Shown here: positions 1 to 49,967 of the stretch, one piece after another
Layout of the letters: each line of letters starts with the position of its first letter
Numbering within the stretch: position 1 is the stretch's first letter
Source: a virus
Length of the DNA stretch: 49,967 bases
IMG/VR virus record: IMGVR_UViG_3300047320_000137
Location: 1-49,967 of that record
Strand: one strand, 5' to 3'
Translations under genes and position numbers: made by a program
Notes under the pieces: model-generated
Seen by the model: the letters and a program-made list of their open reading frames with translations, nothing else
Told to the model about the DNA's origin: nothing
The model's database searches: none

Positions 1-7
1 AGAACTC

Positions 8-103
8 AAGCTGGATAAGGCTTTGCGGCTGTCCAGTTTCATTTTATTTTTTGGACAAATTGGACACGAAGCTCTGAAAGCCAAGCTGGGTAAGGCTTTG
101 CGG
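8..103 (+). repeat. Imperfect direct repeat pair (21-22 bp unit)
   Basis: The unit AAGCTGGNTAAGGCTTTGCGG occurs at 8-28 and again at 83-103 with one mismatch, 75 bp apart. A further truncated copy in the same orientation ends the window (49951-49967), and a reverse-complement copy lies at 49865-49885 inside the terminal inverted repeat. The unit therefore occurs at both ends in both orientations, as expected of a dispersed repeat family rather than of coding sequence. Confidence 0.8.
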
Positions 104-126
104 GTTTTTGTGTTTGTCCAGTTTTT
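27..126 (+). repeat. Left arm of 100-bp perfect inverted repeat
   Basis: Positions 27-126 are the exact reverse complement of 49842-49941. The arm is noncoding, T-rich in places, and contains several GTCCA/TGGAC words plus one copy of the GCTGGGTAAGGCTTT unit. Both arms sit exactly 26 bp from their window end. The match stops where a T-run is 6 long here and 5 long in the other copy. The arms could be real dispersed repeats, or the place where the assembly graph branched. Confidence 0.95.
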
Positions 127-327
127 TCTGAGACTTTAAACCTGTCCTGTAAATCAGACTTCCTAACCGACTTGAAGTACATCTCCGGATCGATTACAGC
201 CTCTCTGAGCCTCTCGTAGACTTATTTGATACCCGAGTAGCACCTAGCCCTTAAAACGTCTCTAAAGGGCTCTGAGAGGATAGCACTAAAATGATTGACA
301 GAAGAACTCTACTGGTAGAGAATCCCC
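127..327. other. Noncoding leader before the first gene
   Basis: About 200 bp without a convincing gene. It contains a 7-bp hairpin (AGCCCTT 246-252 pairing with AAGGGCT 265-271) with no T-run, so it is not a typical terminator. A 34-codon ORF begins at ATG 291 after GAGAGGA but overlaps the nuclease gene out of frame. No clear -35/-10 promoter or copy of the two recurrent phage motifs was seen here. Confidence 0.5.
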
Positions 328-936
328 ATGACAATCAACTACAACCAAAACGCTATGCAAAACGTATCTATTCTTTCGGGGTTTACGATGGATGACATAC
401 AGGAGATGATAGATGAGAACTCTTCCTTAAGAGGTTACCTTCAAGGTTACCTAGCTGAGAGGGCTCTTAAGGATCAGATTCTCCGTATTCCGGGAGTTAG
501 CTCAGTTATTAAAATTCCGGATCGGGATCAAGAGAAGGGTGACTTCAAGGTCATCTACAAAGATGTACCCATTTCCATTGAAGCCAAGTCTGTGATGACT
601 GACTCAGTTAGACCCGACGTCTTGAGCCAAACCTGGCAGGGCTCAGTCATGGTCAAGAACACCGACAAACGAGAAGTTGAAGTCGACGGAATTGGAACTA
701 TCACTACGACCAAGCTTGAGCGTGGACAATTCGACATACTGGCTATCTGCTGTTTCGCAGTTAGTGGCCAGTGGGATTTCCTGTTTATCGAGAATAGGTT
801 TTTACCAGCAGCAGACGAAAGTCACAATCTGCTTAAGACTCGATTCATCGTCAACCCTGGCACAACTCCCGGCGTGACTGACAATCTCGTAAGACTTCTT
901 GAAAAGACCTTGGAAATCAAGGCTCTCGCCGCTTAA
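328..936 (+). CDS. Putative PD-(D/E)XK-fold nuclease
   Basis: A 202-residue protein with the layout of a restriction-type nuclease core: Glu44 in an early helix, then Asp72 (KGDF) and the Glu85-Ala-Lys87 pair (SIEAK) thirteen residues later on the next strand. This D-Xn-(E)XK spacing is what the PD-(D/E)XK superfamily uses to bind metal and cut DNA. No DNA-recognition domain is recognisable. It heads the first plus-strand block, with no strong Shine-Dalgarno before ATG 328. It could serve in DNA processing, host-DNA degradation or recombination; the substrate cannot be inferred. The fold call rests on motif spacing alone. Confidence 0.5.
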   Translation: MTINYNQNAMQNVSILSGFTMDDIQEMIDENSSLRGYLQGYLAERALKDQILRIPGVSSVIKIPDRDQEKGDFKVIYKDVPISIEAKSVMTDSVRPDVLSQTWQGSVMVKNTDKREVEVDGIGTITTTKLERGQFDILAICCFAVSGQWDFLFIENRFLPAADESHNLLKTRFIVNPGTTPGVTDNLVRLLEKTLEIKALAA

Positions 937-940
937 AATA
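934..940 (+). promoter_or_regulatory. TAAAATA motif, candidate late promoter
   Basis: TAAAATA overlaps the stop codon of the nuclease gene and lies 26 nt before the ATG of the next gene. It matches the motif before the tape measure and other structural genes. Because the first bases are a stop codon, chance is a stronger alternative here than elsewhere. Confidence 0.3.
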
Positions 941-966
941 TCTGAGTAAAAACGGATCCTACACAC

Positions 967-1596
967 ATGAATGACAATGAAATCGTACTGAGCCTTCTGG
1001 AGTTTTATAAGCGCAAAGGCATTGATATGTACAAGGTACTTGACGATCCTTCGTTCAAGGCACTATCGCTTGATACAAAACTGAAGGCCATTAAAACCCA
1101 TGCACAGGAACTTGCTGAAGATACGGGTCATGGCATTACAAAGAAAGACTTTAAGGGTACCCTAAGCAATATGTTTGCACAGGCCGTTAAGGGCGCTATT
1201 ACAGGTGTTGCAACAGGCGTTGCAGCTAAGAGTATGTTTCGTGGGGGTCACCTGCCTCTGCTGGAAGTAGGACTAGGCGGTGCAGTAGTTGGCGCTATGG
1301 CCGGTGCAGCAAGTTCAGCTGTTAATGTCATTAACGCTTCACAGGAACGGGCCTTTATGCGACATGAGTTAAATCGCGTTGTATCGAGCCCCACTTCCCC
1401 GAACGCACTTGGAGTACTTAGCGCAGGGAATCTCAAAGGTATGGCTACTTCAGGAGAATTCAACAAAATTCTCGCCAAGGTTAGAGATGATCTGGACGGT
1501 AAGCTCGGAGATCATCAAAAGAGCCATCTATCGAATTACGTTATTGCCCATAACGAAGCTCTTGGCCGTGAGCGCCTTGATGAACTGAATCCTTGA
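967..1596 (+). CDS. Unrecognised protein with glycine-rich hydrophobic segments
   Basis: I do not recognise this 209-residue protein. The N-terminal 60 residues are charged and probably helical. Residues about 70-90 and 97-121 are hydrophobic and rich in Gly and Ala, with spacing like a glycine zipper, so they could cross a membrane or pack in a helical bundle. The C-terminal 80 residues are soluble in character. Segments like this occur in phage internal or ejected virion proteins and in small membrane proteins. It sits 30 bp after the nuclease gene and 17 bp before the next gene, apparently in one operon. Confidence 0.7.
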   Translation: MNDNEIVLSLLEFYKRKGIDMYKVLDDPSFKALSLDTKLKAIKTHAQELAEDTGHGITKKDFKGTLSNMFAQAVKGAITGVATGVAAKSMFRGGHLPLLEVGLGGAVVGAMAGAASSAVNVINASQERAFMRHELNRVVSSPTSPNALGVLSAGNLKGMATSGEFNKILAKVRDDLDGKLGDHQKSHLSNYVIAHNEALGRERLDELNP

Positions 1597-1613
1597 ATTA
1601 ACATATAAACACT

Positions 1614-2501
1614 ATGCTAGCATATACACTTAAAGAAATTCTCGATCTTGTACCTGAAGCAGCTTCATTCGTGAAGAAGGCGTCAGTCGAACAGGATATG
1701 CCTCTGGACAGCAAGGATTCATGCATCGCCTCAGCTCTTAAGCTGAAGTACCATGAAAAAGTTGCCTTCAAGGCTGTTGACGTATTTGCAATCGAAAAGG
1801 TTGCTCAAGCTGTTAAGGCCTATGGCGTTGAAGCTGAAGTTGCATCCTTATCCGAACGCATGGTTAATGCTGCGTTTGAAAAGTCTGCCGCCGCCGCTGC
1901 TATTGCCAATGACGACTACCTGACCAAGCAGGCTTACTTCGAAGGTGAACTCTCGGGACTGCGTCCTGAAGGTACTCTATCAAAAGAAGCTTCAGCTCTG
2001 TACGACGAAGCTGTTGCCAAGGGTATCAAACCTAGCGATGACGTTGTTCGTTATTCAGGTCATGGGTTCATGGATAAGGAAGCAGCCGTTAAAGCTCTTG
2101 CCAATCGTTTCTATGAAACTCGCAATCCCTCTTTCGTAAAACTGGCTACAGCCATTCATAAATTACAGGGTCAAATTAAACCAGAAACGGTTCGTGACAT
2201 CTGTGATACAATTTGTGGAATGGACAAAGAAGCTGGGCTCTCAACGAAGGGCTACAACTTCTATAAAGAAACTATTCTAACGAAGGAAGCAGAAGTGATT
2301 TCTGCACTAAAAGTAAAGCTGTGCGGTCAGGACGTACCGTTCGAAAAGATCGCCAAGCTTGGCAAAGGTCGATTCTCGGCTTACATGGGTGCAGACGTAG
2401 GTAATGAATTCGATCACGGCCCTGCTCACTTTAAACAGATCCTGGAAACTCTCCCTATGGATCTTCAGAAAGTTGCACTCCATCTAACAAAGAACGTCTA
2501 A
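1614..2501 (+). CDS. Unrecognised protein with repeated KEA motifs
   Basis: A 295-residue Ala- and Lys-rich, mostly helical protein of unknown function. The tripeptide Lys-Glu-Ala recurs in similar contexts (LSKEAS, MDKEAA, MDKEAG, LTKEAE), and several further KxA pairs are spread along the chain, giving it a quasi-repetitive look. There is no signal peptide or membrane segment. It starts 17 bp after the preceding gene and ends 2 bp before the next, so it is co-transcribed and perhaps translationally coupled. A virion or scaffold-like role is possible, but nothing in the sequence proves it. Confidence 0.7.
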   Translation: MLAYTLKEILDLVPEAASFVKKASVEQDMPLDSKDSCIASALKLKYHEKVAFKAVDVFAIEKVAQAVKAYGVEAEVASLSERMVNAAFEKSAAAAAIANDDYLTKQAYFEGELSGLRPEGTLSKEASALYDEAVAKGIKPSDDVVRYSGHGFMDKEAAVKALANRFYETRNPSFVKLATAIHKLQGQIKPETVRDICDTICGMDKEAGLSTKGYNFYKETILTKEAEVISALKVKLCGQDVPFEKIAKLGKGRFSAYMGADVGNEFDHGPAHFKQILETLPMDLQKVALHLTKNV

Positions 2502-2503
2502 TA

Positions 2504-3067
2504 ATGTTTGAAGAAGAAGACTTCGGTATTGAACTGAAAGCACCGGATTTTCGCATGGGTCTGGCGGCTATTTCCCATATCAAAAACTCTCTGGACCGTA
2601 TGTTCGGCAAAGGCGGTTGGGAAGATCTGGAAATCGAAACGATCTCTATTACTCTAGGCACAGTCCTGGACGCATTGACTCGTGACAAAATAAGTGTTCT
2701 TCAAATTCTTGTAACCCAGCCTGAACTGTTCTACGAAGATGCATCCTTCCTGCTTTACGCTACGGATGTTATCAACAACATTGAAGCAGACTTCGAATAT
2801 GTGCCTGCACCTACCTCGCTTGAGCTTGCATTTGCAATCAGTGAAGTAAAGAAGATTCTCTCAGCAGACAGCGTTTATGTTCACATTGAAGATACGACGT
2901 TCCCAAAGACAATTGCTTACATGCTTCGTCAAGAAGGTTATTCTGTCCCGGTAGCACCGTTTGAGTTTGTACCAGCAGATGCATTGGAACCAGGTCAGAC
3001 ACCTGAAGATACCGCTAATAAAGCAAAAGCGATTAAACGCTATATCAAAGAAATGGGCGGTGAATAA
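2504..3067 (+). CDS. Unrecognised acidic protein
   Basis: A 187-residue acidic protein with a helical first half and a short C-terminal Lys-rich helix (residues about 165-184). No catalytic motif or known domain is visible. Its stop codon overlaps the ATG of the next gene by one base (TAATG), the tight coupling also seen throughout the baseplate block of this phage. That arrangement suggests it is made together with its neighbours, possibly as structural or assembly components. Confidence 0.7.
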   Translation: MFEEEDFGIELKAPDFRMGLAAISHIKNSLDRMFGKGGWEDLEIETISITLGTVLDALTRDKISVLQILVTQPELFYEDASFLLYATDVINNIEADFEYVPAPTSLELAFAISEVKKILSADSVYVHIEDTTFPKTIAYMLRQEGYSVPVAPFEFVPADALEPGQTPEDTANKAKAIKRYIKEMGGE

Positions 3068-3480
3068 TGTATACGCAATCAGTCGAAGTTAACAACCTAG
3101 TTACAGTAACAGCTCAAGGTCCGGGTACTGGTCTTTCAGTTCCACCTGATCTTGCACTGCTATTTAATGGCGCACCTGTTGTTACCCCTACGGTAAGTTT
3201 TGCATCTGCAGGTGCGGGTCCTCTTTATAATTTCACTTTTACGCCTACTGCTACCGGCACGTATATCCTATACGCGTTTGGAGCAATTCAAGGCGTTGTA
3301 AATGTTGTAACGCAAACCCTGTACACGATTACCAAGAATATTCAAGATGAAAGTCTTGGTAGCTGGCAATGGGATAAAGTTGCTGGTACGCTTGTAATGT
3401 TAAGAACTGACGGTACTACGCTTGCACAGTTCACCGTTATAGATAATTTAACAACATCAAGTAGAGAACGTATTTCGTAA
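3067..3480 (+). CDS. Unrecognised beta-rich protein, possibly virion
   Basis: A 137-residue protein rich in Thr, Val, Gly and Ala. The first 85 residues alternate in the way an Ig-like beta sandwich would (TVTAQGPG, FTFTPTATGTYILYAFG). The rest resembles a short beta domain (SWQWDKVAGTLVMLRTDG) of the type often found in fibre or decoration proteins. It is coupled to the preceding gene by a TAATG overlap. A role as a small virion decoration or fibre component is an inference from composition only. Confidence 0.65.
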   Translation: MYTQSVEVNNLVTVTAQGPGTGLSVPPDLALLFNGAPVVTPTVSFASAGAGPLYNFTFTPTATGTYILYAFGAIQGVVNVVTQTLYTITKNIQDESLGSWQWDKVAGTLVMLRTDGTTLAQFTVIDNLTTSSRERIS

Positions 3481-3486
3481 TTTATT

Positions 3487-4089
3487 GTGAATCTAATTTC
3501 CAGAAGCGAAGCTAAGGCTCAGGGTTTGACGAGATATTTTACAAAAGAAGCTTGTAAGAACGGCCATATTTCAGAGCGTTTCGTAAACAACGGGTATTGT
3601 TGTATTTGTAAAAAAGAAACTAGACATAAACCTGAAGTAAGAGAAAAAGAACGTTTGCAATGTATAGAGTGGAAAAAGGGTAACGTTGAAAAAGTTAGTC
3701 AATACAATAAAGATTGGCTCACTATAAACGGGGATAAAAGACGAACTAAGCGTAGAATCATATATGCTTCTAATCCTGACTTTTTTAGATCTATTTCTAA
3801 AAATTGGTCAAAACAAAATCGAAGTAAAGTGTATCTAAGTAACGCTAGTAGACGGGCCACAAAACTTCGGGCTACCCCTACTTGGGTTGATTTAAAAGCA
3901 ATGGAAGCATTTTACGCAAAATCTGTAAAACTCTCTGAAGAAACAGGTATTACTCACCATGTAGATCATATAGTGCCTTTACAAAATGAAATAGTCTGCG
4001 GTTTACATAATCAATTCAATTTACAAGTATTAACAGCTACGGAAAATATTTCTAAAGGCAATAGATTTTGGCCAGATATGCCGAACTGA
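3487..4089 (+). CDS. HNH endonuclease
   Basis: A 200-residue HNH nuclease. The N-terminus (ISRSEAKAQGL, RYFTKEACKNGH) matches a common family of free-standing phage HNH enzymes. Cys23, Cys38, Cys39 and Cys41 could form a structural zinc site. The catalytic core is HHVDHIVPL (residues 157-165), followed by a conserved Asn/His region (GLHNQFNLQVL) and ENISKGNR. The start is GTG 3487, supported by the conserved N-terminus, with no good ribosome binding site. The gene looks more AT-rich than its neighbours, as expected of a mobile homing-type gene. It lies last in the first plus-strand block, just before a bidirectional terminator. Confidence 0.88.
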   Translation: MNLISRSEAKAQGLTRYFTKEACKNGHISERFVNNGYCCICKKETRHKPEVREKERLQCIEWKKGNVEKVSQYNKDWLTINGDKRRTKRRIIYASNPDFFRSISKNWSKQNRSKVYLSNASRRATKLRATPTWVDLKAMEAFYAKSVKLSEETGITHHVDHIVPLQNEIVCGLHNQFNLQVLTATENISKGNRFWPDMPN

Positions 4090-4181
4090 ATGCTTGGGCA
4101 AAACCGTACAACAAATTCAATTGCTAATAAATACATTACCTTCTAGAATTGATAGAATGTCAGTTTTTGTTTAACTAAGCT

Positions 4182-4213
4182 AAAAAAAGCCCCTCGTAAA
4201 ACAGGGGCTTTTT
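4182..4213. terminator. Bidirectional rho-independent terminator
   Basis: The stem AAGCCCCT (4187-4194) pairs with AGGGGCTT (4203-4210), with an A-run before it and a T-run after it. It can stop transcription from the HNH gene (plus) and from the E1-like gene (minus), which converge here. Confidence 0.9.
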
Positions 4214-4222
4214 CATTGCTAC

Positions 4223-5461
4223 TTACAAAGAGCGAAACTCAGAATCTTGCACACCTACAGATTCAGGCAGAGCAAAGGTTTCATCCAATGCTGCTTCTTC
4301 CTCTTCTACAACAGGATTTACAGGCTCTACCTGTGCAGCCCATTGATTGAACCGACCCGTAGTAGTCGTAGGTTCAGGCTTTTTAGTACGAGCTTTTCTC
4401 TTCGGAGCTTCAACTACAACTTCAGGATTCACCGCCTGGTTAGCCGCAAGAGCTGCCTGGGCATCACGAAGCTGAATCATCTCGTTGTTACGAAGCAAGA
4501 ACGAGTCGAACAAATTCTCTGCGGAAACCATAGCGCAGCTTCCAACAAATCCCCGGTTCACCCCATTGCTGATCGAAGAGTGATACGAAGCCGACGGTTG
4601 AACAATCTTGTTGCGATAGTTCGTAATCGTGTTCTTCGTATACGTCGTCGAACCACTTCCGATGTCAATCGAAATCTCGTTGTAATCCACGATCTTGTTG
4701 TAGTAATAATTTTGCACAAACGACAGAATCAGCATAGCCATCAACGAATTGATTGCCAGAGTCTGATCCAGGTCAGCGCAACTACCAAGCCCGGGATTGT
4801 CCTGAAGGCTCTCATAGAACTCGTGGTCGTACGGCAAGTATTCGACCGGTTCCGGAAGGAATTCGATACGCTCAGGTACACGATACTTTGCACGAAGCTC
4901 GCCTTCTTGATACACCTTGTTGGAAATCAAGATGTGATTCGTAAACATCCGAACCTGACCAAATGCGTCTTCGTTCCCCGCATCAATGAACAACGTAGTC
5001 TTGTTGTAGTTAAGCGGAGCCAAGGCTTTGAGAACCGTGCGACGAGCCTCTGCGCTATCCACACACATGATAACCAGGTCGTTCGAAGTATTCTCGATCG
5101 TTATCCCAGCGGTGTTAACCAAGTCAGCACGGAACGTCGACGGTGTCATCGCCTTATCGATAAACTTCGGATAGGCCACGACATTCATGTCGTAAGCCTT
5201 GCCATATCGCATCGCAAGAACCGAGGCCTTGTTCTTGTTCACATCGTTTGCGATGAAGTTCTGACGAAGCAGATTCTTCTGTTCAACAATATCACCGTCA
5301 ATCAGAACGATGTTCGTCGAAGGCAACCATCCAGTCGGATTATGCTCTTTCGTGATCGAACGGATAAACTGAACGAGGGTCGGAATTAGGCGGGAACCGG
5401 TTCCTCCGCAACCTACGACGAAAATGTTGGTAGGAATAGTAGGCGGGCGAAATTTAAACAT
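4223..5461 (-). CDS. PRTRC-type ThiF/E1-like ubiquitin-activating enzyme
   Basis: A 412-residue protein of the ThiF/E1 superfamily. These enzymes use ATP to adenylate the C-terminal glycine of a ubiquitin-like protein and usually pass it to a cysteine. The Rossmann nucleotide loop GCGGTGS is at residues 17-23, the acidic pair in DGD at 55-57, and Arg66 and Lys78 follow at the usual spacing. CVDS is at 133-136, and Cys228 (GSCADLDQ) is the candidate catalytic cysteine before a helical AINSL segment, as in PRTRC ThiF proteins. Residues after about 330 are a low-complexity Glu/Pro/Lys tail not needed for the fold. A good ribosome site (CAGGAG) precedes ATG 5461, and the gene appears to have its own promoter. 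Confidence 0.88.
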   Translation of the reverse strand: MFKFRPPTIPTNIFVVGCGGTGSRLIPTLVQFIRSITKEHNPTGWLPSTNIVLIDGDIVEQKNLLRQNFIANDVNKNKASVLAMRYGKAYDMNVVAYPKFIDKAMTPSTFRADLVNTAGITIENTSNDLVIMCVDSAEARRTVLKALAPLNYNKTTLFIDAGNEDAFGQVRMFTNHILISNKVYQEGELRAKYRVPERIEFLPEPVEYLPYDHEFYESLQDNPGLGSCADLDQTLAINSLMAMLILSFVQNYYYNKIVDYNEISIDIGSGSTTYTKNTITNYRNKIVQPSASYHSSISNGVNRGFVGSCAMVSAENLFDSFLLRNNEMIQLRDAQAALAANQAVNPEVVVEAPKRKARTKKPEPTTTTGRFNQWAAQVEPVNPVVEEEEAALDETFALPESVGVQDSEFRSL

Positions 5462-5521
5462 GTTTACTCCTGGTTAAAAAGCTAGACGAATGGTCTTGTT
5501 TAAGGACGTGGTGGTCCGTTA

Positions 5522-5536
5522 CTATTCTTATACCAA
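5522..5536 (-). promoter_or_regulatory. Candidate extended -10 promoter for the E1-like gene
   Basis: On the minus strand this reads TTGGTATAAGAATAG, containing TGGTATAA, an extended -10-like element. It lies about 60 nt upstream of the E1-like ATG at 5461 and overlaps the stop codon of the 77-residue gene. The same core word occurs upstream of at least four other minus-strand transcription units here. Confidence 0.6.
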
Positions 5537-5761
5537 AGAATTCGAATTCAATGGCCGAGGCCCAGTAGGTTCACCGATTATAACAATGCCCTTACTCGCA
5601 GCTTCTGCAGCATCAAGTTGAGCAAGGAAATTGGCCTTAGCGACTTTTTCAAGTTCGGGACTTGACGTCATGCATTTAAAACAGATCAACGCCCCGTTAT
5701 GTCCATACGGACGGACGTCAAATTCTTCGTGCAAGTCTTTGCAGTAGTGACAGAGTTTCAT
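5528..5761 (-). CDS. Small putative zinc-ribbon protein
   Basis: A 77-residue protein. Two cysteine pairs, CHYC (residues 4-7) and CFKC (27-30), are spaced like a zinc ribbon or treble-clef knuckle, followed by a helix and a Pro-rich tail. Proteins of this size with two CxxC knuckles often bind nucleic acid or a protein partner; here the target is unknown. Its ATG overlaps the stop of the upstream 66-residue gene by one base (TAATG), so the two are coupled. It lies between the JAB and E1 genes of the conjugation module, so a link to that system is possible but not shown. Confidence 0.65.
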   Translation of the reverse strand: MKLCHYCKDLHEEFDVRPYGHNGALICFKCMTSSPELEKVAKANFLAQLDAAEAASKGIVIIGEPTGPRPLNSNSLV

Positions 5762-5961
5762 TAAAAATCCCTAGTAAGGTTTAAAACCTTATCTTTCAAG
5801 AGTTGCAAATCTCTTTCTGCATCAATCCGTTTTCTCTTTTCATGGATTGCTGCATCACTCCACGTGTCAAATCCGTCAGGGCCTTTGGCTTCGCTTCGAA
5901 GTTTCCAGATTTCTCCCCATAGACGGATTGGGTTGGATTCGTTAGGGTCTAGAGGTTCCAT
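5761..5961 (-). CDS. Small phage protein of unknown function
   Basis: A 66-residue hydrophilic, probably helical protein. The stretch EIWKLRSEAKGPDGFDTW followed by a charged (K/R)-rich helix resembles a class of short phage proteins often seen in accessory regions; no activity is known to me. The gene starts about 14 nt after the terminator that follows the JAB gene, and its stop overlaps the next ATG. It may therefore depend on read-through or on an unseen promoter. Confidence 0.65.
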   Translation of the reverse strand: MEPLDPNESNPIRLWGEIWKLRSEAKGPDGFDTWSDAAIHEKRKRIDAERDLQLLKDKVLNLTRDF

Positions 5962-5974
5962 AGTTTGTCTCTCT

Positions 5975-6002
5975 AAAAAAAGAAGCGCTCGGTTAAGAGC
6001 GC
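5975..6002 (-). terminator. Rho-independent terminator after the JAB gene
   Basis: On the minus strand the stem GCGCTC pairs with GAGCGC across a six-base loop and is followed by a run of T's (plus-strand A-run at 5975-5981). It lies 8 nt past the stop of the JAB gene and closes the Ubl-to-JAB transcription unit. Confidence 0.8.
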
Positions 6003-6010
6003 CTCTCGGG

Positions 6011-7390
6011 TTAGTGAATACCGTTCATCTGGATACGTTCTTGAACTTCATCAGGGAGTTCCTGATAGAGTCGTTTGAACAAGGTTTCCATAGCAGGACC
6101 ATCAGAAGCCATATGCAACATATCGGCCATAATGGTTTCTACCAACTCATCCTTACCACTGAGATTAGCCATGATGTCATCAATCAGACAGAATGCTTCT
6201 GCAGTGTCGTGACCATGTTGAGCATGGACTTCATCGTAACGATCATCGCCTGCATACATGCTCATGCCGGGACCATCTTGATAAGTCTGATTACGGATCT
6301 CTCCAGTAGCCTGATCGACGTCAGGATCGAACGCAGGATTATACCCAGCATTGCCCGTGTAAGCAGGGGGAAGATGCGACTCGTCATAGCTCGGATCTTC
6401 GAACGCACGAGCCAACGCACGCTCTGCATATGCAAGCCTTTCATCCTCGCCATTCGGAGTCAGATTCCAGGCATCGTCGGGATGACTCAGTGCGGGGTTT
6501 TGGGCCATCCCCCAGAAATCACCCTGCCAGTCGATATCACGCCCGTCCCAGGATTCGCCGGGAAGTAACCCCCGTTGGTTCTGGAGATGAGGACCAGCTC
6601 TATTGCCTTCCTTTTCTCCGCTTCCCGCGTCTCCCTTTTTGTATTGCCACGGCTTCAAGTGTTCCGCTTTTCCCTTTGTGCTGTTCCCTCCATACACAGT
6701 AACCGGAGGCGTATACGTATTGATTTTTGCAACCCAATCAGCAGGGACCGCTGCCTCAGGACGAGCCGGGAGTTCGAACACATCATCCAGTTCGCACTCG
6801 ATCTTCTTGTCACGATAGTTAAAGCGCCAAACCGTTTGCGGATTGGTACTCTTCAGATGTCCGACAACGCCTGAGAAACCGATGTTATTTTGATCATCAC
6901 GATTATCCGTGCCACTGAAGAACGCACCCATCGTATTGTGACTATGAATATCACAGACGATAGTCTTGCCCGTCGGAAGCGACGACCAGTCATACGAAGC
7001 CGAAGCTTTCGATACACGTTGATCCGGAACGATCAAGTGATAGCCACTTTCAGCGTCCCAACAAATCCAGATCATCGCCTCAACTTCAGACTTCTTGACT
7101 TCCATGACCTGTTTGAAGAATGCAACAACCTGGTCAAACAACTCAATGGGAATCTTGCCATCAGGCAGGAAGTTGATTTCCTGAGCAATGCGAGTCGTTT
7201 TATAGTTGTCCGGAAGCTTGTCAACTGCCAAACGAACGTAACGATTCTGACCACGAAGCTTATGATGCTTCAGAATCGGAGATTCCTTCGAACCGGTCAT
7301 AACATAGATTTCGTTATAGCCCGCTTCCATTGCAGCCGGAAGTTCGTTCGGTGTTACAACACAGCTGATGAATTGAGTAATGATGTCCAT
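6011..7390 (-). CDS. JAB/JAMM metalloprotease, PRTRC protein A-like (deconjugating or Ubl-processing)
   Basis: A 459-residue protein with a JAMM zinc-protease signature: His149-Ser-His151, then Ser159 and Asp162 (the H-x-H-x7-S-x2-D pattern), with Glu104 as the likely upstream catalytic glutamate. JAB-family enzymes cleave ubiquitin-type proteins from targets or trim their C-termini. The N-terminal 130 residues fit the PRTRC protein A arrangement. The C-terminal half (about 220-459) is an extra acidic, Gly/Pro-rich region ending in a helical segment, making it much longer than I would expect for PRTRC A. A strong ribosome site (AGGAGAG) precedes ATG 7390. It follows the E2-like gene by 26 bp. 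Confidence 0.85.
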   Translation of the reverse strand: MDIITQFISCVVTPNELPAAMEAGYNEIYVMTGSKESPILKHHKLRGQNRYVRLAVDKLPDNYKTTRIAQEINFLPDGKIPIELFDQVVAFFKQVMEVKKSEVEAMIWICWDAESGYHLIVPDQRVSKASASYDWSSLPTGKTIVCDIHSHNTMGAFFSGTDNRDDQNNIGFSGVVGHLKSTNPQTVWRFNYRDKKIECELDDVFELPARPEAAVPADWVAKINTYTPPVTVYGGNSTKGKAEHLKPWQYKKGDAGSGEKEGNRAGPHLQNQRGLLPGESWDGRDIDWQGDFWGMAQNPALSHPDDAWNLTPNGEDERLAYAERALARAFEDPSYDESHLPPAYTGNAGYNPAFDPDVDQATGEIRNQTYQDGPGMSMYAGDDRYDEVHAQHGHDTAEAFCLIDDIMANLSGKDELVETIMADMLHMASDGPAMETLFKRLYQELPDEVQERIQMNGIH

Positions 7391-7416
7391 CTAAAACTCT
7401 CCTGGAGTTGTTTTAC

Positions 7417-8181
7417 TTAAACGGCTTTGAAGCCACGAAGTGATTCGTAGGGGAAAGGCTTATTGTCTTTTGCTGCATCAGCGAGTTTCTTGAACCAGGC
7501 TTCAATAGAAGGCTCGCCAGAAACTGCACGAAGACCCAAGTCATTATTAAATGGGGATTCAAACAGGAACTGATAATACCAGTCCAGACCACGTAGGTTA
7601 TTTTCTGGAAACTGCGTAGGCATCGAATTACCACCATAGCACATATTGCCTTCCGAATAAGTATTCGGGAACGGAGACAGATAAATGTGCTTGTTACCGT
7701 CAACACCCCAAATGAAGTTCTTCGGCAAATTACCTACTTTTGCATTGGTCGCATAGTATCTCGACCCATTCGCTTTCCACGTTTTAGAGTTGTGGCGAGT
7801 CAACTGATGACTGATAATGAAGTTAGGCGCACGCACCGTGTACTTCTTGTTCATGTGACGCATTTCAGCCACACGCTCAGCATAATAACAACTCAGTTGA
7901 ATCGTGGTACTCGACTTTGCGAAATAAAAACAGTTCGACGGAAGTTGGAAACCTTCCATCTGTTCCTCATTTCGATGATTAACAACTGCACCGATAATCG
8001 CATTAAAGTCTTCGTACGAGACTCGCTTTTCGACTTGGCTCTTTTCATCGCCGACCATGAATGCTACGCAGTCTTCGAGAAGAATAACGTGATGGCCCAG
8101 CACATCCACAAGCCGCTCTTGAGGTTTCAAAATTTCTTTAGCGACGGGAGCTTCTACGGCTTCGATAACAATATCTGTCAT
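7417..8181 (-). CDS. PRTRC protein B-like, E2-like conjugating protein
   Basis: A 254-residue protein resembling PRTRC system protein B, a family proposed to have an E2 (ubiquitin-conjugating) fold. The diagnostic stretch is the C-terminal FPN...G.MCYGG segment (residues 171-184), where PN and a lone Cys181 lie as in E2-like active sites. It is preceded by IWGVDGNKHIYL, which matches the strand that leads into the site in PRTRC B. The first 100 residues form the family's N-terminal domain. Its ATG overlaps the stop of the 84-residue gene by the ATGA arrangement, with GAGGA as ribosome site. The expected role is to receive the activated Ubl from the E1-like protein. Confidence 0.8.
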   Translation of the reverse strand: MTDIVIEAVEAPVAKEILKPQERLVDVLGHHVILLEDCVAFMVGDEKSQVEKRVSYEDFNAIIGAVVNHRNEEQMEGFQLPSNCFYFAKSSTTIQLSCYYAERVAEMRHMNKKYTVRAPNFIISHQLTRHNSKTWKANGSRYYATNAKVGNLPKNFIWGVDGNKHIYLSPFPNTYSEGNMCYGGNSMPTQFPENNLRGLDWYYQFLFESPFNNDLGLRAVSGEPSIEAWFKKLADAAKDNKPFPYESLRGFKAV

Positions 8182-8432
8182 ACAAAATCCTCTTCAGTAT
8201 CTGTAACTGCGTGTTTGGCTTTAACTACCTGAACCTCAATATTTTTGAGATTCGCTTTGGTTCTGCGTACAGTTTCAACCTGGAACACCTGAACACAAGC
8301 CCTACTCAATAATTCGAGATCGGAATGAGTTTTAGGAATATCCACATCGTTGAATCTATTTACTGCTGCATAAACTTCAGAAGCCAAATCAGGTAGTTTC
8401 GACGCTTCCGACATTAAACGCTGAAGTATCAT
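8178..8432 (-). CDS. Unrecognised small helical protein in the Ubl operon
   Basis: An 84-residue mostly helical protein with no recognisable motif. Its start at 8432 overlaps the end of the 304-residue gene by 44 bp; a second Met codon at 8414 could be the true start, but neither has a strong ribosome site. Its end overlaps the E2-like gene by four bases (ATGA), so the two are likely coupled. I do not recognise it as one of the named PRTRC components. It may be a partner or adaptor of the conjugation proteins, by position only. Confidence 0.6.
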   Translation of the reverse strand: MILQRLMSEASKLPDLASEVYAAVNRFNDVDIPKTHSDLELLSRACVQVFQVETVRRTKANLKNIEVQVVKAKHAVTDTEEDFV

Positions 8433-9303
8433 ATTGTACCCGTCGTGTAAAAGTGGTAATCACCTTGATCATTTCGTCAAGGACTGTAAAGATCTTTTCA
8501 GGTGTGCTATATCGTTCAAGACCTGGATAATACTCAACTCTAGAACGACTGGTAAGGGGAGAAGCCGTCCACCTATTCGGATCTTTGAATCGTCTTATGG
8601 ATTCCCCATCCCCTTCTCTGATAATATACCTCTCATATTCTTCATACGAAGTAATACCTAATTCTGATTCGCCACTAACAATCACAGTATATGTAGAAAA
8701 TTGATAAATAACCAACTCTGCTTTAACTGTCGAAACTGCTTTTACTCTAACAGTAGTCTCACCGCTTCTTGTCTTCCACCAGGTTTCGTATGCCTCTTCA
8801 TCTTCCGGATGAATGGAAAACTCAAACCCAGGAGACAGACTTATAGGAATACCTTTCTTAATAGCCTTATAGCGCAAGAATCTACAATACCGCTCTATAC
8901 TTTTTTTCCATTTGAAAGTATCTGACGCAACGTCCGCAAAAGAAGGCTCAAGTCTACTAACAGTTACTAGGAAATACGGAGATTCTAGTTTGATACCTAT
9001 CCCGTTAGGTCTATTACTCAACGGGAACAGAAACTGTTCACCGCCACGAATATACTCAAGGTAAGGAATCTGTTTCTTAACATGCTTATAGAGAATCTCT
9101 TTAAGCTTCTGTACAGATTTACGTTGTGCTCCTGAACGACTACCACTAATATCGAATTCGTAATTAAACGTCTTCGTCGAGAGTCGTTTATCCAGGATCT
9201 GCTGCGTACAAAACTTTGAAAGCTTATTTCCCGCATCAACTCTCATCTTTATAATGAGCGATGACAGATCTGATACGTTTTGAGGTAATTTGAATTTTCG
9301 CAT
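8389..9303 (-). CDS. Unrecognised 304-residue protein in the Ubl operon
   Basis: I cannot assign this protein to a family. It is basic at the N-terminus and has mixed alpha/beta character, with aromatic-rich strands (ESPYFLVTVSRLEP, VYQ/YTVIVSGES) but no catalytic signature. It lies directly after the Ubl gene and before the E2-like gene, inside the same apparent transcription unit. Its ribosome site (AGGA 9 nt upstream of ATG 9303) follows a potential RNA pseudoknot that could gate its translation. Position makes it a candidate target, ligase-like or accessory factor of the module, with no sequence proof. Confidence 0.7.
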   Translation of the reverse strand: MRKFKLPQNVSDLSSLIIKMRVDAGNKLSKFCTQQILDKRLSTKTFNYEFDISGSRSGAQRKSVQKLKEILYKHVKKQIPYLEYIRGGEQFLFPLSNRPNGIGIKLESPYFLVTVSRLEPSFADVASDTFKWKKSIERYCRFLRYKAIKKGIPISLSPGFEFSIHPEDEEAYETWWKTRSGETTVRVKAVSTVKAELVIYQFSTYTVIVSGESELGITSYEEYERYIIREGDGESIRRFKDPNRWTASPLTSRSRVEYYPGLERYSTPEKIFTVLDEMIKVITTFTRRVQYDTSAFNVGSVETT

Positions 9304-9320
9304 TATCTATCCTGTTGTAT

Positions 9321-9386
9321 TCCTGTTTTTCTTAAGCTCCTAGCTTGACTAAAAAAAACAGGAAAAACGAACAGCAAAGCTAGGAG
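9321..9386 (-). promoter_or_regulatory. Potential RNA pseudoknot or switch in the leader of the 304-residue gene
   Basis: Read on the minus strand, CTCCTAGCTT (9386-9377) is exactly complementary to AAGCTAGGAG (9346-9337), and TCCTGTTTTT (9363-9354) to AAAAACAGGA (9330-9321). The arms interleave in the order 1-2-1'-2', the topology of an H-type pseudoknot, or of two competing hairpins. The 5' arm of stem 2 can also pair its TCCTGTT with AACAGGA at the ribosome site (9310-9316). This is likely a translational control element between the Ubl gene and the next gene. Confidence 0.6.
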
Positions 9387-9440
9387 GGAACCTTGCTATT
9401 CGTTCTGCTTACACAGACTAAAGAATTAGTCTATGCGTGC

Positions 9441-9650
9441 TTAGCCCTTCGTGCCGGTGCGCGGCTTGAAGGTGATTTCGCGGGCTTCGCCGCCATCGAT
9501 GCTGATAACACGTTCGTCAGCTTGCATGCTGCCGATACCCGAGATATCGCCTGCGTAGTTCGTACGAACGAAGTCAACGCTACGGTCACCCGGAATGGTG
9601 TATTCGGTATCGGTCGAAGCAACAACGATGATGGTCTTGATAACTGCCAT
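9441..9650 (-). CDS. PRTRC protein C-like ubiquitin-like protein (Ubl)
   Basis: A 69-residue protein that resembles PRTRC system protein C, a predicted ubiquitin-like beta-grasp modifier. It begins with a short beta hairpin (VIKTIIVV), has an amphipathic middle, and ends ITFKPRTGTKG. The GTKG terminus is the ending I associate with plasmid PRTRC C proteins, and the exposed final Gly is where an E1-type enzyme would adenylate. No residues follow the Gly, so no C-terminal trimming would be needed. AAGGA precedes ATG 9650 at good spacing. It is the first gene after two tandem promoter-like motifs and heads the module. Confidence 0.85.
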   Translation of the reverse strand: MAVIKTIIVVASTDTEYTIPGDRSVDFVRTNYAGDISGIGSMQADERVISIDGGEAREITFKPRTGTKG

Positions 9651-9718
9651 TTTGTAAATCCTTAACTTTATCTAGATAAAAAGAAAATGAACTTTGAGAA
9701 CGTATGTTCTACCTGTCC

Positions 9719-9734
9719 AATATAGTTATACCAA
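9719..9734 (-). promoter_or_regulatory. Candidate promoter P1 for the Ubl operon
   Basis: The minus strand reads TTGGTATAACTATATT. It contains an extended -10-like TGGTATAAC and lies about 70 nt before the Ubl ATG. A 17-bp identical word (CAATATAGTTATACCAA on the plus strand) is repeated 71 bp further upstream. Confidence 0.65.
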
Positions 9735-9788
9735 ACATTTCAAAATTATTGAAAATGCAATGGTTAATAAAAGCTATCCCTAGCTTTA

Positions 9789-9805
9789 CAATATAGTTAT
9801 ACCAA
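9789..9805 (-). promoter_or_regulatory. Candidate promoter P2 for the Ubl operon
   Basis: Second copy of TTGGTATAACTATATTG, 71 bp upstream of the first and just downstream of the terminator that closes the preceding minus-strand gene. Tandem identical promoters would give strong expression of the Ubl. Confidence 0.6.
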
Positions 9806-9835
9806 TGGACATAAAAATATTGAATTTTACAGGCT

Positions 9836-9903
9836 AAAAAAAGCCCCGTCTATCCCCCCTGGCAACCGGGGAAACACTAGAGGGGCGGCACATCAGACGG
9901 GGC
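9836..9903 (-). terminator. Long structured terminator after the 163-residue gene
   Basis: On the minus strand GCCCCGTCT (9903-9895) pairs with AGACGGGGC (9851-9843) and is followed by seven T's. The enclosed 43 nt can fold further: CCCC/GGGG around a GG-CAA-CC hairpin, or CCCCT with AGGGG as an alternative. This is more elaborate than the plain hairpins used elsewhere in the window and could also be the stable 3' end of a small RNA. Confidence 0.75.
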
Positions 9904-9919
9904 AGGAAAATACTAGTCT

Positions 9920-10411
9920 TTAATAGACAAGTTCAACCGACTTCATCTTATAGGAGTATCCTCCACACATCGCCTTGGTAAGGATCTCGGCAATTTCATC
10001 GAAGGTAGCTCCCATGTCATTCAGACCGGTAAGAGCCAGTTGCTTTATGTTCATCGTGGCCTTAGCGCCATCCGGAAACTGTCCACCTACGTAAATGCCA
10101 AGCGGTCCCATGCCGCCATACATTCTTCGGATTGTGGGCAGCACATATTCCTGTGTGCTCATGATTTCGCCTTTCTCTACGGGGAAGCTGTATCCGAAAC
10201 CCCCGTCGTGCTCAATCCATCCATCCTTGGAGATCAAATCACAAGCAACACCCATACAACAGTACGTATCACCTCTCCTCAGGATACCTTTTGCCTGACG
10301 ATAGGCCCCAGACTTCAAAGCTGCGATCCAGTTCTTCCACCTTTGTCTTTGAATCTCGGTCAAAGGTACATCGGGAATTTCACGGATTACAGCGCCGCAT
10401 TGTAGTATCAT
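9920..10411 (-). CDS. Widespread phage protein of unknown function
   Basis: A 163-residue protein of a family common in phage genomes and known to me only by its signature: a helix with W..AL.SG.Y.QA, then a basic turn and CCMGVACDL (about residues 51-59). The rest is mixed, with Gly-rich loops and LNDMGATFDEIAEIL near the C-terminus. Its function is unknown. A promoter-like TTGGTATAAG lies about 75 nt upstream, GAGG precedes ATG 10411, and a long terminator follows. It thus forms its own unit, divergent from the terminase gene. Confidence 0.8.
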   Translation of the reverse strand: MILQCGAVIREIPDVPLTEIQRQRWKNWIAALKSGAYRQAKGILRRGDTYCCMGVACDLISKDGWIEHDGGFGYSFPVEKGEIMSTQEYVLPTIRRMYGGMGPLGIYVGGQFPDGAKATMNIKQLALTGLNDMGATFDEIAEILTKAMCGGYSYKMKSVELVY

Positions 10412-10482
10412 AGGTACGCCTCATTATGTAAGTATAAAACAACTAGCGTAGGACAAAAATCAAAAAGCCATATTGTTCTACA

Positions 10483-10497
10483 TTATTCTTATACCAA
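10483..10497 (-). promoter_or_regulatory. Candidate extended -10 promoter for the 163-residue gene
   Basis: The minus strand reads TTGGTATAAGAATAA in the divergent gap between this gene and the terminase gene. Its first bases overlap a plus-strand CAAAATA at 10495-10501 (one mismatch from the TAAAATA late motif), which lies 18 nt before the terminase ATG. The two directions may share this spot. Confidence 0.5.
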
Positions 10498-10519
10498 AAT
10501 AGCGTACTAACATAGGTTC

Positions 10520-12133
10520 ATGGAATTAAACAAACTACTTAGACTAAAGCCATCTGAAATTTCAAAAGCTTTGCTAACGTTGAAGGGCAAGCCGTTAAAC
10601 CTCGACGACTACAAACCTTTTGAAATTATCTATGACATTGCCCCGAACGAGATGACTCTCATGGCGGGACGTCAGATCGGTAAATCAGTGTCCCTTGGGG
10701 CAGCTATCGTAGCTAACAGCCTTGTTAGAGGACACTTTTCGACCTTGTTCAGTAGCCCATTGGCTCAACAAACTTCACGGTTCTCTACGGCTTATCTGGA
10801 TCCGTTCCTAAGTTCACCTTTGATTCGTAGGCACTTCACAGACCCATCGACACGTAAGAACGTTTTCTCTAAGTCCTTCACTAACGGAAGCTCTGTTACC
10901 CTCGGTTATGCCGAAACAGAACAAGACGCCGACCGTATTCGGGGTGTGTTTGCTGATGCGCTCTATCTAGACGAGTTCCAGGACACAAGCATTGAGTGCG
11001 CTCCTATTCTCGCAGAAACGTTGGGTGCTTCTGACTTCGCTTTCAGACGATATACCGGCACTGCAAAGACCGAAACGAATTCGCTTACGCAAAAGTTCAA
11101 GCAAGGCAACATGATGGAGTGGGCTGTGCAATGCCCGAAGTGTAAAAAATACTCATTGCCGCTTGACTTTGACGTTTGCCACAGAATGCTGACTATCAAC
11201 CCTGAAGGGCCTGGTTGTTTGTTTTGCGGCGGAGTACTGGACATGAAGACCGGTAAGTGGGTAGCTGCACGTCCGATGGAAAAAGATCACCTATCTTTCC
11301 ATCTCCCTCAAATAATTTTCCCGGCTCGTACTAAGCCTAAGAAATGGAAAGAGTTATTGCATAAAGCAAAGACGTATTCGATACCTAAACTTGCTAACGA
11401 AGTGTTTGGATGCCCAAGCGGTCTCGCCGGTCGTCCTCTTTCACTTAAGGAAGTAATGTCATGCTGTAACAATACTAAGACAGAGTGGGATAAGAGTTTT
11501 CCAGTTGATAAGCGAAACATCCTTCATACAGTGCTTGGTGTTGACTGGTCTGTAAGCGGAGGTTCTAATTCGTACACAGTTATTACTGTTCTTGGTTATG
11601 ACTGGAATGGCAAATGCTACCTCCTTTATTCGCAACGTTTGAACGGTATTGATATTCTGGATCAAGTTAAACGCGTTGAGCAACTATATTCGCAATACAA
11701 ATGCACGATGCTTGCATCTGATCGTGGCGTCGGTCAGCTTCAGGTTGAACTGATGAGAAAAAGTATTGGCGATGATCGTGTAAATTCGATACAATATGTT
11801 GCAGCAAAGAATACTCTACGTTGGGACAAGGATGGTCGGTTCTTTTCAGCAGATAGAACTACCAATATGGATACGATGGTGCTTAAGGCTAAACTAGGTC
11901 GTGAACGCATCGAAACACCTTGTTGGAATCTGATGTCTGAGTTCTGGCAGGATGCACTAAACATCTACGAAGAAGAATCTGTGACTGGACGACGTCTTTA
12001 TAAAAAAGACGAAGACTTATGTGATGACTGGTTTCATAGCATCGTGTTTGCCAATATTGCATACATGGTATTGAAAGGTGAATTCCTGACAGTCGACGAA
12101 GTGAAGAATGAAAAAGATGTGTTTGACTTTTAA
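10520..12133 (+). CDS. terL: Large terminase subunit (GpA-like, with zinc knuckle)
   Basis: A 537-residue packaging motor and headful or site-specific nuclease. The ATPase domain has Walker A AGRQIGKS (49-56), Walker B ALYLDEFQD with Asp151-Glu152, and a coupling motif YTGTAKT (178-184). Two CxxC pairs (Cys205/208 and Cys233/236) form a zinc knuckle between the domains, as in lambda GpA-type terminases. The RNase H-like nuclease domain has Asp342 (VLGVDWS), Asp401 (ASDRGVG) and Asp502/503 near the C-terminus. The length is usual for the family. No small terminase was recognised nearby. It is the first gene of the long plus-strand structural block. Confidence 0.95.
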   Translation: MELNKLLRLKPSEISKALLTLKGKPLNLDDYKPFEIIYDIAPNEMTLMAGRQIGKSVSLGAAIVANSLVRGHFSTLFSSPLAQQTSRFSTAYLDPFLSSPLIRRHFTDPSTRKNVFSKSFTNGSSVTLGYAETEQDADRIRGVFADALYLDEFQDTSIECAPILAETLGASDFAFRRYTGTAKTETNSLTQKFKQGNMMEWAVQCPKCKKYSLPLDFDVCHRMLTINPEGPGCLFCGGVLDMKTGKWVAARPMEKDHLSFHLPQIIFPARTKPKKWKELLHKAKTYSIPKLANEVFGCPSGLAGRPLSLKEVMSCCNNTKTEWDKSFPVDKRNILHTVLGVDWSVSGGSNSYTVITVLGYDWNGKCYLLYSQRLNGIDILDQVKRVEQLYSQYKCTMLASDRGVGQLQVELMRKSIGDDRVNSIQYVAAKNTLRWDKDGRFFSADRTTNMDTMVLKAKLGRERIETPCWNLMSEFWQDALNIYEEESVTGRRLYKKDEDLCDDWFHSIVFANIAYMVLKGEFLTVDEVKNEKDVFDF

Positions 12134-12142
12134 GAGATAGAA

Positions 12143-12661
12143 ATGAGCGAATTTGAATTTGAAAAACCAACCAAGCGTAATCGTGGCCCTAAGCAAGAAG
12201 AAGTGAAGATCGAAGAACAGCTTCCTGTTCAACAGAACGAAACTTACGAAAAAGAAGATCCGAAAGAAGAAGCAAAGCCTAAATACGATAAAGACGAGCT
12301 ACTACGTATCTTTGATGAGATTATCTTCAATGGGGAATACGCGGAAGACGTTGCAATTAAGGGAAAATTACACGTACAATTCCGGACAAGATCGTCGGAA
12401 GAAATCGCTGAGATCTCACGTATCATCGATACCACCACGTTTAATCTAGTTGCAACGATGAATGAAGCGAAGATGGTGCTAAACCTTCAATACGCTTTGA
12501 CTTCGTATCAAGGCAAACCTCTCGTGGGTATGAGTAAGGAAGACAAGGCTCGGTTTATTAAACGTTTGCCAGGTCCTATCATCGGGGTTCTCCTAGATGC
12601 ACTGTACAAGTTCGATGATAAGGTTTTCGAAGCATGCAAGGAACTTGAGGAAAATTTTTAA
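12143..12661 (+). CDS. Tail assembly chaperone (G-type, short product)
   Basis: A 172-residue protein between terminase and tape measure, the place of the lambda G gene. A charged Glu/Lys-rich N-terminal tail (about 1-50) precedes a helical domain. Near its end the zero frame reads GAA AAT TTT TAA, giving a slippery heptamer just before the stop. A -1 slip there continues, without a stop, into the following reading frame. The short and the extended product together are the classical pair that binds the tape measure protein during tail assembly. Sequence similarity to known chaperones is not visible; the call rests on position and the frameshift. Confidence 0.75.
   Translation: MSEFEFEKPTKRNRGPKQEEVKIEEQLPVQQNETYEKEDPKEEAKPKYDKDELLRIFDEIIFNGEYAEDVAIKGKLHVQFRTRSSEEIAEISRIIDTTTFNLVATMNEAKMVLNLQYALTSYQGKPLVGMSKEDKARFIKRLPGPIIGVLLDALYKFDDKVFEACKELEENF
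12652..12658 (+). promoter_or_regulatory. Slippery heptamer for -1 programmed frameshift
   Basis: A AAT TTT in the zero frame fits the X XXY YYZ pattern and lies immediately before the stop TAA at 12659. After a -1 slip the frame reads on through Lys-Asn-Ser-Trp-Ala into the 12676 ORF with no stop. An A/T-rich tract follows, but no strong downstream stem was identified by eye. Confidence 0.7.
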
Positions 12662-12675
12662 AAAACTCCTGGGCG

Positions 12676-13047
12676 ATGCAGCGAATGAAGTTGCACCTCT
12701 CAGGAGTCAAAGTTCCAAAGCTAGGTTCGTTACAGGATAAAGTCTACAGGCAGTATTTGACCAAGGAAAGCCAACTTGGAGTTGAGAAGACCAAGTTCAC
12801 AATGCTCCAGACGTTGACCAATCCTACCTTTGACGATACCGGTAAGGCTAGAGACTGGCATAGCAAGATCAAGAAGGCTTGGGCCAATTACCTGTCATTG
12901 GAATTCAATGTCGATATCCCAGAGAATACTGAGAAAGAACTGCAGATGATGGAATACTACGAAAACGTGGTTAAACATCTTAAGCCTAAACTCGAAAGAT
13001 CCGGAAAAGGTCTTGCTGTTAAAGGTCTTAGCGATCTGTTCAGATAA
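12676..13047 (+). CDS. -1 frameshift extension of the tail assembly chaperone (T-type part)
   Basis: 123 codons in the -1 frame relative to the preceding gene, open from the slippery site to the stop at 13047. The ATG at 12676 lacks a convincing ribosome site, consistent with expression mainly as a fusion to the 172-residue upstream part (about 300 residues in all). The segment is basic and helical, with GAT-like short turns but no known motif. In lambda-type systems the T part binds the tail tube protein while the G part binds the tape measure. It ends just before a terminator and the tape measure gene. Confidence 0.75.
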   Translation: MQRMKLHLSGVKVPKLGSLQDKVYRQYLTKESQLGVEKTKFTMLQTLTNPTFDDTGKARDWHSKIKKAWANYLSLEFNVDIPENTEKELQMMEYYENVVKHLKPKLERSGKGLAVKGLSDLFR

Positions 13048-13051
13048 ATTC

Positions 13052-13082
13052 AAAGCCGCCCTAAAAAGCGGCTTTTTCTTTT
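13052..13082 (+). terminator. Rho-independent terminator before the tape measure gene
   Basis: AAAGCCGC (13052-13059) pairs with GCGGCTTT (13068-13075), followed by a T-rich tail. It separates the chaperone unit from the tape measure unit, which seems to have its own promoter motif directly at the end of the T-run. Confidence 0.85.
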
Positions 13083-13089
13083 TAAAATA
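13083..13089 (+). promoter_or_regulatory. TAAAATA motif 5 nt before the tape measure ATG
   Basis: TAAAATA, then five bases, then ATG 13095. The same spacing is found before 16258 and 22061. As a -10-type late promoter it would give a leaderless or nearly leaderless message. It directly follows a terminator, where a new promoter would be needed. Confidence 0.55.
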
Positions 13090-13094
13090 ATAGC

Positions 13095-16000
13095 ATGAAC
13101 TCATTTGGCAATTTCTTCGGCTCAAATCAAAGCCCATTCGGTGATGTGTATCAGTCTCAGGCTGATATGTACGGCAATTCCTTTGCCAACCCAATGAACC
13201 CGGCAAATATGAATCCAGGCTTTGGTATGGATCCGAATTTGCTTACACCTAGCTATACTGCGGGATATCGTCCTCAGTACGCTGGGCCACAACCGTATAA
13301 TCAGTATGGACGTGTTGGTTTTTTCTCAGGAATTAATACGATACTAAATCCTATGGCTGATGAGTACCGTTTCGGTAACCCCATAGATAACCATCGTCAA
13401 ACTGTTGAGGGAATTTCTTCAAGACCTTTCGATTCCATAGTGTGGGCAGGTCAACGTATTGCTGCTCCGATGGCAGGCTTTGGCCTCGCATTCAAGTATG
13501 CATCTAGGCCTGGAGCTGCTTTCGGCTCTGCATTAGGGCGTGGTATTGGACAAGGTGTAACTGCAGGTATGGGTGGGGCAATGCCAGGCCTAGTTTCTAG
13601 AGGTATGACTGGAGCACTAGCTGGGGCCGGTGGCCTTGCTGGTAGGCTTTTCTTACCTTTGGCTGTTGGCCAGGCTGCAATGTATGGAGCCCAGAAGACA
13701 ATCTTCGATCCGTATATCAATACGCGTCGTGAAGCCAGAGACTTGCGTGATAATTTCGCAGGTATAACATTTGGAGATTCCCAAGGTAACAGCGTAACAG
13801 GTCAAGGCCTGAGCAACAGAGAATCCTCACGTATTGCAGCAGGTATTACCAATCAAGGTATTCGTGATCTTACGTTCTCTACTGGCGAATACGCAAACAT
13901 TGCTGACTACAGCGGTCGGGCAGGACTTCTTGACGACGTTAATTCCAAGCAGATTGGCAAGCGTGTAAAAGACATTGCAGCTCAGATCAAGCTGGTTATG
14001 TCCATTGCAGGAGATCCGTCGATCAAAGCTGCGATCGAAGAACTGGCGAAGCTACGCAACGCAGGTGCTTCCGTCGCAGGCGGGACTGGAAGCCAAGCTA
14101 CGCAAGCATTGACTCAGCTTGGATATAGTGCTTCGGTGGCTGGACGAAGTGTTCAGAACATTATGAGCACTGTTGGTGCGCAGGGTCAGTACTTGTATCA
14201 AGCAAACGGCATGACTCCATATATGGGTCAAATGGCAGCAGCGAATATTCTCGGTTCGTTTGAAACTGCACGTCGTAATGGTCTATTGTCTACTGCACAA
14301 GTAGCTCGTATGGGCGGAACTGAAGGCGCAACCCAAGCTTCACTTACAGCGCAGATCAACGGATCACAAACATTGCTTAATAAAATGGCGATGTATAACC
14401 AGTATGTGAACGGACATAGTGGTGCATCTGCTGGGGGCTCAGGCATGAACGTTAATAGCGTAACAAGCCAGTTTGGTGCTGACTTCTCGAAAGATCCGCT
14501 TGGCGCTTATGGCCAAATGCAAATGTTTAGTCGCATGCTAGGTGGACAACAGCTTAAGGACAGAGGCTCACTAGGTCTTGAAGACCAAGTCTATGCGATT
14601 CTGAATAGCACAGCCGCTATCCGTAATAAGGATGGGCGATACGACGCATCTAAAATGATGCCAGTGCTTACCGGTATGATGGGTATGAGCGAAGATGACG
14701 CAATGGCTTACATTGCTCAACGCACTGCCGAGTCAGATCCCGCTACGTATTCGCAAGGCGTTAAAGCACGCAATGCTCAGGCACAGAAACAGGCTAGACA
14801 GTACGTATCGCAAAACTATATGTATGGCGGGGCTTTGGGTAGCACAGTGCGGGGCATTCGCAATACGACTAATAACATCGTAGGATTTCTTGCTAAAGGT
14901 GGAGAAGGCCTTGGTTATGATGAAGGTCGTTTTGCCGATATGGTTCAAGGCGGTGTTGACTCTGTAATGTTTGGTTCAACCCTGACTCAAGCTAGGGGAA
15001 GTGTTAACGATCAAATCGATGCCGCTACGTCGGGTAAGGTAACCGACACCGGTCCGGTAAAGATTAATCAAATCGATGCTAATGGCGGGACTTTCAACTG
15101 GAACCGCATGAAGCGTAACGTGTCCAGGTTCGGTCAAAGCATCGTTGGAAACAATGTTGACTCTGTTTTCGATAACAGAACAGTTCTGAATCGTATTAAC
15201 AACCTCGCCAAGGCAGGAGGAGCCTCTGCAGCAGACGCTCAGGCCTTCATTAATGCCAAGACTAAGGAAGAGAAGAGTCAGGCCCTTGGAAGGCTTCTAA
15301 AGAGCCCGGACATGGCTGACATGGCTCCTCAAATCCGTGGACAAGGCGGATCCGAAGCTGCAAGCGGTAACTTTGACGACCTTATCAACGATGCTATGGA
15401 TATGGGTACTTATTCCCAGACTATTGACAAGGGTACGTCTAACGGATTACTGGATAAAGTCAATGGCGCTCTTGGTATTGGCGACAAGACAGTTAAGCTT
15501 GGTCTGATGGATTCGTTCAATGCTATTGGGCAAATCTCTGACATTGCAGGACAGCTGAACAACGGTGACATTTCCCAAGCTGATCTTGGTGATGTGATCA
15601 ATAGTGGTAAATACGATCAAGTCAAGACTTTGCTCGGCGGTCGTACAGGCAAGGAAGCACGAGACTATATCGTTAATGCGTATCGTAAGTCTGTTGGTGC
15701 TGGACTTGGCCAAGCTGGTTACGTTGCTCAGAACGCTGGACTTAGCGTTGAATCGCTTAAGAAAGATCCTAATCGCATTACGGATAAGGGTGACCGTGAT
15801 AAGTTCATCGCGGCAGTGAAGTCAGGCGATAACTCAACTCTGCAGAACATTGCAGCTAAAGAATTAGCTCGTCACAATGGTGGAAACCTTGTTGGTACTG
15901 GTCTTAATGGAGCTAACAATCTTTCTCTTGGCGACGTTTCTGGCTTTGAACAGCAGATGGATGAACTGGGAATGCAGAACTCCAAACAATACGACCTTGT

Positions 16001-16241
16001 TAAGTCAGGTCGCTTTGACTTTGCTACTACTCAGAACATTATTAACAACTTCGATCAGAAGAAGGTTGTGGATAAATGGGATAAAGTCGCAGACAAGATG
16101 GACAAGGTTGCAGAAAAGATGGGGGGAGATTCATCTAGCTCAAACGGTATGCCTTCTTTACCATCCGGGGGTTGGAGACAGGTTCTATTCGGTATGGCTC
16201 CGGATAACCAGAGAGACGCTGGATCGCCACAAAAGAAATAA
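13095..16241 (+). CDS. Tail tape measure protein
   Basis: A 1048-residue protein placed after the chaperone pair. The first 85 residues are rich in Asn, Pro, Gly, Met and Tyr. Residues about 118-200 form a long Gly/Ala-rich hydrophobic segment (PMAGFG, GRGIGQG, GALAGAGGLAG) likely to act as a membrane-insertion part during ejection. The remainder is long, Gln/Ala/Gly-rich and helical, ending in a Ser/Pro-rich tail, with a coiled coil-like run at the C-terminus (WDKVADKMDKVAEKMG). By the usual relation of about 0.15 nm per residue it would fit a tail of roughly 150 nm. No lysozyme or peptidase domain is visible in it. Confidence 0.85.
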   Translation: MNSFGNFFGSNQSPFGDVYQSQADMYGNSFANPMNPANMNPGFGMDPNLLTPSYTAGYRPQYAGPQPYNQYGRVGFFSGINTILNPMADEYRFGNPIDNHRQTVEGISSRPFDSIVWAGQRIAAPMAGFGLAFKYASRPGAAFGSALGRGIGQGVTAGMGGAMPGLVSRGMTGALAGAGGLAGRLFLPLAVGQAAMYGAQKTIFDPYINTRREARDLRDNFAGITFGDSQGNSVTGQGLSNRESSRIAAGITNQGIRDLTFSTGEYANIADYSGRAGLLDDVNSKQIGKRVKDIAAQIKLVMSIAGDPSIKAAIEELAKLRNAGASVAGGTGSQATQALTQLGYSASVAGRSVQNIMSTVGAQGQYLYQANGMTPYMGQMAAANILGSFETARRNGLLSTAQVARMGGTEGATQASLTAQINGSQTLLNKMAMYNQYVNGHSGASAGGSGMNVNSVTSQFGADFSKDPLGAYGQMQMFSRMLGGQQLKDRGSLGLEDQVYAILNSTAAIRNKDGRYDASKMMPVLTGMMGMSEDDAMAYIAQRTAESDPATYSQGVKARNAQAQKQARQYVSQNYMYGGALGSTVRGIRNTTNNIVGFLAKGGEGLGYDEGRFADMVQGGVDSVMFGSTLTQARGSVNDQIDAATSGKVTDTGPVKINQIDANGGTFNWNRMKRNVSRFGQSIVGNNVDSVFDNRTVLNRINNLAKAGGASAADAQAFINAKTKEEKSQALGRLLKSPDMADMAPQIRGQGGSEAASGNFDDLINDAMDMGTYSQTIDKGTSNGLLDKVNGALGIGDKTVKLGLMDSFNAIGQISDIAGQLNNGDISQADLGDVINSGKYDQVKTLLGGRTGKEARDYIVNAYRKSVGAGLGQAGYVAQNAGLSVESLKKDPNRITDKGDRDKFIAAVKSGDNSTLQNIAAKELARHNGGNLVGTGLNGANNLSLGDVSGFEQQMDELGMQNSKQYDLVKSGRFDFATTQNIINNFDQKKVVDKWDKVADKMDKVAEKMGGDSSSSNGMPSLPSGGWRQVLFGMAPDNQRDAGSPQKK

Positions 16242-16245
16242 CAGG

Positions 16246-16252
16246 TAAAATA
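16246..16252 (+). promoter_or_regulatory. TAAAATA motif 5 nt before the next ATG
   Basis: GGTAAAATA, then CAGAC, then ATG 16258. It lies in the short gap after the tape measure gene, and its spacing to the ATG equals that at 13083 and 22049. Confidence 0.5.
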
Positions 16253-16257
16253 CAGAC

Positions 16258-16485
16258 ATGGCTATTGTAACCAAATCATCAAGTTCTTATATCTCGCCGA
16301 GATTTACGGCGATGTCGCCCTATGAAGTCTACCTTAACCAGGTAAAAGGGGCGATTGATAACATCCGATTCACAGCACTAGGCATGTCCTATCTTCCGCC
16401 TCAACTTGGTGGTCTTGACGGACAGCTAAGTGTAATTACGCAAGAAGTTGTATTGCAGATCACTGACTTTTCGGTTAGCTCATAA
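16258..16485 (+). CDS. Small protein between tape measure and baseplate genes
   Basis: A 75-residue protein that I do not recognise. It has a Ser/Thr-rich N-terminus, an amphipathic middle (YLNQVKGAIDNIRF) and a C-terminal strand (QEVVLQITDFSV). The stop overlaps the next ATG by one base (TAATG), so it is probably coupled with the 490-residue gene. By position it may be a small tail or baseplate component. Confidence 0.7.
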   Translation: MAIVTKSSSSYISPRFTAMSPYEVYLNQVKGAIDNIRFTALGMSYLPPQLGGLDGQLSVITQEVVLQITDFSVSS

Positions 16486-17957
16486 TGTCCGATATTACAT
16501 ATGGTACGTCTACTATTTCAAGCACTAACAGTGTTCAGAATGGTAACGGTACAATCACTCAGATAGAACGGTTATTTACTATTCGCCCTCGCGGTTCCAA
16601 TACGGAAGACGTAGGGGGAGGCAATAGAGGTAGCCGTGCTTATATCCGTATACTTTCAACAGATCCTACCACTTCTCTTAACCGTAAGACAGGCGTAAAT
16701 GAAGGGCTGGGAGGTACATCTCTATCTGCTAGCGGAGGCCCTCTCGATGCTGCCTTGAATGGCAATAACGCATATGGTGGCTACGCTAACTTCTTCGTTA
16801 CAGATGTGCGTTGTGCATTAGATGAGAAACTCCAAATCACTGAAACTTTTGGCGACGGTGAGGTTGCGTATTTCTTTGGCCGTCAGCCTATGTTTATGAA
16901 CGTTTCTGGCTATATCTTCGATAGCGATGACAATAGCTGGTTCGTTGAGTTTCTAAGCATGTATGGCCAAGCCTTGCGAGGTACTGAACTGGCTCGTAAT
17001 TACGAACTGGTTAAGCTTGTGCTGCCTAACATGTACGTTATCGGATCTTTCACACACATCGATTGGGGTCAAAATTCGCAGCGAGATCAGGACATTCAGT
17101 TCTCGTTCCAATTCCTGATCAAGCAGCTTGTACCTATTGCTATTCGCATGCCTGGTGTACCTACGTCTTCAGACAGTGGACTGATTAACTTCAACGCTAT
17201 TCCTACATTCCAGACTCAAGCACAGATCAACACGGTAAAGTCGAGCTTCTCAGCATTGCAAAGTGCTATCCAGAATCCTTTCTCGACTACTAGTGATATT
17301 GCTTCGAGTATTACTGGTCTTGGTTCAGGACTTAGCGCTGGGGTAAGCGCAGACGCTTCAACGTATGGCGTAGGTTCAAATTCGTTTGGTTTTACTACAG
17401 ATACTACTTCGGGTAGCAGCCTCGGTTCTGCTCTAAGCAGCGCTGGAAGTACTATCTCAGGCATCTTCTCAAGCGTGAGTGCAAACCTGACGGGACTACG
17501 TGCAAGCCTGTTCTCCCCTATTTATGGCGTATTATCATCGTTGACTAAATTGGTTAAAACCGCAATGGGTTCAGTAACATCGATCTTCAATGCGCTGACA
17601 AGTCCGGTCCGTGATATAATCCGAGCTGTATCAGATATCAGTAATCAGGCCATAGGTATTGTTAATCTTGTTAACGGTACTATTCAAGGCCTTACAGGTC
17701 AAGTTACTTCGATTGATAATCAGGTTCGTATTGCACTTGGGAATCTTAGCAACGCAGCAGGGGTTATCTCTAGCGCACCTAAGACTATCTCTCAGTCCTT
17801 AGCTGAACTGGTCAATGCGGGAACGTTGCCTATTACAACTGGATACCTACAAAACCGGCCAATGGCAAGCCTTTCTTCATCGGGTACTGCACCGTCGAAA
17901 CTGGCACTGCTTAATTCCGGTGCTAAATACTCAGCTCAATCAGGCGCATCGTTATAA
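16485..17957 (+). CDS. Putative tail/baseplate structural protein
   Basis: A 490-residue protein downstream of the tape measure gene. Residues about 95-225 form a beta-rich domain (ITETFGDGEVAYFFGRQP, FMNVSGYIFDSDDNSW, QDIQFSFQFLIKQLVPI) such as baseplate hub or tail-end cap proteins have. The second half (about 245-490) is Ser/Thr/Ala-rich and helical, with phasing suggestive of a long coiled or fibrous segment. A distal tail or hub-associated role is my inference from position and domain order. It is coupled to the genes on both sides by one-base TAATG overlaps. Confidence 0.65.
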   Translation: MSDITYGTSTISSTNSVQNGNGTITQIERLFTIRPRGSNTEDVGGGNRGSRAYIRILSTDPTTSLNRKTGVNEGLGGTSLSASGGPLDAALNGNNAYGGYANFFVTDVRCALDEKLQITETFGDGEVAYFFGRQPMFMNVSGYIFDSDDNSWFVEFLSMYGQALRGTELARNYELVKLVLPNMYVIGSFTHIDWGQNSQRDQDIQFSFQFLIKQLVPIAIRMPGVPTSSDSGLINFNAIPTFQTQAQINTVKSSFSALQSAIQNPFSTTSDIASSITGLGSGLSAGVSADASTYGVGSNSFGFTTDTTSGSSLGSALSSAGSTISGIFSSVSANLTGLRASLFSPIYGVLSSLTKLVKTAMGSVTSIFNALTSPVRDIIRAVSDISNQAIGIVNLVNGTIQGLTGQVTSIDNQVRIALGNLSNAAGVISSAPKTISQSLAELVNAGTLPITTGYLQNRPMASLSSSGTAPSKLALLNSGAKYSAQSGASL

Positions 17958-18814
17958 TGAGAAGTTATTCAAGTCTTTTAGTTTTCGAAGATATTTTCGA
18001 TTTCGTTCCCAATCAGAACGCAGATGTAACAAGTCTTGCGTCGATGATTTTCACGCCTAATGTGCCAATCGTAACGAATGATTGTCAGACAACTCTTGGT
18101 CTCTTCCAAACTGTTAACTACGAACTGGAGGGGGCTATTGAATTGGCTACTGGACTTGTTATCAGTCGGGACAGGATTGATGATCTTCTATTCCACGGAA
18201 TTTACGAAATTGCTACACGAACTCTATCTACTTGTATTGCACCTGACGGTGTATGTCAGGCATGTTATGCTGCCAGTAATCCTAGAATTACGTCGATTCC
18301 CGCAATAGGATCCCGTGTAACTATTCAACCGGAATACATTTCTTCGACTGACGTCATTAAGGCTTCAGCCGGGGATACGACGTGGCCGCTAACTATTGCG
18401 GATGGCACGTATCAATTCACGTATGTCTACGTAGATGGTGTGCTTCAAAATATGTCTGCATATTCGATTTCCAATTCTATATTGACGTTCAATACTCCGC
18501 TCGCAGCAGATAATAACGTTGTTGTACATTACTCAAGTTATAACAAGGCTCCGTACCTTGTTTTCCTAGCTACGACGTACTCTGGATCTATGCTTGGTAT
18601 GAAGCCTCTGCCGTCACAGCTGCTTCCTATAAGATCGTTGCTGCTCGGGTCATTGGTCCCTCAGAATAAACTAGAATTAATTGTAGAGTATACAAAAGAG
18701 GTCACTCAGATTCCTGAAGACTATCGAACCTATATCGACTCAATTAATGACACGTTCGAAAAGGCATTGTATACTATTGCGATAAATTGTATCTATGCTA
18801 ACGTGACGTCATAA
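17957..18814 (+). CDS. Putative baseplate-associated protein
   Basis: A 285-residue protein. Residues about 155-200 contain a fibre-like beta repeat (FTYVYVDGVLQNMSAYSI, then LTFNTPLAADNNVVVHY) of the type that also occurs in the fibre proteins at 31177 and 41374. The rest is mixed, with several Cys residues in CIAPDGVCQACYA (about 92-104) that could form a zinc or disulfide site. It overlaps both neighbours by one base. It is likely a virion component, with no known name. Confidence 0.65.
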   Translation: MRSYSSLLVFEDIFDFVPNQNADVTSLASMIFTPNVPIVTNDCQTTLGLFQTVNYELEGAIELATGLVISRDRIDDLLFHGIYEIATRTLSTCIAPDGVCQACYAASNPRITSIPAIGSRVTIQPEYISSTDVIKASAGDTTWPLTIADGTYQFTYVYVDGVLQNMSAYSISNSILTFNTPLAADNNVVVHYSSYNKAPYLVFLATTYSGSMLGMKPLPSQLLPIRSLLLGSLVPQNKLELIVEYTKEVTQIPEDYRTYIDSINDTFEKALYTIAINCIYANVTS

Positions 18815-21800
18815 TGGCTTTATTCGACTCAATCCTAAACACAACTGTTAACACCGTAATGTCCCAAAACAAGGGACTTGCAAAGATCACCAGCACGACG
18901 TTCTCTATGACGGGAACGTCTATTGATTCCATTCGTACTCAAACGCTTGGATCTGTGACTTCGTCTCTTGGCAATACGGACTACAACAGCCAACTGTATT
19001 CTCCGATCACGCAAATGAGCAGCTTTGCGTTGTCGAATGCTACGAGTCAAAGCCAACAAGACGCTATCAACACTGCAACTCAAAATGCGTACTCTTCTGT
19101 TGATAACAGTTTTACTAACGCTTTTTCTACTGGTACTCCAAATACCCTCTTTGATATCCAATCAGCTTCAACAGGAGCCATTGGTACCGGTATTAACAGT
19201 TTTGGGTCGTCTCTTTCATCCATCAATGCAGCGCTAGTTTCACCAGCACTGAGCCTGGGCAATGCCGCATTCGTGCAGGCAGGACAGGTTGCGGACAATT
19301 TTTGCACGAATGTATTTAACACTGCGACTTCGGCTGTAAATTCAGCTGTATCGACGGTGAACTCATCTGTAGCAAGTATCATTGCTGCAAAGAATTCTGC
19401 CACTTCAGCAGTATCGAACCTCGTTAATGGTACGTCAAGTACAGCTACTGCTGCGCAAGCGGCGGCGAATATCTTTTCGTCAGCAGGTATTTCTGCCGTT
19501 AATGAAGGCACATCGGATGGAACTACGAATAACACTGATGTTATTTATCAGGACGTGAAGCTTTACATCGAAGGCGTCCAGATCCCATTCGAAGCTATCT
19601 CTATTTCACAAGGTATTGGAACGTTGCCGACGGCAAGCATCCAGATTCCGCCACAGCCAGGTCTTCTGGACATCGCACGTTACTATCAGCCTAAAGTGCA
19701 TATCTTCTACGCGGATAGTGCGTATGGAGGCGATCGTCTGCTATTCTGGGGACATATCGTAGTTGCTAACTACTCGAAATCCCGTAGCACAGGCAGTGCC
19801 AGCGTTTCTTTCCACTGCGAGCATAAGAACTCGCTGCTGAGCACAGTTACACTTGAGTTTGCAGGATATGCTTCTAACGCTACTCAAGATCTAACTGACC
19901 CGAATCCAAACGCGGCTACGGCGAAGGTTAACAACCTTAACTCAACACTTGCCGTTATCAGTGCGCTTCAGGGTTTGACAGGTATGCAGCAAAGCGCTGA
20001 CGATCTGCTTGACACAAGCAACAAGAACGTAGGTAATGCGGACGTTTCGAAACTTGCGCAACGCTTTGTAAATTTTGAGAACAGGCTCATTGGTATGCCT
20101 TCGGCTATCATGAACTTCTGGAATCAGCTTAAGAAAGAATGCTATACCAACGTAGTTCTTAATACGATCATGGCTGACATGTACATCCCTCTCGTTGAAG
20201 ATGGACTAGCATTTTTCGATCGTCTTGCAGGCCACTACGTTATCGAAACGCTTATAGATACGACTAAGGAAGATTATTGCCCAGGGGGAGTAACACCTGC
20301 ATCCACGGCTAAGCCTGTCATGGTTCCACCTGCATATCGTTTGAATAGCCTCTCAGCTATCAAGGCTACTCTTGGGGTAAGCACTATTACTAGTATGCTA
20401 GGTTTTTCTGGTGAGATGACTAACTTTCTGCAAATGTTCGCAGACTTCTACACGGCTGTAGAGTATGAGATTTTGACGTTGGCTAGCCCTGCAGAAATCC
20501 CTGTTGATCCAACTTCGACAATAAATCTGGATGATGTCGCAGCTATGGCTGCTGCAAACAAGATGGCTATCGAAACAATCGTTAAACCACAGGTTCCGTT
20601 CTATTACAGCCCTGTGTGTAACGTGCTGTTTCCAAAGATGTATCACACTATTAACATCTCCCAGGACGAATCACAAATACCGAGTCGTCTAACAGCTTTC
20701 AGTGATATCATCCCTGGAAGTCAAGGAGATCTTGGGTCACACTATCACGCCCCTAACTCAATTCGTGAGGCTATTGCGTATGGCGCTACTATGTCTAATA
20801 AGGCAGGAATTACTCAGAACCTTCAAGTTAATCTCTTGGGTACGACTGGACAATCCTTTAACGTGCCGGGTAAATACGAAGTCGGTCGAGGAGTCAGACA
20901 CAAGCGTGTTACTATGCCTAACTGGCTTGCTCAACTAGTTAAGGGCAAGATGCAGGATCAGGGTAATCCGAATAATGAATCATGGCCAGCAAAGACCGAT
21001 CCTGACTACCAAGCTCTATGTGATTTGCATGCAGCGTGGATTGATCGTTACGGGTTCGATAGAAACGTCTACGACGATGGCTCTGTTGAGTATGTGCGTA
21101 ACACGGACAAGGATGTTCTTGATCCATACTCACAAAAGTCTGCCATCCAGCCATTTCAACGATTACTCGTAGCTGCAGCTGACTTTGAGTACACGAAAGC
21201 CGTTGTTGCATCTAGATCAGGTAACGTTGAAGCTTTGTTCAATCCATATATTGTGCCAGGCTATCCGATGGAAGTTTTGGATGATTCCCCGAACTCGCCT
21301 TGCTTCCATGCAATGTGTTCGTCAGTGACTCATCAGTTCACATCACGTAGCATTGGAACGTCGATCGGAATGATTGCAGTATGTTCATACACAGAAATGG
21401 TGAACTACTATATGCAGCCTATTCATCCGTGGCTTCAGACTGCCTTGAACATTATCAATACTGCAGCTGGGCAATCGGGCAAATCATCGACAGATGGAGA
21501 TGGATACGGCAATCCGCCTGATGACTTAACGATCAACAGCACGATTCTGTTTAATGACGTAGCGAAGTCTAAGGCGGATGACTTTTATAGTTCTACGCTT
21601 GGATCTAAAGCGGTGTCTATCGATGACCTGTATGACTTCGATATGGGCCAGGTTGTCCCCGTTGCTCGTACTAATGGTCTCCTGACCGAAAGTTCGCCTA
21701 CATCGGTGAGAATGGCTAATGGAGGGGAGAAGAATGACTTCTTGACTGCTGTGGGTAATCTACGCCTGGTGCGTCGCCCAATCGAAGGAAAGAAGAGTAT

Positions 21801-22044
21801 TCAAGCGAAGTTTGGATTAACATTTATTGATCTGACTACAACGAATTATAACCCTACCGCTGTTCAATACCAGAATCCGAATCTCGACGATTCAGAGATG
21901 CTTGAGCCAGGTGCCAGCATATTTCTGGACTATCAGGAAGTGGCTGATTTTATTGCCAATTCTGATGCTACATCTTCAACCGCAACCACGACAACCTCTG
22001 CTACTACTGGCTCAGGAGCACCGATTGGCTTTGGTGGAAGTTAA
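18814..22044 (+). CDS. Baseplate hub protein (gp27/gpD-like)
   Basis: A 1076-residue protein. The first 240 residues are Ser/Ala/Thr/Asn-rich and helical. From about 245 it shows a hub-type beta domain (VKLYIEGVQIPFEAISISQG, then FWGHIVVANYSKSRSTGSASVSFHCEHKN), as in gp27/gpD-like tail hubs, which form the trimer linking tube to spike. The remainder is a long insertion with many aromatic loops and a C-terminal Thr/Ser-rich tail. It is much longer than gpD-type hubs (about 350-400 residues), so it may combine hub and other functions. It is coupled to the upstream gene by a TAATG overlap. Confidence 0.7.
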   Translation: MALFDSILNTTVNTVMSQNKGLAKITSTTFSMTGTSIDSIRTQTLGSVTSSLGNTDYNSQLYSPITQMSSFALSNATSQSQQDAINTATQNAYSSVDNSFTNAFSTGTPNTLFDIQSASTGAIGTGINSFGSSLSSINAALVSPALSLGNAAFVQAGQVADNFCTNVFNTATSAVNSAVSTVNSSVASIIAAKNSATSAVSNLVNGTSSTATAAQAAANIFSSAGISAVNEGTSDGTTNNTDVIYQDVKLYIEGVQIPFEAISISQGIGTLPTASIQIPPQPGLLDIARYYQPKVHIFYADSAYGGDRLLFWGHIVVANYSKSRSTGSASVSFHCEHKNSLLSTVTLEFAGYASNATQDLTDPNPNAATAKVNNLNSTLAVISALQGLTGMQQSADDLLDTSNKNVGNADVSKLAQRFVNFENRLIGMPSAIMNFWNQLKKECYTNVVLNTIMADMYIPLVEDGLAFFDRLAGHYVIETLIDTTKEDYCPGGVTPASTAKPVMVPPAYRLNSLSAIKATLGVSTITSMLGFSGEMTNFLQMFADFYTAVEYEILTLASPAEIPVDPTSTINLDDVAAMAAANKMAIETIVKPQVPFYYSPVCNVLFPKMYHTINISQDESQIPSRLTAFSDIIPGSQGDLGSHYHAPNSIREAIAYGATMSNKAGITQNLQVNLLGTTGQSFNVPGKYEVGRGVRHKRVTMPNWLAQLVKGKMQDQGNPNNESWPAKTDPDYQALCDLHAAWIDRYGFDRNVYDDGSVEYVRNTDKDVLDPYSQKSAIQPFQRLLVAAADFEYTKAVVASRSGNVEALFNPYIVPGYPMEVLDDSPNSPCFHAMCSSVTHQFTSRSIGTSIGMIAVCSYTEMVNYYMQPIHPWLQTALNIINTAAGQSGKSSTDGDGYGNPPDDLTINSTILFNDVAKSKADDFYSSTLGSKAVSIDDLYDFDMGQVVPVARTNGLLTESSPTSVRMANGGEKNDFLTAVGNLRLVRRPIEGKKSIQAKFGLTFIDLTTTNYNPTAVQYQNPNLDDSEMLEPGASIFLDYQEVADFIANSDATSSTATTTTSATTGSGAPIGFGGS

Positions 22045-22048
22045 GGAG

Positions 22049-22055
22049 TAAAATA
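22049..22055 (+). promoter_or_regulatory. TAAAATA motif 5 nt before the next ATG
   Basis: AAGGAG precedes TAAAATA, then GCACT and ATG 22061. Here the AAGGAG could equally serve as ribosome site (13 nt from the ATG, rather far). Third instance of the TAAAATA-N5-ATG arrangement. Confidence 0.5.
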
Positions 22056-22060
22056 GCACT

Positions 22061-22276
22061 ATGACAACGACAAACACAGATGGATTCGCAGCCCTTGGAG
22101 AAACTAAGGGCGGTTTGCCAAGAAGCGTTAATATCCCTACGAACATCTCAAGTATGCTATCTGGGACCTCGTGGGCAGATGACTGTTTCGTTTATCAAAA
22201 ATTTGCTGAGAAGTTGCAGGCGTATCTTATCGGTTACGTTAATGCAATCTACTCGGATCATAACGTATATCTATAA
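22061..22276 (+). CDS. Small unrecognised protein before the sigma factor
   Basis: A 71-residue protein with no recognisable domain. Its N-terminus is disordered-looking (Thr/Asn/Gly), followed by a helix (FAEKLQAYLIGYVNAIY). Its stop overlaps the ATG of the sigma-type gene by one base, so their expression is probably linked. It could be a small virion protein or an accessory to the sigma factor; nothing distinguishes these. Confidence 0.65.
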   Translation: MTTTNTDGFAALGETKGGLPRSVNIPTNISSMLSGTSWADDCFVYQKFAEKLQAYLIGYVNAIYSDHNVYL

Positions 22277-22992
22277 TGGCTGAAGAAACTACAAAACCAG
22301 AATTTATCGACTACCGGTCAAAAGACCGGGAGTTGTTTGACAAATGGAAAGAGACTGGCAGTAAGCGGGATCTTGGTAATTTGATGCATCAACTCTCAGG
22401 GGTTATCTACCAGGAAGTCAATAGACAGTCTGGAAGTCTACCTAATGCTGCGCTTAGTGCAGAGGCTAAAACTTGGGCTATCAAAGCCATCAATACGTAC
22501 GATCCCAGTAAGGGGACTCAGCTATCTACGCACGTAACTAATTATCTCCAACGTGTACGTCGCCTAAATTATAAGTATCAGAACGCAGTCAGACTTCCTG
22601 AAAATATGCAGCTTATGTATAGAGATTGGAATTCGGCTAATCAGGAACTATCCGATCAGCTTAACCGTGATCCTACCGAAGAAGAACTCGCTAAGCACTT
22701 GGGGTGGACAAAGCCTCAAGTTATTAAATACAGAAACTCTCTGTACTCAGATCTCGTTGAATCAGCTTCGGATAAACCAGCTGAATTCACTCAGTACAAT
22801 GAAAGTGCAGAACTTATGGCCTATCTCATGAGTCAACTGACGTCTGATGAAAAATTTATTCTTGACAACGTTAAACTGATGCCTGCCCCGCAAATCGCTG
22901 CAAAGCTTGGTGTTAACATCAATCGATACAACTATATCAAGACGCAACTTAAGAACAAAATCGAAAAAATTAAGCAGGATATTGGACTCTAA
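22276..22992 (+). CDS. Sigma-70 family RNA polymerase sigma factor
   Basis: A 238-residue protein with the order of sigma regions. Region 2 is at about 35-111: AINTYDPSKGTQLSTHVTNY, then LQRVRRLNYKYQNAVRLPENM, matching the core-binding and -10-reading helices. Region 3 is at about 118-155 (DQLNRDPTEEELAKHLGW). Region 4 is at about 185-234, a helix-turn-helix with APQIAAKLGVNINRYNYIK. There is no region 1. Such a factor would direct host RNA polymerase core to phage promoters, probably late ones. It is unusually embedded among baseplate genes with one-base overlaps on both sides. If it is made late, it would amplify structural gene expression. Confidence 0.88.
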   Translation: MAEETTKPEFIDYRSKDRELFDKWKETGSKRDLGNLMHQLSGVIYQEVNRQSGSLPNAALSAEAKTWAIKAINTYDPSKGTQLSTHVTNYLQRVRRLNYKYQNAVRLPENMQLMYRDWNSANQELSDQLNRDPTEEELAKHLGWTKPQVIKYRNSLYSDLVESASDKPAEFTQYNESAELMAYLMSQLTSDEKFILDNVKLMPAPQIAAKLGVNINRYNYIKTQLKNKIEKIKQDIGL

Positions 22993-23384
22993 TGGCAATC
23001 GATACAAACTCAGCCATCGGGCAAGCTCAAACGATTTATAATCAACTCGCCCAATACTTTTCAGATATGCAATCGTATTTGAATAATGGCGGAGCTTGTC
23101 CAGATTTCACGACGTATATTACGTCCATTGATTATTCCGAGCTTCATCGTTTCACCGACCAATCTCAATCGGGTAGTGCAAACTATCCTAATGGCTCTGC
23201 TATCGAGAGCGTTCATCACATCTCTTCGGTGTTGCGTGAATTTGCCCTCCGTACTAAAAACAAAGCTGCATACTATTCAGATGGCGCGGGAGAAGCTACG
23301 GATGAATCCAATTATTATGCAACGCTCAAGACTGCTACTGTCAGTACCTTGAACGGAATCGTTACCCCTGGAGGTGGTATTTAA
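22992..23384 (+). CDS. Unrecognised small baseplate-region protein
   Basis: A 130-residue protein with a helical N-terminus (IGQAQTIYNQLAQYFSDMQSYL) and a Ser/Thr/Tyr-rich second half. No known motif is visible. It overlaps the sigma gene and the gp25-like gene by one base each (TAATG), so it belongs to the baseplate transcription unit. It is possibly a wedge component. Confidence 0.65.
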   Translation: MAIDTNSAIGQAQTIYNQLAQYFSDMQSYLNNGGACPDFTTYITSIDYSELHRFTDQSQSGSANYPNGSAIESVHHISSVLREFALRTKNKAAYYSDGAGEATDESNYYATLKTATVSTLNGIVTPGGGI

Positions 23385-23917
23385 TGGCCGGATTAAACTT
23401 TAATTTCAATCAGCGTATTGGTACTACCTCCAACCTTCCAACTGGCGCAACTTATGATATGCTATTTATTTCATTTCCAGGAGGCTTTCCACAAAGCCAA
23501 CTCGTATTTGAAATAGCAGACACTCCTCGTAAGGTGACCGGACTTCAGAAAGTAGCTCAGATGTTTTTAAAAATCCTGTTTACTCATAAAGGATCTAACG
23601 TCATATTTCCCCAACAGGGAACTTACTTTTCTGATTATGTTGTTAATGCTAATCGTGTAGAAACAACCGATACGACATTAACCTCTGATTTAACTGAACA
23701 GATTACCGACGCTCAAACCCAGTGTCAGTATATTCTTAATACGACTGATTCAGATGTAGCAAGCCAGCTTCAAACCGTGCAATTGCTTGGTATCGACGTT
23801 TCTCAGGAAAGCATTGTTATGTATCTGAGAATTCTCACCAACGCAGGGGCAATGGCTAGTATTTCAGTTCCCTTCCCTCAACTCGATCTCCCTCTTACAG
23901 ATCAAATGCAAACGTGA
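23384..23917 (+). CDS. gp25/gpW-like baseplate wedge protein (putative)
   Basis: A 177-residue protein. The stretch VTGLQKVAQMFLKILFTHKG, then IFPQQGTYF (about residues 51-80), fits the gp25/gpW signature in which a helix and 'LxTxxG..P..GT' loop contribute to the lysozyme-like wedge fold; the catalytic residues of lysozyme are not expected in this family. The remainder is a beta-rich C-terminal extension (LQTVQLLGIDVSQESIVMYLRILTN). It lies directly before the J-like gene, as gp25-type genes usually do in myoviruses. Confidence 0.7.
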   Translation: MAGLNFNFNQRIGTTSNLPTGATYDMLFISFPGGFPQSQLVFEIADTPRKVTGLQKVAQMFLKILFTHKGSNVIFPQQGTYFSDYVVNANRVETTDTTLTSDLTEQITDAQTQCQYILNTTDSDVASQLQTVQLLGIDVSQESIVMYLRILTNAGAMASISVPFPQLDLPLTDQMQT

Positions 23918-23924
23918 TAGGATG

Positions 23925-23967
23925 GTACGTTACATGTGGAAGAATTAAACTACTACAAGTAACGTAC
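23925..23967 (+). promoter_or_regulatory. 9-bp inverted repeat before the J-like gene
   Basis: GTACGTTAC (23925-23933) pairs exactly with GTAACGTAC (23959-23967) around a 25-nt loop, in the 62-bp gap between the gp25-like gene and ATG 23980. There is no T-run, so it is not a standard terminator. It might be an mRNA processing or translation-control hairpin, or an operator. Confidence 0.5.
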
Positions 23968-23979
23968 TGACCTATAACT

Positions 23980-26385
23980 ATGGCAAATTTCTACAGCGTT
24001 TTACCTGGGCTACAGCCCTCCCAACAAGACATCCTGCAAGCTGAACTTTTGGCGAAGCAAATCCTTGAAGCCGCATATCCCGACATGGATCTCCGTGAAG
24101 GTACTGGACTTCGAGATTTGGTGCTTCGCCCTTCGGCCATGCTTCTTGCAGTCGTTCGTGCTGGCATCGATTATTACTTTGCCCAGAACACTATTCAAGG
24201 CGTTGATGACACGACGCCAACAAGCATCGTTGACAACATTCTAAGCAACTGGTTTATTACCCGTAACCTTGGAACCCGTGCTGTTATCAATGCACGTCTG
24301 TACTTTGCACGTCAAAAGAACGTTTCTCTGACTACAGACATTTACTTTTCAACCGATAACGTTTCGAAGTTCTTCCCTCAAGCGGCTGTAACTTTCGCAT
24401 CAGGTTCGCTTACTTACGACGCATTCCAGAATGAGTACTACGTCGACGTCGACCTTATCGCTGAAGCAGAAGGAACTCAGTACAACATCGGTTCTGGCTC
24501 GCTGCTATATTTTTCAAACTTTGACCCGTATTTCCTTCACGCTGAAATTAATTACCTGAAGGATAGTTCAGTTTCGTCTGAGACAAACGAGGAGTTTATT
24601 ACTCGTGCTGAAACTGCTATTTCTACACGTAACCTGATCAATGATCCTTCGATTACAGCGAATCTGCAAAACAACTTTAACTATCTGAATCAGATCGTGT
24701 CTATCGGCATGGGTGATCCAGAAATGATCCGTGACCAAATCCAGGCTGTTTTCACTGGTCAACTTCCGCAGCTCATTACCCAGCTTACCAGCTCAGGTAC
24801 GACTGCTACTGCTACTTTGGCTAATCATGGTTACAATTCAGGCCAAACTGTAACAATTGCTGGCGGTGCTCCGACAACCTACAACGGTTCGTATACGATT
24901 ACTGTAGTCGACACTTCGCACTTCACGTATCAGATGGCTACGGCTGCAACGAACGTAACTGTGCTTCCTACGATTCAGGCTGTGAACTCTCCGTTGCTTA
25001 TCCATAACGGCGGTATGGTCGACGTCTACTGTGGCAACACAATTGCTTCGTCAGTTGTTCAGTTGACTACCGATGCTTTCGGCAATGCTGACCTTACCGG
25101 TGCAGTGTATTCGTTCTCACGTAGTTCTGTGGCTGGTGGTAGCTCGGATGATACGATTCCTGTCAATGCTACGATCTCGGCCACTAGCGCAACGATTGCC
25201 GCTAGTTCAGGTCTTGTTCACGTATCTTCGGTTCAGCATGGCTTGTCTACTGGTCAAACTGTGATGGTTAGCGGAATTGCGCAAACTCTGCCTATTGCAT
25301 CGATTTCCTGCTCTGGTATTACCGTGACCGTGGTTTCGACTGGCCACGGCTTGACTAACGGCACGTCTGTAACTATCTCTGGCGTGACTCCGACTACGTA
25401 CAACGGAACTTATACGATAACTGTTATCGATGCTAATACGTTCATTTACTTCGTAGCCTTTAACATCGCAAGTGCAGGTACTGGCTCGCCAATGCTGATC
25501 GGTAACCCGAGTATTAGCGGAACGTTCAGCGTCAATGTAACCAGCGCTAATGCGTTTGATATTGTTATGCCTGGACTTTGGACAAGTGGATCGGTTACGA
25601 CTACGAATGCGGCAGTGATTCAATACGCGGTTCCATACACGGTTACTAACAAGTACACACAGAGCCAGCTTATCTCGGCAATGACTTGCAGCGGAACTAC
25701 CGTTACTGTGACTGTTCCTAACCACGGCATTACTTCTAACCGGTACGTAACTATTACTGGCGCAACGACTGCTGGCTTTAATGGAACGTGGCTTATTTCT
25801 AATGCTCTTAACAAGGATCAATTCCAATTCACGGTTCCCGTTACGATCAGCGGACCGGCAGGTAATAACGCAGTTGTTAACTCTGTTATTCCTTGGAATG
25901 ATTATGGTTTCAGCTCACGTCAAGACTTGGTAATCAGCTTTGGTTCTCTATATGCAAACCAGACAGCCAGCTTTACGATTAACTATTTTGACAACGTGGA
26001 TAGCGTGCAAAGCTATCTGGAGAACTCAACCAATCGTGTTCTTTGCGGCGATTTACTTGCTCGTGGCTTTAACTTCTATTTGCTTGACCTTACTGTTACG
26101 GCATATAATGGCACAACTCCAGATGCAACTGTAATTACTGACACTGTAAAGACGTTCCTGGCTACGATGAATCCAGGTGATACGCTTATTGTTTCTAACC
26201 TGACTTCATCATTGAATACGGCTGGTATTACCAATATCAAAACACCGATTGGCATTAACTACACGCACTTTACACGTGACCTGATTACCCCTACAACCGG
26301 CTCGATTACTGACTTCCTTGATCCGAATGATAGAACTAACATCTTTATACTGAACACTGTAACAACTAATAACCAAACTGTTTAA
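23980..26385 (+). CDS. Baseplate J-like wedge protein with Ig-like repeat inserts
   Basis: An 801-residue protein. Residues about 20-245 match gpJ/gp47-type wedge proteins (ILEAAYPDMDLREGTGLRDLVLRP, later NEEFITRAETAIS), the part that joins fibres to the baseplate ring. Between about 265 and 630 lie at least four copies of a beta repeat with the core NHGYNSGQTVTI, YNGSYTITVVD and HFTY. The C-terminal part (about 640-780) returns to J-type sequence (VTAYNGTTPDATVITDTVKTFL). The family usually has 300-500 residues, so the repeats are an insert. It follows an intergenic hairpin and is not overlapped by its upstream neighbour. Confidence 0.85.
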   Translation: MANFYSVLPGLQPSQQDILQAELLAKQILEAAYPDMDLREGTGLRDLVLRPSAMLLAVVRAGIDYYFAQNTIQGVDDTTPTSIVDNILSNWFITRNLGTRAVINARLYFARQKNVSLTTDIYFSTDNVSKFFPQAAVTFASGSLTYDAFQNEYYVDVDLIAEAEGTQYNIGSGSLLYFSNFDPYFLHAEINYLKDSSVSSETNEEFITRAETAISTRNLINDPSITANLQNNFNYLNQIVSIGMGDPEMIRDQIQAVFTGQLPQLITQLTSSGTTATATLANHGYNSGQTVTIAGGAPTTYNGSYTITVVDTSHFTYQMATAATNVTVLPTIQAVNSPLLIHNGGMVDVYCGNTIASSVVQLTTDAFGNADLTGAVYSFSRSSVAGGSSDDTIPVNATISATSATIAASSGLVHVSSVQHGLSTGQTVMVSGIAQTLPIASISCSGITVTVVSTGHGLTNGTSVTISGVTPTTYNGTYTITVIDANTFIYFVAFNIASAGTGSPMLIGNPSISGTFSVNVTSANAFDIVMPGLWTSGSVTTTNAAVIQYAVPYTVTNKYTQSQLISAMTCSGTTVTVTVPNHGITSNRYVTITGATTAGFNGTWLISNALNKDQFQFTVPVTISGPAGNNAVVNSVIPWNDYGFSSRQDLVISFGSLYANQTASFTINYFDNVDSVQSYLENSTNRVLCGDLLARGFNFYLLDLTVTAYNGTTPDATVITDTVKTFLATMNPGDTLIVSNLTSSLNTAGITNIKTPIGINYTHFTRDLITPTTGSITDFLDPNDRTNIFILNTVTTNNQTV

Positions 26386-26387
26386 AC

Positions 26388-28589
26388 ATGACTCGTGCTA
26401 ACTTCACAGAAAATGGTCTGAATATCGGCCAGAACCAGACGAACATGACATACCTCTATGGGTTGTCAGACTTCTTCTCGGTTTTGTTCCAGGATACAGA
26501 CAGACTTAACCTGATCCTTGAAGCTGGCACAGAGGGCGCTGCAGAGGCTTACAGTAGGTTCCTGCAGCTTACCTCTACTATCAGTCTCGAAACGATCCAG
26601 GAGACTACTGGCTCGTCTATAGAGCTTGTTATCCTCTCTGCTTCCTCAGCAGTGCAAGGACAAGTAAACCTATACACTCTACCCAAAACAATCGTCGATA
26701 GTCGATTCATCGCTAACCGCCCGTTTCTCCCAACCAAACTCCTGGAAGAGAATGTCGACTATCGTCTGGAGCTTGCAACTGACGGAACAGTGAATGTTCG
26801 CTTTGCTGCAGATATCTCCACGATGGGCTTTTCTACAAACACTGATATTAATGGCGTCAAGCAATACGCTATGTGGTTTGTGGATGCTGCGATTGACGAA
26901 AGGCTTATTTCCACGATGTACGGTAATCTCATTGGCGTTGCTCCTGAGAATTCTACCGACACGTTCTACAACTTCGTCTTCGGCCTTTATTACGTCTATG
27001 TAAACGGACCAACGCTTGATCTGGTTCGTAAAGGTCTAAACCTTGTTTTAGGTATGCCTCTGGCTCGTGCAGATGAAACGGTTCTCGACGTTCGTAACTA
27101 TTTACAGACTGACGAGTATATCGTTATTACTGACCAGAACCAGTACGTGATTCCCTTTGGTATTCAGCCGACTGTGAACCCAGGCGATAGCATCGTAACA
27201 GGCCAGGAACTTGCACAGTGGGTCGAGATCCAGGACTATCTGAGCGATGGTGAATGGTGGATTAACCTGCAAATACCGGCCTCAGTTATTCCCCAACTTC
27301 CTGCTGGTCAAAAGGACAGATACGCTACTACAGGTAGTCACTTCGATTACCTCATGCAGAACTATCTGAAGAAACACACGTTCCTGGTTAACGTGAAGGT
27401 TGATTCGTTCAAGAACATTCAGACCTTCCAGCAGTTATCTGACATCATCAACAAAGTCAAGCCTACGTATACGCAGCCAATCTATGTGTGGTCTGTGACC
27501 TCGATAGAAGAAGACCTTACGTTGACTGATGATTTGGCTACGTACCGTGTAGACCCAAGTCGTTGCGAAAAGATTCAATGGCCTATCGCCCGTTTCCACA
27601 GAGATAATATTACTGACCCTATTATGCGTGGTTGCCCGACATTCTTACGTTCGAACGTTCCAATGTGGGTTACAAAGATTCTTGGTACAGATCCGCTTAT
27701 CAATGGTACGCCTTTGACTGCGAACGGCGGAAGCGTGGTTGGATATATCAACCCTCAAGCACAGTTCCGTACCAATACGGCCATTGAAACTGGCTGGCTT
27801 ACTGCAATGATGCAACGTAACCATGACCAGATCCACGTACGTAGAAACATGGTTGGCTTTAATCGTTCAACAGGTGATGTATCCCTGGCTAATGGCAAGG
27901 CTGTGTCGTGGTATGCGCAACCTGCTGGAATGAAAGTAATTCCCCTCTACATCACCAAGCAATACGATGTAGCGAACAAATGTATTAATACCGGTTCGGA
28001 TGTACCGCCATTAGCGCAATGGGTTTTCAAGCTGTTCGATCCTTCATCAGGGTCTCAGGCTATTAACACCTTCGCGGTTAATGACAGCGGTACATCAAAT
28101 ACTATCAGCCCGTTGGCTACGTATTTCAACCAGCTATTTTTTAGAGACCCCGCAGTGGGATACCTGGGGGCGCTTATTTCAGAGTTAGGTATGCAGTCAA
28201 CGTATGCCCCTACTGCTGCCGATATTACCGTAGCAGATTACCTGCTTGGCGTTCGTATTCTAGAAGATACAGTTGGAATTTATTGGGTAACGGCTAATCA
28301 GGACGTAGTTGCACCGCAGTACTTCCCAGTTGCGGAAATGGATAGCGCTATTATTACTTATGGAATGCCTTTGACCAGAGGCCATTCCGGCATTGGCACG
28401 CCTATCTATACGCTTCGTGGGGGCGGTGACTTGGGCTATAATAATGTAGTCAGCGACATTAATGCGGCTGCTATCGAGAATTCGACAGGCGACGTTATTG
28501 TTCCAAATACTTACACTGATAAATATAATTCAAACGTGACCATTACTCGTGGTGGCACGGTTATTACTCACGCACAAGAACTACTATGA
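26388..28589 (+). CDS. Large baseplate structural protein
   Basis: A 733-residue protein following the J-like gene, in the position of gpI-type or gp7-type wedge components. It begins with MTRANFTENGLNIGQNQTNM and has a mostly alpha/beta globular sequence with aromatic-rich segments (FYNFVFGLYYVYVNGPTLDLV). Residues about 230-330 resemble a loop-rich attachment domain. No enzymatic motif is seen. It is almost contiguous with the preceding gene (2 bp gap, no Shine-Dalgarno), so it depends on coupling. The exact baseplate role is an inference. Confidence 0.75.
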   Translation: MTRANFTENGLNIGQNQTNMTYLYGLSDFFSVLFQDTDRLNLILEAGTEGAAEAYSRFLQLTSTISLETIQETTGSSIELVILSASSAVQGQVNLYTLPKTIVDSRFIANRPFLPTKLLEENVDYRLELATDGTVNVRFAADISTMGFSTNTDINGVKQYAMWFVDAAIDERLISTMYGNLIGVAPENSTDTFYNFVFGLYYVYVNGPTLDLVRKGLNLVLGMPLARADETVLDVRNYLQTDEYIVITDQNQYVIPFGIQPTVNPGDSIVTGQELAQWVEIQDYLSDGEWWINLQIPASVIPQLPAGQKDRYATTGSHFDYLMQNYLKKHTFLVNVKVDSFKNIQTFQQLSDIINKVKPTYTQPIYVWSVTSIEEDLTLTDDLATYRVDPSRCEKIQWPIARFHRDNITDPIMRGCPTFLRSNVPMWVTKILGTDPLINGTPLTANGGSVVGYINPQAQFRTNTAIETGWLTAMMQRNHDQIHVRRNMVGFNRSTGDVSLANGKAVSWYAQPAGMKVIPLYITKQYDVANKCINTGSDVPPLAQWVFKLFDPSSGSQAINTFAVNDSGTSNTISPLATYFNQLFFRDPAVGYLGALISELGMQSTYAPTAADITVADYLLGVRILEDTVGIYWVTANQDVVAPQYFPVAEMDSAIITYGMPLTRGHSGIGTPIYTLRGGGDLGYNNVVSDINAAAIENSTGDVIVPNTYTDKYNSNVTITRGGTVITHAQELL

Positions 28590-29095
28590 CAGATTTTTTG
28601 AAACGAATTTTTAAAGGCTTGAAGTTCCGTAACACTATGGAACTCGAAGGGGTTCTTAAGGCAGAGCTAGTATACGCAGATGGACGCAGGGAACTCGCTT
28701 TCGAAGAGAAAAATCTTATTGTGCTAACGGCCAAACAAGTTCTTTTGAGTAGCCTATACGTGGCTAATCAGACGTCGGATCCAATCGTTACTCTAAATGT
28801 TGGAACTGGCGGATGTATCGATCCACAGGGTCTTTTTCCAAAGCCAGTTAGCCAAGCTATGACTTCGCTTTTTACTCCGCTTTTAAGTGTCCCTACCTCG
28901 TTTACGATTAATAACGCTGCACCTTCCGTCACATTTATTGCCGATGTGGATCAAGGTACAGGCAATGGTCAGCTTATTACAGAGTCAGGGTTATTCAAAG
29001 CATCCGGAAATATGTTTAATATAAAGACGTACCCTGGCATACCTAAGACGACAGAATTTTCCATCCACTACGAGTGGACTATTCAAATGTCGTGA
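28586..29095 (+). CDS. Putative tail fibre/collar-type protein
   Basis: A 169-residue protein overlapping the preceding gene by ATGA. The sequence VYADGRRELAFEEKNLIVL followed by TLNVGTGG and ITESGLFKASGNMFNI resembles the N-terminal domain of tail-collar or adaptor fibre proteins that join a fibre to the baseplate. No catalytic motif is visible. Its last 17 bases overlap the 3' end of the antisense HNH gene, and the plus-strand operon continues at 29684 beyond that gene. Confidence 0.65.
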   Translation: MTDFLKRIFKGLKFRNTMELEGVLKAELVYADGRRELAFEEKNLIVLTAKQVLLSSLYVANQTSDPIVTLNVGTGGCIDPQGLFPKPVSQAMTSLFTPLLSVPTSFTINNAAPSVTFIADVDQGTGNGQLITESGLFKASGNMFNIKTYPGIPKTTEFSIHYEWTIQMS

Positions 29096-29669
29096 TGCCA
29101 TCTGATGTTTTTGATTTTCTCTTAACCCACGCTTCACGTAATTTTTTACGGTGCTCTTCAGAATGAGGCTTACCCTTATTGTGGGGAGTTTTTCCTTTTT
29201 TAGCTTCTGCCATTTTTATTCTTGTTTCTTCTGAAACATTTTGTTTTGCCAAAGATTGTTTCTTTTTTGTCTCTTCGGGCGTAAGCTTACCTTTATTATG
29301 GGGCGGTTTACCTTTCTTAGCTTCAGACATCTTACGTTTGCTTTCTTCTGACTTAGGCTTTCCCTTTTGGAGTTCAGACGACTGTTTCCTAAGCCATCCG
29401 AATACCTTGTTATTTACGCGTTTTCCATTCGGATGCCAAGACATCCCCAATGCAGCATAGAGAATTTGGTAATTACCGGGATGTATTTTCACCAACAACT
29501 GATGAGCCACGTAATGTTCTTCGGCAGTCAGCTTCACCAAATTTTCAGAAGAATCATCTCCTCCCAAGCATCGTGGTAAAATATGATGGACTTCATAGTA
29601 AATTTCATCTTGAAGTTCTCTTGAGCGAGCCTTTAAAATAAGGGTATTGTAGATAGCTTGATAGTTCAT
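29079..29669 (-). CDS. HNH homing endonuclease with NUMOD3-type repeats, antisense in the fibre operon
   Basis: A 196-residue protein from ATG 29669 (the longer reading frame would begin at a TTG inside the opposite-strand gene). His28-His29 in EVHHILPRCLGG, then Asn43 and His52 (EEHYVAHQLL), form the HNH core. After it come at least four NUMOD3-like DNA-binding repeats (KGKPKSEESKRKMSEAKKGK, HNKGK). This is the classical layout of a free-standing phage homing nuclease. It is the only minus-strand gene in the 34-kb structural block, which points to recent insertion. A promoter-like TATGGTATAATC lies just upstream of its start. Confidence 0.9.
   Translation of the reverse strand: MNYQAIYNTLILKARSRELQDEIYYEVHHILPRCLGGDDSSENLVKLTAEEHYVAHQLLVKIHPGNYQILYAALGMSWHPNGKRVNNKVFGWLRKQSSELQKGKPKSEESKRKMSEAKKGKPPHNKGKLTPEETKKKQSLAKQNVSEETRIKMAEAKKGKTPHNKGKPHSEEHRKKLREAWVKRKSKTSDGITTFE
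29634..29640 (+). promoter_or_regulatory. TAAAATA motif upstream of the fibre gene at 29684
   Basis: TAAAATAAGGG, 43 nt before ATG 29684, closely resembles the TAAAATAAGAG copies at 39828 and 42798. It lies inside the antisense HNH gene (its codons 10-12), so the HNH insertion may have kept or supplied a promoter for the downstream fibre genes. Confidence 0.4.
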
Positions 29670-29670
29670 A

Positions 29671-29685
29671 CTAAGATTATACCAT
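29671..29685 (-). promoter_or_regulatory. Candidate promoter for the antisense HNH gene
   Basis: The minus strand reads ATGGTATAATCTTAG, an extended -10-like element (TGGTATAAT) with one mismatch at its first base to the TTGGTATAA family, immediately before ATG 29669. If used as a promoter it would give an almost leaderless message. Confidence 0.4.
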
Positions 29686-30052
29686 GACAGTTTCCTCACA
29701 GCTTCAGATCCAAACGCAACTTGAAGGGGATCAGTATACAATTACTGCCCAGATTTTGCCGGGGGGCTTTTTACCTCAAAATATTTTCCTTTATGAAAAT
29801 ACCGGTACTACCCAGCTTGGTGCTTACTATGGCGTTGCTAATACTGAAGAGTTGACTAGATTTCAAAGCTGGACTGGTTCTGCAATACCTAAATTTGGAA
29901 ATGCTTTTGTTCGATCGAATCAAGCCGTGTTAATAGTAGATGTTCAAACGGATTCAACTTCAATTATACAGAATCTTACAAATAACGTTCAATCATTAAA
30001 TGCAGCCTTGAAGTTGGCCGCTAGTTCTACACAAATAATTACGATTAATTAA
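29684..30052 (+). CDS. Small fibre-region protein
   Basis: A 122-residue protein. The sequence is beta-rich at the start (LQIQTQLEGDQYTITAQILPGG) and ends in a helical stretch (IIQNLTNNVQSLNAALKL) that could form a trimeric coiled coil. This composition suits a small fibre hinge or connector. It starts at the first ATG after the HNH gene on the opposite strand and ends 2 bp before the next gene. No family name is recognised. Confidence 0.65.
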   Translation: MTVSSQLQIQTQLEGDQYTITAQILPGGFLPQNIFLYENTGTTQLGAYYGVANTEELTRFQSWTGSAIPKFGNAFVRSNQAVLIVDVQTDSTSIIQNLTNNVQSLNAALKLAASSTQIITIN

Positions 30053-30054
30053 CT

Positions 30055-30834
30055 ATGACAACATCAACTCGTCTATACGGAAACAACTGCAAAACGACAC
30101 TAGCGTCTTCAGTTCAACCGACCGATACGACAATCCAGGTTGCTAACGCATCGCTTTTCCCGAATCCGACAGCGGGTCAACATTTCTACGTAACGATCGA
30201 TACCGGTTCGACGTACGAAATCATCAAAGTTCTTGGTGTTAGCGGAAACAGTTTCATTAACTGCGTCCGTGGTCAAGAAAGTACTGTAGCTGGTACGTAC
30301 CAAGCTTCGACAAGAATTGAACTTCGTGTAACAGCAGGTAACTACGCCTCGTTTGCACGACTGCAGGATCGTGTAGCCCCTATCGGTAGTCTTGATCTTC
30401 TATCAGCGCCGGGCGCTTCCGATTCTAATAGCTACGTTACAGGCACGACTGATGACGGTGGTAACTCCATTCTTGCATATACGAATGGCACATCGGGAAT
30501 CTGGAACTTTACAAATTATCCGACGACTCTTACGTCAGGAACACTAGCAGCTATCGGTACTACTACATCGATGTCGATTACCAATGCTTCTACGATTTTG
30601 AATCAACCGTTCTCCGGTAAGTACATCGTTCAGTTTATTACTGGTGCTAACGCAGGGCTTGTACGTGCAGTTACTTCAGTATCGGGCAACACGATAAACT
30701 GGGCAACGACATTGCCTAATGTTCCGGCTGCATCTGACGGGTATCAAATTTACCAAAGCGAAGTATCGAACCTCAACGCTTTGAACATTGCTGCAAACAA
30801 CGGACTGATTTACGCAATTCTACTTGGTTCATAA
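30055..30834 (+). CDS. Tail fibre protein (N-terminal adhesin domain type)
   Basis: A 259-residue protein. The N-terminus has the fibre signature seen in many phages: NNCKTTLASSVQPTDTTIQV, an FPNPTAGQHFYVTI strand, EIIKV, then GNSFINCVRGQESTVAGTY (about residues 9-90). That domain attaches fibres to the baseplate. The rest is Ser/Thr/Gly-rich beta sequence without enzymatic motif. Its length suggests it is a short fibre or a base segment that other fibre proteins extend. It is followed closely by a 109-residue gene. Confidence 0.75.
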   Translation: MTTSTRLYGNNCKTTLASSVQPTDTTIQVANASLFPNPTAGQHFYVTIDTGSTYEIIKVLGVSGNSFINCVRGQESTVAGTYQASTRIELRVTAGNYASFARLQDRVAPIGSLDLLSAPGASDSNSYVTGTTDDGGNSILAYTNGTSGIWNFTNYPTTLTSGTLAAIGTTTSMSITNASTILNQPFSGKYIVQFITGANAGLVRAVTSVSGNTINWATTLPNVPAASDGYQIYQSEVSNLNALNIAANNGLIYAILLGS

Positions 30835-30838
30835 TTAA

Positions 30839-31168
30839 ATGGCACAGAATTTTAAACACTCAACAAATGGTCTTACCGTAGGCACTTCACGTACTTTGGT
30901 TTATGGCCCGGTTCCTAACGGTACAACTGGCATCGTATTCAGTGGTACCTTTCCGAATATCGACGCTACTAACCATAACATGCACTATCTGACTCTTGAA
31001 AAGTTTGATGGTACGACTTACAACACTGAACTTAATTCCATCCCTATTCCTTGGGGCGGTGCTTCTAAAGCTCCTAAAATCGTATTGAACACAGGAGAAT
31101 CACTCTACGCTACGGCTGACGTAGCGGCAATGATTGGTGTAAGTCTTAGCGTTCTTGAACTTTCATAA
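30839..31168 (+). CDS. Small fibre-associated protein
   Basis: A 109-residue beta-rich protein (NHNMHYLTLEKFDG, APKIVLNTGESLYAT) with no catalytic motif. It is located between two fibre genes with 4 and 8 bp gaps, so it is surely co-expressed with them. Proteins like this are often fibre-tip or adaptor subunits. Unrecognised by name. Confidence 0.7.
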   Translation: MAQNFKHSTNGLTVGTSRTLVYGPVPNGTTGIVFSGTFPNIDATNHNMHYLTLEKFDGTTYNTELNSIPIPWGGASKAPKIVLNTGESLYATADVAAMIGVSLSVLELS

Positions 31169-31176
31169 GGTAAAAC

Positions 31177-32454
31177 ATGGCAGTCGATTTGGAATATTAC
31201 GGCGTACCAGCAGCGGACTATCGGGAACAGGAAAACCGTACTCGTCTAACTGCGTCTGCTGGCCAAACAACTTTTTCAGCCCCCTACTCGGTAGGTTACG
31301 TTGATGTGTATTTCAACGGGGCTAAACTCGACCCATTTACTGAGTTTACAGGCACTGATGGTGCTAATATCGTTCTTGCTTCGGCAGCGTCTGTCGGAGA
31401 TATCGTTGAAGTTATCTCTCGTGCTCAAGTACAGATTGCAAACGTCTACACCCAACAACAAGTCAATGCGCTTCTAGTTCCTTACTTTGGTGTTTCAACA
31501 GGTACGGGCGATGCTCAGATCGCTGTTACAACTCCGACATTTACATCGTTTGTAGACGGTATGGATATTAAGATTCGTACGGTTGCTTCGAACACGATTA
31601 CTGCTCCTACGATTACCCTGAATGGCCTGGCACCTAAGACTATTGTGTCTAATGCGGGGGGCAGCGCTCTACTTGGTTCAGACTGGTTTGTTAATAGCGA
31701 AATCACGCTACGCTATAATCAGACTCTTGACAAGATGGTGCTCGTTGACGGTATGGCTAATGCTCTGCCACAAAACCAGTTTAACAACTCAAATAGATAC
31801 GCTACAACTGGGTTTGTGCAACGTGCGCTTGGTAATTTTCAAACAGTCTCAGTGATAACCAATCCAACTACACTTACCCAAAGTCAAACTGGATCTTTTC
31901 TTGAAATTGGAGGCACATTTACATCGGGTACCATTACGTTACCAGCTCCCACCTCCAATGTAGGGACTACATATACTTTTTATAATGCTGTTGCTGGATC
32001 AAACGTTACTTTATCTACTCCGTCAGGGCTAATCTATTGTGCAAATACGGGAACTTCTACTTATTCCCTGATATCAGGAGCATCTATTCAATTGGTATGT
32101 GATGGTGCTAGTTGGTTAATTTTATCAGGACAAAGTGCAGCATTAGTAACTGCATCTAATGGATATCAAAGATTCCCTAGCGGATATATCAGACAATGGG
32201 GTTTTGGAACTCTTCCCGCGAGTGGTACCAACGTAGCCTCAGTCGCAGTCTCATTTCCGGTATCTTTTCCGGGCGGCATAAAATCAATCGTTTGCACTGC
32301 AGTAGGAACTGCTAATAGCAGCGCTGGGTACAGTCCTATTATGAGGGCTTCAAGTGGAACTACTAACGGATTTACAGCTTCTGGGGATTTGAATGGTTCC
32401 GCTACAACTTTTAACCAGACGTGTCTTTTCTATTGGCAAGCAGACGGAAATTAA
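31177..32454 (+). CDS. Tail fibre protein with gp53-like C-terminal domain
   Basis: A 425-residue fibre. The first 110 residues carry the repeat found in several phage fibres (YVDVYFNGAKLDPFTEFTGT, IVEVIS). The middle is a beta-prism-like stretch with NNSNRYATTGFVQRALG. The last 105 residues begin SNGYQRFPSGYIRQWGFGTLP and follow the pattern of the gp53-like receptor-binding tip. The same tip is found in the proteins at 34518 and 35599, so the phage has three related fibre tips. Likely role: host recognition. It has good ribosome spacing (AAGG, 8 nt before the ATG). Confidence 0.85.
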   Translation: MAVDLEYYGVPAADYREQENRTRLTASAGQTTFSAPYSVGYVDVYFNGAKLDPFTEFTGTDGANIVLASAASVGDIVEVISRAQVQIANVYTQQQVNALLVPYFGVSTGTGDAQIAVTTPTFTSFVDGMDIKIRTVASNTITAPTITLNGLAPKTIVSNAGGSALLGSDWFVNSEITLRYNQTLDKMVLVDGMANALPQNQFNNSNRYATTGFVQRALGNFQTVSVITNPTTLTQSQTGSFLEIGGTFTSGTITLPAPTSNVGTTYTFYNAVAGSNVTLSTPSGLIYCANTGTSTYSLISGASIQLVCDGASWLILSGQSAALVTASNGYQRFPSGYIRQWGFGTLPASGTNVASVAVSFPVSFPGGIKSIVCTAVGTANSSAGYSPIMRASSGTTNGFTASGDLNGSATTFNQTCLFYWQADGN

Positions 32455-32499
32455 AATGGATAATATCCATATTGAATGTAATAAATTAAGGCAAACAAA

Positions 32500-33096
32500 A
32501 TGACAATGTTTTACTCGCAGTCAACCAATGGATTCTACGATAGTGGTATTCACGTTGGTAATCAAATCCCTCACGATGCAGTAGAAATTACTGTAGAAGA
32601 GTGGCAAGCCCTGCTTGAAGGTCAAGCTTCTGGCCAAGTTATTAGTGCTGACGCAAACGGTAATCCCGTTCTTGTAACCCCTGCTGGACCTACTCTTTCA
32701 CAAGCCCAGGATTCAGGTCTTAAACAAATTGACACTGAAGCCGAAGCTCTGCGCGGTGTTTACATCACAGCTAACTCCGGTCAAGTGGCTACGTATATTC
32801 TGAAATACAATGAAGCTACAGCATTTAAGACTGCTGGTTATACCGGCGATGTTCCAGGGTTAGTCCAGGCAGAAGTTGCTGCTATCGGCGGTACAGCCCA
32901 AGCTGCTGCTGACTCGATTCTTGCTCAATACGCAGCTTGGACTGCGCTTGCAGCTTCTATCGAGACAGTTCGTCGCACGGCTAAGGTTGCAGTGAATGCA
33001 GCTACGACTACCGCAGCAGTAACAGCAGCTGTAGCCACAGCTACGACTGGCTTTACAGCTATTCAAAATGCAGCAGGGGCTGCTTCTTCTAACTAA
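32500..33096 (+). CDS. Tail fibre assembly/chaperone-like protein
   Basis: A 198-residue protein. The first 60 residues (MFYSQSTNGFYDSGIHVGNQ, IPHDAVEITVEEWQALLEGQ) match tail fibre assembly proteins of the gpG/Tfa type, which help fibres fold. The Ala-rich C-terminal half (TAQAAADSILAQYAAWTALA) resembles the domain that often follows in this family. It follows the fibre at 31177 directly. A short palindrome (ATGGATAATATCCAT, 32456-32470) precedes it. A fibre-specific folding role is a family-level inference. Confidence 0.75.
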   Translation: MTMFYSQSTNGFYDSGIHVGNQIPHDAVEITVEEWQALLEGQASGQVISADANGNPVLVTPAGPTLSQAQDSGLKQIDTEAEALRGVYITANSGQVATYILKYNEATAFKTAGYTGDVPGLVQAEVAAIGGTAQAAADSILAQYAAWTALAASIETVRRTAKVAVNAATTTAAVTAAVATATTGFTAIQNAAGAASSN

Positions 33097-33108
33097 TTGG
33101 AGTTTTTC

Positions 33109-33621
33109 TTGAAGTACGATGATATTCGTAATCAGATTAAAACCGGGGACCTTATCGGAGTGAAACGCCGCTCCGGTATTTTCCCTATTGCAACACGTAT
33201 CGTGACTAATAGCCCATATACACATACAGGTATTGCTATTTGGTCGGGCGGTCGTCTTCTATTGGCTCAAACCAATGCTGGTGGCTGTAACCTCGCACCG
33301 CTTTCACAAGAAGCAGTCTACGACTTTGACGTGTTCGACTGTCCCGTAAACAGGGACACTTGCGAAAGTGTAATCTGGACTGAACTTGGAACAAGTATTG
33401 CATACGGTTTTATGGATTGTGTACGCATCTTTGGTTACAAAGTGTTTGGCATTCCTCTACCTAAAACAGATGGCTCAGATCTAGTATGCAGCGCATTATC
33501 AGCTACAATATATAAGAAAGCCGGTTGGGTTCCCGTAGGATTACCGTCCATTCCGTGGCCTGGCGCTGTTACTGATCAGTTACAAACTGTAAAGAAATTC
33601 GAAGTATTGGCTTCGGCATAA
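33109..33621 (+). CDS. Permuted NlpC/P60-like papain-fold hydrolase
   Basis: A 170-residue protein from the TTG at 33109, which sits 6 nt after the ribosome site GGAG (33099-33102); the TTG at 33097 overlaps that site and is rejected. The layout is that of the YiiX-type NlpC/P60 fold: KTGDLIGVKRR, then His39 in YTHTGIAIW, and the nucleophile candidate Cys127 in LVCSALS. These enzymes cut amide bonds in peptidoglycan or other substrates. It may help local wall degradation at infection or lysis, being placed between fibre and holin-like genes. It has no signal peptide or membrane anchor. Confidence 0.75.
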   Translation: MKYDDIRNQIKTGDLIGVKRRSGIFPIATRIVTNSPYTHTGIAIWSGGRLLLAQTNAGGCNLAPLSQEAVYDFDVFDCPVNRDTCESVIWTELGTSIAYGFMDCVRIFGYKVFGIPLPKTDGSDLVCSALSATIYKKAGWVPVGLPSIPWPGAVTDQLQTVKKFEVLASA

Positions 33622-33645
33622 ACGCTAAATTATTAGGAGAATATA

Positions 33646-34098
33646 ATGGCTGAGCCAGTTACAACATCTGCTGGTGCAATTTTTACTATTGCAAAAGCAT
33701 GGACCATCTTAGCAGGTGTGTTCGGTTCAGTTGTTCCTATTCTTGCATTAAGCGATCAAAATAAAACCAGCTTCAAAAACGCTCTTTTTATGGCTATCGT
33801 TGGATCCTCGTTTGCTATTTTTATGGGTCCGTGGATAGCTGATAATGCTAATGTGCATTCTACAGAAGGTGTCGTAGCTCTTTCCTGGGCTCTCGGAGCC
33901 ATTGGAGTGTATGTCATCAGGGCTGTCCTTAAATGGCTAGACAAAAGAGGCGAAGAAGCAGTTGATCAGCTTATGCAGAAGGTTACTCGTGGTGCATATG
34001 AAGGTTCTGAACGCGGTGCTCGTGTAGAAGTCATCGTTGAAGACCGTCGTTCAGAAGCACACACTTACGAAGGACCGAATTCTTCTGAGGAAAAATAA
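33646..34098 (+). CDS. Putative holin (three membrane segments)
   Basis: A 150-residue protein with three likely membrane helices (about 11-35, 46-65 and 74-94) and a charged C-terminal tail (EEAVDQLMQKVTRG, then Arg/Glu-rich). This matches the size and topology of class I-type holins. The lysis genes (endolysin, spanins) are 2.3-4 kb downstream. It has a good ribosome site (AGGAGA). A second membrane protein follows immediately, with a 1-base overlap (TAATG). Which one is the true holin cannot be settled from sequence. Confidence 0.6.
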   Translation: MAEPVTTSAGAIFTIAKAWTILAGVFGSVVPILALSDQNKTSFKNALFMAIVGSSFAIFMGPWIADNANVHSTEGVVALSWALGAIGVYVIRAVLKWLDKRGEEAVDQLMQKVTRGAYEGSERGARVEVIVEDRRSEAHTYEGPNSSEEK

Positions 34099-34487
34099 TG
34101 ATCGACGCTATTTCGGCACTGATCCAAACTACCAACTTACCGCTTCTTCTGAACTTGATGATTTCTTCGGGTCTTGGATTTTGCGGTTTCTTCTTCGCAT
34201 TCTCAATCAAGAAGCGAGGCATCAAAAGCAAATGGTTCACAACGCTCAGGTATATCCTGACGCTACTGTCTGTCTCGGCTTTGAGCAACGTTTATAGCCT
34301 TGCTATACTTGGCTATAAAATCGTACAACCCAGTGAACTACTCCTTAATACTTCCGTCTTTATCCTGATGGTGTGGGCTATCGCTTACTATGTTAAAAAC
34401 ATAGTTGGGTCTGGAACCAGTCTAACTCAAGAGAAAGTATTAAAATTCATTGAGAAAGAACACACGACTACGGGCATTCAACAATGA
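34098..34487 (+). CDS. Membrane protein, possible holin or antiholin
   Basis: A 129-residue protein with three hydrophobic segments (about 14-35, 48-72 and 81-98) and a short charged tail. It is coupled to the preceding membrane protein. Two neighbouring membrane proteins in a lysis region are often holin and antiholin. No dual start is obvious. A transport role would be less likely in this context. Confidence 0.6.
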   Translation: MIDAISALIQTTNLPLLLNLMISSGLGFCGFFFAFSIKKRGIKSKWFTTLRYILTLLSVSALSNVYSLAILGYKIVQPSELLLNTSVFILMVWAIAYYVKNIVGSGTSLTQEKVLKFIEKEHTTTGIQQ

Positions 34488-34517
34488 TGGCTCGTAGTTT
34501 GTTTTAATAACTAAACT

Positions 34518-35588
34518 ATGAGCTATTTCGGTCTACCTTTATATCCAACCACGCTTCCTAATCAGCAAGCTGTTGTCAACATCGTTGGTACAACAACGCT
34601 TGGCGCTGGTGCGGCAACATACGATAAGCAATTCATGATCTCTGGGGCAGGCGGGTACACTATTACGCTCCCAGTGCTTGATGGCGTAAACTTCCCGTCA
34701 AAGAGCTACTCGGTCTTCAACAACTCCAGCGCTGCCTGCACTATCACGACTAATGGTTCTGATACTGCGCTTCTGCTCGGATCAGCATTCTCTTCAGTCT
34801 CGATTCTTCCTGGCGAACGTTTCCTTGTTCAGAACGTGGTTACGAACTGGGTTATCGCACTAGAAAGCGCTTCAAGAACTACGACTGCACCTCAGTTCGA
34901 TAATACGATCCGTGCGGCTACGACCGCGTTTGTTCAAAAACAGGGGGTACAGTATTCTGGAGTTACCCTATTAGGTGCTAATACTACCCTTACTGCTTCT
35001 CAGGCAGGTGGAGTGTTTTGGTTAACAGGGACCCCTGCATTTACTATTACTTTACCTACCGCATCGACATGTCCAATAGGCGCAGTTTTTAAGTTTTGGG
35101 CTCCGACTACCGCAGGTGCAACTATTGCAAGAGCTAGTACTGACGTTATTCAAATGAATGGTAACAGCGTTAATAGTATAGTTCTATCAGGCGGAGATAC
35201 CTTAGAATTGGTATATGGAAGTCCAGGTGTTTGGGTAGCAACTAGCGGATCTGTTCAGTTGGGATTTTCAGGTGCATTCCTAGCATCTCAAACAACTTCC
35301 GGGTATCAAAGACTCCCGACTGGGATCCTTATTCAATGGGGTCCTATTAGCTGTGCTGCAGGTACTACGAGCACTGGAACTTTTCCATTGGCATTCCCAG
35401 CAAACTGTTTTGCGGTATTGCTTACTGGCCTACAGGCTACAGGTAACCAACAGGCTTACGCCACGCTTAACAATAAAAACTTGACAGGTTTTAACTGGAA
35501 CGCTTTTAGCGCGGTGGGTGGGAGCGCACCTGTTTTAGCCGCTGGAGCTGCGTCTGTTCAAGGCCACTTCATGGCAGTCGGCAACTAA
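34518..35588 (+). CDS. Tail fibre protein with gp53-like C-terminal domain
   Basis: A 356-residue fibre paralogous to those at 31177 and 35599. The middle has the fibre beta-prism type (LGANTTLTASQAGGVFWL, then GDTLELVYGSPGVWVATSG). The C-terminus begins with SGYQRLPTGILIQWGPI and follows the gp53-like tip pattern, ending at ...FMAVGN. The sequence AATTAFVQKQG after PQFDNTIRA matches the same segment in the other two copies, so the repeats extend beyond the tip. Likely receptor-binding or a co-fibre. Confidence 0.8.
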   Translation: MSYFGLPLYPTTLPNQQAVVNIVGTTTLGAGAATYDKQFMISGAGGYTITLPVLDGVNFPSKSYSVFNNSSAACTITTNGSDTALLLGSAFSSVSILPGERFLVQNVVTNWVIALESASRTTTAPQFDNTIRAATTAFVQKQGVQYSGVTLLGANTTLTASQAGGVFWLTGTPAFTITLPTASTCPIGAVFKFWAPTTAGATIARASTDVIQMNGNSVNSIVLSGGDTLELVYGSPGVWVATSGSVQLGFSGAFLASQTTSGYQRLPTGILIQWGPISCAAGTTSTGTFPLAFPANCFAVLLTGLQATGNQQAYATLNNKNLTGFNWNAFSAVGGSAPVLAAGAASVQGHFMAVGN

Positions 35589-35598
35589 GGATTAAATA

Positions 35599-36351
35599 AT
35601 GGCACGTACAAGAAATTTAGGTAATTTGACAGACCTGTTTACTGCAGGCTCAACTTACGCTTCAACAGCAACTCCTCCGCAGTTTGATAATAGCACTAAC
35701 GTTGCTACGACTGCGTGGGTTAAATCTTCTGGACTTCAGTTAGCTACCAATGTCGGTATTTCGACAAATTCTACGCTTACAGTAGCTCAGGCCGCAGGTG
35801 CTATTTGTAATATTCAAGGCACTGGTTTGACAGTAACTATGCCTTTAACTTCAACAGCAGTAATAGGAACCCGTATTGAATTTACAAGTGGTGGAGCTGG
35901 AAATGTTGTCCAACGTCAAGGCTCAGATACTTTTTCTGCTAACTATTCTAATAGTCTAAATTCTATTACTTTAAATTCTGGCGACAACGCAGTATTCGTA
36001 TATATGGGTAGTAGTCAGTGGTATCTGACGGGGGGTACCGTTCAGCTAGGAAGTTCTGCTGGATTTGGAGCTTCGCTATTAAGTGCCGGATACCAGAAAT
36101 TTCCGAGTGGACTTATTATACAATGGGGAACTTTCTCAGGTTCTTCTTCTGCTGACACGGCAGTTACTTTCCCTCTTGCATTTCCGACTGCTGCTCAAAA
36201 TGTGGTTGTTAATGCATATACCTCTGCTGGGGCTGGAAACTTTGCTACAACTACTGGAGTTCTTACCACTACGGGGTTTTCCGGCTCTGTTTGGAGTACA
36301 GCTTCTACTCGTATTAACAGCGTAGGAACATGGATAGCGACTGGAAGGTAA
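35599..36351 (+). CDS. Tail fibre protein with gp53-like C-terminal domain (shortest paralogue)
   Basis: A 250-residue paralogue of the fibre at 34518. It keeps the segment PQFDNSTNVATTAWVKSSG, the beta region (TLTVAQAAGAICNIQG) and the tip (AGYQKFPSGLIIQWG), but has a shorter N-terminus, so it may be a side fibre or an alternative tip. The three-copy arrangement suggests duplication followed by diversification of the tip loops. It is followed by a terminator. Confidence 0.8.
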   Translation: MARTRNLGNLTDLFTAGSTYASTATPPQFDNSTNVATTAWVKSSGLQLATNVGISTNSTLTVAQAAGAICNIQGTGLTVTMPLTSTAVIGTRIEFTSGGAGNVVQRQGSDTFSANYSNSLNSITLNSGDNAVFVYMGSSQWYLTGGTVQLGSSAGFGASLLSAGYQKFPSGLIIQWGTFSGSSSADTAVTFPLAFPTAAQNVVVNAYTSAGAGNFATTTGVLTTTGFSGSVWSTASTRINSVGTWIATGR

Positions 36352-36372
36352 CAAGTTTAGTGCGCTTCATCT

Positions 36373-36408
36373 AAAATCCCAGTATAATCTGATTATCTGG
36401 GATTTTTT
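36373..36408 (+). terminator. Rho-independent terminator after the fibre gene
   Basis: AAAATCCCAG (36373-36382) pairs with CTGGGATTTT (36397-36406), followed by T's. It lies between the third fibre gene and the endolysin gene, so the endolysin is probably transcribed from read-through or its own start. Confidence 0.85.
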
Positions 36409-36430
36409 ATTTTTACAATTTGGAGTTGTT

Positions 36431-36880
36431 ATGAGAGAAGGTCTACCCCTTGTCAAAGAATTTGAAGGTTGCAAGCTCGTTGCGTATCAGGACATCGTTG
36501 GCGTCTGGACGATTGGCTACGGTGAAACGTTGTGGCTGAACAGTTCTGGTCAACGTGTAAAAGTTTGGCCAGGCTTGACTATTACCCAAGCTCAAGCCGA
36601 TGCAGATGTTGCAGGACGCTACGATGAGTTCGAAGCTAAAATCAAGGCTCTAATTAAAGTCCCAGTCACGTCTAATCAACTTGGAGCATTGGTAAGCTTT
36701 GCATATAACTTGGGCGAAGCTAGTCTAGCTGGATCCACGCTCTTAAAATTACTTAATGCAGGTGCTTCTCCTGCTACTGTCGCAGTTCAGTTTCCACGTT
36801 GGAACAAGGCTGGCGGAAAAGTTGTCGACGGACTTACACGTCGTAGAAACGCAGAAGCTGGACTATTTTTAACAAAGTAA
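36431..36880 (+). CDS. Endolysin, GH24 lysozyme (T4-type)
   Basis: A 149-residue glycoside hydrolase family 24 enzyme that cleaves the beta-1,4 bond between N-acetylmuramic acid and N-acetylglucosamine. Glu12 in EFEG, Asp21 in QDIVG and Thr27 in TIGYGET give the E-x8-D-x5-T catalytic pattern. There is no signal or SAR anchor, so it needs a holin for release. A good ribosome site (GGAG) precedes ATG 36431. It is followed by a small membrane protein and spanins, forming a compact lysis set. Confidence 0.95.
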   Translation: MREGLPLVKEFEGCKLVAYQDIVGVWTIGYGETLWLNSSGQRVKVWPGLTITQAQADADVAGRYDEFEAKIKALIKVPVTSNQLGALVSFAYNLGEASLAGSTLLKLLNAGASPATVAVQFPRWNKAGGKVVDGLTRRRNAEAGLFLTK

Positions 36881-36881
36881 A

Positions 36882-37130
36882 ATGACTATCAGATCTTTAA
36901 TTTTCAGTCTTATTTCAGAGAATGACGGTAAGTCACTCTGTCCAATTAGACTCTTCGCAGCCGCTATAAGCGTACCGGCTATTCTATTTTTCGTTATAGG
37001 ATATAGTATACTTATGTATCACGGCCATTTTGATCTTCAAAGCATGGCGAATACATTTGCTGTCCTGACAGGTGGGTACGCAGCTCTAGGCGTGTCTGTT
37101 GGATTGAAAATGCGTAATGAAACTCAGTAA
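36882..37130 (+). CDS. Small two-helix membrane protein, possible holin
   Basis: An 82-residue protein with hydrophobic segments at about 24-46 and 55-75 and a charged tail (KMRNETQ), the size and topology of many class II holins. It starts directly after the endolysin stop. Against the two larger membrane proteins further upstream, its proximity to the endolysin makes it the better holin candidate, but topology alone does not decide. Confidence 0.65.
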   Translation: MTIRSLIFSLISENDGKSLCPIRLFAAAISVPAILFFVIGYSILMYHGHFDLQSMANTFAVLTGGYAALGVSVGLKMRNETQ

Positions 37131-37147
37131 CTTATAAGAGAAAACAA

Positions 37148-37570
37148 ATGTTATCTTTAACAGGAATTAAGGCTTTCTTCAGCGGGGCTATCAACATCGT
37201 ATTCATTTCGATTATTGTCGCTCTTTGTACTATTATCGGCGTTAGCTATCTTAGTAACCAGTCGAAACAAAAAGAAATAGAAAGCCTGAACACAAAACTC
37301 GGAGCAGTTCAGACTGCTTCCCAGGAATTTCAAAGTGCAGCTAGTGATTGCACAGCTGGAGTTAGTGCAGTACAGGCTTCAGAGGCTGCTGCTACCCAAG
37401 CTTCAAGTGAGGCTGTAGCTGTTGCAGAAGTAAAAGCTTCTACGTATGACAAGCATGCTTCTGCGGTTCTTAATGCAAAGCCCGTAGGTACAGATGACTA
37501 TAAAAATTCTGTGGCATTGATGAACTCACTTATTGACAACCGTCAGTCACAACTAGGCAACTCAAAATGA
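37148..37570 (+). CDS. i-spanin (Rz-like inner-membrane subunit)
   Basis: A 140-residue protein with one N-terminal membrane helix (about 14-34) and a coiled-coil periplasmic part (QSKQKEIESLNTKLGAVQTA) rich in Ala, Gln and Ser, the layout of Rz. i-Spanins pair with o-spanin lipoproteins to fuse inner and outer membranes at the end of lysis. Its stop overlaps the o-spanin start by 4 bases (ATGA), an arrangement typical of such pairs. Confidence 0.85.
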   Translation: MLSLTGIKAFFSGAINIVFISIIVALCTIIGVSYLSNQSKQKEIESLNTKLGAVQTASQEFQSAASDCTAGVSAVQASEAAATQASSEAVAVAEVKASTYDKHASAVLNAKPVGTDDYKNSVALMNSLIDNRQSQLGNSK

Positions 37571-37833
37571 AAAAACTTATTCTAATCCTGGCTTTGGCTT
37601 TAACTGCATGCGCAGCACCTAAGCCTCAAGTTGTGTACGTTCCTAAAGTAGTGAAAGTTCCGGTTCCTGTTAAATGTAGTCCCCCAAAAATTGATACTCC
37701 AACGTACGATTTCGATAACGCCAAAAAGGGTGATCTACTTTACAACGACCTGGCGCTGCTTGCAGCAGAGAACGACCACTTGAATGCGTACAGTACAAAA
37801 CTTAAAGCAGCACTTGATGGTTGCACTAAATGA
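37567..37833 (+). CDS. o-spanin (Rz1-like outer-membrane lipoprotein)
   Basis: An 88-residue protein with a lipoprotein signal MKKLILILALALTAC; Cys15 in the lipobox (LTAC) would be lipidated. The mature part starts Ala-Ala-Pro-Lys-Pro and has a Val/Pro-rich stretch (VKVPVPVK), as in Rz1 proteins. It overlaps the i-spanin gene by 4 bp at its start, and the next gene at 37830 by 4 bp at its end. Confidence 0.88.
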   Translation: MKKLILILALALTACAAPKPQVVYVPKVVKVPVPVKCSPPKIDTPTYDFDNAKKGDLLYNDLALLAAENDHLNAYSTKLKAALDGCTK

Positions 37834-38204
37834 CACATAGACACTTCTTTAACATTGAACTAACAGAGGGCTCCGATTATTCGGAGTCTTTTGTTTATGC
37901 AGACCCTTCTACGACACTGCCTATTTCTCTGACTGACTATTCAGCAGACATGAAGATACGTATCGCCATGAACGGTAATTACAACGCTTATGCTAATCCT
38001 GACTTCGTTCTGGAACTCAGCACGACGACAGGTGAAATCGTACTTGGCGGGGACGCCGGGACTGTGACCGTGAATATCTCTGGCGATAAAACAACTGGTT
38101 TGAATTGGAATAGAGGCGCTTACACGTTGTTCCTTATTTCACCCTCTGGTGGGCGAGCCAAGTTCATTGAAGGGTTTATTACTATCAACGGGAGCACGTT
38201 ATAA
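37830..38204 (+). CDS. Unrecognised virion-type protein
   Basis: A 124-residue beta-rich protein: FFNIELTEGSDYSESFVYAD, then ADMKIRIAMNG, and AYTLFLISPSGGRAKFIEGF near the end. This alternation occurs in small baseplate or fibre-adaptor proteins of some phages, but I cannot name the family. It overlaps the o-spanin gene by 4 bases and lies 2 bp before the PAAR gene, so it belongs to the same operon. Confidence 0.65.
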   Translation: MTHRHFFNIELTEGSDYSESFVYADPSTTLPISLTDYSADMKIRIAMNGNYNAYANPDFVLELSTTTGEIVLGGDAGTVTVNISGDKTTGLNWNRGAYTLFLISPSGGRAKFIEGFITINGSTL

Positions 38205-38206
38205 TC

Positions 38207-38518
38207 ATGGGTCAAGGCGTTGCGCGGGTGAACGATATTGTAAGTGGAACATGTAGAGCGTCTGCTCCAAACCATCCACGCCAATTCACAGGGGTCTGGA
38301 TTTCTGGCTCTGATGTATGCCAAGCTGACAATCTAGGCATAGTCCGGGTTGGTGATGTAGGCGTGACTGATTGCAATCATCACTTTACAGCGGTTGCAGG
38401 CTCTGATATATCAACGGCAGATAACCTTGCAATTCACCGCGTTGGAGATCCAGTCACAGTGCAGGAAGGTGGTGAAGGGACAACAATTACCGGTTCCGAT
38501 ACAGTAACAACAGAATAA
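38207..38518 (+). CDS. PAAR-motif spike tip protein
   Basis: A 103-residue protein of the PAAR type, which caps the central spike and pierces the outer membrane. Four short turns of the type RVNDIV, ISGSDVCQADNLGIVRVGDVG and DNLAIHRVGDPV form the conical beta structure. His and Cys residues (CNHHF) could bind the metal ion that holds the tip together. The length matches gp5.4-type tips. It follows the virion-type gene by 2 bp. Confidence 0.85.
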   Translation: MGQGVARVNDIVSGTCRASAPNHPRQFTGVWISGSDVCQADNLGIVRVGDVGVTDCNHHFTAVAGSDISTADNLAIHRVGDPVTVQEGGEGTTITGSDTVTTE

Positions 38519-38520
38519 TT

Positions 38521-39822
38521 ATGAGCGTAAATCTAACAACAGCTATCGCAGCTTTTGCTGCAGGAACAGCAATCGTGGATGTGGTAACTCCAGGTCTTGC
38601 ATCGATTACAAGTCATGGCGGGCCTCTGGCTAGTCTTTCCGCTATCCCAGGTATGTCGATAGCATCCACTACTATCAATTCGATGGTATCGTCTGCGACT
38701 ACTCAGTGGAATTCCATACTTTCCCAGCTTAGCGTTGCTCTACCTGCGATGAAAGCAGTACATGTGCTGGAAAGTAAAATGGCTATGGCATCAACGCCAG
38801 GTATTGCTCCGACTACAGCTGGATCTACATCTTTTCAGGCTTACTTCGGGGCTATCGACACTGTTAAGACACAGGTTACGAATCTCCAGACTTCTGTAAC
38901 CAACTCCATTAATACACTAGGTACTAGCGCTCTGTCAGTCTCAGGCGTAACTGGTACGGGAACAGCTGCCCTTACCTCTCTTGCTAGTAAGATTCCTCCT
39001 GCAACTATTCCTGACGGCAGTGGTGGGCAAATGACTAACCCGGCTTACACTTCGTTCATGTCAACGAATAGCAGTACGTTCAGTTCAATGACTACGGCAG
39101 CGAACAGTCTAAATTCAACCGTAGCTTCTGCCAATACCGCAGTCACCGCCCAATTCACTGCTGCAAGCTCAGCTTTTACAAGCGGCGTTAATTCGCTTAA
39201 GGCTTGTGCTTTTGCAACGTTCTGCGCCCAGCCCCAACCTGCAGCTGTATCAGCGGTTATCGCAAAGACTGTCGATCCTACGAAAGTCCCTTCTACGTCA
39301 CAGCTAGCTGTAGCTTCTCAATCGACTCAAACATGGATGAGCGCTCAGAATACTACGTCGACTCCGGTATCTGGTCCTGATCCAGCAGCTACGACAACTA
39401 CTACGGTTCCGACTATTAACACTCCGTCGTCCGATCCGAATAATTTCACAGCCTCAGGCTGTACTTCTGGACAACTGTCTGCTATTGACTCTCAAGTCGA
39501 ATCTCAGTTGGCTGTCGCTACTTCTACTCAGTCAGCATTCGCTACTGCGAAGCAGAACCTGGATGCATTGATGAAGTCACTTAATTGGGCAAACATAGAC
39601 AAGAGCACTAATCCTACTGGGTACCAAAATACGCTTAATACGATCCTGGCTTCTCCTCAAAGAGCAGCTTATGATGCAGCACAAGGTCCATACAAAACTG
39701 CGCGTCAGCTATACTTCAGGCTTCAAGATATTCAGATGTATATGCATAAGCAAGGGCCTTTGCCTGAGAATCCAAATGGACCTTGGACTATGAATGACTT
39801 TTTGCCAGGTTCGTCAAGCTAA
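38521..39822 (+). CDS. Unrecognised Ser/Thr/Ala-rich virion protein
   Basis: A 433-residue protein rich in Ser, Thr and Ala, with helical character (QTSVTNSINTLGTSALSVSG) and long low-complexity Thr runs in the middle (PAATTTTTVPTI). It ends with QDIQMYMHKQGPLPEN. No known motif. Coming directly after the PAAR gene, it may be part of the spike complex or an internal or fibre-linked protein. It has only a 2-bp gap to the PAAR gene. Confidence 0.65.
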   Translation: MSVNLTTAIAAFAAGTAIVDVVTPGLASITSHGGPLASLSAIPGMSIASTTINSMVSSATTQWNSILSQLSVALPAMKAVHVLESKMAMASTPGIAPTTAGSTSFQAYFGAIDTVKTQVTNLQTSVTNSINTLGTSALSVSGVTGTGTAALTSLASKIPPATIPDGSGGQMTNPAYTSFMSTNSSTFSSMTTAANSLNSTVASANTAVTAQFTAASSAFTSGVNSLKACAFATFCAQPQPAAVSAVIAKTVDPTKVPSTSQLAVASQSTQTWMSAQNTTSTPVSGPDPAATTTTTVPTINTPSSDPNNFTASGCTSGQLSAIDSQVESQLAVATSTQSAFATAKQNLDALMKSLNWANIDKSTNPTGYQNTLNTILASPQRAAYDAAQGPYKTARQLYFRLQDIQMYMHKQGPLPENPNGPWTMNDFLPGSSS

Positions 39823-39827
39823 TCAAG

Positions 39828-39834
39828 TAAAATA
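39828..39834 (+). promoter_or_regulatory. TAAAATA motif (TAAAATAAGAGC), candidate late promoter
   Basis: The motif is 24 nt before ATG 39859. TAAAATAAGAG is shared with the copy at 42798, and the bases that follow (GCACAACTTTA versus TCTAACCTTA) are also alike. Confidence 0.55.
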
Positions 39835-39858
39835 AGAGCACAACTTTAGAGAAATACC

Positions 39859-40080
39859 ATGTCCTACTCCCCCGCCTCCACACGAATATTCGTTGAGTTA
39901 GTATTCGACTCAACTGGTTCCAACCTTATTAGCCCAGGTTCTATGTCTCATACCTACGGTTACGACGGATCTAGTAACCTTACTACCGATACCGTAACAG
40001 ATAATTCTGGTACCTGGATCAAAACTTATACCTATTCCGGCACGACGTTGACCGGTGAAAGCGCGTGGGTGAAGCAATGA
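39859..40080 (+). CDS. Small fibre-type protein
   Basis: A 73-residue Tyr/Thr/Ser-rich protein with the look of a single beta domain (TYTYSGTTLTGESAWVKQ). Its stop codon overlaps the start of the SGNH hydrolase gene (ATGA), so the two are made together. It may be a small adaptor for that enzyme. No family is recognised. Confidence 0.7.
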   Translation: MSYSPASTRIFVELVFDSTGSNLISPGSMSHTYGYDGSSNLTTDTVTDNSGTWIKTYTYSGTTLTGESAWVKQ

Positions 40081-41363
40081 GCGTAAGTTTTGGTGATTTC
40101 AAAAAGCTAGCCAAGTTAGCGAATTTGGGCAGTAGTGGCGGTTCTTCTACTCCGAGTGGTCAAACTGTGCGTAATATTGCCACACGTTGCCGTAACAATT
40201 ATCAGACATTTGCTACTGCTGCTAGAGGTATTAGAAGCCGTACGTACCATATTAATATGGGCGATGATATTCAGTCATCAGATGGAATTCAGGTTGTAGT
40301 TGCAAACTGGCTTGCAAACAACATCGGTGAAACTGCTACAAGTGTAACTAGCACCGAATATATTTCTATTGAATACCCTATTGGTATTTTTACGATTGCA
40401 ACCTGGAGCAATGTAACAGGCGTTGCATCGTCTCAGTCTGCACCATGTCCTGGTGGCCAGGAAATAAAGACAGATTTTATTAAAGTGGCTATCCCAAAAG
40501 GGGCTGGGTTTTTCGTAAACCATATCGCTACGTACCCTTCTGCTATTAACCCGCCTGTATCTTCGACGGGAACTACGTCGCTGGCAGAACCAGCAGTATC
40601 ATATTACTGGACGGATGCACAGCTTACAGCGTTGACTACTGACATTCGTGCATTCTTGACAGGTACTACCTTATCAGGTGGTCAAACAACAGGCGGTGCG
40701 TTCGCACAATTCCCGGTAGCTATTCTCGGTAAGTCATCTGTACCGAGCGTTATAATCTATGGAGATAGCCGAGCTTCGGGACGTTCAGATGGTACAGCAG
40801 CTACTGCTGCATGTGATTTCGGATACTGGGGCATTGGAGAAATTGCCCGTTCTATTGGACACGCACTTCCCTATACTAATTTTGGTTGTGAAACAGATAC
40901 GATTCAAAATTTTAATGCTCAGCATACGTTCCGTGCAAGAATTGCGCAGTATCACCAATACGTTCACTTTGAATATGGTATTAACGACTTGACAGCTGGT
41001 CGTACTGCTGCAGTAATCTCAGCAGCTTTGGCTAGTGCGTATGCCCTCTTCCCATCACAAAAAGTTTCACAGTCGACTATTCCGCCTGTTACGACTTCTA
41101 CAGATGTATGGGTCACAACTGCTAACCAAACTGTAGTAGCGTCGAATCCTCAACGCACTGCTTTGAATGACATCATTAGAACAAAACCGGCTCCTTTGTG
41201 GAATTACTTTGAAATAGCAGATGTGTTTGAAACCTCTCGTAATAGTGGTATCTGGAACATTCTAAACGGTCAGGCGTTGACAGGTGATGGTACGCATGAA
41301 ACTCCTATTGGATATCAATTAATCCAAACATCGGGTGCTATTAACACGGCACTTTTTACTTAA
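40077..41363 (+). CDS. SGNH-fold hydrolase, probable tail-associated esterase
   Basis: A 428-residue protein from ATG 40077 (ATGA overlap; the GTG at 40065 is a less likely start). It has the SGNH blocks: IIYGDSRASG with Ser231, Gly270 (NFGCETD), Asn303 (YGINDL) and Asp404-x-x-His407 (GDGTHETP). Such enzymes remove acetyl or other ester groups from polysaccharides. In a phage spike region it probably deacetylates host capsule or O-antigen. The N-terminal 220 residues have fibre-like beta sequence and would attach it to the tail. No signal peptide, as expected for virion-borne enzymes. Confidence 0.85.
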   Translation: MSVSFGDFKKLAKLANLGSSGGSSTPSGQTVRNIATRCRNNYQTFATAARGIRSRTYHINMGDDIQSSDGIQVVVANWLANNIGETATSVTSTEYISIEYPIGIFTIATWSNVTGVASSQSAPCPGGQEIKTDFIKVAIPKGAGFFVNHIATYPSAINPPVSSTGTTSLAEPAVSYYWTDAQLTALTTDIRAFLTGTTLSGGQTTGGAFAQFPVAILGKSSVPSVIIYGDSRASGRSDGTAATAACDFGYWGIGEIARSIGHALPYTNFGCETDTIQNFNAQHTFRARIAQYHQYVHFEYGINDLTAGRTAAVISAALASAYALFPSQKVSQSTIPPVTTSTDVWVTTANQTVVASNPQRTALNDIIRTKPAPLWNYFEIADVFETSRNSGIWNILNGQALTGDGTHETPIGYQLIQTSGAINTALFT

Positions 41364-41373
41364 CAACAGAACC

Positions 41374-42057
41374 ATGAGCCTAGTAACCTTAAACACTGTC
41401 AGATATCTTACCGCTGACGACGTATACCATTACACAGTGGACAATCGTCCCCTCCAGGATTTGGCATCGAATGATGTTCTGCTCCAAGCTGGGCTTGACA
41501 TTCTTGCAGCTTCTATTTCTGCAGGCGGTGTTACCTCACAAGACTTCATTGCAGGAACAGACTTTACAGTCAATGTAACGACTTCGCTTACACTTAGTAG
41601 CGCCCCGGCAACCATCAACTCCTTGTGGATCTTTTTCGACGGTGTCTACCAAAACGTTACAACCTACACGTTGAACGGTAACGTCGTTACTTTTGGCTCA
41701 GTTATTCCAACAGGGGTTAGTTCCGTTGAAATCAAGTGGTCAAATGCAGGATCCGTAAACGCATTCTCTACTACTTCAGTACTTACAGTGGGTGATGCTA
41801 ATTCTACCCTTCCAGTAGCTCGGGATACTGTTGTCGTGTTCAACGCCCCAATCACTGCAAATCGTACTGCAACGTTGTCGACAAGTTCGACTCAGGGATT
41901 TAAGGTCAGAGTAGTTCGTAGCGCATCCGCAACCGGAGAATTTTCAATTACCGTTTCTAACGGCACGGGTCTAAAGATCCTCAATTCGATAAGCACCTGG
42001 GCTGATTTCATCTATACAGGCACTGCCTGGATCGAAACGGCCAGCGGAAGCCTGTAG
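41374..42057 (+). CDS. Tail fibre/spike protein with DNRPLQDL-type N-terminus
   Basis: A 227-residue protein from ATG 41374 (the GTG at 41335 lies inside the preceding gene). The N-terminus contains YHYTVDNRPLQDLASND, a motif seen at the start of many phage fibre proteins. It is followed by NSLWIFFDGVYQNVTTYTL and a beta-prism segment (GLKILNSISTWADFIYTG). It resembles the domain in the proteins at 17957 and 31177, suggesting it is part of a fibre attachment assembly. No catalytic motif. Confidence 0.75.
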   Translation: MSLVTLNTVRYLTADDVYHYTVDNRPLQDLASNDVLLQAGLDILAASISAGGVTSQDFIAGTDFTVNVTTSLTLSSAPATINSLWIFFDGVYQNVTTYTLNGNVVTFGSVIPTGVSSVEIKWSNAGSVNAFSTTSVLTVGDANSTLPVARDTVVVFNAPITANRTATLSTSSTQGFKVRVVRSASATGEFSITVSNGTGLKILNSISTWADFIYTGTAWIETASGSL

Positions 42058-42059
42058 TC

Positions 42060-42066
42060 TAAAATA
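42060..42066 (+). promoter_or_regulatory. TAAAATA motif before the fibre gene at 42107
   Basis: CTAAAATATAGC, 40 nt before the ATG. Immediately after it a short G/C hairpin (GGGC CTAAA GCCC, about 42072-42084) and a T-rich stretch follow, which may act as a weak attenuator. Confidence 0.45.
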
Positions 42067-42106
42067 TAGCGGGGCCTAAAGCCCTTTCTCTTTTTAGGAA
42101 ATACAA

Positions 42107-42739
42107 ATGACTTTCAATTATGTACAAAGCTTCCCGAACGACGAACTTGGAACAGTAGTTTTCACAGGCAGTTCTGCAGGGGCTTACACCCTTGGAGACG
42201 CTCATGCTACTCCTGGTATCAAAGTTGTTCTGAAGAATCAAGGAACTGGCGTTGTTACGGTTTCAACGTCGAATAGCCAAACGATTGACGGAGCTTCAAC
42301 GTATCAACTGGTTAACCAATACCAGGAAGTAACGTTTCAAAGTGACGGCACTAACTGGATGGTTATCGCTCATGTAGCTTCGGTAGCGTCTACAGTTGCT
42401 ATCGCTCCGGTTAACCTCACTGCACAAGCTGCAGCTATCAATGCTACTACGCTTTACGCTGCGCCCGCTGCTGGTATGTATCGTGTTTCTGTTGACGGTA
42501 TCGTCACTACGGTCGGTACTGCTGGTACGCTAGGCATCACCATCGCAAGTAACAACGGCGTTGCAGCACTAAGCCAAACGTCTGGTACCGCAAACCTTAC
42601 GGTTCTAGGTGCAGAGATTTCGACTGAATTCACGCTTTACTCGGCTGCTGGCCAGAACATTACCTACGCAACGGCTCTAGCTGGCGCAACGGGTACTCCT
42701 GCTTATGCACTGCGTATTCGTGTTTCGTACCTTGGTTAA
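42107..42739 (+). CDS. Fibre-type protein
   Basis: A 210-residue protein. The first half has a beta-prism fibre domain (TIDGASTYQLVNQYQEVTFQ, SDGTNW), found in several phage fibres. The second half (about 95-210) is Ala/Thr/Gly-rich with a regular beta character (GMYRVSVDGIVTTVG). It is well preceded by a ribosome site (AGGAAA) and followed by a terminator. Possibly a small fibre that joins with the downstream tailspike. Confidence 0.75.
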   Translation: MTFNYVQSFPNDELGTVVFTGSSAGAYTLGDAHATPGIKVVLKNQGTGVVTVSTSNSQTIDGASTYQLVNQYQEVTFQSDGTNWMVIAHVASVASTVAIAPVNLTAQAAAINATTLYAAPAAGMYRVSVDGIVTTVGTAGTLGITIASNNGVAALSQTSGTANLTVLGAEISTEFTLYSAAGQNITYATALAGATGTPAYALRIRVSYLG

Positions 42740-42756
42740 GATTTAACTGTTTAAAT

Positions 42757-42784
42757 AAGGCCGGGCTTAGTCCCGGCTTTTTCG
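42757..42784 (+). terminator. Rho-independent terminator
   Basis: GCCGGG (42760-42765) pairs with CCCGGC (42772-42777), followed by a T-run. It separates the fibre gene from the tailspike gene, and a TAAAATA motif follows 14 nt later. Confidence 0.85.
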
Positions 42785-42797
42785 TTTCTGACTCCAT

Positions 42798-42804
42798 TAA
42801 AATA
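42798..42804 (+). promoter_or_regulatory. TAAAATA motif before the tailspike gene
   Basis: TTAAAATAAGAGTC, 21 nt before ATG 42826 and directly after a terminator, where a new promoter would be expected. It shares TAAAATAAGAG with the site at 39828. Confidence 0.55.
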
Positions 42805-42825
42805 AGAGTCTAACCTTACAATAAC

Positions 42826-44529
42826 ATGGCTACTTTTCCTGGTTCAAAACTCATTAAATTCACAGCGTCCCTACTTGGTATAGGCGGCGTTGATAGATCC
42901 CTGCATGAAAAACTTTCAGATCACATCAGTGTTGGAGATTTTGGAGCGAAGGGGAATGGCACCGCTGATGATACAAATGCTTTCAAAGCAGCAGTTGCTT
43001 ATGTACAAAACATAGTCACTACACAAAACTCTGGATATCCTACTCCTTCAATCATGATCCCGTCGGGTATTTACAAGCTCACGGACACGATCAACATCTT
43101 TCCTTGGACACGTTTCATGTCAGAAGGAAGCGTGACCTTGGACTTCTCAGGTCTTGTTGATACTTCAAAGAACGGTATCGTTTGCAGAAATGAACAGACT
43201 ACGATTCCTCTTGGTAACATGAAGTTTGGTACGAAGAGTTCGTTCCTGAATGGAACACGTGGAACTATCTGTATTCAAGGTCCGGGCAAAGCTACATCGA
43301 CGGGTTGGGGCATCGTAGTAGGCAACACTACAACCTCGTCTAGTCCTATCCGTGACACTGGCGGAGAAGGCGTTATCGTTACTGGCTGGAGAGGTGCGTT
43401 AAAGTATGATCCGATCAATACCTACCTGATCACATGGAAGGATTGCCGCTTCGAACAGAATCAAAATGAAAGCGTTTACGTAAGCTTGGCTTCCGGCTCG
43501 GTTATGAACAGTGGTGAGCGTATGACGTTCATCAACTGTACATTCGCAGCGGCTTCTAATGCTCTGTACCACAACTGCGACGGCTTTAACTACGAATTCA
43601 TCGGGTGCTCATTTGACTATCACACAGTCCCGTTCCTGTTCGGTCCTCAAGGTCGCTACACAAGCCTTAAAGTTACTAACGCTCACATCGAAGCCTTTGA
43701 CGGTGCAGTTGTCGACGCTTCCGGTTCAGGCCAATATGTGGAAGTAATCTTTAGCGCTGTGGAAATCTTGCCTACGGCATACGTTAACACGTCAACCGTA
43801 GTATGCTCACCAAGCCGTACGTTGTTCAAAGGTAATTCTGCCAATACAATGCGTCTCGCTATTAATGGCATGAATCTTCTTTACACGATTCGTCCTTACT
43901 TGGCTGATACGCCTATCATTGATGACAACGTTCAACTCGTAGGGCTTAATGGCGTTATGTTCCGTTCATGGTACGGGGTTCTTTCACGCTCGAAGTCACT
44001 TGGTCGAGACTACGGCTTCACAGCGAATACCTTAGGTACAAGCGCTGACGCACTTACATATTGGGTTAGAGATACTGGGACTGGCGTTATCGTAAGCGTT
44101 GATGTGCGTGACATTCAGACCTCTACACTAGGTCAATCATTACACTTGCATGGCACAGATGCAAGCCTGTCAACCATTACGTTCCACACGGTTGATACGT
44201 TTGTGTGTACTCCGGGACAGATCTTCTATCCTAACTGCGACGTGTACGCTGATGGAACTACAGGTAACCTTGGCGTTCGTGTGTTTGTACGTTTCTATGA
44301 CTACTCAGGCGCTCTCGTTACACCTACGTCAGACTTTGGAACTACATATCTACTTTCTGACTTATACGCTGACGCATCGGTTCCTACCTTCTCTTCAGGC
44401 AGAACAAGAGCTGTGGCTATCAATGGCGGTATTGTGATTGCCCCGCCTTTCGCAGCTACATGCAGAGTCTACTTGACGGTTTCTCAATTCTTGGGCGACG
44501 TTTATATCAAGAACGTACGAGCTACCTAA
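42826..44529 (+). CDS. Tailspike with pectate-lyase-type N-terminal beta-helix
   Basis: A 567-residue protein. The segment HISVGDFGAKGNGTADDTNAF (about 31-51) is the signature of the pectate-lyase-3-type beta-helix start found in tailspike depolymerases, followed by IPSGIYKLTDTI. The middle is a right-handed beta-helix-like stretch (EFIGCSFDYHTVPFLF, IEAFDGAV). The C-terminus is beta-rich (RVYLTVSQFLG), suited to trimerisation or binding. It likely cleaves or binds host surface polysaccharide. Its own promoter-like motif suggests separate expression. No catalytic triad can be assigned by sequence alone. Confidence 0.88.
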   Translation: MATFPGSKLIKFTASLLGIGGVDRSLHEKLSDHISVGDFGAKGNGTADDTNAFKAAVAYVQNIVTTQNSGYPTPSIMIPSGIYKLTDTINIFPWTRFMSEGSVTLDFSGLVDTSKNGIVCRNEQTTIPLGNMKFGTKSSFLNGTRGTICIQGPGKATSTGWGIVVGNTTTSSSPIRDTGGEGVIVTGWRGALKYDPINTYLITWKDCRFEQNQNESVYVSLASGSVMNSGERMTFINCTFAAASNALYHNCDGFNYEFIGCSFDYHTVPFLFGPQGRYTSLKVTNAHIEAFDGAVVDASGSGQYVEVIFSAVEILPTAYVNTSTVVCSPSRTLFKGNSANTMRLAINGMNLLYTIRPYLADTPIIDDNVQLVGLNGVMFRSWYGVLSRSKSLGRDYGFTANTLGTSADALTYWVRDTGTGVIVSVDVRDIQTSTLGQSLHLHGTDASLSTITFHTVDTFVCTPGQIFYPNCDVYADGTTGNLGVRVFVRFYDYSGALVTPTSDFGTTYLLSDLYADASVPTFSSGRTRAVAINGGIVIAPPFAATCRVYLTVSQFLGDVYIKNVRAT

Positions 44530-44541
44530 CTTCAACAAGCT

Positions 44542-44572
44542 AAAAAAAGCCAGGCGATAAACCTGGCTTTTT
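44542..44572. terminator. Bidirectional rho-independent terminator
   Basis: GCCAGG (44549-44554) pairs with CCTGGC (44562-44567), with A-run and T-run on opposite sides. It serves the tailspike gene (plus) and the 182-residue gene (minus), which converge here. Confidence 0.9.
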
Positions 44573-44577
44573 CATTA

Positions 44578-45126
44578 CTACCCTTTGTCTCTGATACGAT
44601 CAATCTTCGGCTTTAACTCGGAGCCAAGCCTCACAATTTCAGCAATGTCTGAAGCTATACTGAAGAAAGGATTTGCTTGCTTTTGTAATTCAACAAGCTG
44701 CGCCTGAGCAGTGCTTTGGACGTCGACCTCGACCGGCTTTGTAACCTGCTGCACCGATGTAGAGTTTTGGACAACTCTAGGTTGAGGCTGTACCGTCTGT
44801 CTAGATGGCTCAATTCGGTAGGATACAGGCGGCACTGCTTTAGGAGACTCAGCTTTAACCGGTGCTTTATCCTCATTCTCTCCTTGTTCAAGGTCATCCA
44901 GAATCTGTCTTGCCTTGTTGGCAGTTGTCGTTTCAAAAGTAAGCTCCCCATCAAACTCAGGATTGCTGAGAGTAACCTTCACCCTATCTTCGTAATACTG
45001 AAACAGAACATCAAACTCGATTTTCAGAGTTGTAGTCTCTGCGTCCTCATCCAGCACTTCATCTTTCTTCCTGTACTTATCAGGATCATCAACATTATCA
45101 TGCCAATGACGATTGTTGTACGACAT
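44578..45126 (-). CDS. Unrecognised Gln/Pro-rich protein
   Basis: A 182-residue protein. I set its start at ATG 45126: the ribosome site GGAG is 8 nt upstream, whereas the TTG at 45132 would be only 2 nt away. The first 80 residues are acidic (LDEDAETTTLKIEFD, then YYEDRVKVTL). The middle is low-complexity Pro/Val/Gln-rich and probably disordered. The C-terminal end is helical (FFSIASDIAEIVRLGSELK). No known family. It is the last gene of the right-hand minus-strand unit, after a terminator, so its expression may need read-through. Confidence 0.7.
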   Translation of the reverse strand: MSYNNRHWHDNVDDPDKYRKKDEVLDEDAETTTLKIEFDVLFQYYEDRVKVTLSNPEFDGELTFETTTANKARQILDDLEQGENEDKAPVKAESPKAVPPVSYRIEPSRQTVQPQPRVVQNSTSVQQVTKPVEVDVQSTAQAQLVELQKQANPFFSIASDIAEIVRLGSELKPKIDRIRDKG

Positions 45127-45138
45127 CTTCAAAACTCC

Positions 45139-45160
45139 AAAAAGCCCGACTAAGCGGGCT
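45139..45160 (-). terminator. Terminator after the dUTPase gene
   Basis: On the minus strand AGCCCG pairs with CGGGCT across a short TTAGT-type loop, with a T-run after it that merges into the ribosome site of the next gene. Confidence 0.75.
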
Positions 45161-45180
45161 AATTTCTAGTTACCTACGAA

Positions 45181-45924
45181 TTACAAAGCATCGTCGAATT
45201 CCCGGATTTCCCAGGCAGTTCGATATACTTCTGCGTACTGTGCTTCAAGCTTAGCTGTAAGCTGTTCTTTAAAATCCTCAGCCTTAGGATTAAGCGAAGC
45301 CGCGTTCTCTGCAAGCCAAACGTTATCTTCGACACCGAACCAGTTCTTGATGTAGAACTCAGGATTAGCCAAGCGTCCTACTTCGTTGACACCTTTCTTA
45401 TACCCGTTTTTCCAGCGAAGTTGATTCAGGCAAACCTTGCCGATGAACAGGGTATAAAACTGAGGAATGGTCAGGCCGAGCTTCCAGATGTTTGAGATGA
45501 AAATGTCAAGTACATTTGCGAAGTAAGAGGGATCACGACCTTCCAAATTATAATTAAGCACAGCTCGGATAAATGCTTTGAACCCGCGCTTGACCCGATC
45601 TACATTCATCGCTCCTTCTACAAAGTCATACTCCTTTTCATCCTGGATTGCATAGTTAATCTGCTGGATGAAGTCTTCTTCGTAGCCATGAGCCATGATT
45701 TCACTAAACAAGAAGTGGCCTACATCAACAAGTTCCAGCTTGACTTGATCCCAGTCAATCACACGATCAGTAGCACGCCACCATTCCCAGTTCAAATGGT
45801 TGAAAGCCTCAGTAGCTTCGGTGAACATTGCATCACAATAGTTCCAGCCTTTCTCTTTCCATTCAGGACTGAGTTTGAGGTTGAGTTCGTTTTGTACTTC
45901 GAGGAATTTAGCTGCGATAGTCAT
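45181..45924 (-). CDS. Dimeric-type dUTPase / all-alpha NTP pyrophosphohydrolase
   Basis: A 247-residue protein with the metal-binding motif of the all-alpha NTP pyrophosphohydrolases: Glu36 and Glu39 in FTEATEAFNHL, followed by the NWEWW segment and Glu64 and Asp67 in LELVDVGHFLF. In the dimeric dUTPase group these residues bind magnesium to split dUTP into dUMP and pyrophosphate, protecting phage DNA from uracil. The length is usual for the phage form. It is placed in the right-hand minus-strand block, just upstream of a terminator. The exact nucleotide preference cannot be read from the sequence. Confidence 0.8.
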   Translation of the reverse strand: MTIAAKFLEVQNELNLKLSPEWKEKGWNYCDAMFTEATEAFNHLNWEWWRATDRVIDWDQVKLELVDVGHFLFSEIMAHGYEEDFIQQINYAIQDEKEYDFVEGAMNVDRVKRGFKAFIRAVLNYNLEGRDPSYFANVLDIFISNIWKLGLTIPQFYTLFIGKVCLNQLRWKNGYKKGVNEVGRLANPEFYIKNWFGVEDNVWLAENAASLNPKAEDFKEQLTAKLEAQYAEVYRTAWEIREFDDAL

Positions 45925-45927
45925 TGT

Positions 45928-46527
45928 TTATTTACCGTCTTCAGAAATGTATTGAATTGATTCTTGGGGCATGCCTTCATCCCACACTACTTTTTTTACG
46001 TTGGTAAGAGTTGTTTCTGACAAGCTCTGGTTTTGCGGCAATCCGGCAGTAGGATAAGTTACGCAAGTTTTACCAACACAGGTTGTAGTAAAGCTAAGGT
46101 CAGGCTGTTTTATACCACCGATCAGAGGTCCAGTCGTATCGTAGACTACGCCTGGCTGATACGGAGGATAAGACGGTTGCGGATAAACCGGATACTGCGG
46201 TTGTACAGAGATTTTGCCGATTTCCGTCTGGATTTGACTTAGCTCTGAATCGATGTTACTGAGGAGCTGAAGCACGAAATTCTTTGTAGTAGCGTCGGTT
46301 ACGATGCTGAGCAACGTTTTATACTCTGCAATCTTTTTCTTTAGCTCAGTAAGGCGTTGTTGAGCAGTAAGAGAAGGCGCAGAAGGAAACAACGTAGAAG
46401 CTACGTTTACGTTTTGAAGAACATCGTTTATAGCGTTGGCGTTAGCTCCGATGCTCATAGTTTGTTTAGGAATGAATCCTCCAGTTATAGTACCATCTGG
46501 GTGTTGTGTAAGTCTTCGTTCGTTCAT
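45928..46527 (-). CDS. Unrecognised protein with coiled coil
   Basis: A 199-residue protein. Residues about 55-105 form a likely coiled coil (LTELKKKIAEYKTLLSIV, then LSNIDSELSQIQTEI). A Pro/Tyr-rich tract follows (PQYPVYPQPSYPPYQP), and a C-terminal part carries two Cys in TTCVGKTCVTYP that could make a disulfide. No known family. It has only a 3-bp gap to the upstream and downstream genes, within the minus-strand operon. Confidence 0.65.
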   Translation of the reverse strand: MNERRLTQHPDGTITGGFIPKQTMSIGANANAINDVLQNVNVASTLFPSAPSLTAQQRLTELKKKIAEYKTLLSIVTDATTKNFVLQLLSNIDSELSQIQTEIGKISVQPQYPVYPQPSYPPYQPGVVYDTTGPLIGGIKQPDLSFTTTCVGKTCVTYPTAGLPQNQSLSETTLTNVKKVVWDEGMPQESIQYISEDGK

Positions 46528-46530
46528 TGC

Positions 46531-46818
46531 TTATCCGTATTTCTTTTTCAGTTCTTCGTACTGAGCTCGTTGTACTTTCTCACTGTATTCTGCCTGTTTC
46601 TTTTCAACGACTAGCCGATTGGCATACTCTTCATCGGTTTCTTCACGAGTTGCGTAGATTTTGAATTCATAGTCGCCTTCAATCCAAGTATCAAACTCGG
46701 CTTTTTCACCATACTTTTCAATGAGATTTTCTATGAACTTTTTTAGGTTTCCGAGAGAACCTTCCATATCGTATCTAGAGATACCTTCTACACATTTGTT
46801 AACCATTTGTTTAGTCAT
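46531..46818 (-). CDS. Unrecognised small charged protein
   Basis: A 95-residue protein of charged, helical nature (GNLKKFIENLIEKYGEKAEF, then EEYANRLVVEKKQAEYSEK). It overlaps the HNH gene by 8 bp at its start. Without a recognised motif, a regulatory or small structural role is equally possible. The overlap means the HNH gene interrupts the operon tightly. Confidence 0.65.
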   Translation of the reverse strand: MTKQMVNKCVEGISRYDMEGSLGNLKKFIENLIEKYGEKAEFDTWIEGDYEFKIYATREETDEEYANRLVVEKKQAEYSEKVQRAQYEELKKKYG

Positions 46819-47497
46819 TATAAAGTGAATACCCTTCTGCTATTTTTGATTTACCAGACTCTAGTCTGTGAAATAAGTTTCGATTCAAATTGTACTCTTT
46901 TATAAAAGCACGTCTATTTGTGCCACGATAGACTGCTCCAGTAGCCACATGTATAACTGAATAAGCCTTTACCATTTCAGGAATACGTCTAGCTATCATC
47001 TCCTGGGTATTCGTAAAACGATCTACAATAGAGCAACTTTCTGGACCGTATATTTTATTGCCAGGATTTTTAAGATCTTTATCAATTTGCATCCCTTCAG
47101 TCCATCCGCTGTCGGAAGCCCATTTAGCAAAGTTTTGAAAGCAATGCCAAGCGGGATCGACAGTGCATCCTCTATACGCGGGATAATTTTTAGAATCAGT
47201 ACATCGTTTAAACATACTGGTCCATGCATCATAAAGTTTGGGGTGGGTTTTATGCGAAAATACGCCTGACCCTATGTAACCAATACCACATATATTAGGC
47301 ACGTAATCATCTTTAAGGTTACCTCGGGTCAAAGTAGAACTGTGAACAGTCTTTTCGCTTCCCGTATTTAAGAAACGAATTTTAAGTCTGCGATTAACCG
47401 TATTGTTTTCAAGTATCAATATGTCACCACAAACCGTGTTCACAATTTCGCCTACTTTATAGGTTGTCCCGTGTCTATTGCCGTTTCCTATTGACAC
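46811..47497 (-). CDS. HNH-type homing endonuclease with a C-terminal NUMOD1-like motif
   Basis: A 228-residue protein when started at GTG 47497; the longer frame from TTG 47581 lies inside the upstream gene. It has the phage homing-enzyme pattern YDAWTSMFKRC, YRGCTVDPAWHCFQNFAKW, then MQIDKDLKNPGN and YGPESCSIV. The C-terminus (ATGAVYRGTNRRAFIKEYNL, then ESGKSKIAEGYSL) resembles a NUMOD1 DNA-recognition helix. The gene is wedged between its operon neighbours with overlaps at both ends (23 bp upstream, 8 bp downstream) and looks more AT-rich than they do, signs of insertion. Confidence 0.8.
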   Translation of the reverse strand: MSIGNGNRHGTTYKVGEIVNTVCGDILILENNTVNRRLKIRFLNTGSEKTVHSSTLTRGNLKDDYVPNICGIGYIGSGVFSHKTHPKLYDAWTSMFKRCTDSKNYPAYRGCTVDPAWHCFQNFAKWASDSGWTEGMQIDKDLKNPGNKIYGPESCSIVDRFTNTQEMIARRIPEMVKAYSVIHVATGAVYRGTNRRAFIKEYNLNRNLFHRLESGKSKIAEGYSLYND

Positions 47498-48089
47498 TTT
47501 CCGATTCTCCAAGCAAAGCCGCGTATGCTGCCAAATCAACGTACGAATCTCTATCGTACTTTCCAGCCCTACAACGTACAATCTTTAAACACATCAAAAA
47601 TGTCCACGCATCAGCCTCACTAAGCTCATGCCCAGTAATAGCGTTGAACACCTTTGCAATCTGCGCTGCAGTGCGCTCACCATCTTCTGCGTCACGCAAA
47701 GCTGCACGTTGCTTCATGGCACTGGAAGCTTCTTCGAGGAAGCCATGCGCTGATTGACGTTCAGGTTGAGGCTCTTTATTTAATTCATGAAGAAATGCTT
47801 TGGTTGCTTCATCAGGTACTTCAGAAGGGGGATAGCCAAACGGAGCATTAACTCCAGGAATAGGCGAAGGAACTGAGTTGGCTACATCCCAAAAAGCAGG
47901 TTTTGTATCCGACTCATTAATCTGGTCATTTCGAATATTCAACTTCGCTTCCATTCTCTTCATTTCTTCTTCAATCTGTTTTTGTTGTTCTGGCGTGAGC
48001 ATCGCTTCTGCGTGGTCAATCCTATCCATACCCGGCAGTCCCTTGGGGAAAAGAAGCTTTGCCAGTTGTTCTGCTGTTAAATTCGACAT
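47475..48089 (-). CDS. DUF6378-like domain protein
   Basis: A 204-residue protein. The C-terminal part has the pattern of DUF6378: VFNAITGHELSEADAWTFLM, then LKIVRCRAGKYDRDSYVDL and AYAALLG. The N-terminal 120 residues are acidic and mostly disordered or helical, with Pro-rich stretches. The function of the domain is not known to me, though it is frequent in phages near nucleotide-metabolism genes. Its 3' end overlaps the GTG start of the HNH gene. Confidence 0.7.
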   Translation of the reverse strand: MSNLTAEQLAKLLFPKGLPGMDRIDHAEAMLTPEQQKQIEEEMKRMEAKLNIRNDQINESDTKPAFWDVANSVPSPIPGVNAPFGYPPSEVPDEATKAFLHELNKEPQPERQSAHGFLEEASSAMKQRAALRDAEDGERTAAQIAKVFNAITGHELSEADAWTFLMCLKIVRCRAGKYDRDSYVDLAAYAALLGESESVNRKRQ

Positions 48090-48110
48090 TTGAGTCCACT
48101 ACTAAAAAGA

Positions 48111-48143
48111 TAAAAAGAGATTGTACTACATAGTCAATCTCTT
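48111..48143 (-). terminator. Rho-independent terminator after the DHH gene
   Basis: On the minus strand AAGAGATTG pairs with CAATCTCTT across an 11-base loop, followed by T's. It lies between the DHH phosphoesterase stop and the DUF6378-like gene. Confidence 0.8.
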
Positions 48144-48154
48144 GCAAACAACGA

Positions 48155-49018
48155 TCACTCGCCTTCGAGAATCGCTTTGATACCCCTTATCGTTGTACGA
48201 CAACCGGCTGAGTTAGGATGGCCACCACCACCGTACTTCTTGGCAATTGCGCTGACATCAACGCCTGAGCCCTGTTTTGAGCGCAACGATAGAATCACAG
48301 TGTTGTCATTGAGTACAAACCAGCATATCCCAATGTCAACGTTCAACGTTTCATCAGAGTACATCGCATGGCCCATCTCTGACACAAGCTGACCTGTGTT
48401 AATAAAACCACAACGATAACCCTCCCAGTTTACAACCTTGACATTTGCGGGGACTTGAGCTTCGACTGCAGCTTTGTCACGTTCAAGAAGGATTTCACCA
48501 GTATCCACAAGGTCTTGTAGAACATTCTCATTAGACGCGTATTTGTTCCAAAGAGGCATGTTGCCTTTTAATGTTCCAAGGCCAGCATGAATAAGTTTGC
48601 TGTCATTCCCGAACTTGAACTTCCACAAATCCCTATCTTGAACATACTGCAACAGCATCGGAACTGGGTCGTTGGGATGGAAGTAGTTCCATGCAATTAC
48701 AGCACCGCTCCGCTTCATGTCGAACACGACTTCTACCTTGGGGTGATTACAGCCCTCCAGAGCCTCTCGTGCGGTCTGATGATGGTCGAGTACCACAACC
48801 TTGCCACAAGCCTCTCCAAGGGCCTCTAATTCAGTCCTAGAGGTACTGTAGTCCAGAAAGAATACTTCAGTTTCTGATCCACGCTCAAAATCAGGCAAAG
48901 GCTTACCGTACTGACAGGCTAAATAAATAGCCTTATCCCCGAACTTTTTCCATGCTGCATATTTGCTGCCGGTACCATCCATGCAGTCTTTGTGATAGAG
49001 AATTACTGTGTTTGTCAT
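48155..49018 (-). CDS. DHH/DHHA1 family phosphoesterase
   Basis: A 287-residue protein of the DHH superfamily, metal-dependent phosphodiesterases for short RNA, cyclic dinucleotides or polyphosphate. Motif I is YHKDCMDG (His9, Asp11, Asp14), motif II FLDYS (Asp56), and motif III LDHHQTA (Asp78-His79-His80). The C-terminal DHHA1 part carries GGGGHPNSAG (about 265-274) for substrate binding. The length fits the compact NrnA-like or phage-type proteins. It overlaps the preceding gene by ATGA. A role in clearing nanoRNA or cyclic nucleotide signals is possible; no substrate is fixed by sequence. Confidence 0.85.
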   Translation of the reverse strand: MTNTVILYHKDCMDGTGSKYAAWKKFGDKAIYLACQYGKPLPDFERGSETEVFFLDYSTSRTELEALGEACGKVVVLDHHQTAREALEGCNHPKVEVVFDMKRSGAVIAWNYFHPNDPVPMLLQYVQDRDLWKFKFGNDSKLIHAGLGTLKGNMPLWNKYASNENVLQDLVDTGEILLERDKAAVEAQVPANVKVVNWEGYRCGFINTGQLVSEMGHAMYSDETLNVDIGICWFVLNDNTVILSLRSKQGSGVDVSAIAKKYGGGGHPNSAGCRTTIRGIKAILEGE

Positions 49019-49797
49019 ATCGAAACATGGTCCGAGTCTGAGGCGATAACTTCGCCGTTATAGGAAACTTCAACTTCTACTTCAACTTCGCCGTCACTGT
49101 GATCGATAGAAATGCGAATGTCGAGATTTCGCAAGGCTTCAGCCAGGATGTTTTTAACCATGTCAGCAGTTACCGGAGGGTTATGCTGATCCATTTGAAT
49201 CGTTGTTTGATTCGGGTTTACTTGCCAAGTACCCCCAAGTCCCGGCGTCATCGTGACGTAAGGTGTATTGTTTATTGACATATGATCCGTTACCCATTGA
49301 GTAGCCGAAGTCTGGTTTAGGACATACTCATTTTGAAGTCGCTCTGCTTCTTGTCTTAGAGCCGGAGTATCCCCTGGATCCCAGTTGAACTGGTAAGTAC
49401 CGGTGTTAGCCATTCCTGAGTTAAATGTAATTGGGGGATCTTCTCTACCTTGAGCCCTTCGTCTTTGTGCTTCCTGCTCTCTCAGGCGATCTGCCTGTCT
49501 TTGATTCCACTGTGCCATATCTCTTTCTAACTCTCTTACATATCCTCTAGCTGCTTCCGGTATAGCCGTCCGATTCAGGTAGAACATATCAAGGGATACC
49601 TGAACTACTCTATGAAACCTTTCTCCGTAAGGAGGCTGAACTACGATTTCTATCTCTTCCGCAAACACTGAGGCATGAGAAGCCCTGCGGATTACCGAGC
49701 TGAGAGTCCAGCCGTATTGAACACACAGTTCATAAGATCTAGCCTGTACCTCTGCTAGTAGTTGATCAATTGCAATATTTGGGTTTGATATAGCCAT
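49015..49797 (-). CDS. Unrecognised protein, first gene of the right-hand minus-strand unit
   Basis: A 260-residue protein from ATG 49797; the longer frame begins at a TTG next to the inverted repeat and is less likely. The first 120 residues are mixed alpha/beta. Residues about 80-125 are a charged helix with many Gln/Arg/Glu (REQEAQRRRAQGRED). The middle is Asn/Thr/Pro-rich, and the C-terminus ends with an acidic beta strand (DGEVEVEVEVSYNGEVI). No known family. A promoter-like TTGGTATAAGG lies about 27 nt upstream. Confidence 0.7.
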   Translation of the reverse strand: MAISNPNIAIDQLLAEVQARSYELCVQYGWTLSSVIRRASHASVFAEEIEIVVQPPYGERFHRVVQVSLDMFYLNRTAIPEAARGYVRELERDMAQWNQRQADRLREQEAQRRRAQGREDPPITFNSGMANTGTYQFNWDPGDTPALRQEAERLQNEYVLNQTSATQWVTDHMSINNTPYVTMTPGLGGTWQVNPNQTTIQMDQHNPPVTADMVKNILAEALRNLDIRISIDHSDGEVEVEVEVSYNGEVIASDSDHVSI

Positions 49798-49817
49798 AAA
49801 CGGCCTCTGTCTGTACG

Positions 49818-49832
49818 TCAGCCTTATACCAA
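49818..49832 (-). promoter_or_regulatory. Candidate promoter of the right-hand minus-strand unit
   Basis: The minus strand reads TTGGTATAAGGCTGA, an extended -10-like element just inside the right inverted repeat arm. It shares TTGGTATAAG with the sites at 5522 and 10483. Confidence 0.5.
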
Positions 49833-49841
49833 CAATGCCAG

Positions 49842-49941
49842 AAAAACTGGACAAACACAAAAACCCGCAAAGCCTTACCCAGCTTGGCTTTCAGAGCTTC
49901 GTGTCCAATTTGTCCAAAAAATAAAATGAAACTGGACAGCC
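49842..49941 (-). repeat. Right arm of 100-bp perfect inverted repeat
   Basis: Exact reverse complement of 27-126. Beyond the arm, 26 bp remain to the window end, ending with another copy of the GCTGGCTAAGGCTTT unit. Confidence 0.95.
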
Positions 49942-49967
49942 TCAAACGTATGCTGGCTAAGGCTTTC

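Follow-up and report, generated by a model that had tools for sequence, protein, structure and literature searches.

Conjugation of ubiquitin-like (Ubl) proteins in bacteria is chiefly known as an anti-phage defence. The phages described here appear to own a whole Ubl pathway themselves and to keep it as a core trait. The locus lies in a window (the whole stretch of DNA analysed, 49,967 nucleotides of the IMG/VR record IMGVR_UViG_3300047320_000137) that the initial annotation had described as carrying a complete PRTRC-like ubiquitin-conjugation module. We consider it likely that the locus encodes a pathway for conjugation and deconjugation of a Ubl, that this pathway is a core trait of its lineage, and that late phage proteins are the likeliest class of target. 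Among the matches listed in a literature search that took in a minority of subscription journals and no preprints, none deals with Ubl conjugation by a pathway encoded in a phage; of those listed for PRTRC, none announces functional work on the conjugation genes in its title. Searched by term, the main texts of the jumbo-phage overview PMC7824862 and of the review PMC13282480 gave no passage on such a pathway, and the word "phage" is absent from the main text of PMC1949818.

Gene content of the locus

The ORFs for the Ubl, the E1, the E2-like protein and the JAB peptidase lie on the minus strand between 9650 and 4223, where they had been placed, and the sequence features attributed to them are present: the 69 residues and the C-terminus of the Ubl, GCGGTGS and Cys228 in the E1, Cys181 within FPNTYSEGNMCYGG in the E2-like protein, and the JAMM motif HSHNTMGAFFSGTD in the peptidase (Table 1). 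The neighbouring phage terminase is likewise recognised by its PHROG family, and tail genes and terminase flank the operon on either side. Additional genes inside the operon had been overlooked, namely ORF304, ORF84 and the two small ORFs between JAB and E1.

Table 1. Positions of the operon genes and of neighbouring features in the window.
Feature	Position	Strand	Evidence
Ubl, 69 aa, predicted beta-grasp, ends ITFKPRTGTKG	9441-9650	minus	ORF, AF2 model, PRTRC C profile match, family alignment
Intrinsic-terminator-like hairpin between Ubl gene and enzyme genes	9364-9406	minus	Terminator scan
ORF304, at PRTRC F position, without homology to PRTRC F	8389-9303	minus	ORF, profile comparison
ORF84, small ORF, conserved among nearer relatives	8178-8432	minus	ORF, locus comparison
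E2-like protein, Prok-E2_D / PRTRC B relative, Asn173 and Cys181 invariant	7417-8181	minus	Pfam, NCBIfam, AF2, alignment
JAB/JAMM peptidase, Prok-JAB / PRTRC A relative, Glu104, His149, His151, Ser159, Asp162	6011-7390	minus	Pfam, NCBIfam, alignment
ORF66, weak phrog_17468 match (1.7e-4)	5761-5961	minus	ORF, PHROG
ORF77, phrog_18256 (2.2e-16), four cysteines as two pairs	5528-5761	minus	ORF, PHROG
E1/ThiF protein, PRTRC ThiF relative, GxGGTG loop (GCGGTGS), Cys228 invariant	4223-5461	minus	Pfam, NCBIfam, alignment
Large terminase subunit, divergent neighbour, lineage marker	10520-12133	plus	PHROG terminase (1.4e-50)

The E1, E2-like and JAB proteins

All three enzymes match Pfam families over the Pfam cut-off: the E1 matches ThiF (E 1.8e-14), the JAB matches Prok-JAB (E 8.2e-9), and residues 163-249 of the E2-like protein match Prok-E2_D (E 5.1e-9, 36.5 bits against a cut-off of 25), which bears out its assignment to an E2-like family. 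Matches to the corresponding PRTRC models fall below the NCBIfam cut-offs, with 87.1 bits against 144.75 for PRTRC_ThiF (TIGR03736; E 1.1e-24), 74.2 against 101.8 for PRTRC_A (TIGR03735; E 1e-20) and 24.4 against 131.45 for PRTRC_B (TIGR03737; E 1.5e-5).

Within the phage lineage, counted without identical sequences and without ORFs under 180, 250 and 240 aa, on a list that includes hand-added contigs whose terminase lay beyond the flank, the E1 Cys228 is invariant (33/33; one ORF, D69, annotated short, has no N-terminal columns), as are Asn173, Cys181 and Gly183 of the E2-like protein (34/34), and the JAMM residues Glu104 and His149 are kept in 30 JAB ORFs out of 33, where each of the three exceptions is one half of a split gene. 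As judged from these alignments, the active sites of the E1, the E2-like protein and the JAB are intact.

The AF2 model of the E2-like protein has a pLDDT of 90.8. Foldseek against the PDB gave no significant match for this model; in a second look, the titles of 48 of the 50 entries listed name E2 enzymes or complexes that contain them, at middling Z values of up to 5.2 and covering model residues 76-245, and one further entry (FTS) is an E2 variant. The His of the HPN motif is absent from the phage proteins, which have Phe or Met in its place, and across 6 or 41 aligned sequences there is no invariant His C-terminal to Cys181.

The Ubl and its relationship to PRTRC C

On its own, the Ubl has no match at E <= 1 in Pfam or NCBIfam, and among the PHROGs it finds two families of unknown function (E 0.04 and 0.23). 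A tblastn search with it across the phage collection returned no match, and its relatives were collected via the tail motif and an HMM, D148 and D181 being left out of the Ubl readings. The tandem array of L044 reaches 24.5 bits against Pfam Prok_Ub, for which the cut-off is 25.

The AF2 model (pLDDT 93.1) has the E-E-H-E-E order of a beta-grasp. Foldseek against the PDB gave no significant match; protein L heads its first 50 rows, most of which are low-probability matches to small GTPases. The 50 rows of a second look hold protein G/L domains and their fusions, ubiquitin, the TINCR Ubl and MoaD (chains identified by title or by what they are known to be), with Z values of 4.8 for ubiquitin, 4.7 for MoaD and about 5 overall, which is middling. 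We are confident, on the basis of the model, that the Ubl adopts a beta-grasp fold with a Gly tail, as the initial annotation required of the 69-mer.

The placement of the Ubl in the PRTRC C family stands by one method and not by another. When 28 phage Ubl units are compared, profile against profile, with seven PRTRC C sequences from plasmids, the probability is 96.8 (E 3.1e-10); it becomes 94.6 without three intermediates (25 units) and 83.8 without the tail as well, while 20 column shuffles of the 25-unit profile reach at most 1.7. The NCBIfam PRTRC_C model (TIGR03738) is silent in the window and in six phage records and matches three plasmids; the link therefore rests on the profile comparison, by which the phage Ubl is related to plasmid PRTRC C.

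Conservation across the phage lineage

Among 30 terminase relatives with enough flank, fetched regardless of the module, 28 encode it upstream of the terminase, and in the remaining two it lies elsewhere on the same contig. The terminase query was built from module-bearing phages, such that the module was ignored for each locus and not in the choice of lineage; a relative is retrieved only if it matches either of two peptides exactly, and the counts include nearly identical loci of a single virus recovered from several metagenomes. In the E1 tree, 32 lineage rows fall on one side of a branch with support 99/96, apart from the only three plasmid rows included; L022, labelled "other", nearly duplicates L021 and is thereby a lineage member too. 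Distances between module proteins follow those between terminases (26 distinct terminases from 55 loci, with one fragment taken for each split JAB gene). The operon is present in Salmonella phage Arash and in Vibrio phages. By these sequence comparisons, it is a vertically conserved core trait of a lineage of large tailed phages (myoviruses).

Parts of the pathway are also seen in other phages. Bacillus phage KLEB27-3 encodes E2, JAB and E1, but none of the ORFs within the 8.5 kb inspected ends in a G.KG-type motif, and Acinetobacter phage ME3 has an E1 and two JAB ORFs, one of them already annotated as PRTRC A. A search for terminase relatives in bacterial genomes yielded 49 stretches matching a pattern, none of which was confirmed. 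In L004, Rfam reported nothing at the gathering threshold and a group I intron only below it.

Ubl arrays and expression

Some lineage members encode two, three or five Ubl units in tandem. These poly-Ubl genes continue beyond the last GTKG with A, ND or INYSK, and one single-unit Ubl terminates in GTKGC. The two copies in L015 share the same 62 amino acids, yet differ in 28 codons; in arrays other than those of L015-L018, L024 and L043, ungapped comparison of the units shows between 4 and 53 differences over about 62 positions.

In 23 of the 27 lineage loci, a terminator-like site lies no more than 150 bases from the stop codon of the Ubl gene, against 0.8 expected from mononucleotide shuffles (one locus per contig, some of the 27 contigs being close relatives). 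Scanning the window region for terminators in general gave 7 sites where 5.3 were expected, which is not above shuffles. The codon adaptation of the Arash Ubl ranks second among 43 genes (the Ubl and 42 of 46 annotated features, leaving out gp206, which is cut, gp212, gp215 and gp225), and its value is reached by 42 of 1071 length-matched windows from 39 other genes. Because the terminator usually lies 3' of the Ubl gene, excess Ubl is suggested; taken together with the high codon adaptation in Arash and the arrays of two to five units in some relatives, it makes an excess of Ubl probable.

Proposed function and targets

We propose that the JAB cuts arrays apart and removes C-terminal extensions, leaving the ...GTKG end free, that the E1 would adenylate the last Gly and then hold the Ubl on Cys228, and that the E2-like protein would accept it on Cys181, with the conserved Asn helping its transfer to amino groups of the target. 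This conjugation chemistry appears very probable. The JAB may also be able to remove the Ubl from its target: it is retained even by phages whose Ubl is encoded with a terminal GTKG, which points to deconjugation in addition to trimming, and we lean towards a double role as processor and isopeptidase. Abundant late phage proteins, of the virion or its assembly, would be the most likely class of target, an assignment that we make tentatively. More speculatively still, the lineage might depend on a Ubl system of its own, with polyubiquitin-like genes, for bulk modification of virion or assembly proteins, a core viral E1-E2-DUB step of particle assembly to which the PRTRC systems of plasmids would be related.

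The Ubl could instead be a sulfur carrier of the ThiS/MoaD kind, whose thiocarboxylate, formed by the E1, would serve cofactor, nucleotide or tRNA modification, the E2-like protein and JAB being accessory. The ThiF-type E1, the MoaD-like beta-grasp and the C-terminal Gly are as expected for such a carrier, but an E2-like protein with conserved Cys and Asn is not known to have a place in sulfur carriage, no cofactor enzyme is recognised among the operon genes by Pfam, NCBIfam or PHROG, and arrays and probable excess expression better suit a tag that is consumed. We regard this role as improbable.

The same conjugation chemistry might also be aimed at host proteins, for takeover or counter-defence, with the enzymes either brought in by the virion or expressed early. 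High Ubl expression would fit host targets equally well, and since a bacterial Ubl-like conjugation is reported to act against phages (PMC10097602), a phage counter-system is conceivable. Particle proteomics of Arash (PMC10585845) speaks for this reading as it does for the preferred one: read with shifted numbering, it appears to list the E1, JAB, E2 and a 320-aa neighbour, in a preparation that holds RNA polymerase subunits and a sigma factor as well. That preparation comprises 116 proteins, including primase and DNA ligase, so the operon enzymes may have been carried over into it, a point that its authors make about enzymes (PMC10585845). Conservation across the lineage, distances that follow those of the terminase, and the terminase and tail neighbourhood favour a core function over the patchy cargo of an arms race, and host targets seem to us unlikely. 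The proteomics table contains some odd figures, such as 2 unique peptides with 76% coverage (PMC10585845).

The Arash Ubl, a 66-aa ORF when corrected (L005 107-307), is apparently annotated in the wrong frame. Trypsin acting on a GTKG conjugate would leave only a single Gly on lysine, with the same mass as carbamidomethylation. Given this remnant and the frame of the Ubl, conjugates could have been missed. As Arash is cultured, with its isolation host available and a particle proteome published, the function of the tag, and of this class of operon, is directly testable.

Comparison with known systems

The phage operon shares relatives of A, B, C and ThiF with the PRTRC systems of plasmids (NCBIfam TIGR03734-03738, 03741 and 03742). 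The gene order matches too, phage Ubl-large ORF-E2-JAB-E1 corresponding to plasmid C-(F or unnamed ORF)-B-A-ThiF. Plasmid Ubls usually end in G[TA]KG, some with further residues, while the phage tail is GTKG. The description of the module as complete is not supported. ParB, already noted as missing, is found by its model (TIGR03734) in neither the window nor any of 14 phage records (two whole named records and twelve virus records that are possibly fragments), whereas all three plasmids match; the same is true of PRTRC E (TIGR03741; 0/14, most maybe fragments; 3/3 plasmids). The PRTRC F model (TIGR03742) finds nothing in the window or in six phage records and matches three plasmids. ORF304 was considered as a PRTRC F and rejected, its family having a probability of 0.04 against seven plasmid sequences annotated as F or at the F position. 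Since ParB, E and F were not found in the phage records searched, we regard the operon as a phage variant of the 6d/PRTRC type and not as a PRTRC system.

Operon type 6d, in the passage that describes it, comprises a Ubl, JAB, E1-like, E2-like and alpha-helical protein (Iyer et al. 2006; PMC1779556). The phage operon has the same four components, a Ubl with C-terminal Gly, JAB, E1 and E2-like protein with Cys; the 6d E2 is described with an absolutely conserved His after the Cys, unlike the phage protein, which has no invariant His, and the 6d JAB with an N-terminal domain bearing a strictly conserved Arg and Trp (PMC1779556). That passage lists bacteria and no phages, and includes "Rmet" (PMC1779556). 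A plasmid operon of Cupriavidus metallidurans carries PRTRC annotation. We take "Rmet" to be this species.

TAPI (tail assembly protein I) and TAPK of lambda/T1-type phages likewise pair a phage-encoded Ubl bearing a C-terminal Gly with a JAB, for which processing of the Ubl has been proposed (PMC1779556). Together with the siting of our operon between tail genes and terminase, this precedent would suit a non-conjugating assembly aid, in which the enzymes would only process a Ubl that serves in the virion or in its assembly. The lambdoid pair is, however, described there as Ubl and JAB without E1 or E2 (PMC1779556), whereas here both are present with invariant active sites, and such an aid appears to us very unlikely.

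Bil-type systems are built on a bacterial E1/E2/JAB logic. CBASS Cap2/Cap3 is reported to follow a like logic (PMC10097602). Both CBASS and Bil defend bacteria against phages, whereas the operon here is carried by phages and has its own Ubl.

In eukaryotic polyubiquitin genes, Ubl repeats follow one another head to tail, and further residues come after the last of them. The phage arrays are likewise head-to-tail with trailing residues, and differ in their GTKG tail in place of GG and, in some members, in longer spacers. Relative to PRTRC, where the phage proteins score under the NCBIfam cut-offs, the features on the phage side are the poly-Ubl arrays, the terminator after the Ubl and the core site near the terminase.

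Conservation of the module in a phage lineage

The putative conjugation module is a core trait of a lineage of terminase-related myoviruses that includes Salmonella phage Arash. A terminase search retrieved 43 loci independently of the presence of the module, in 30 of which the stretch upstream of the terminase is 6.5 kb or longer. In 28 of these 30, the genes for the tag (Ubl), the E2-like protein, the JAB peptidase and the E1 are found upstream of the terminase and divergent from it; in the remaining two (L198 and L214), the module lies elsewhere on the same contigs (L034/L108 and L044/L118). Of the 13 loci with less upstream room, six contain the module in part; the other seven offer fewer than 900 bases. 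Cultured phages contribute 36 records with a terminase match at 1e-20. Terminase identity is at least 41% in Arash and Vibrio phages D69, D148 and D181, which are also the four cultured-phage records with an E2 match; none of the 32 records with identity of about 25% or less has one.

In an unrooted E1 tree of 118 rows, 32 lineage rows and one near-copy labelled otherwise fall on one side of a branch (support 99/96), with three plasmid rows outside it. Distances for E2, JAB and E1 correlate with terminase distances (Mantel r 0.52, 0.70 and 0.73; 0 of 2000 permutations each).

The initial annotation had located the four genes correctly in the window: the ORFs are present, and E1, JAB and E2 exceed the cut-offs of their Pfam families. 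Their best NCBIfam names are PRTRC ThiF, A and B, respectively, every one under the NCBIfam cut-off. The order of transcription is Ubl, ORF304, ORF84, E2-like, JAB, two small ORFs and E1. The window, a virus record of 49,967 bases, also carries a phage lysozyme gene.

Features of the window and of compared phage loci
Record	Feature	Coordinates	Strand	Remarks
Window	Module operon	9650-4223	minus	
Window	Ubl		minus	69 aa; first in operon
Window	phrog_18256 protein (77 aa; two pairs of Cys)	5528-5761		coded between JAB and E1
Window	Endonuclease VII-like gene (phrog_1035)	3487-4089		adjoins operon end; similar-looking genes close to the operons of L003 and L004
Window	Large terminase	from 10520	plus	
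Window	Sigma-factor-like protein	22276-22992		downstream of terminase, amid large plus-strand genes
Arash (L005, OQ632216.1)	gp251c	102-320		GenBank CDS
Arash (L005, OQ632216.1)	66-aa ORF	107-307		frame other than gp251c
L004	Group I intron	9144-9492		splits JAB gene
L100 and L104	Group I intron	about 5963-7110		splits JAB gene
L036	E1	8162-11302		unusually long (1046 aa)
L034	JAB	7992-10571		unusually long (859 aa)
D69 (L006)	E1	11950-12945		gene annotated short

Active sites of the enzymes

Both cysteines pointed out initially are invariant: E1 Cys228 in 33/33 lineage sequences and E2 Cys181, together with Asn173 and Gly183, in 34/34 distinct ones. The Asn-to-Cys spacing in E2 is eight in every motif variant except one, as in the HPN...C motif of classical E2s, with Phe or Met at the place of the His. 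All 33 JAB ORFs of the lineage have Ser159 and Asp162; 30 also have Glu104 and His149, and the three that do not are 3' halves of genes split by introns. In the E2 structure model (pLDDT 90.8), residues 76-245 align with E2 enzymes at Z up to 5.2, a middling value; 48 of the 50 matches listed are E2s or complexes by title, and one more is presumably an E2 variant.

The JAB introns are inserted at two distinct points within the HSH active-site motif, and their Rfam group I matches (E 1.3e-5 in L004, 2.5e-6 in L100) are both under the gathering score. The longer contains, on the opposite strand, a 293-residue open frame that by its motif resembles a LAGLIDADG endonuclease. The extra parts of the long E1 and JAB match no Pfam family at 0.01. 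The D69 E1 frame extends upstream through the GxGGTG loop with no ATG, GTG or TTG there, and translation may begin at an uncommon codon, for instance ATT following AGGAG.

Fold and kinship of the Ubl

The window Ubl has no Pfam or NCBIfam match at E <= 1, and its two PHROGs matches are both of unknown function. The initial proposal that it belongs with beta-grasp or PRTRC C proteins is supported by structure prediction and profile comparison, although the NCBIfam PRTRC_C model itself finds nothing on the window. AlphaFold, run with 28 phage units, predicts the beta-grasp order strand-strand-helix-strand-strand (pLDDT 93.1). Foldseek gave no significant match for this model, protein L leading the matches listed, followed mainly by small GTPases; a second structural comparison listed protein G, protein L, ubiquitin and MoaD (Z about 5), all of which we take to be beta-grasp folds. 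The match of the Ubl profile to seven PRTRC C sequences from plasmids scored a probability of 96.8 (E 3.1e-10), falling to 94.6 when three intermediate units were removed and to 83.8 when the last six columns were removed as well, with controls of 0.2 (reversed) and at most 1.7 (20 column shuffles). The final four positions of the 28 aligned units are G, then T/N/A, then K and G.

Tandem arrays, dosage and probable mechanism

Arrays of two Ubl units occur in L015-L019, L024/L025, L040, L043 and L121, of three in D69 and of five in L044. Past the last GTKG there are no residues, or A (L044), ND (L121) or INYSK (D69); the single Ubl of L042 ends GTKGC. Both units of L015 and of L017 are the same over 62 residues, with 28 codons differing, all synonymously, and those of L024 and L043 show one residue difference versus 21 synonymous codons. 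Units of L040, L121, L044 and D69 differ at 4 to 53 positions (ungapped count). These arrays require cleavage after GTKG by a protease, and the operon offers JAB as its candidate. As JAB is intact even where the Ubl already ends GTKG, trimming is not its only task.

A terminator-like hairpin with a T-run follows within 150 bases of the Ubl stop in 23 of 27 lineage loci, where mononucleotide shuffles expect 0.8; a general terminator scan over the window region showed no excess compared with its own shuffles, though the post-Ubl site is among its finds. In codon adaptation, the Arash Ubl ranks second of 43 genes in a 50-kb stretch of Arash, behind the major capsid protein, itself a member of the reference set, and 42 of 1071 length-matched windows from other genes attain its value. 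These sequence features suggest that many Ubl molecules are made per enzyme.

In this family, E1 carries out adenylation and thioester formation, E2 transfer and JAB cleavage. By analogy, the phage module probably works through the same cascade, in which E1 would adenylate the Ubl and form the thioester, E2 would pass the Ubl onward and JAB would cleave it.

Possible particle association and targets

GenBank gp251c of Arash appears to be annotated in the wrong frame over the Ubl ORF. For codon adaptation the gp251c frame comes lowest among the 43, and an AAGGA site ending at 100 lies one base before its annotated start, but six before that of the 66-aa ORF, which ends GTKG and which we take as the Ubl.

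In the Arash particle proteome paper (PMC10585845), protein numbers above 239 seem to exceed those of GenBank by one. Coverages printed as 80.50, 77.17, 61.41 and 76.25% give whole residue counts for gp243, gp246c (E1), gp247c (JAB) and gp250c (a 320-aa protein), but not for the genes that bear the same numbers; 236-238 fit without a shift. Read this way, the Arash preparation contained E1, JAB, E2 and the 320-aa protein. The E2 entry (Gp249, coverage 100%) does not discriminate. GenBank labels of 'structural protein' for gp246c and gp248c are consistent with the shift, whereas 'hypothetical' for gp247c and gp250c is not. Because the preparation contained 116 proteins and some of the peptide figures are odd, the proteome lends weak support to virion association of the module enzymes.

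Core conservation, a site near tail and packaging genes, the probable Ubl excess and particle association together point, tentatively, to abundant phage proteins as the target, a reading to which we give somewhat less than even chances; the main rival is that the Ubl is aimed at host targets instead.

Relation to known systems

Other large phages hold partial modules: JAB and E1 in Acinetobacter phage ME3 (L012), and E2, JAB and E1 in Bacillus phage KLEB27-3 (L013), with no Ubl recognised in either within the stretch examined. The window had initially been described as carrying a complete PRTRC-like module; Ubl, E2-like, JAB and E1 are indeed present, but PRTRC ParB, E and F were not found in the phage records searched, and on that showing the module is not a PRTRC system. 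Its parts belong to a type already described, in operon 6d of Iyer et al. 2006 (PMC1779556) and in plasmid PRTRC. The literature searched yielded, among the matches listed, no description of such a pathway in phages, and we file the phage module as a variant of the known 6d/PRTRC type.
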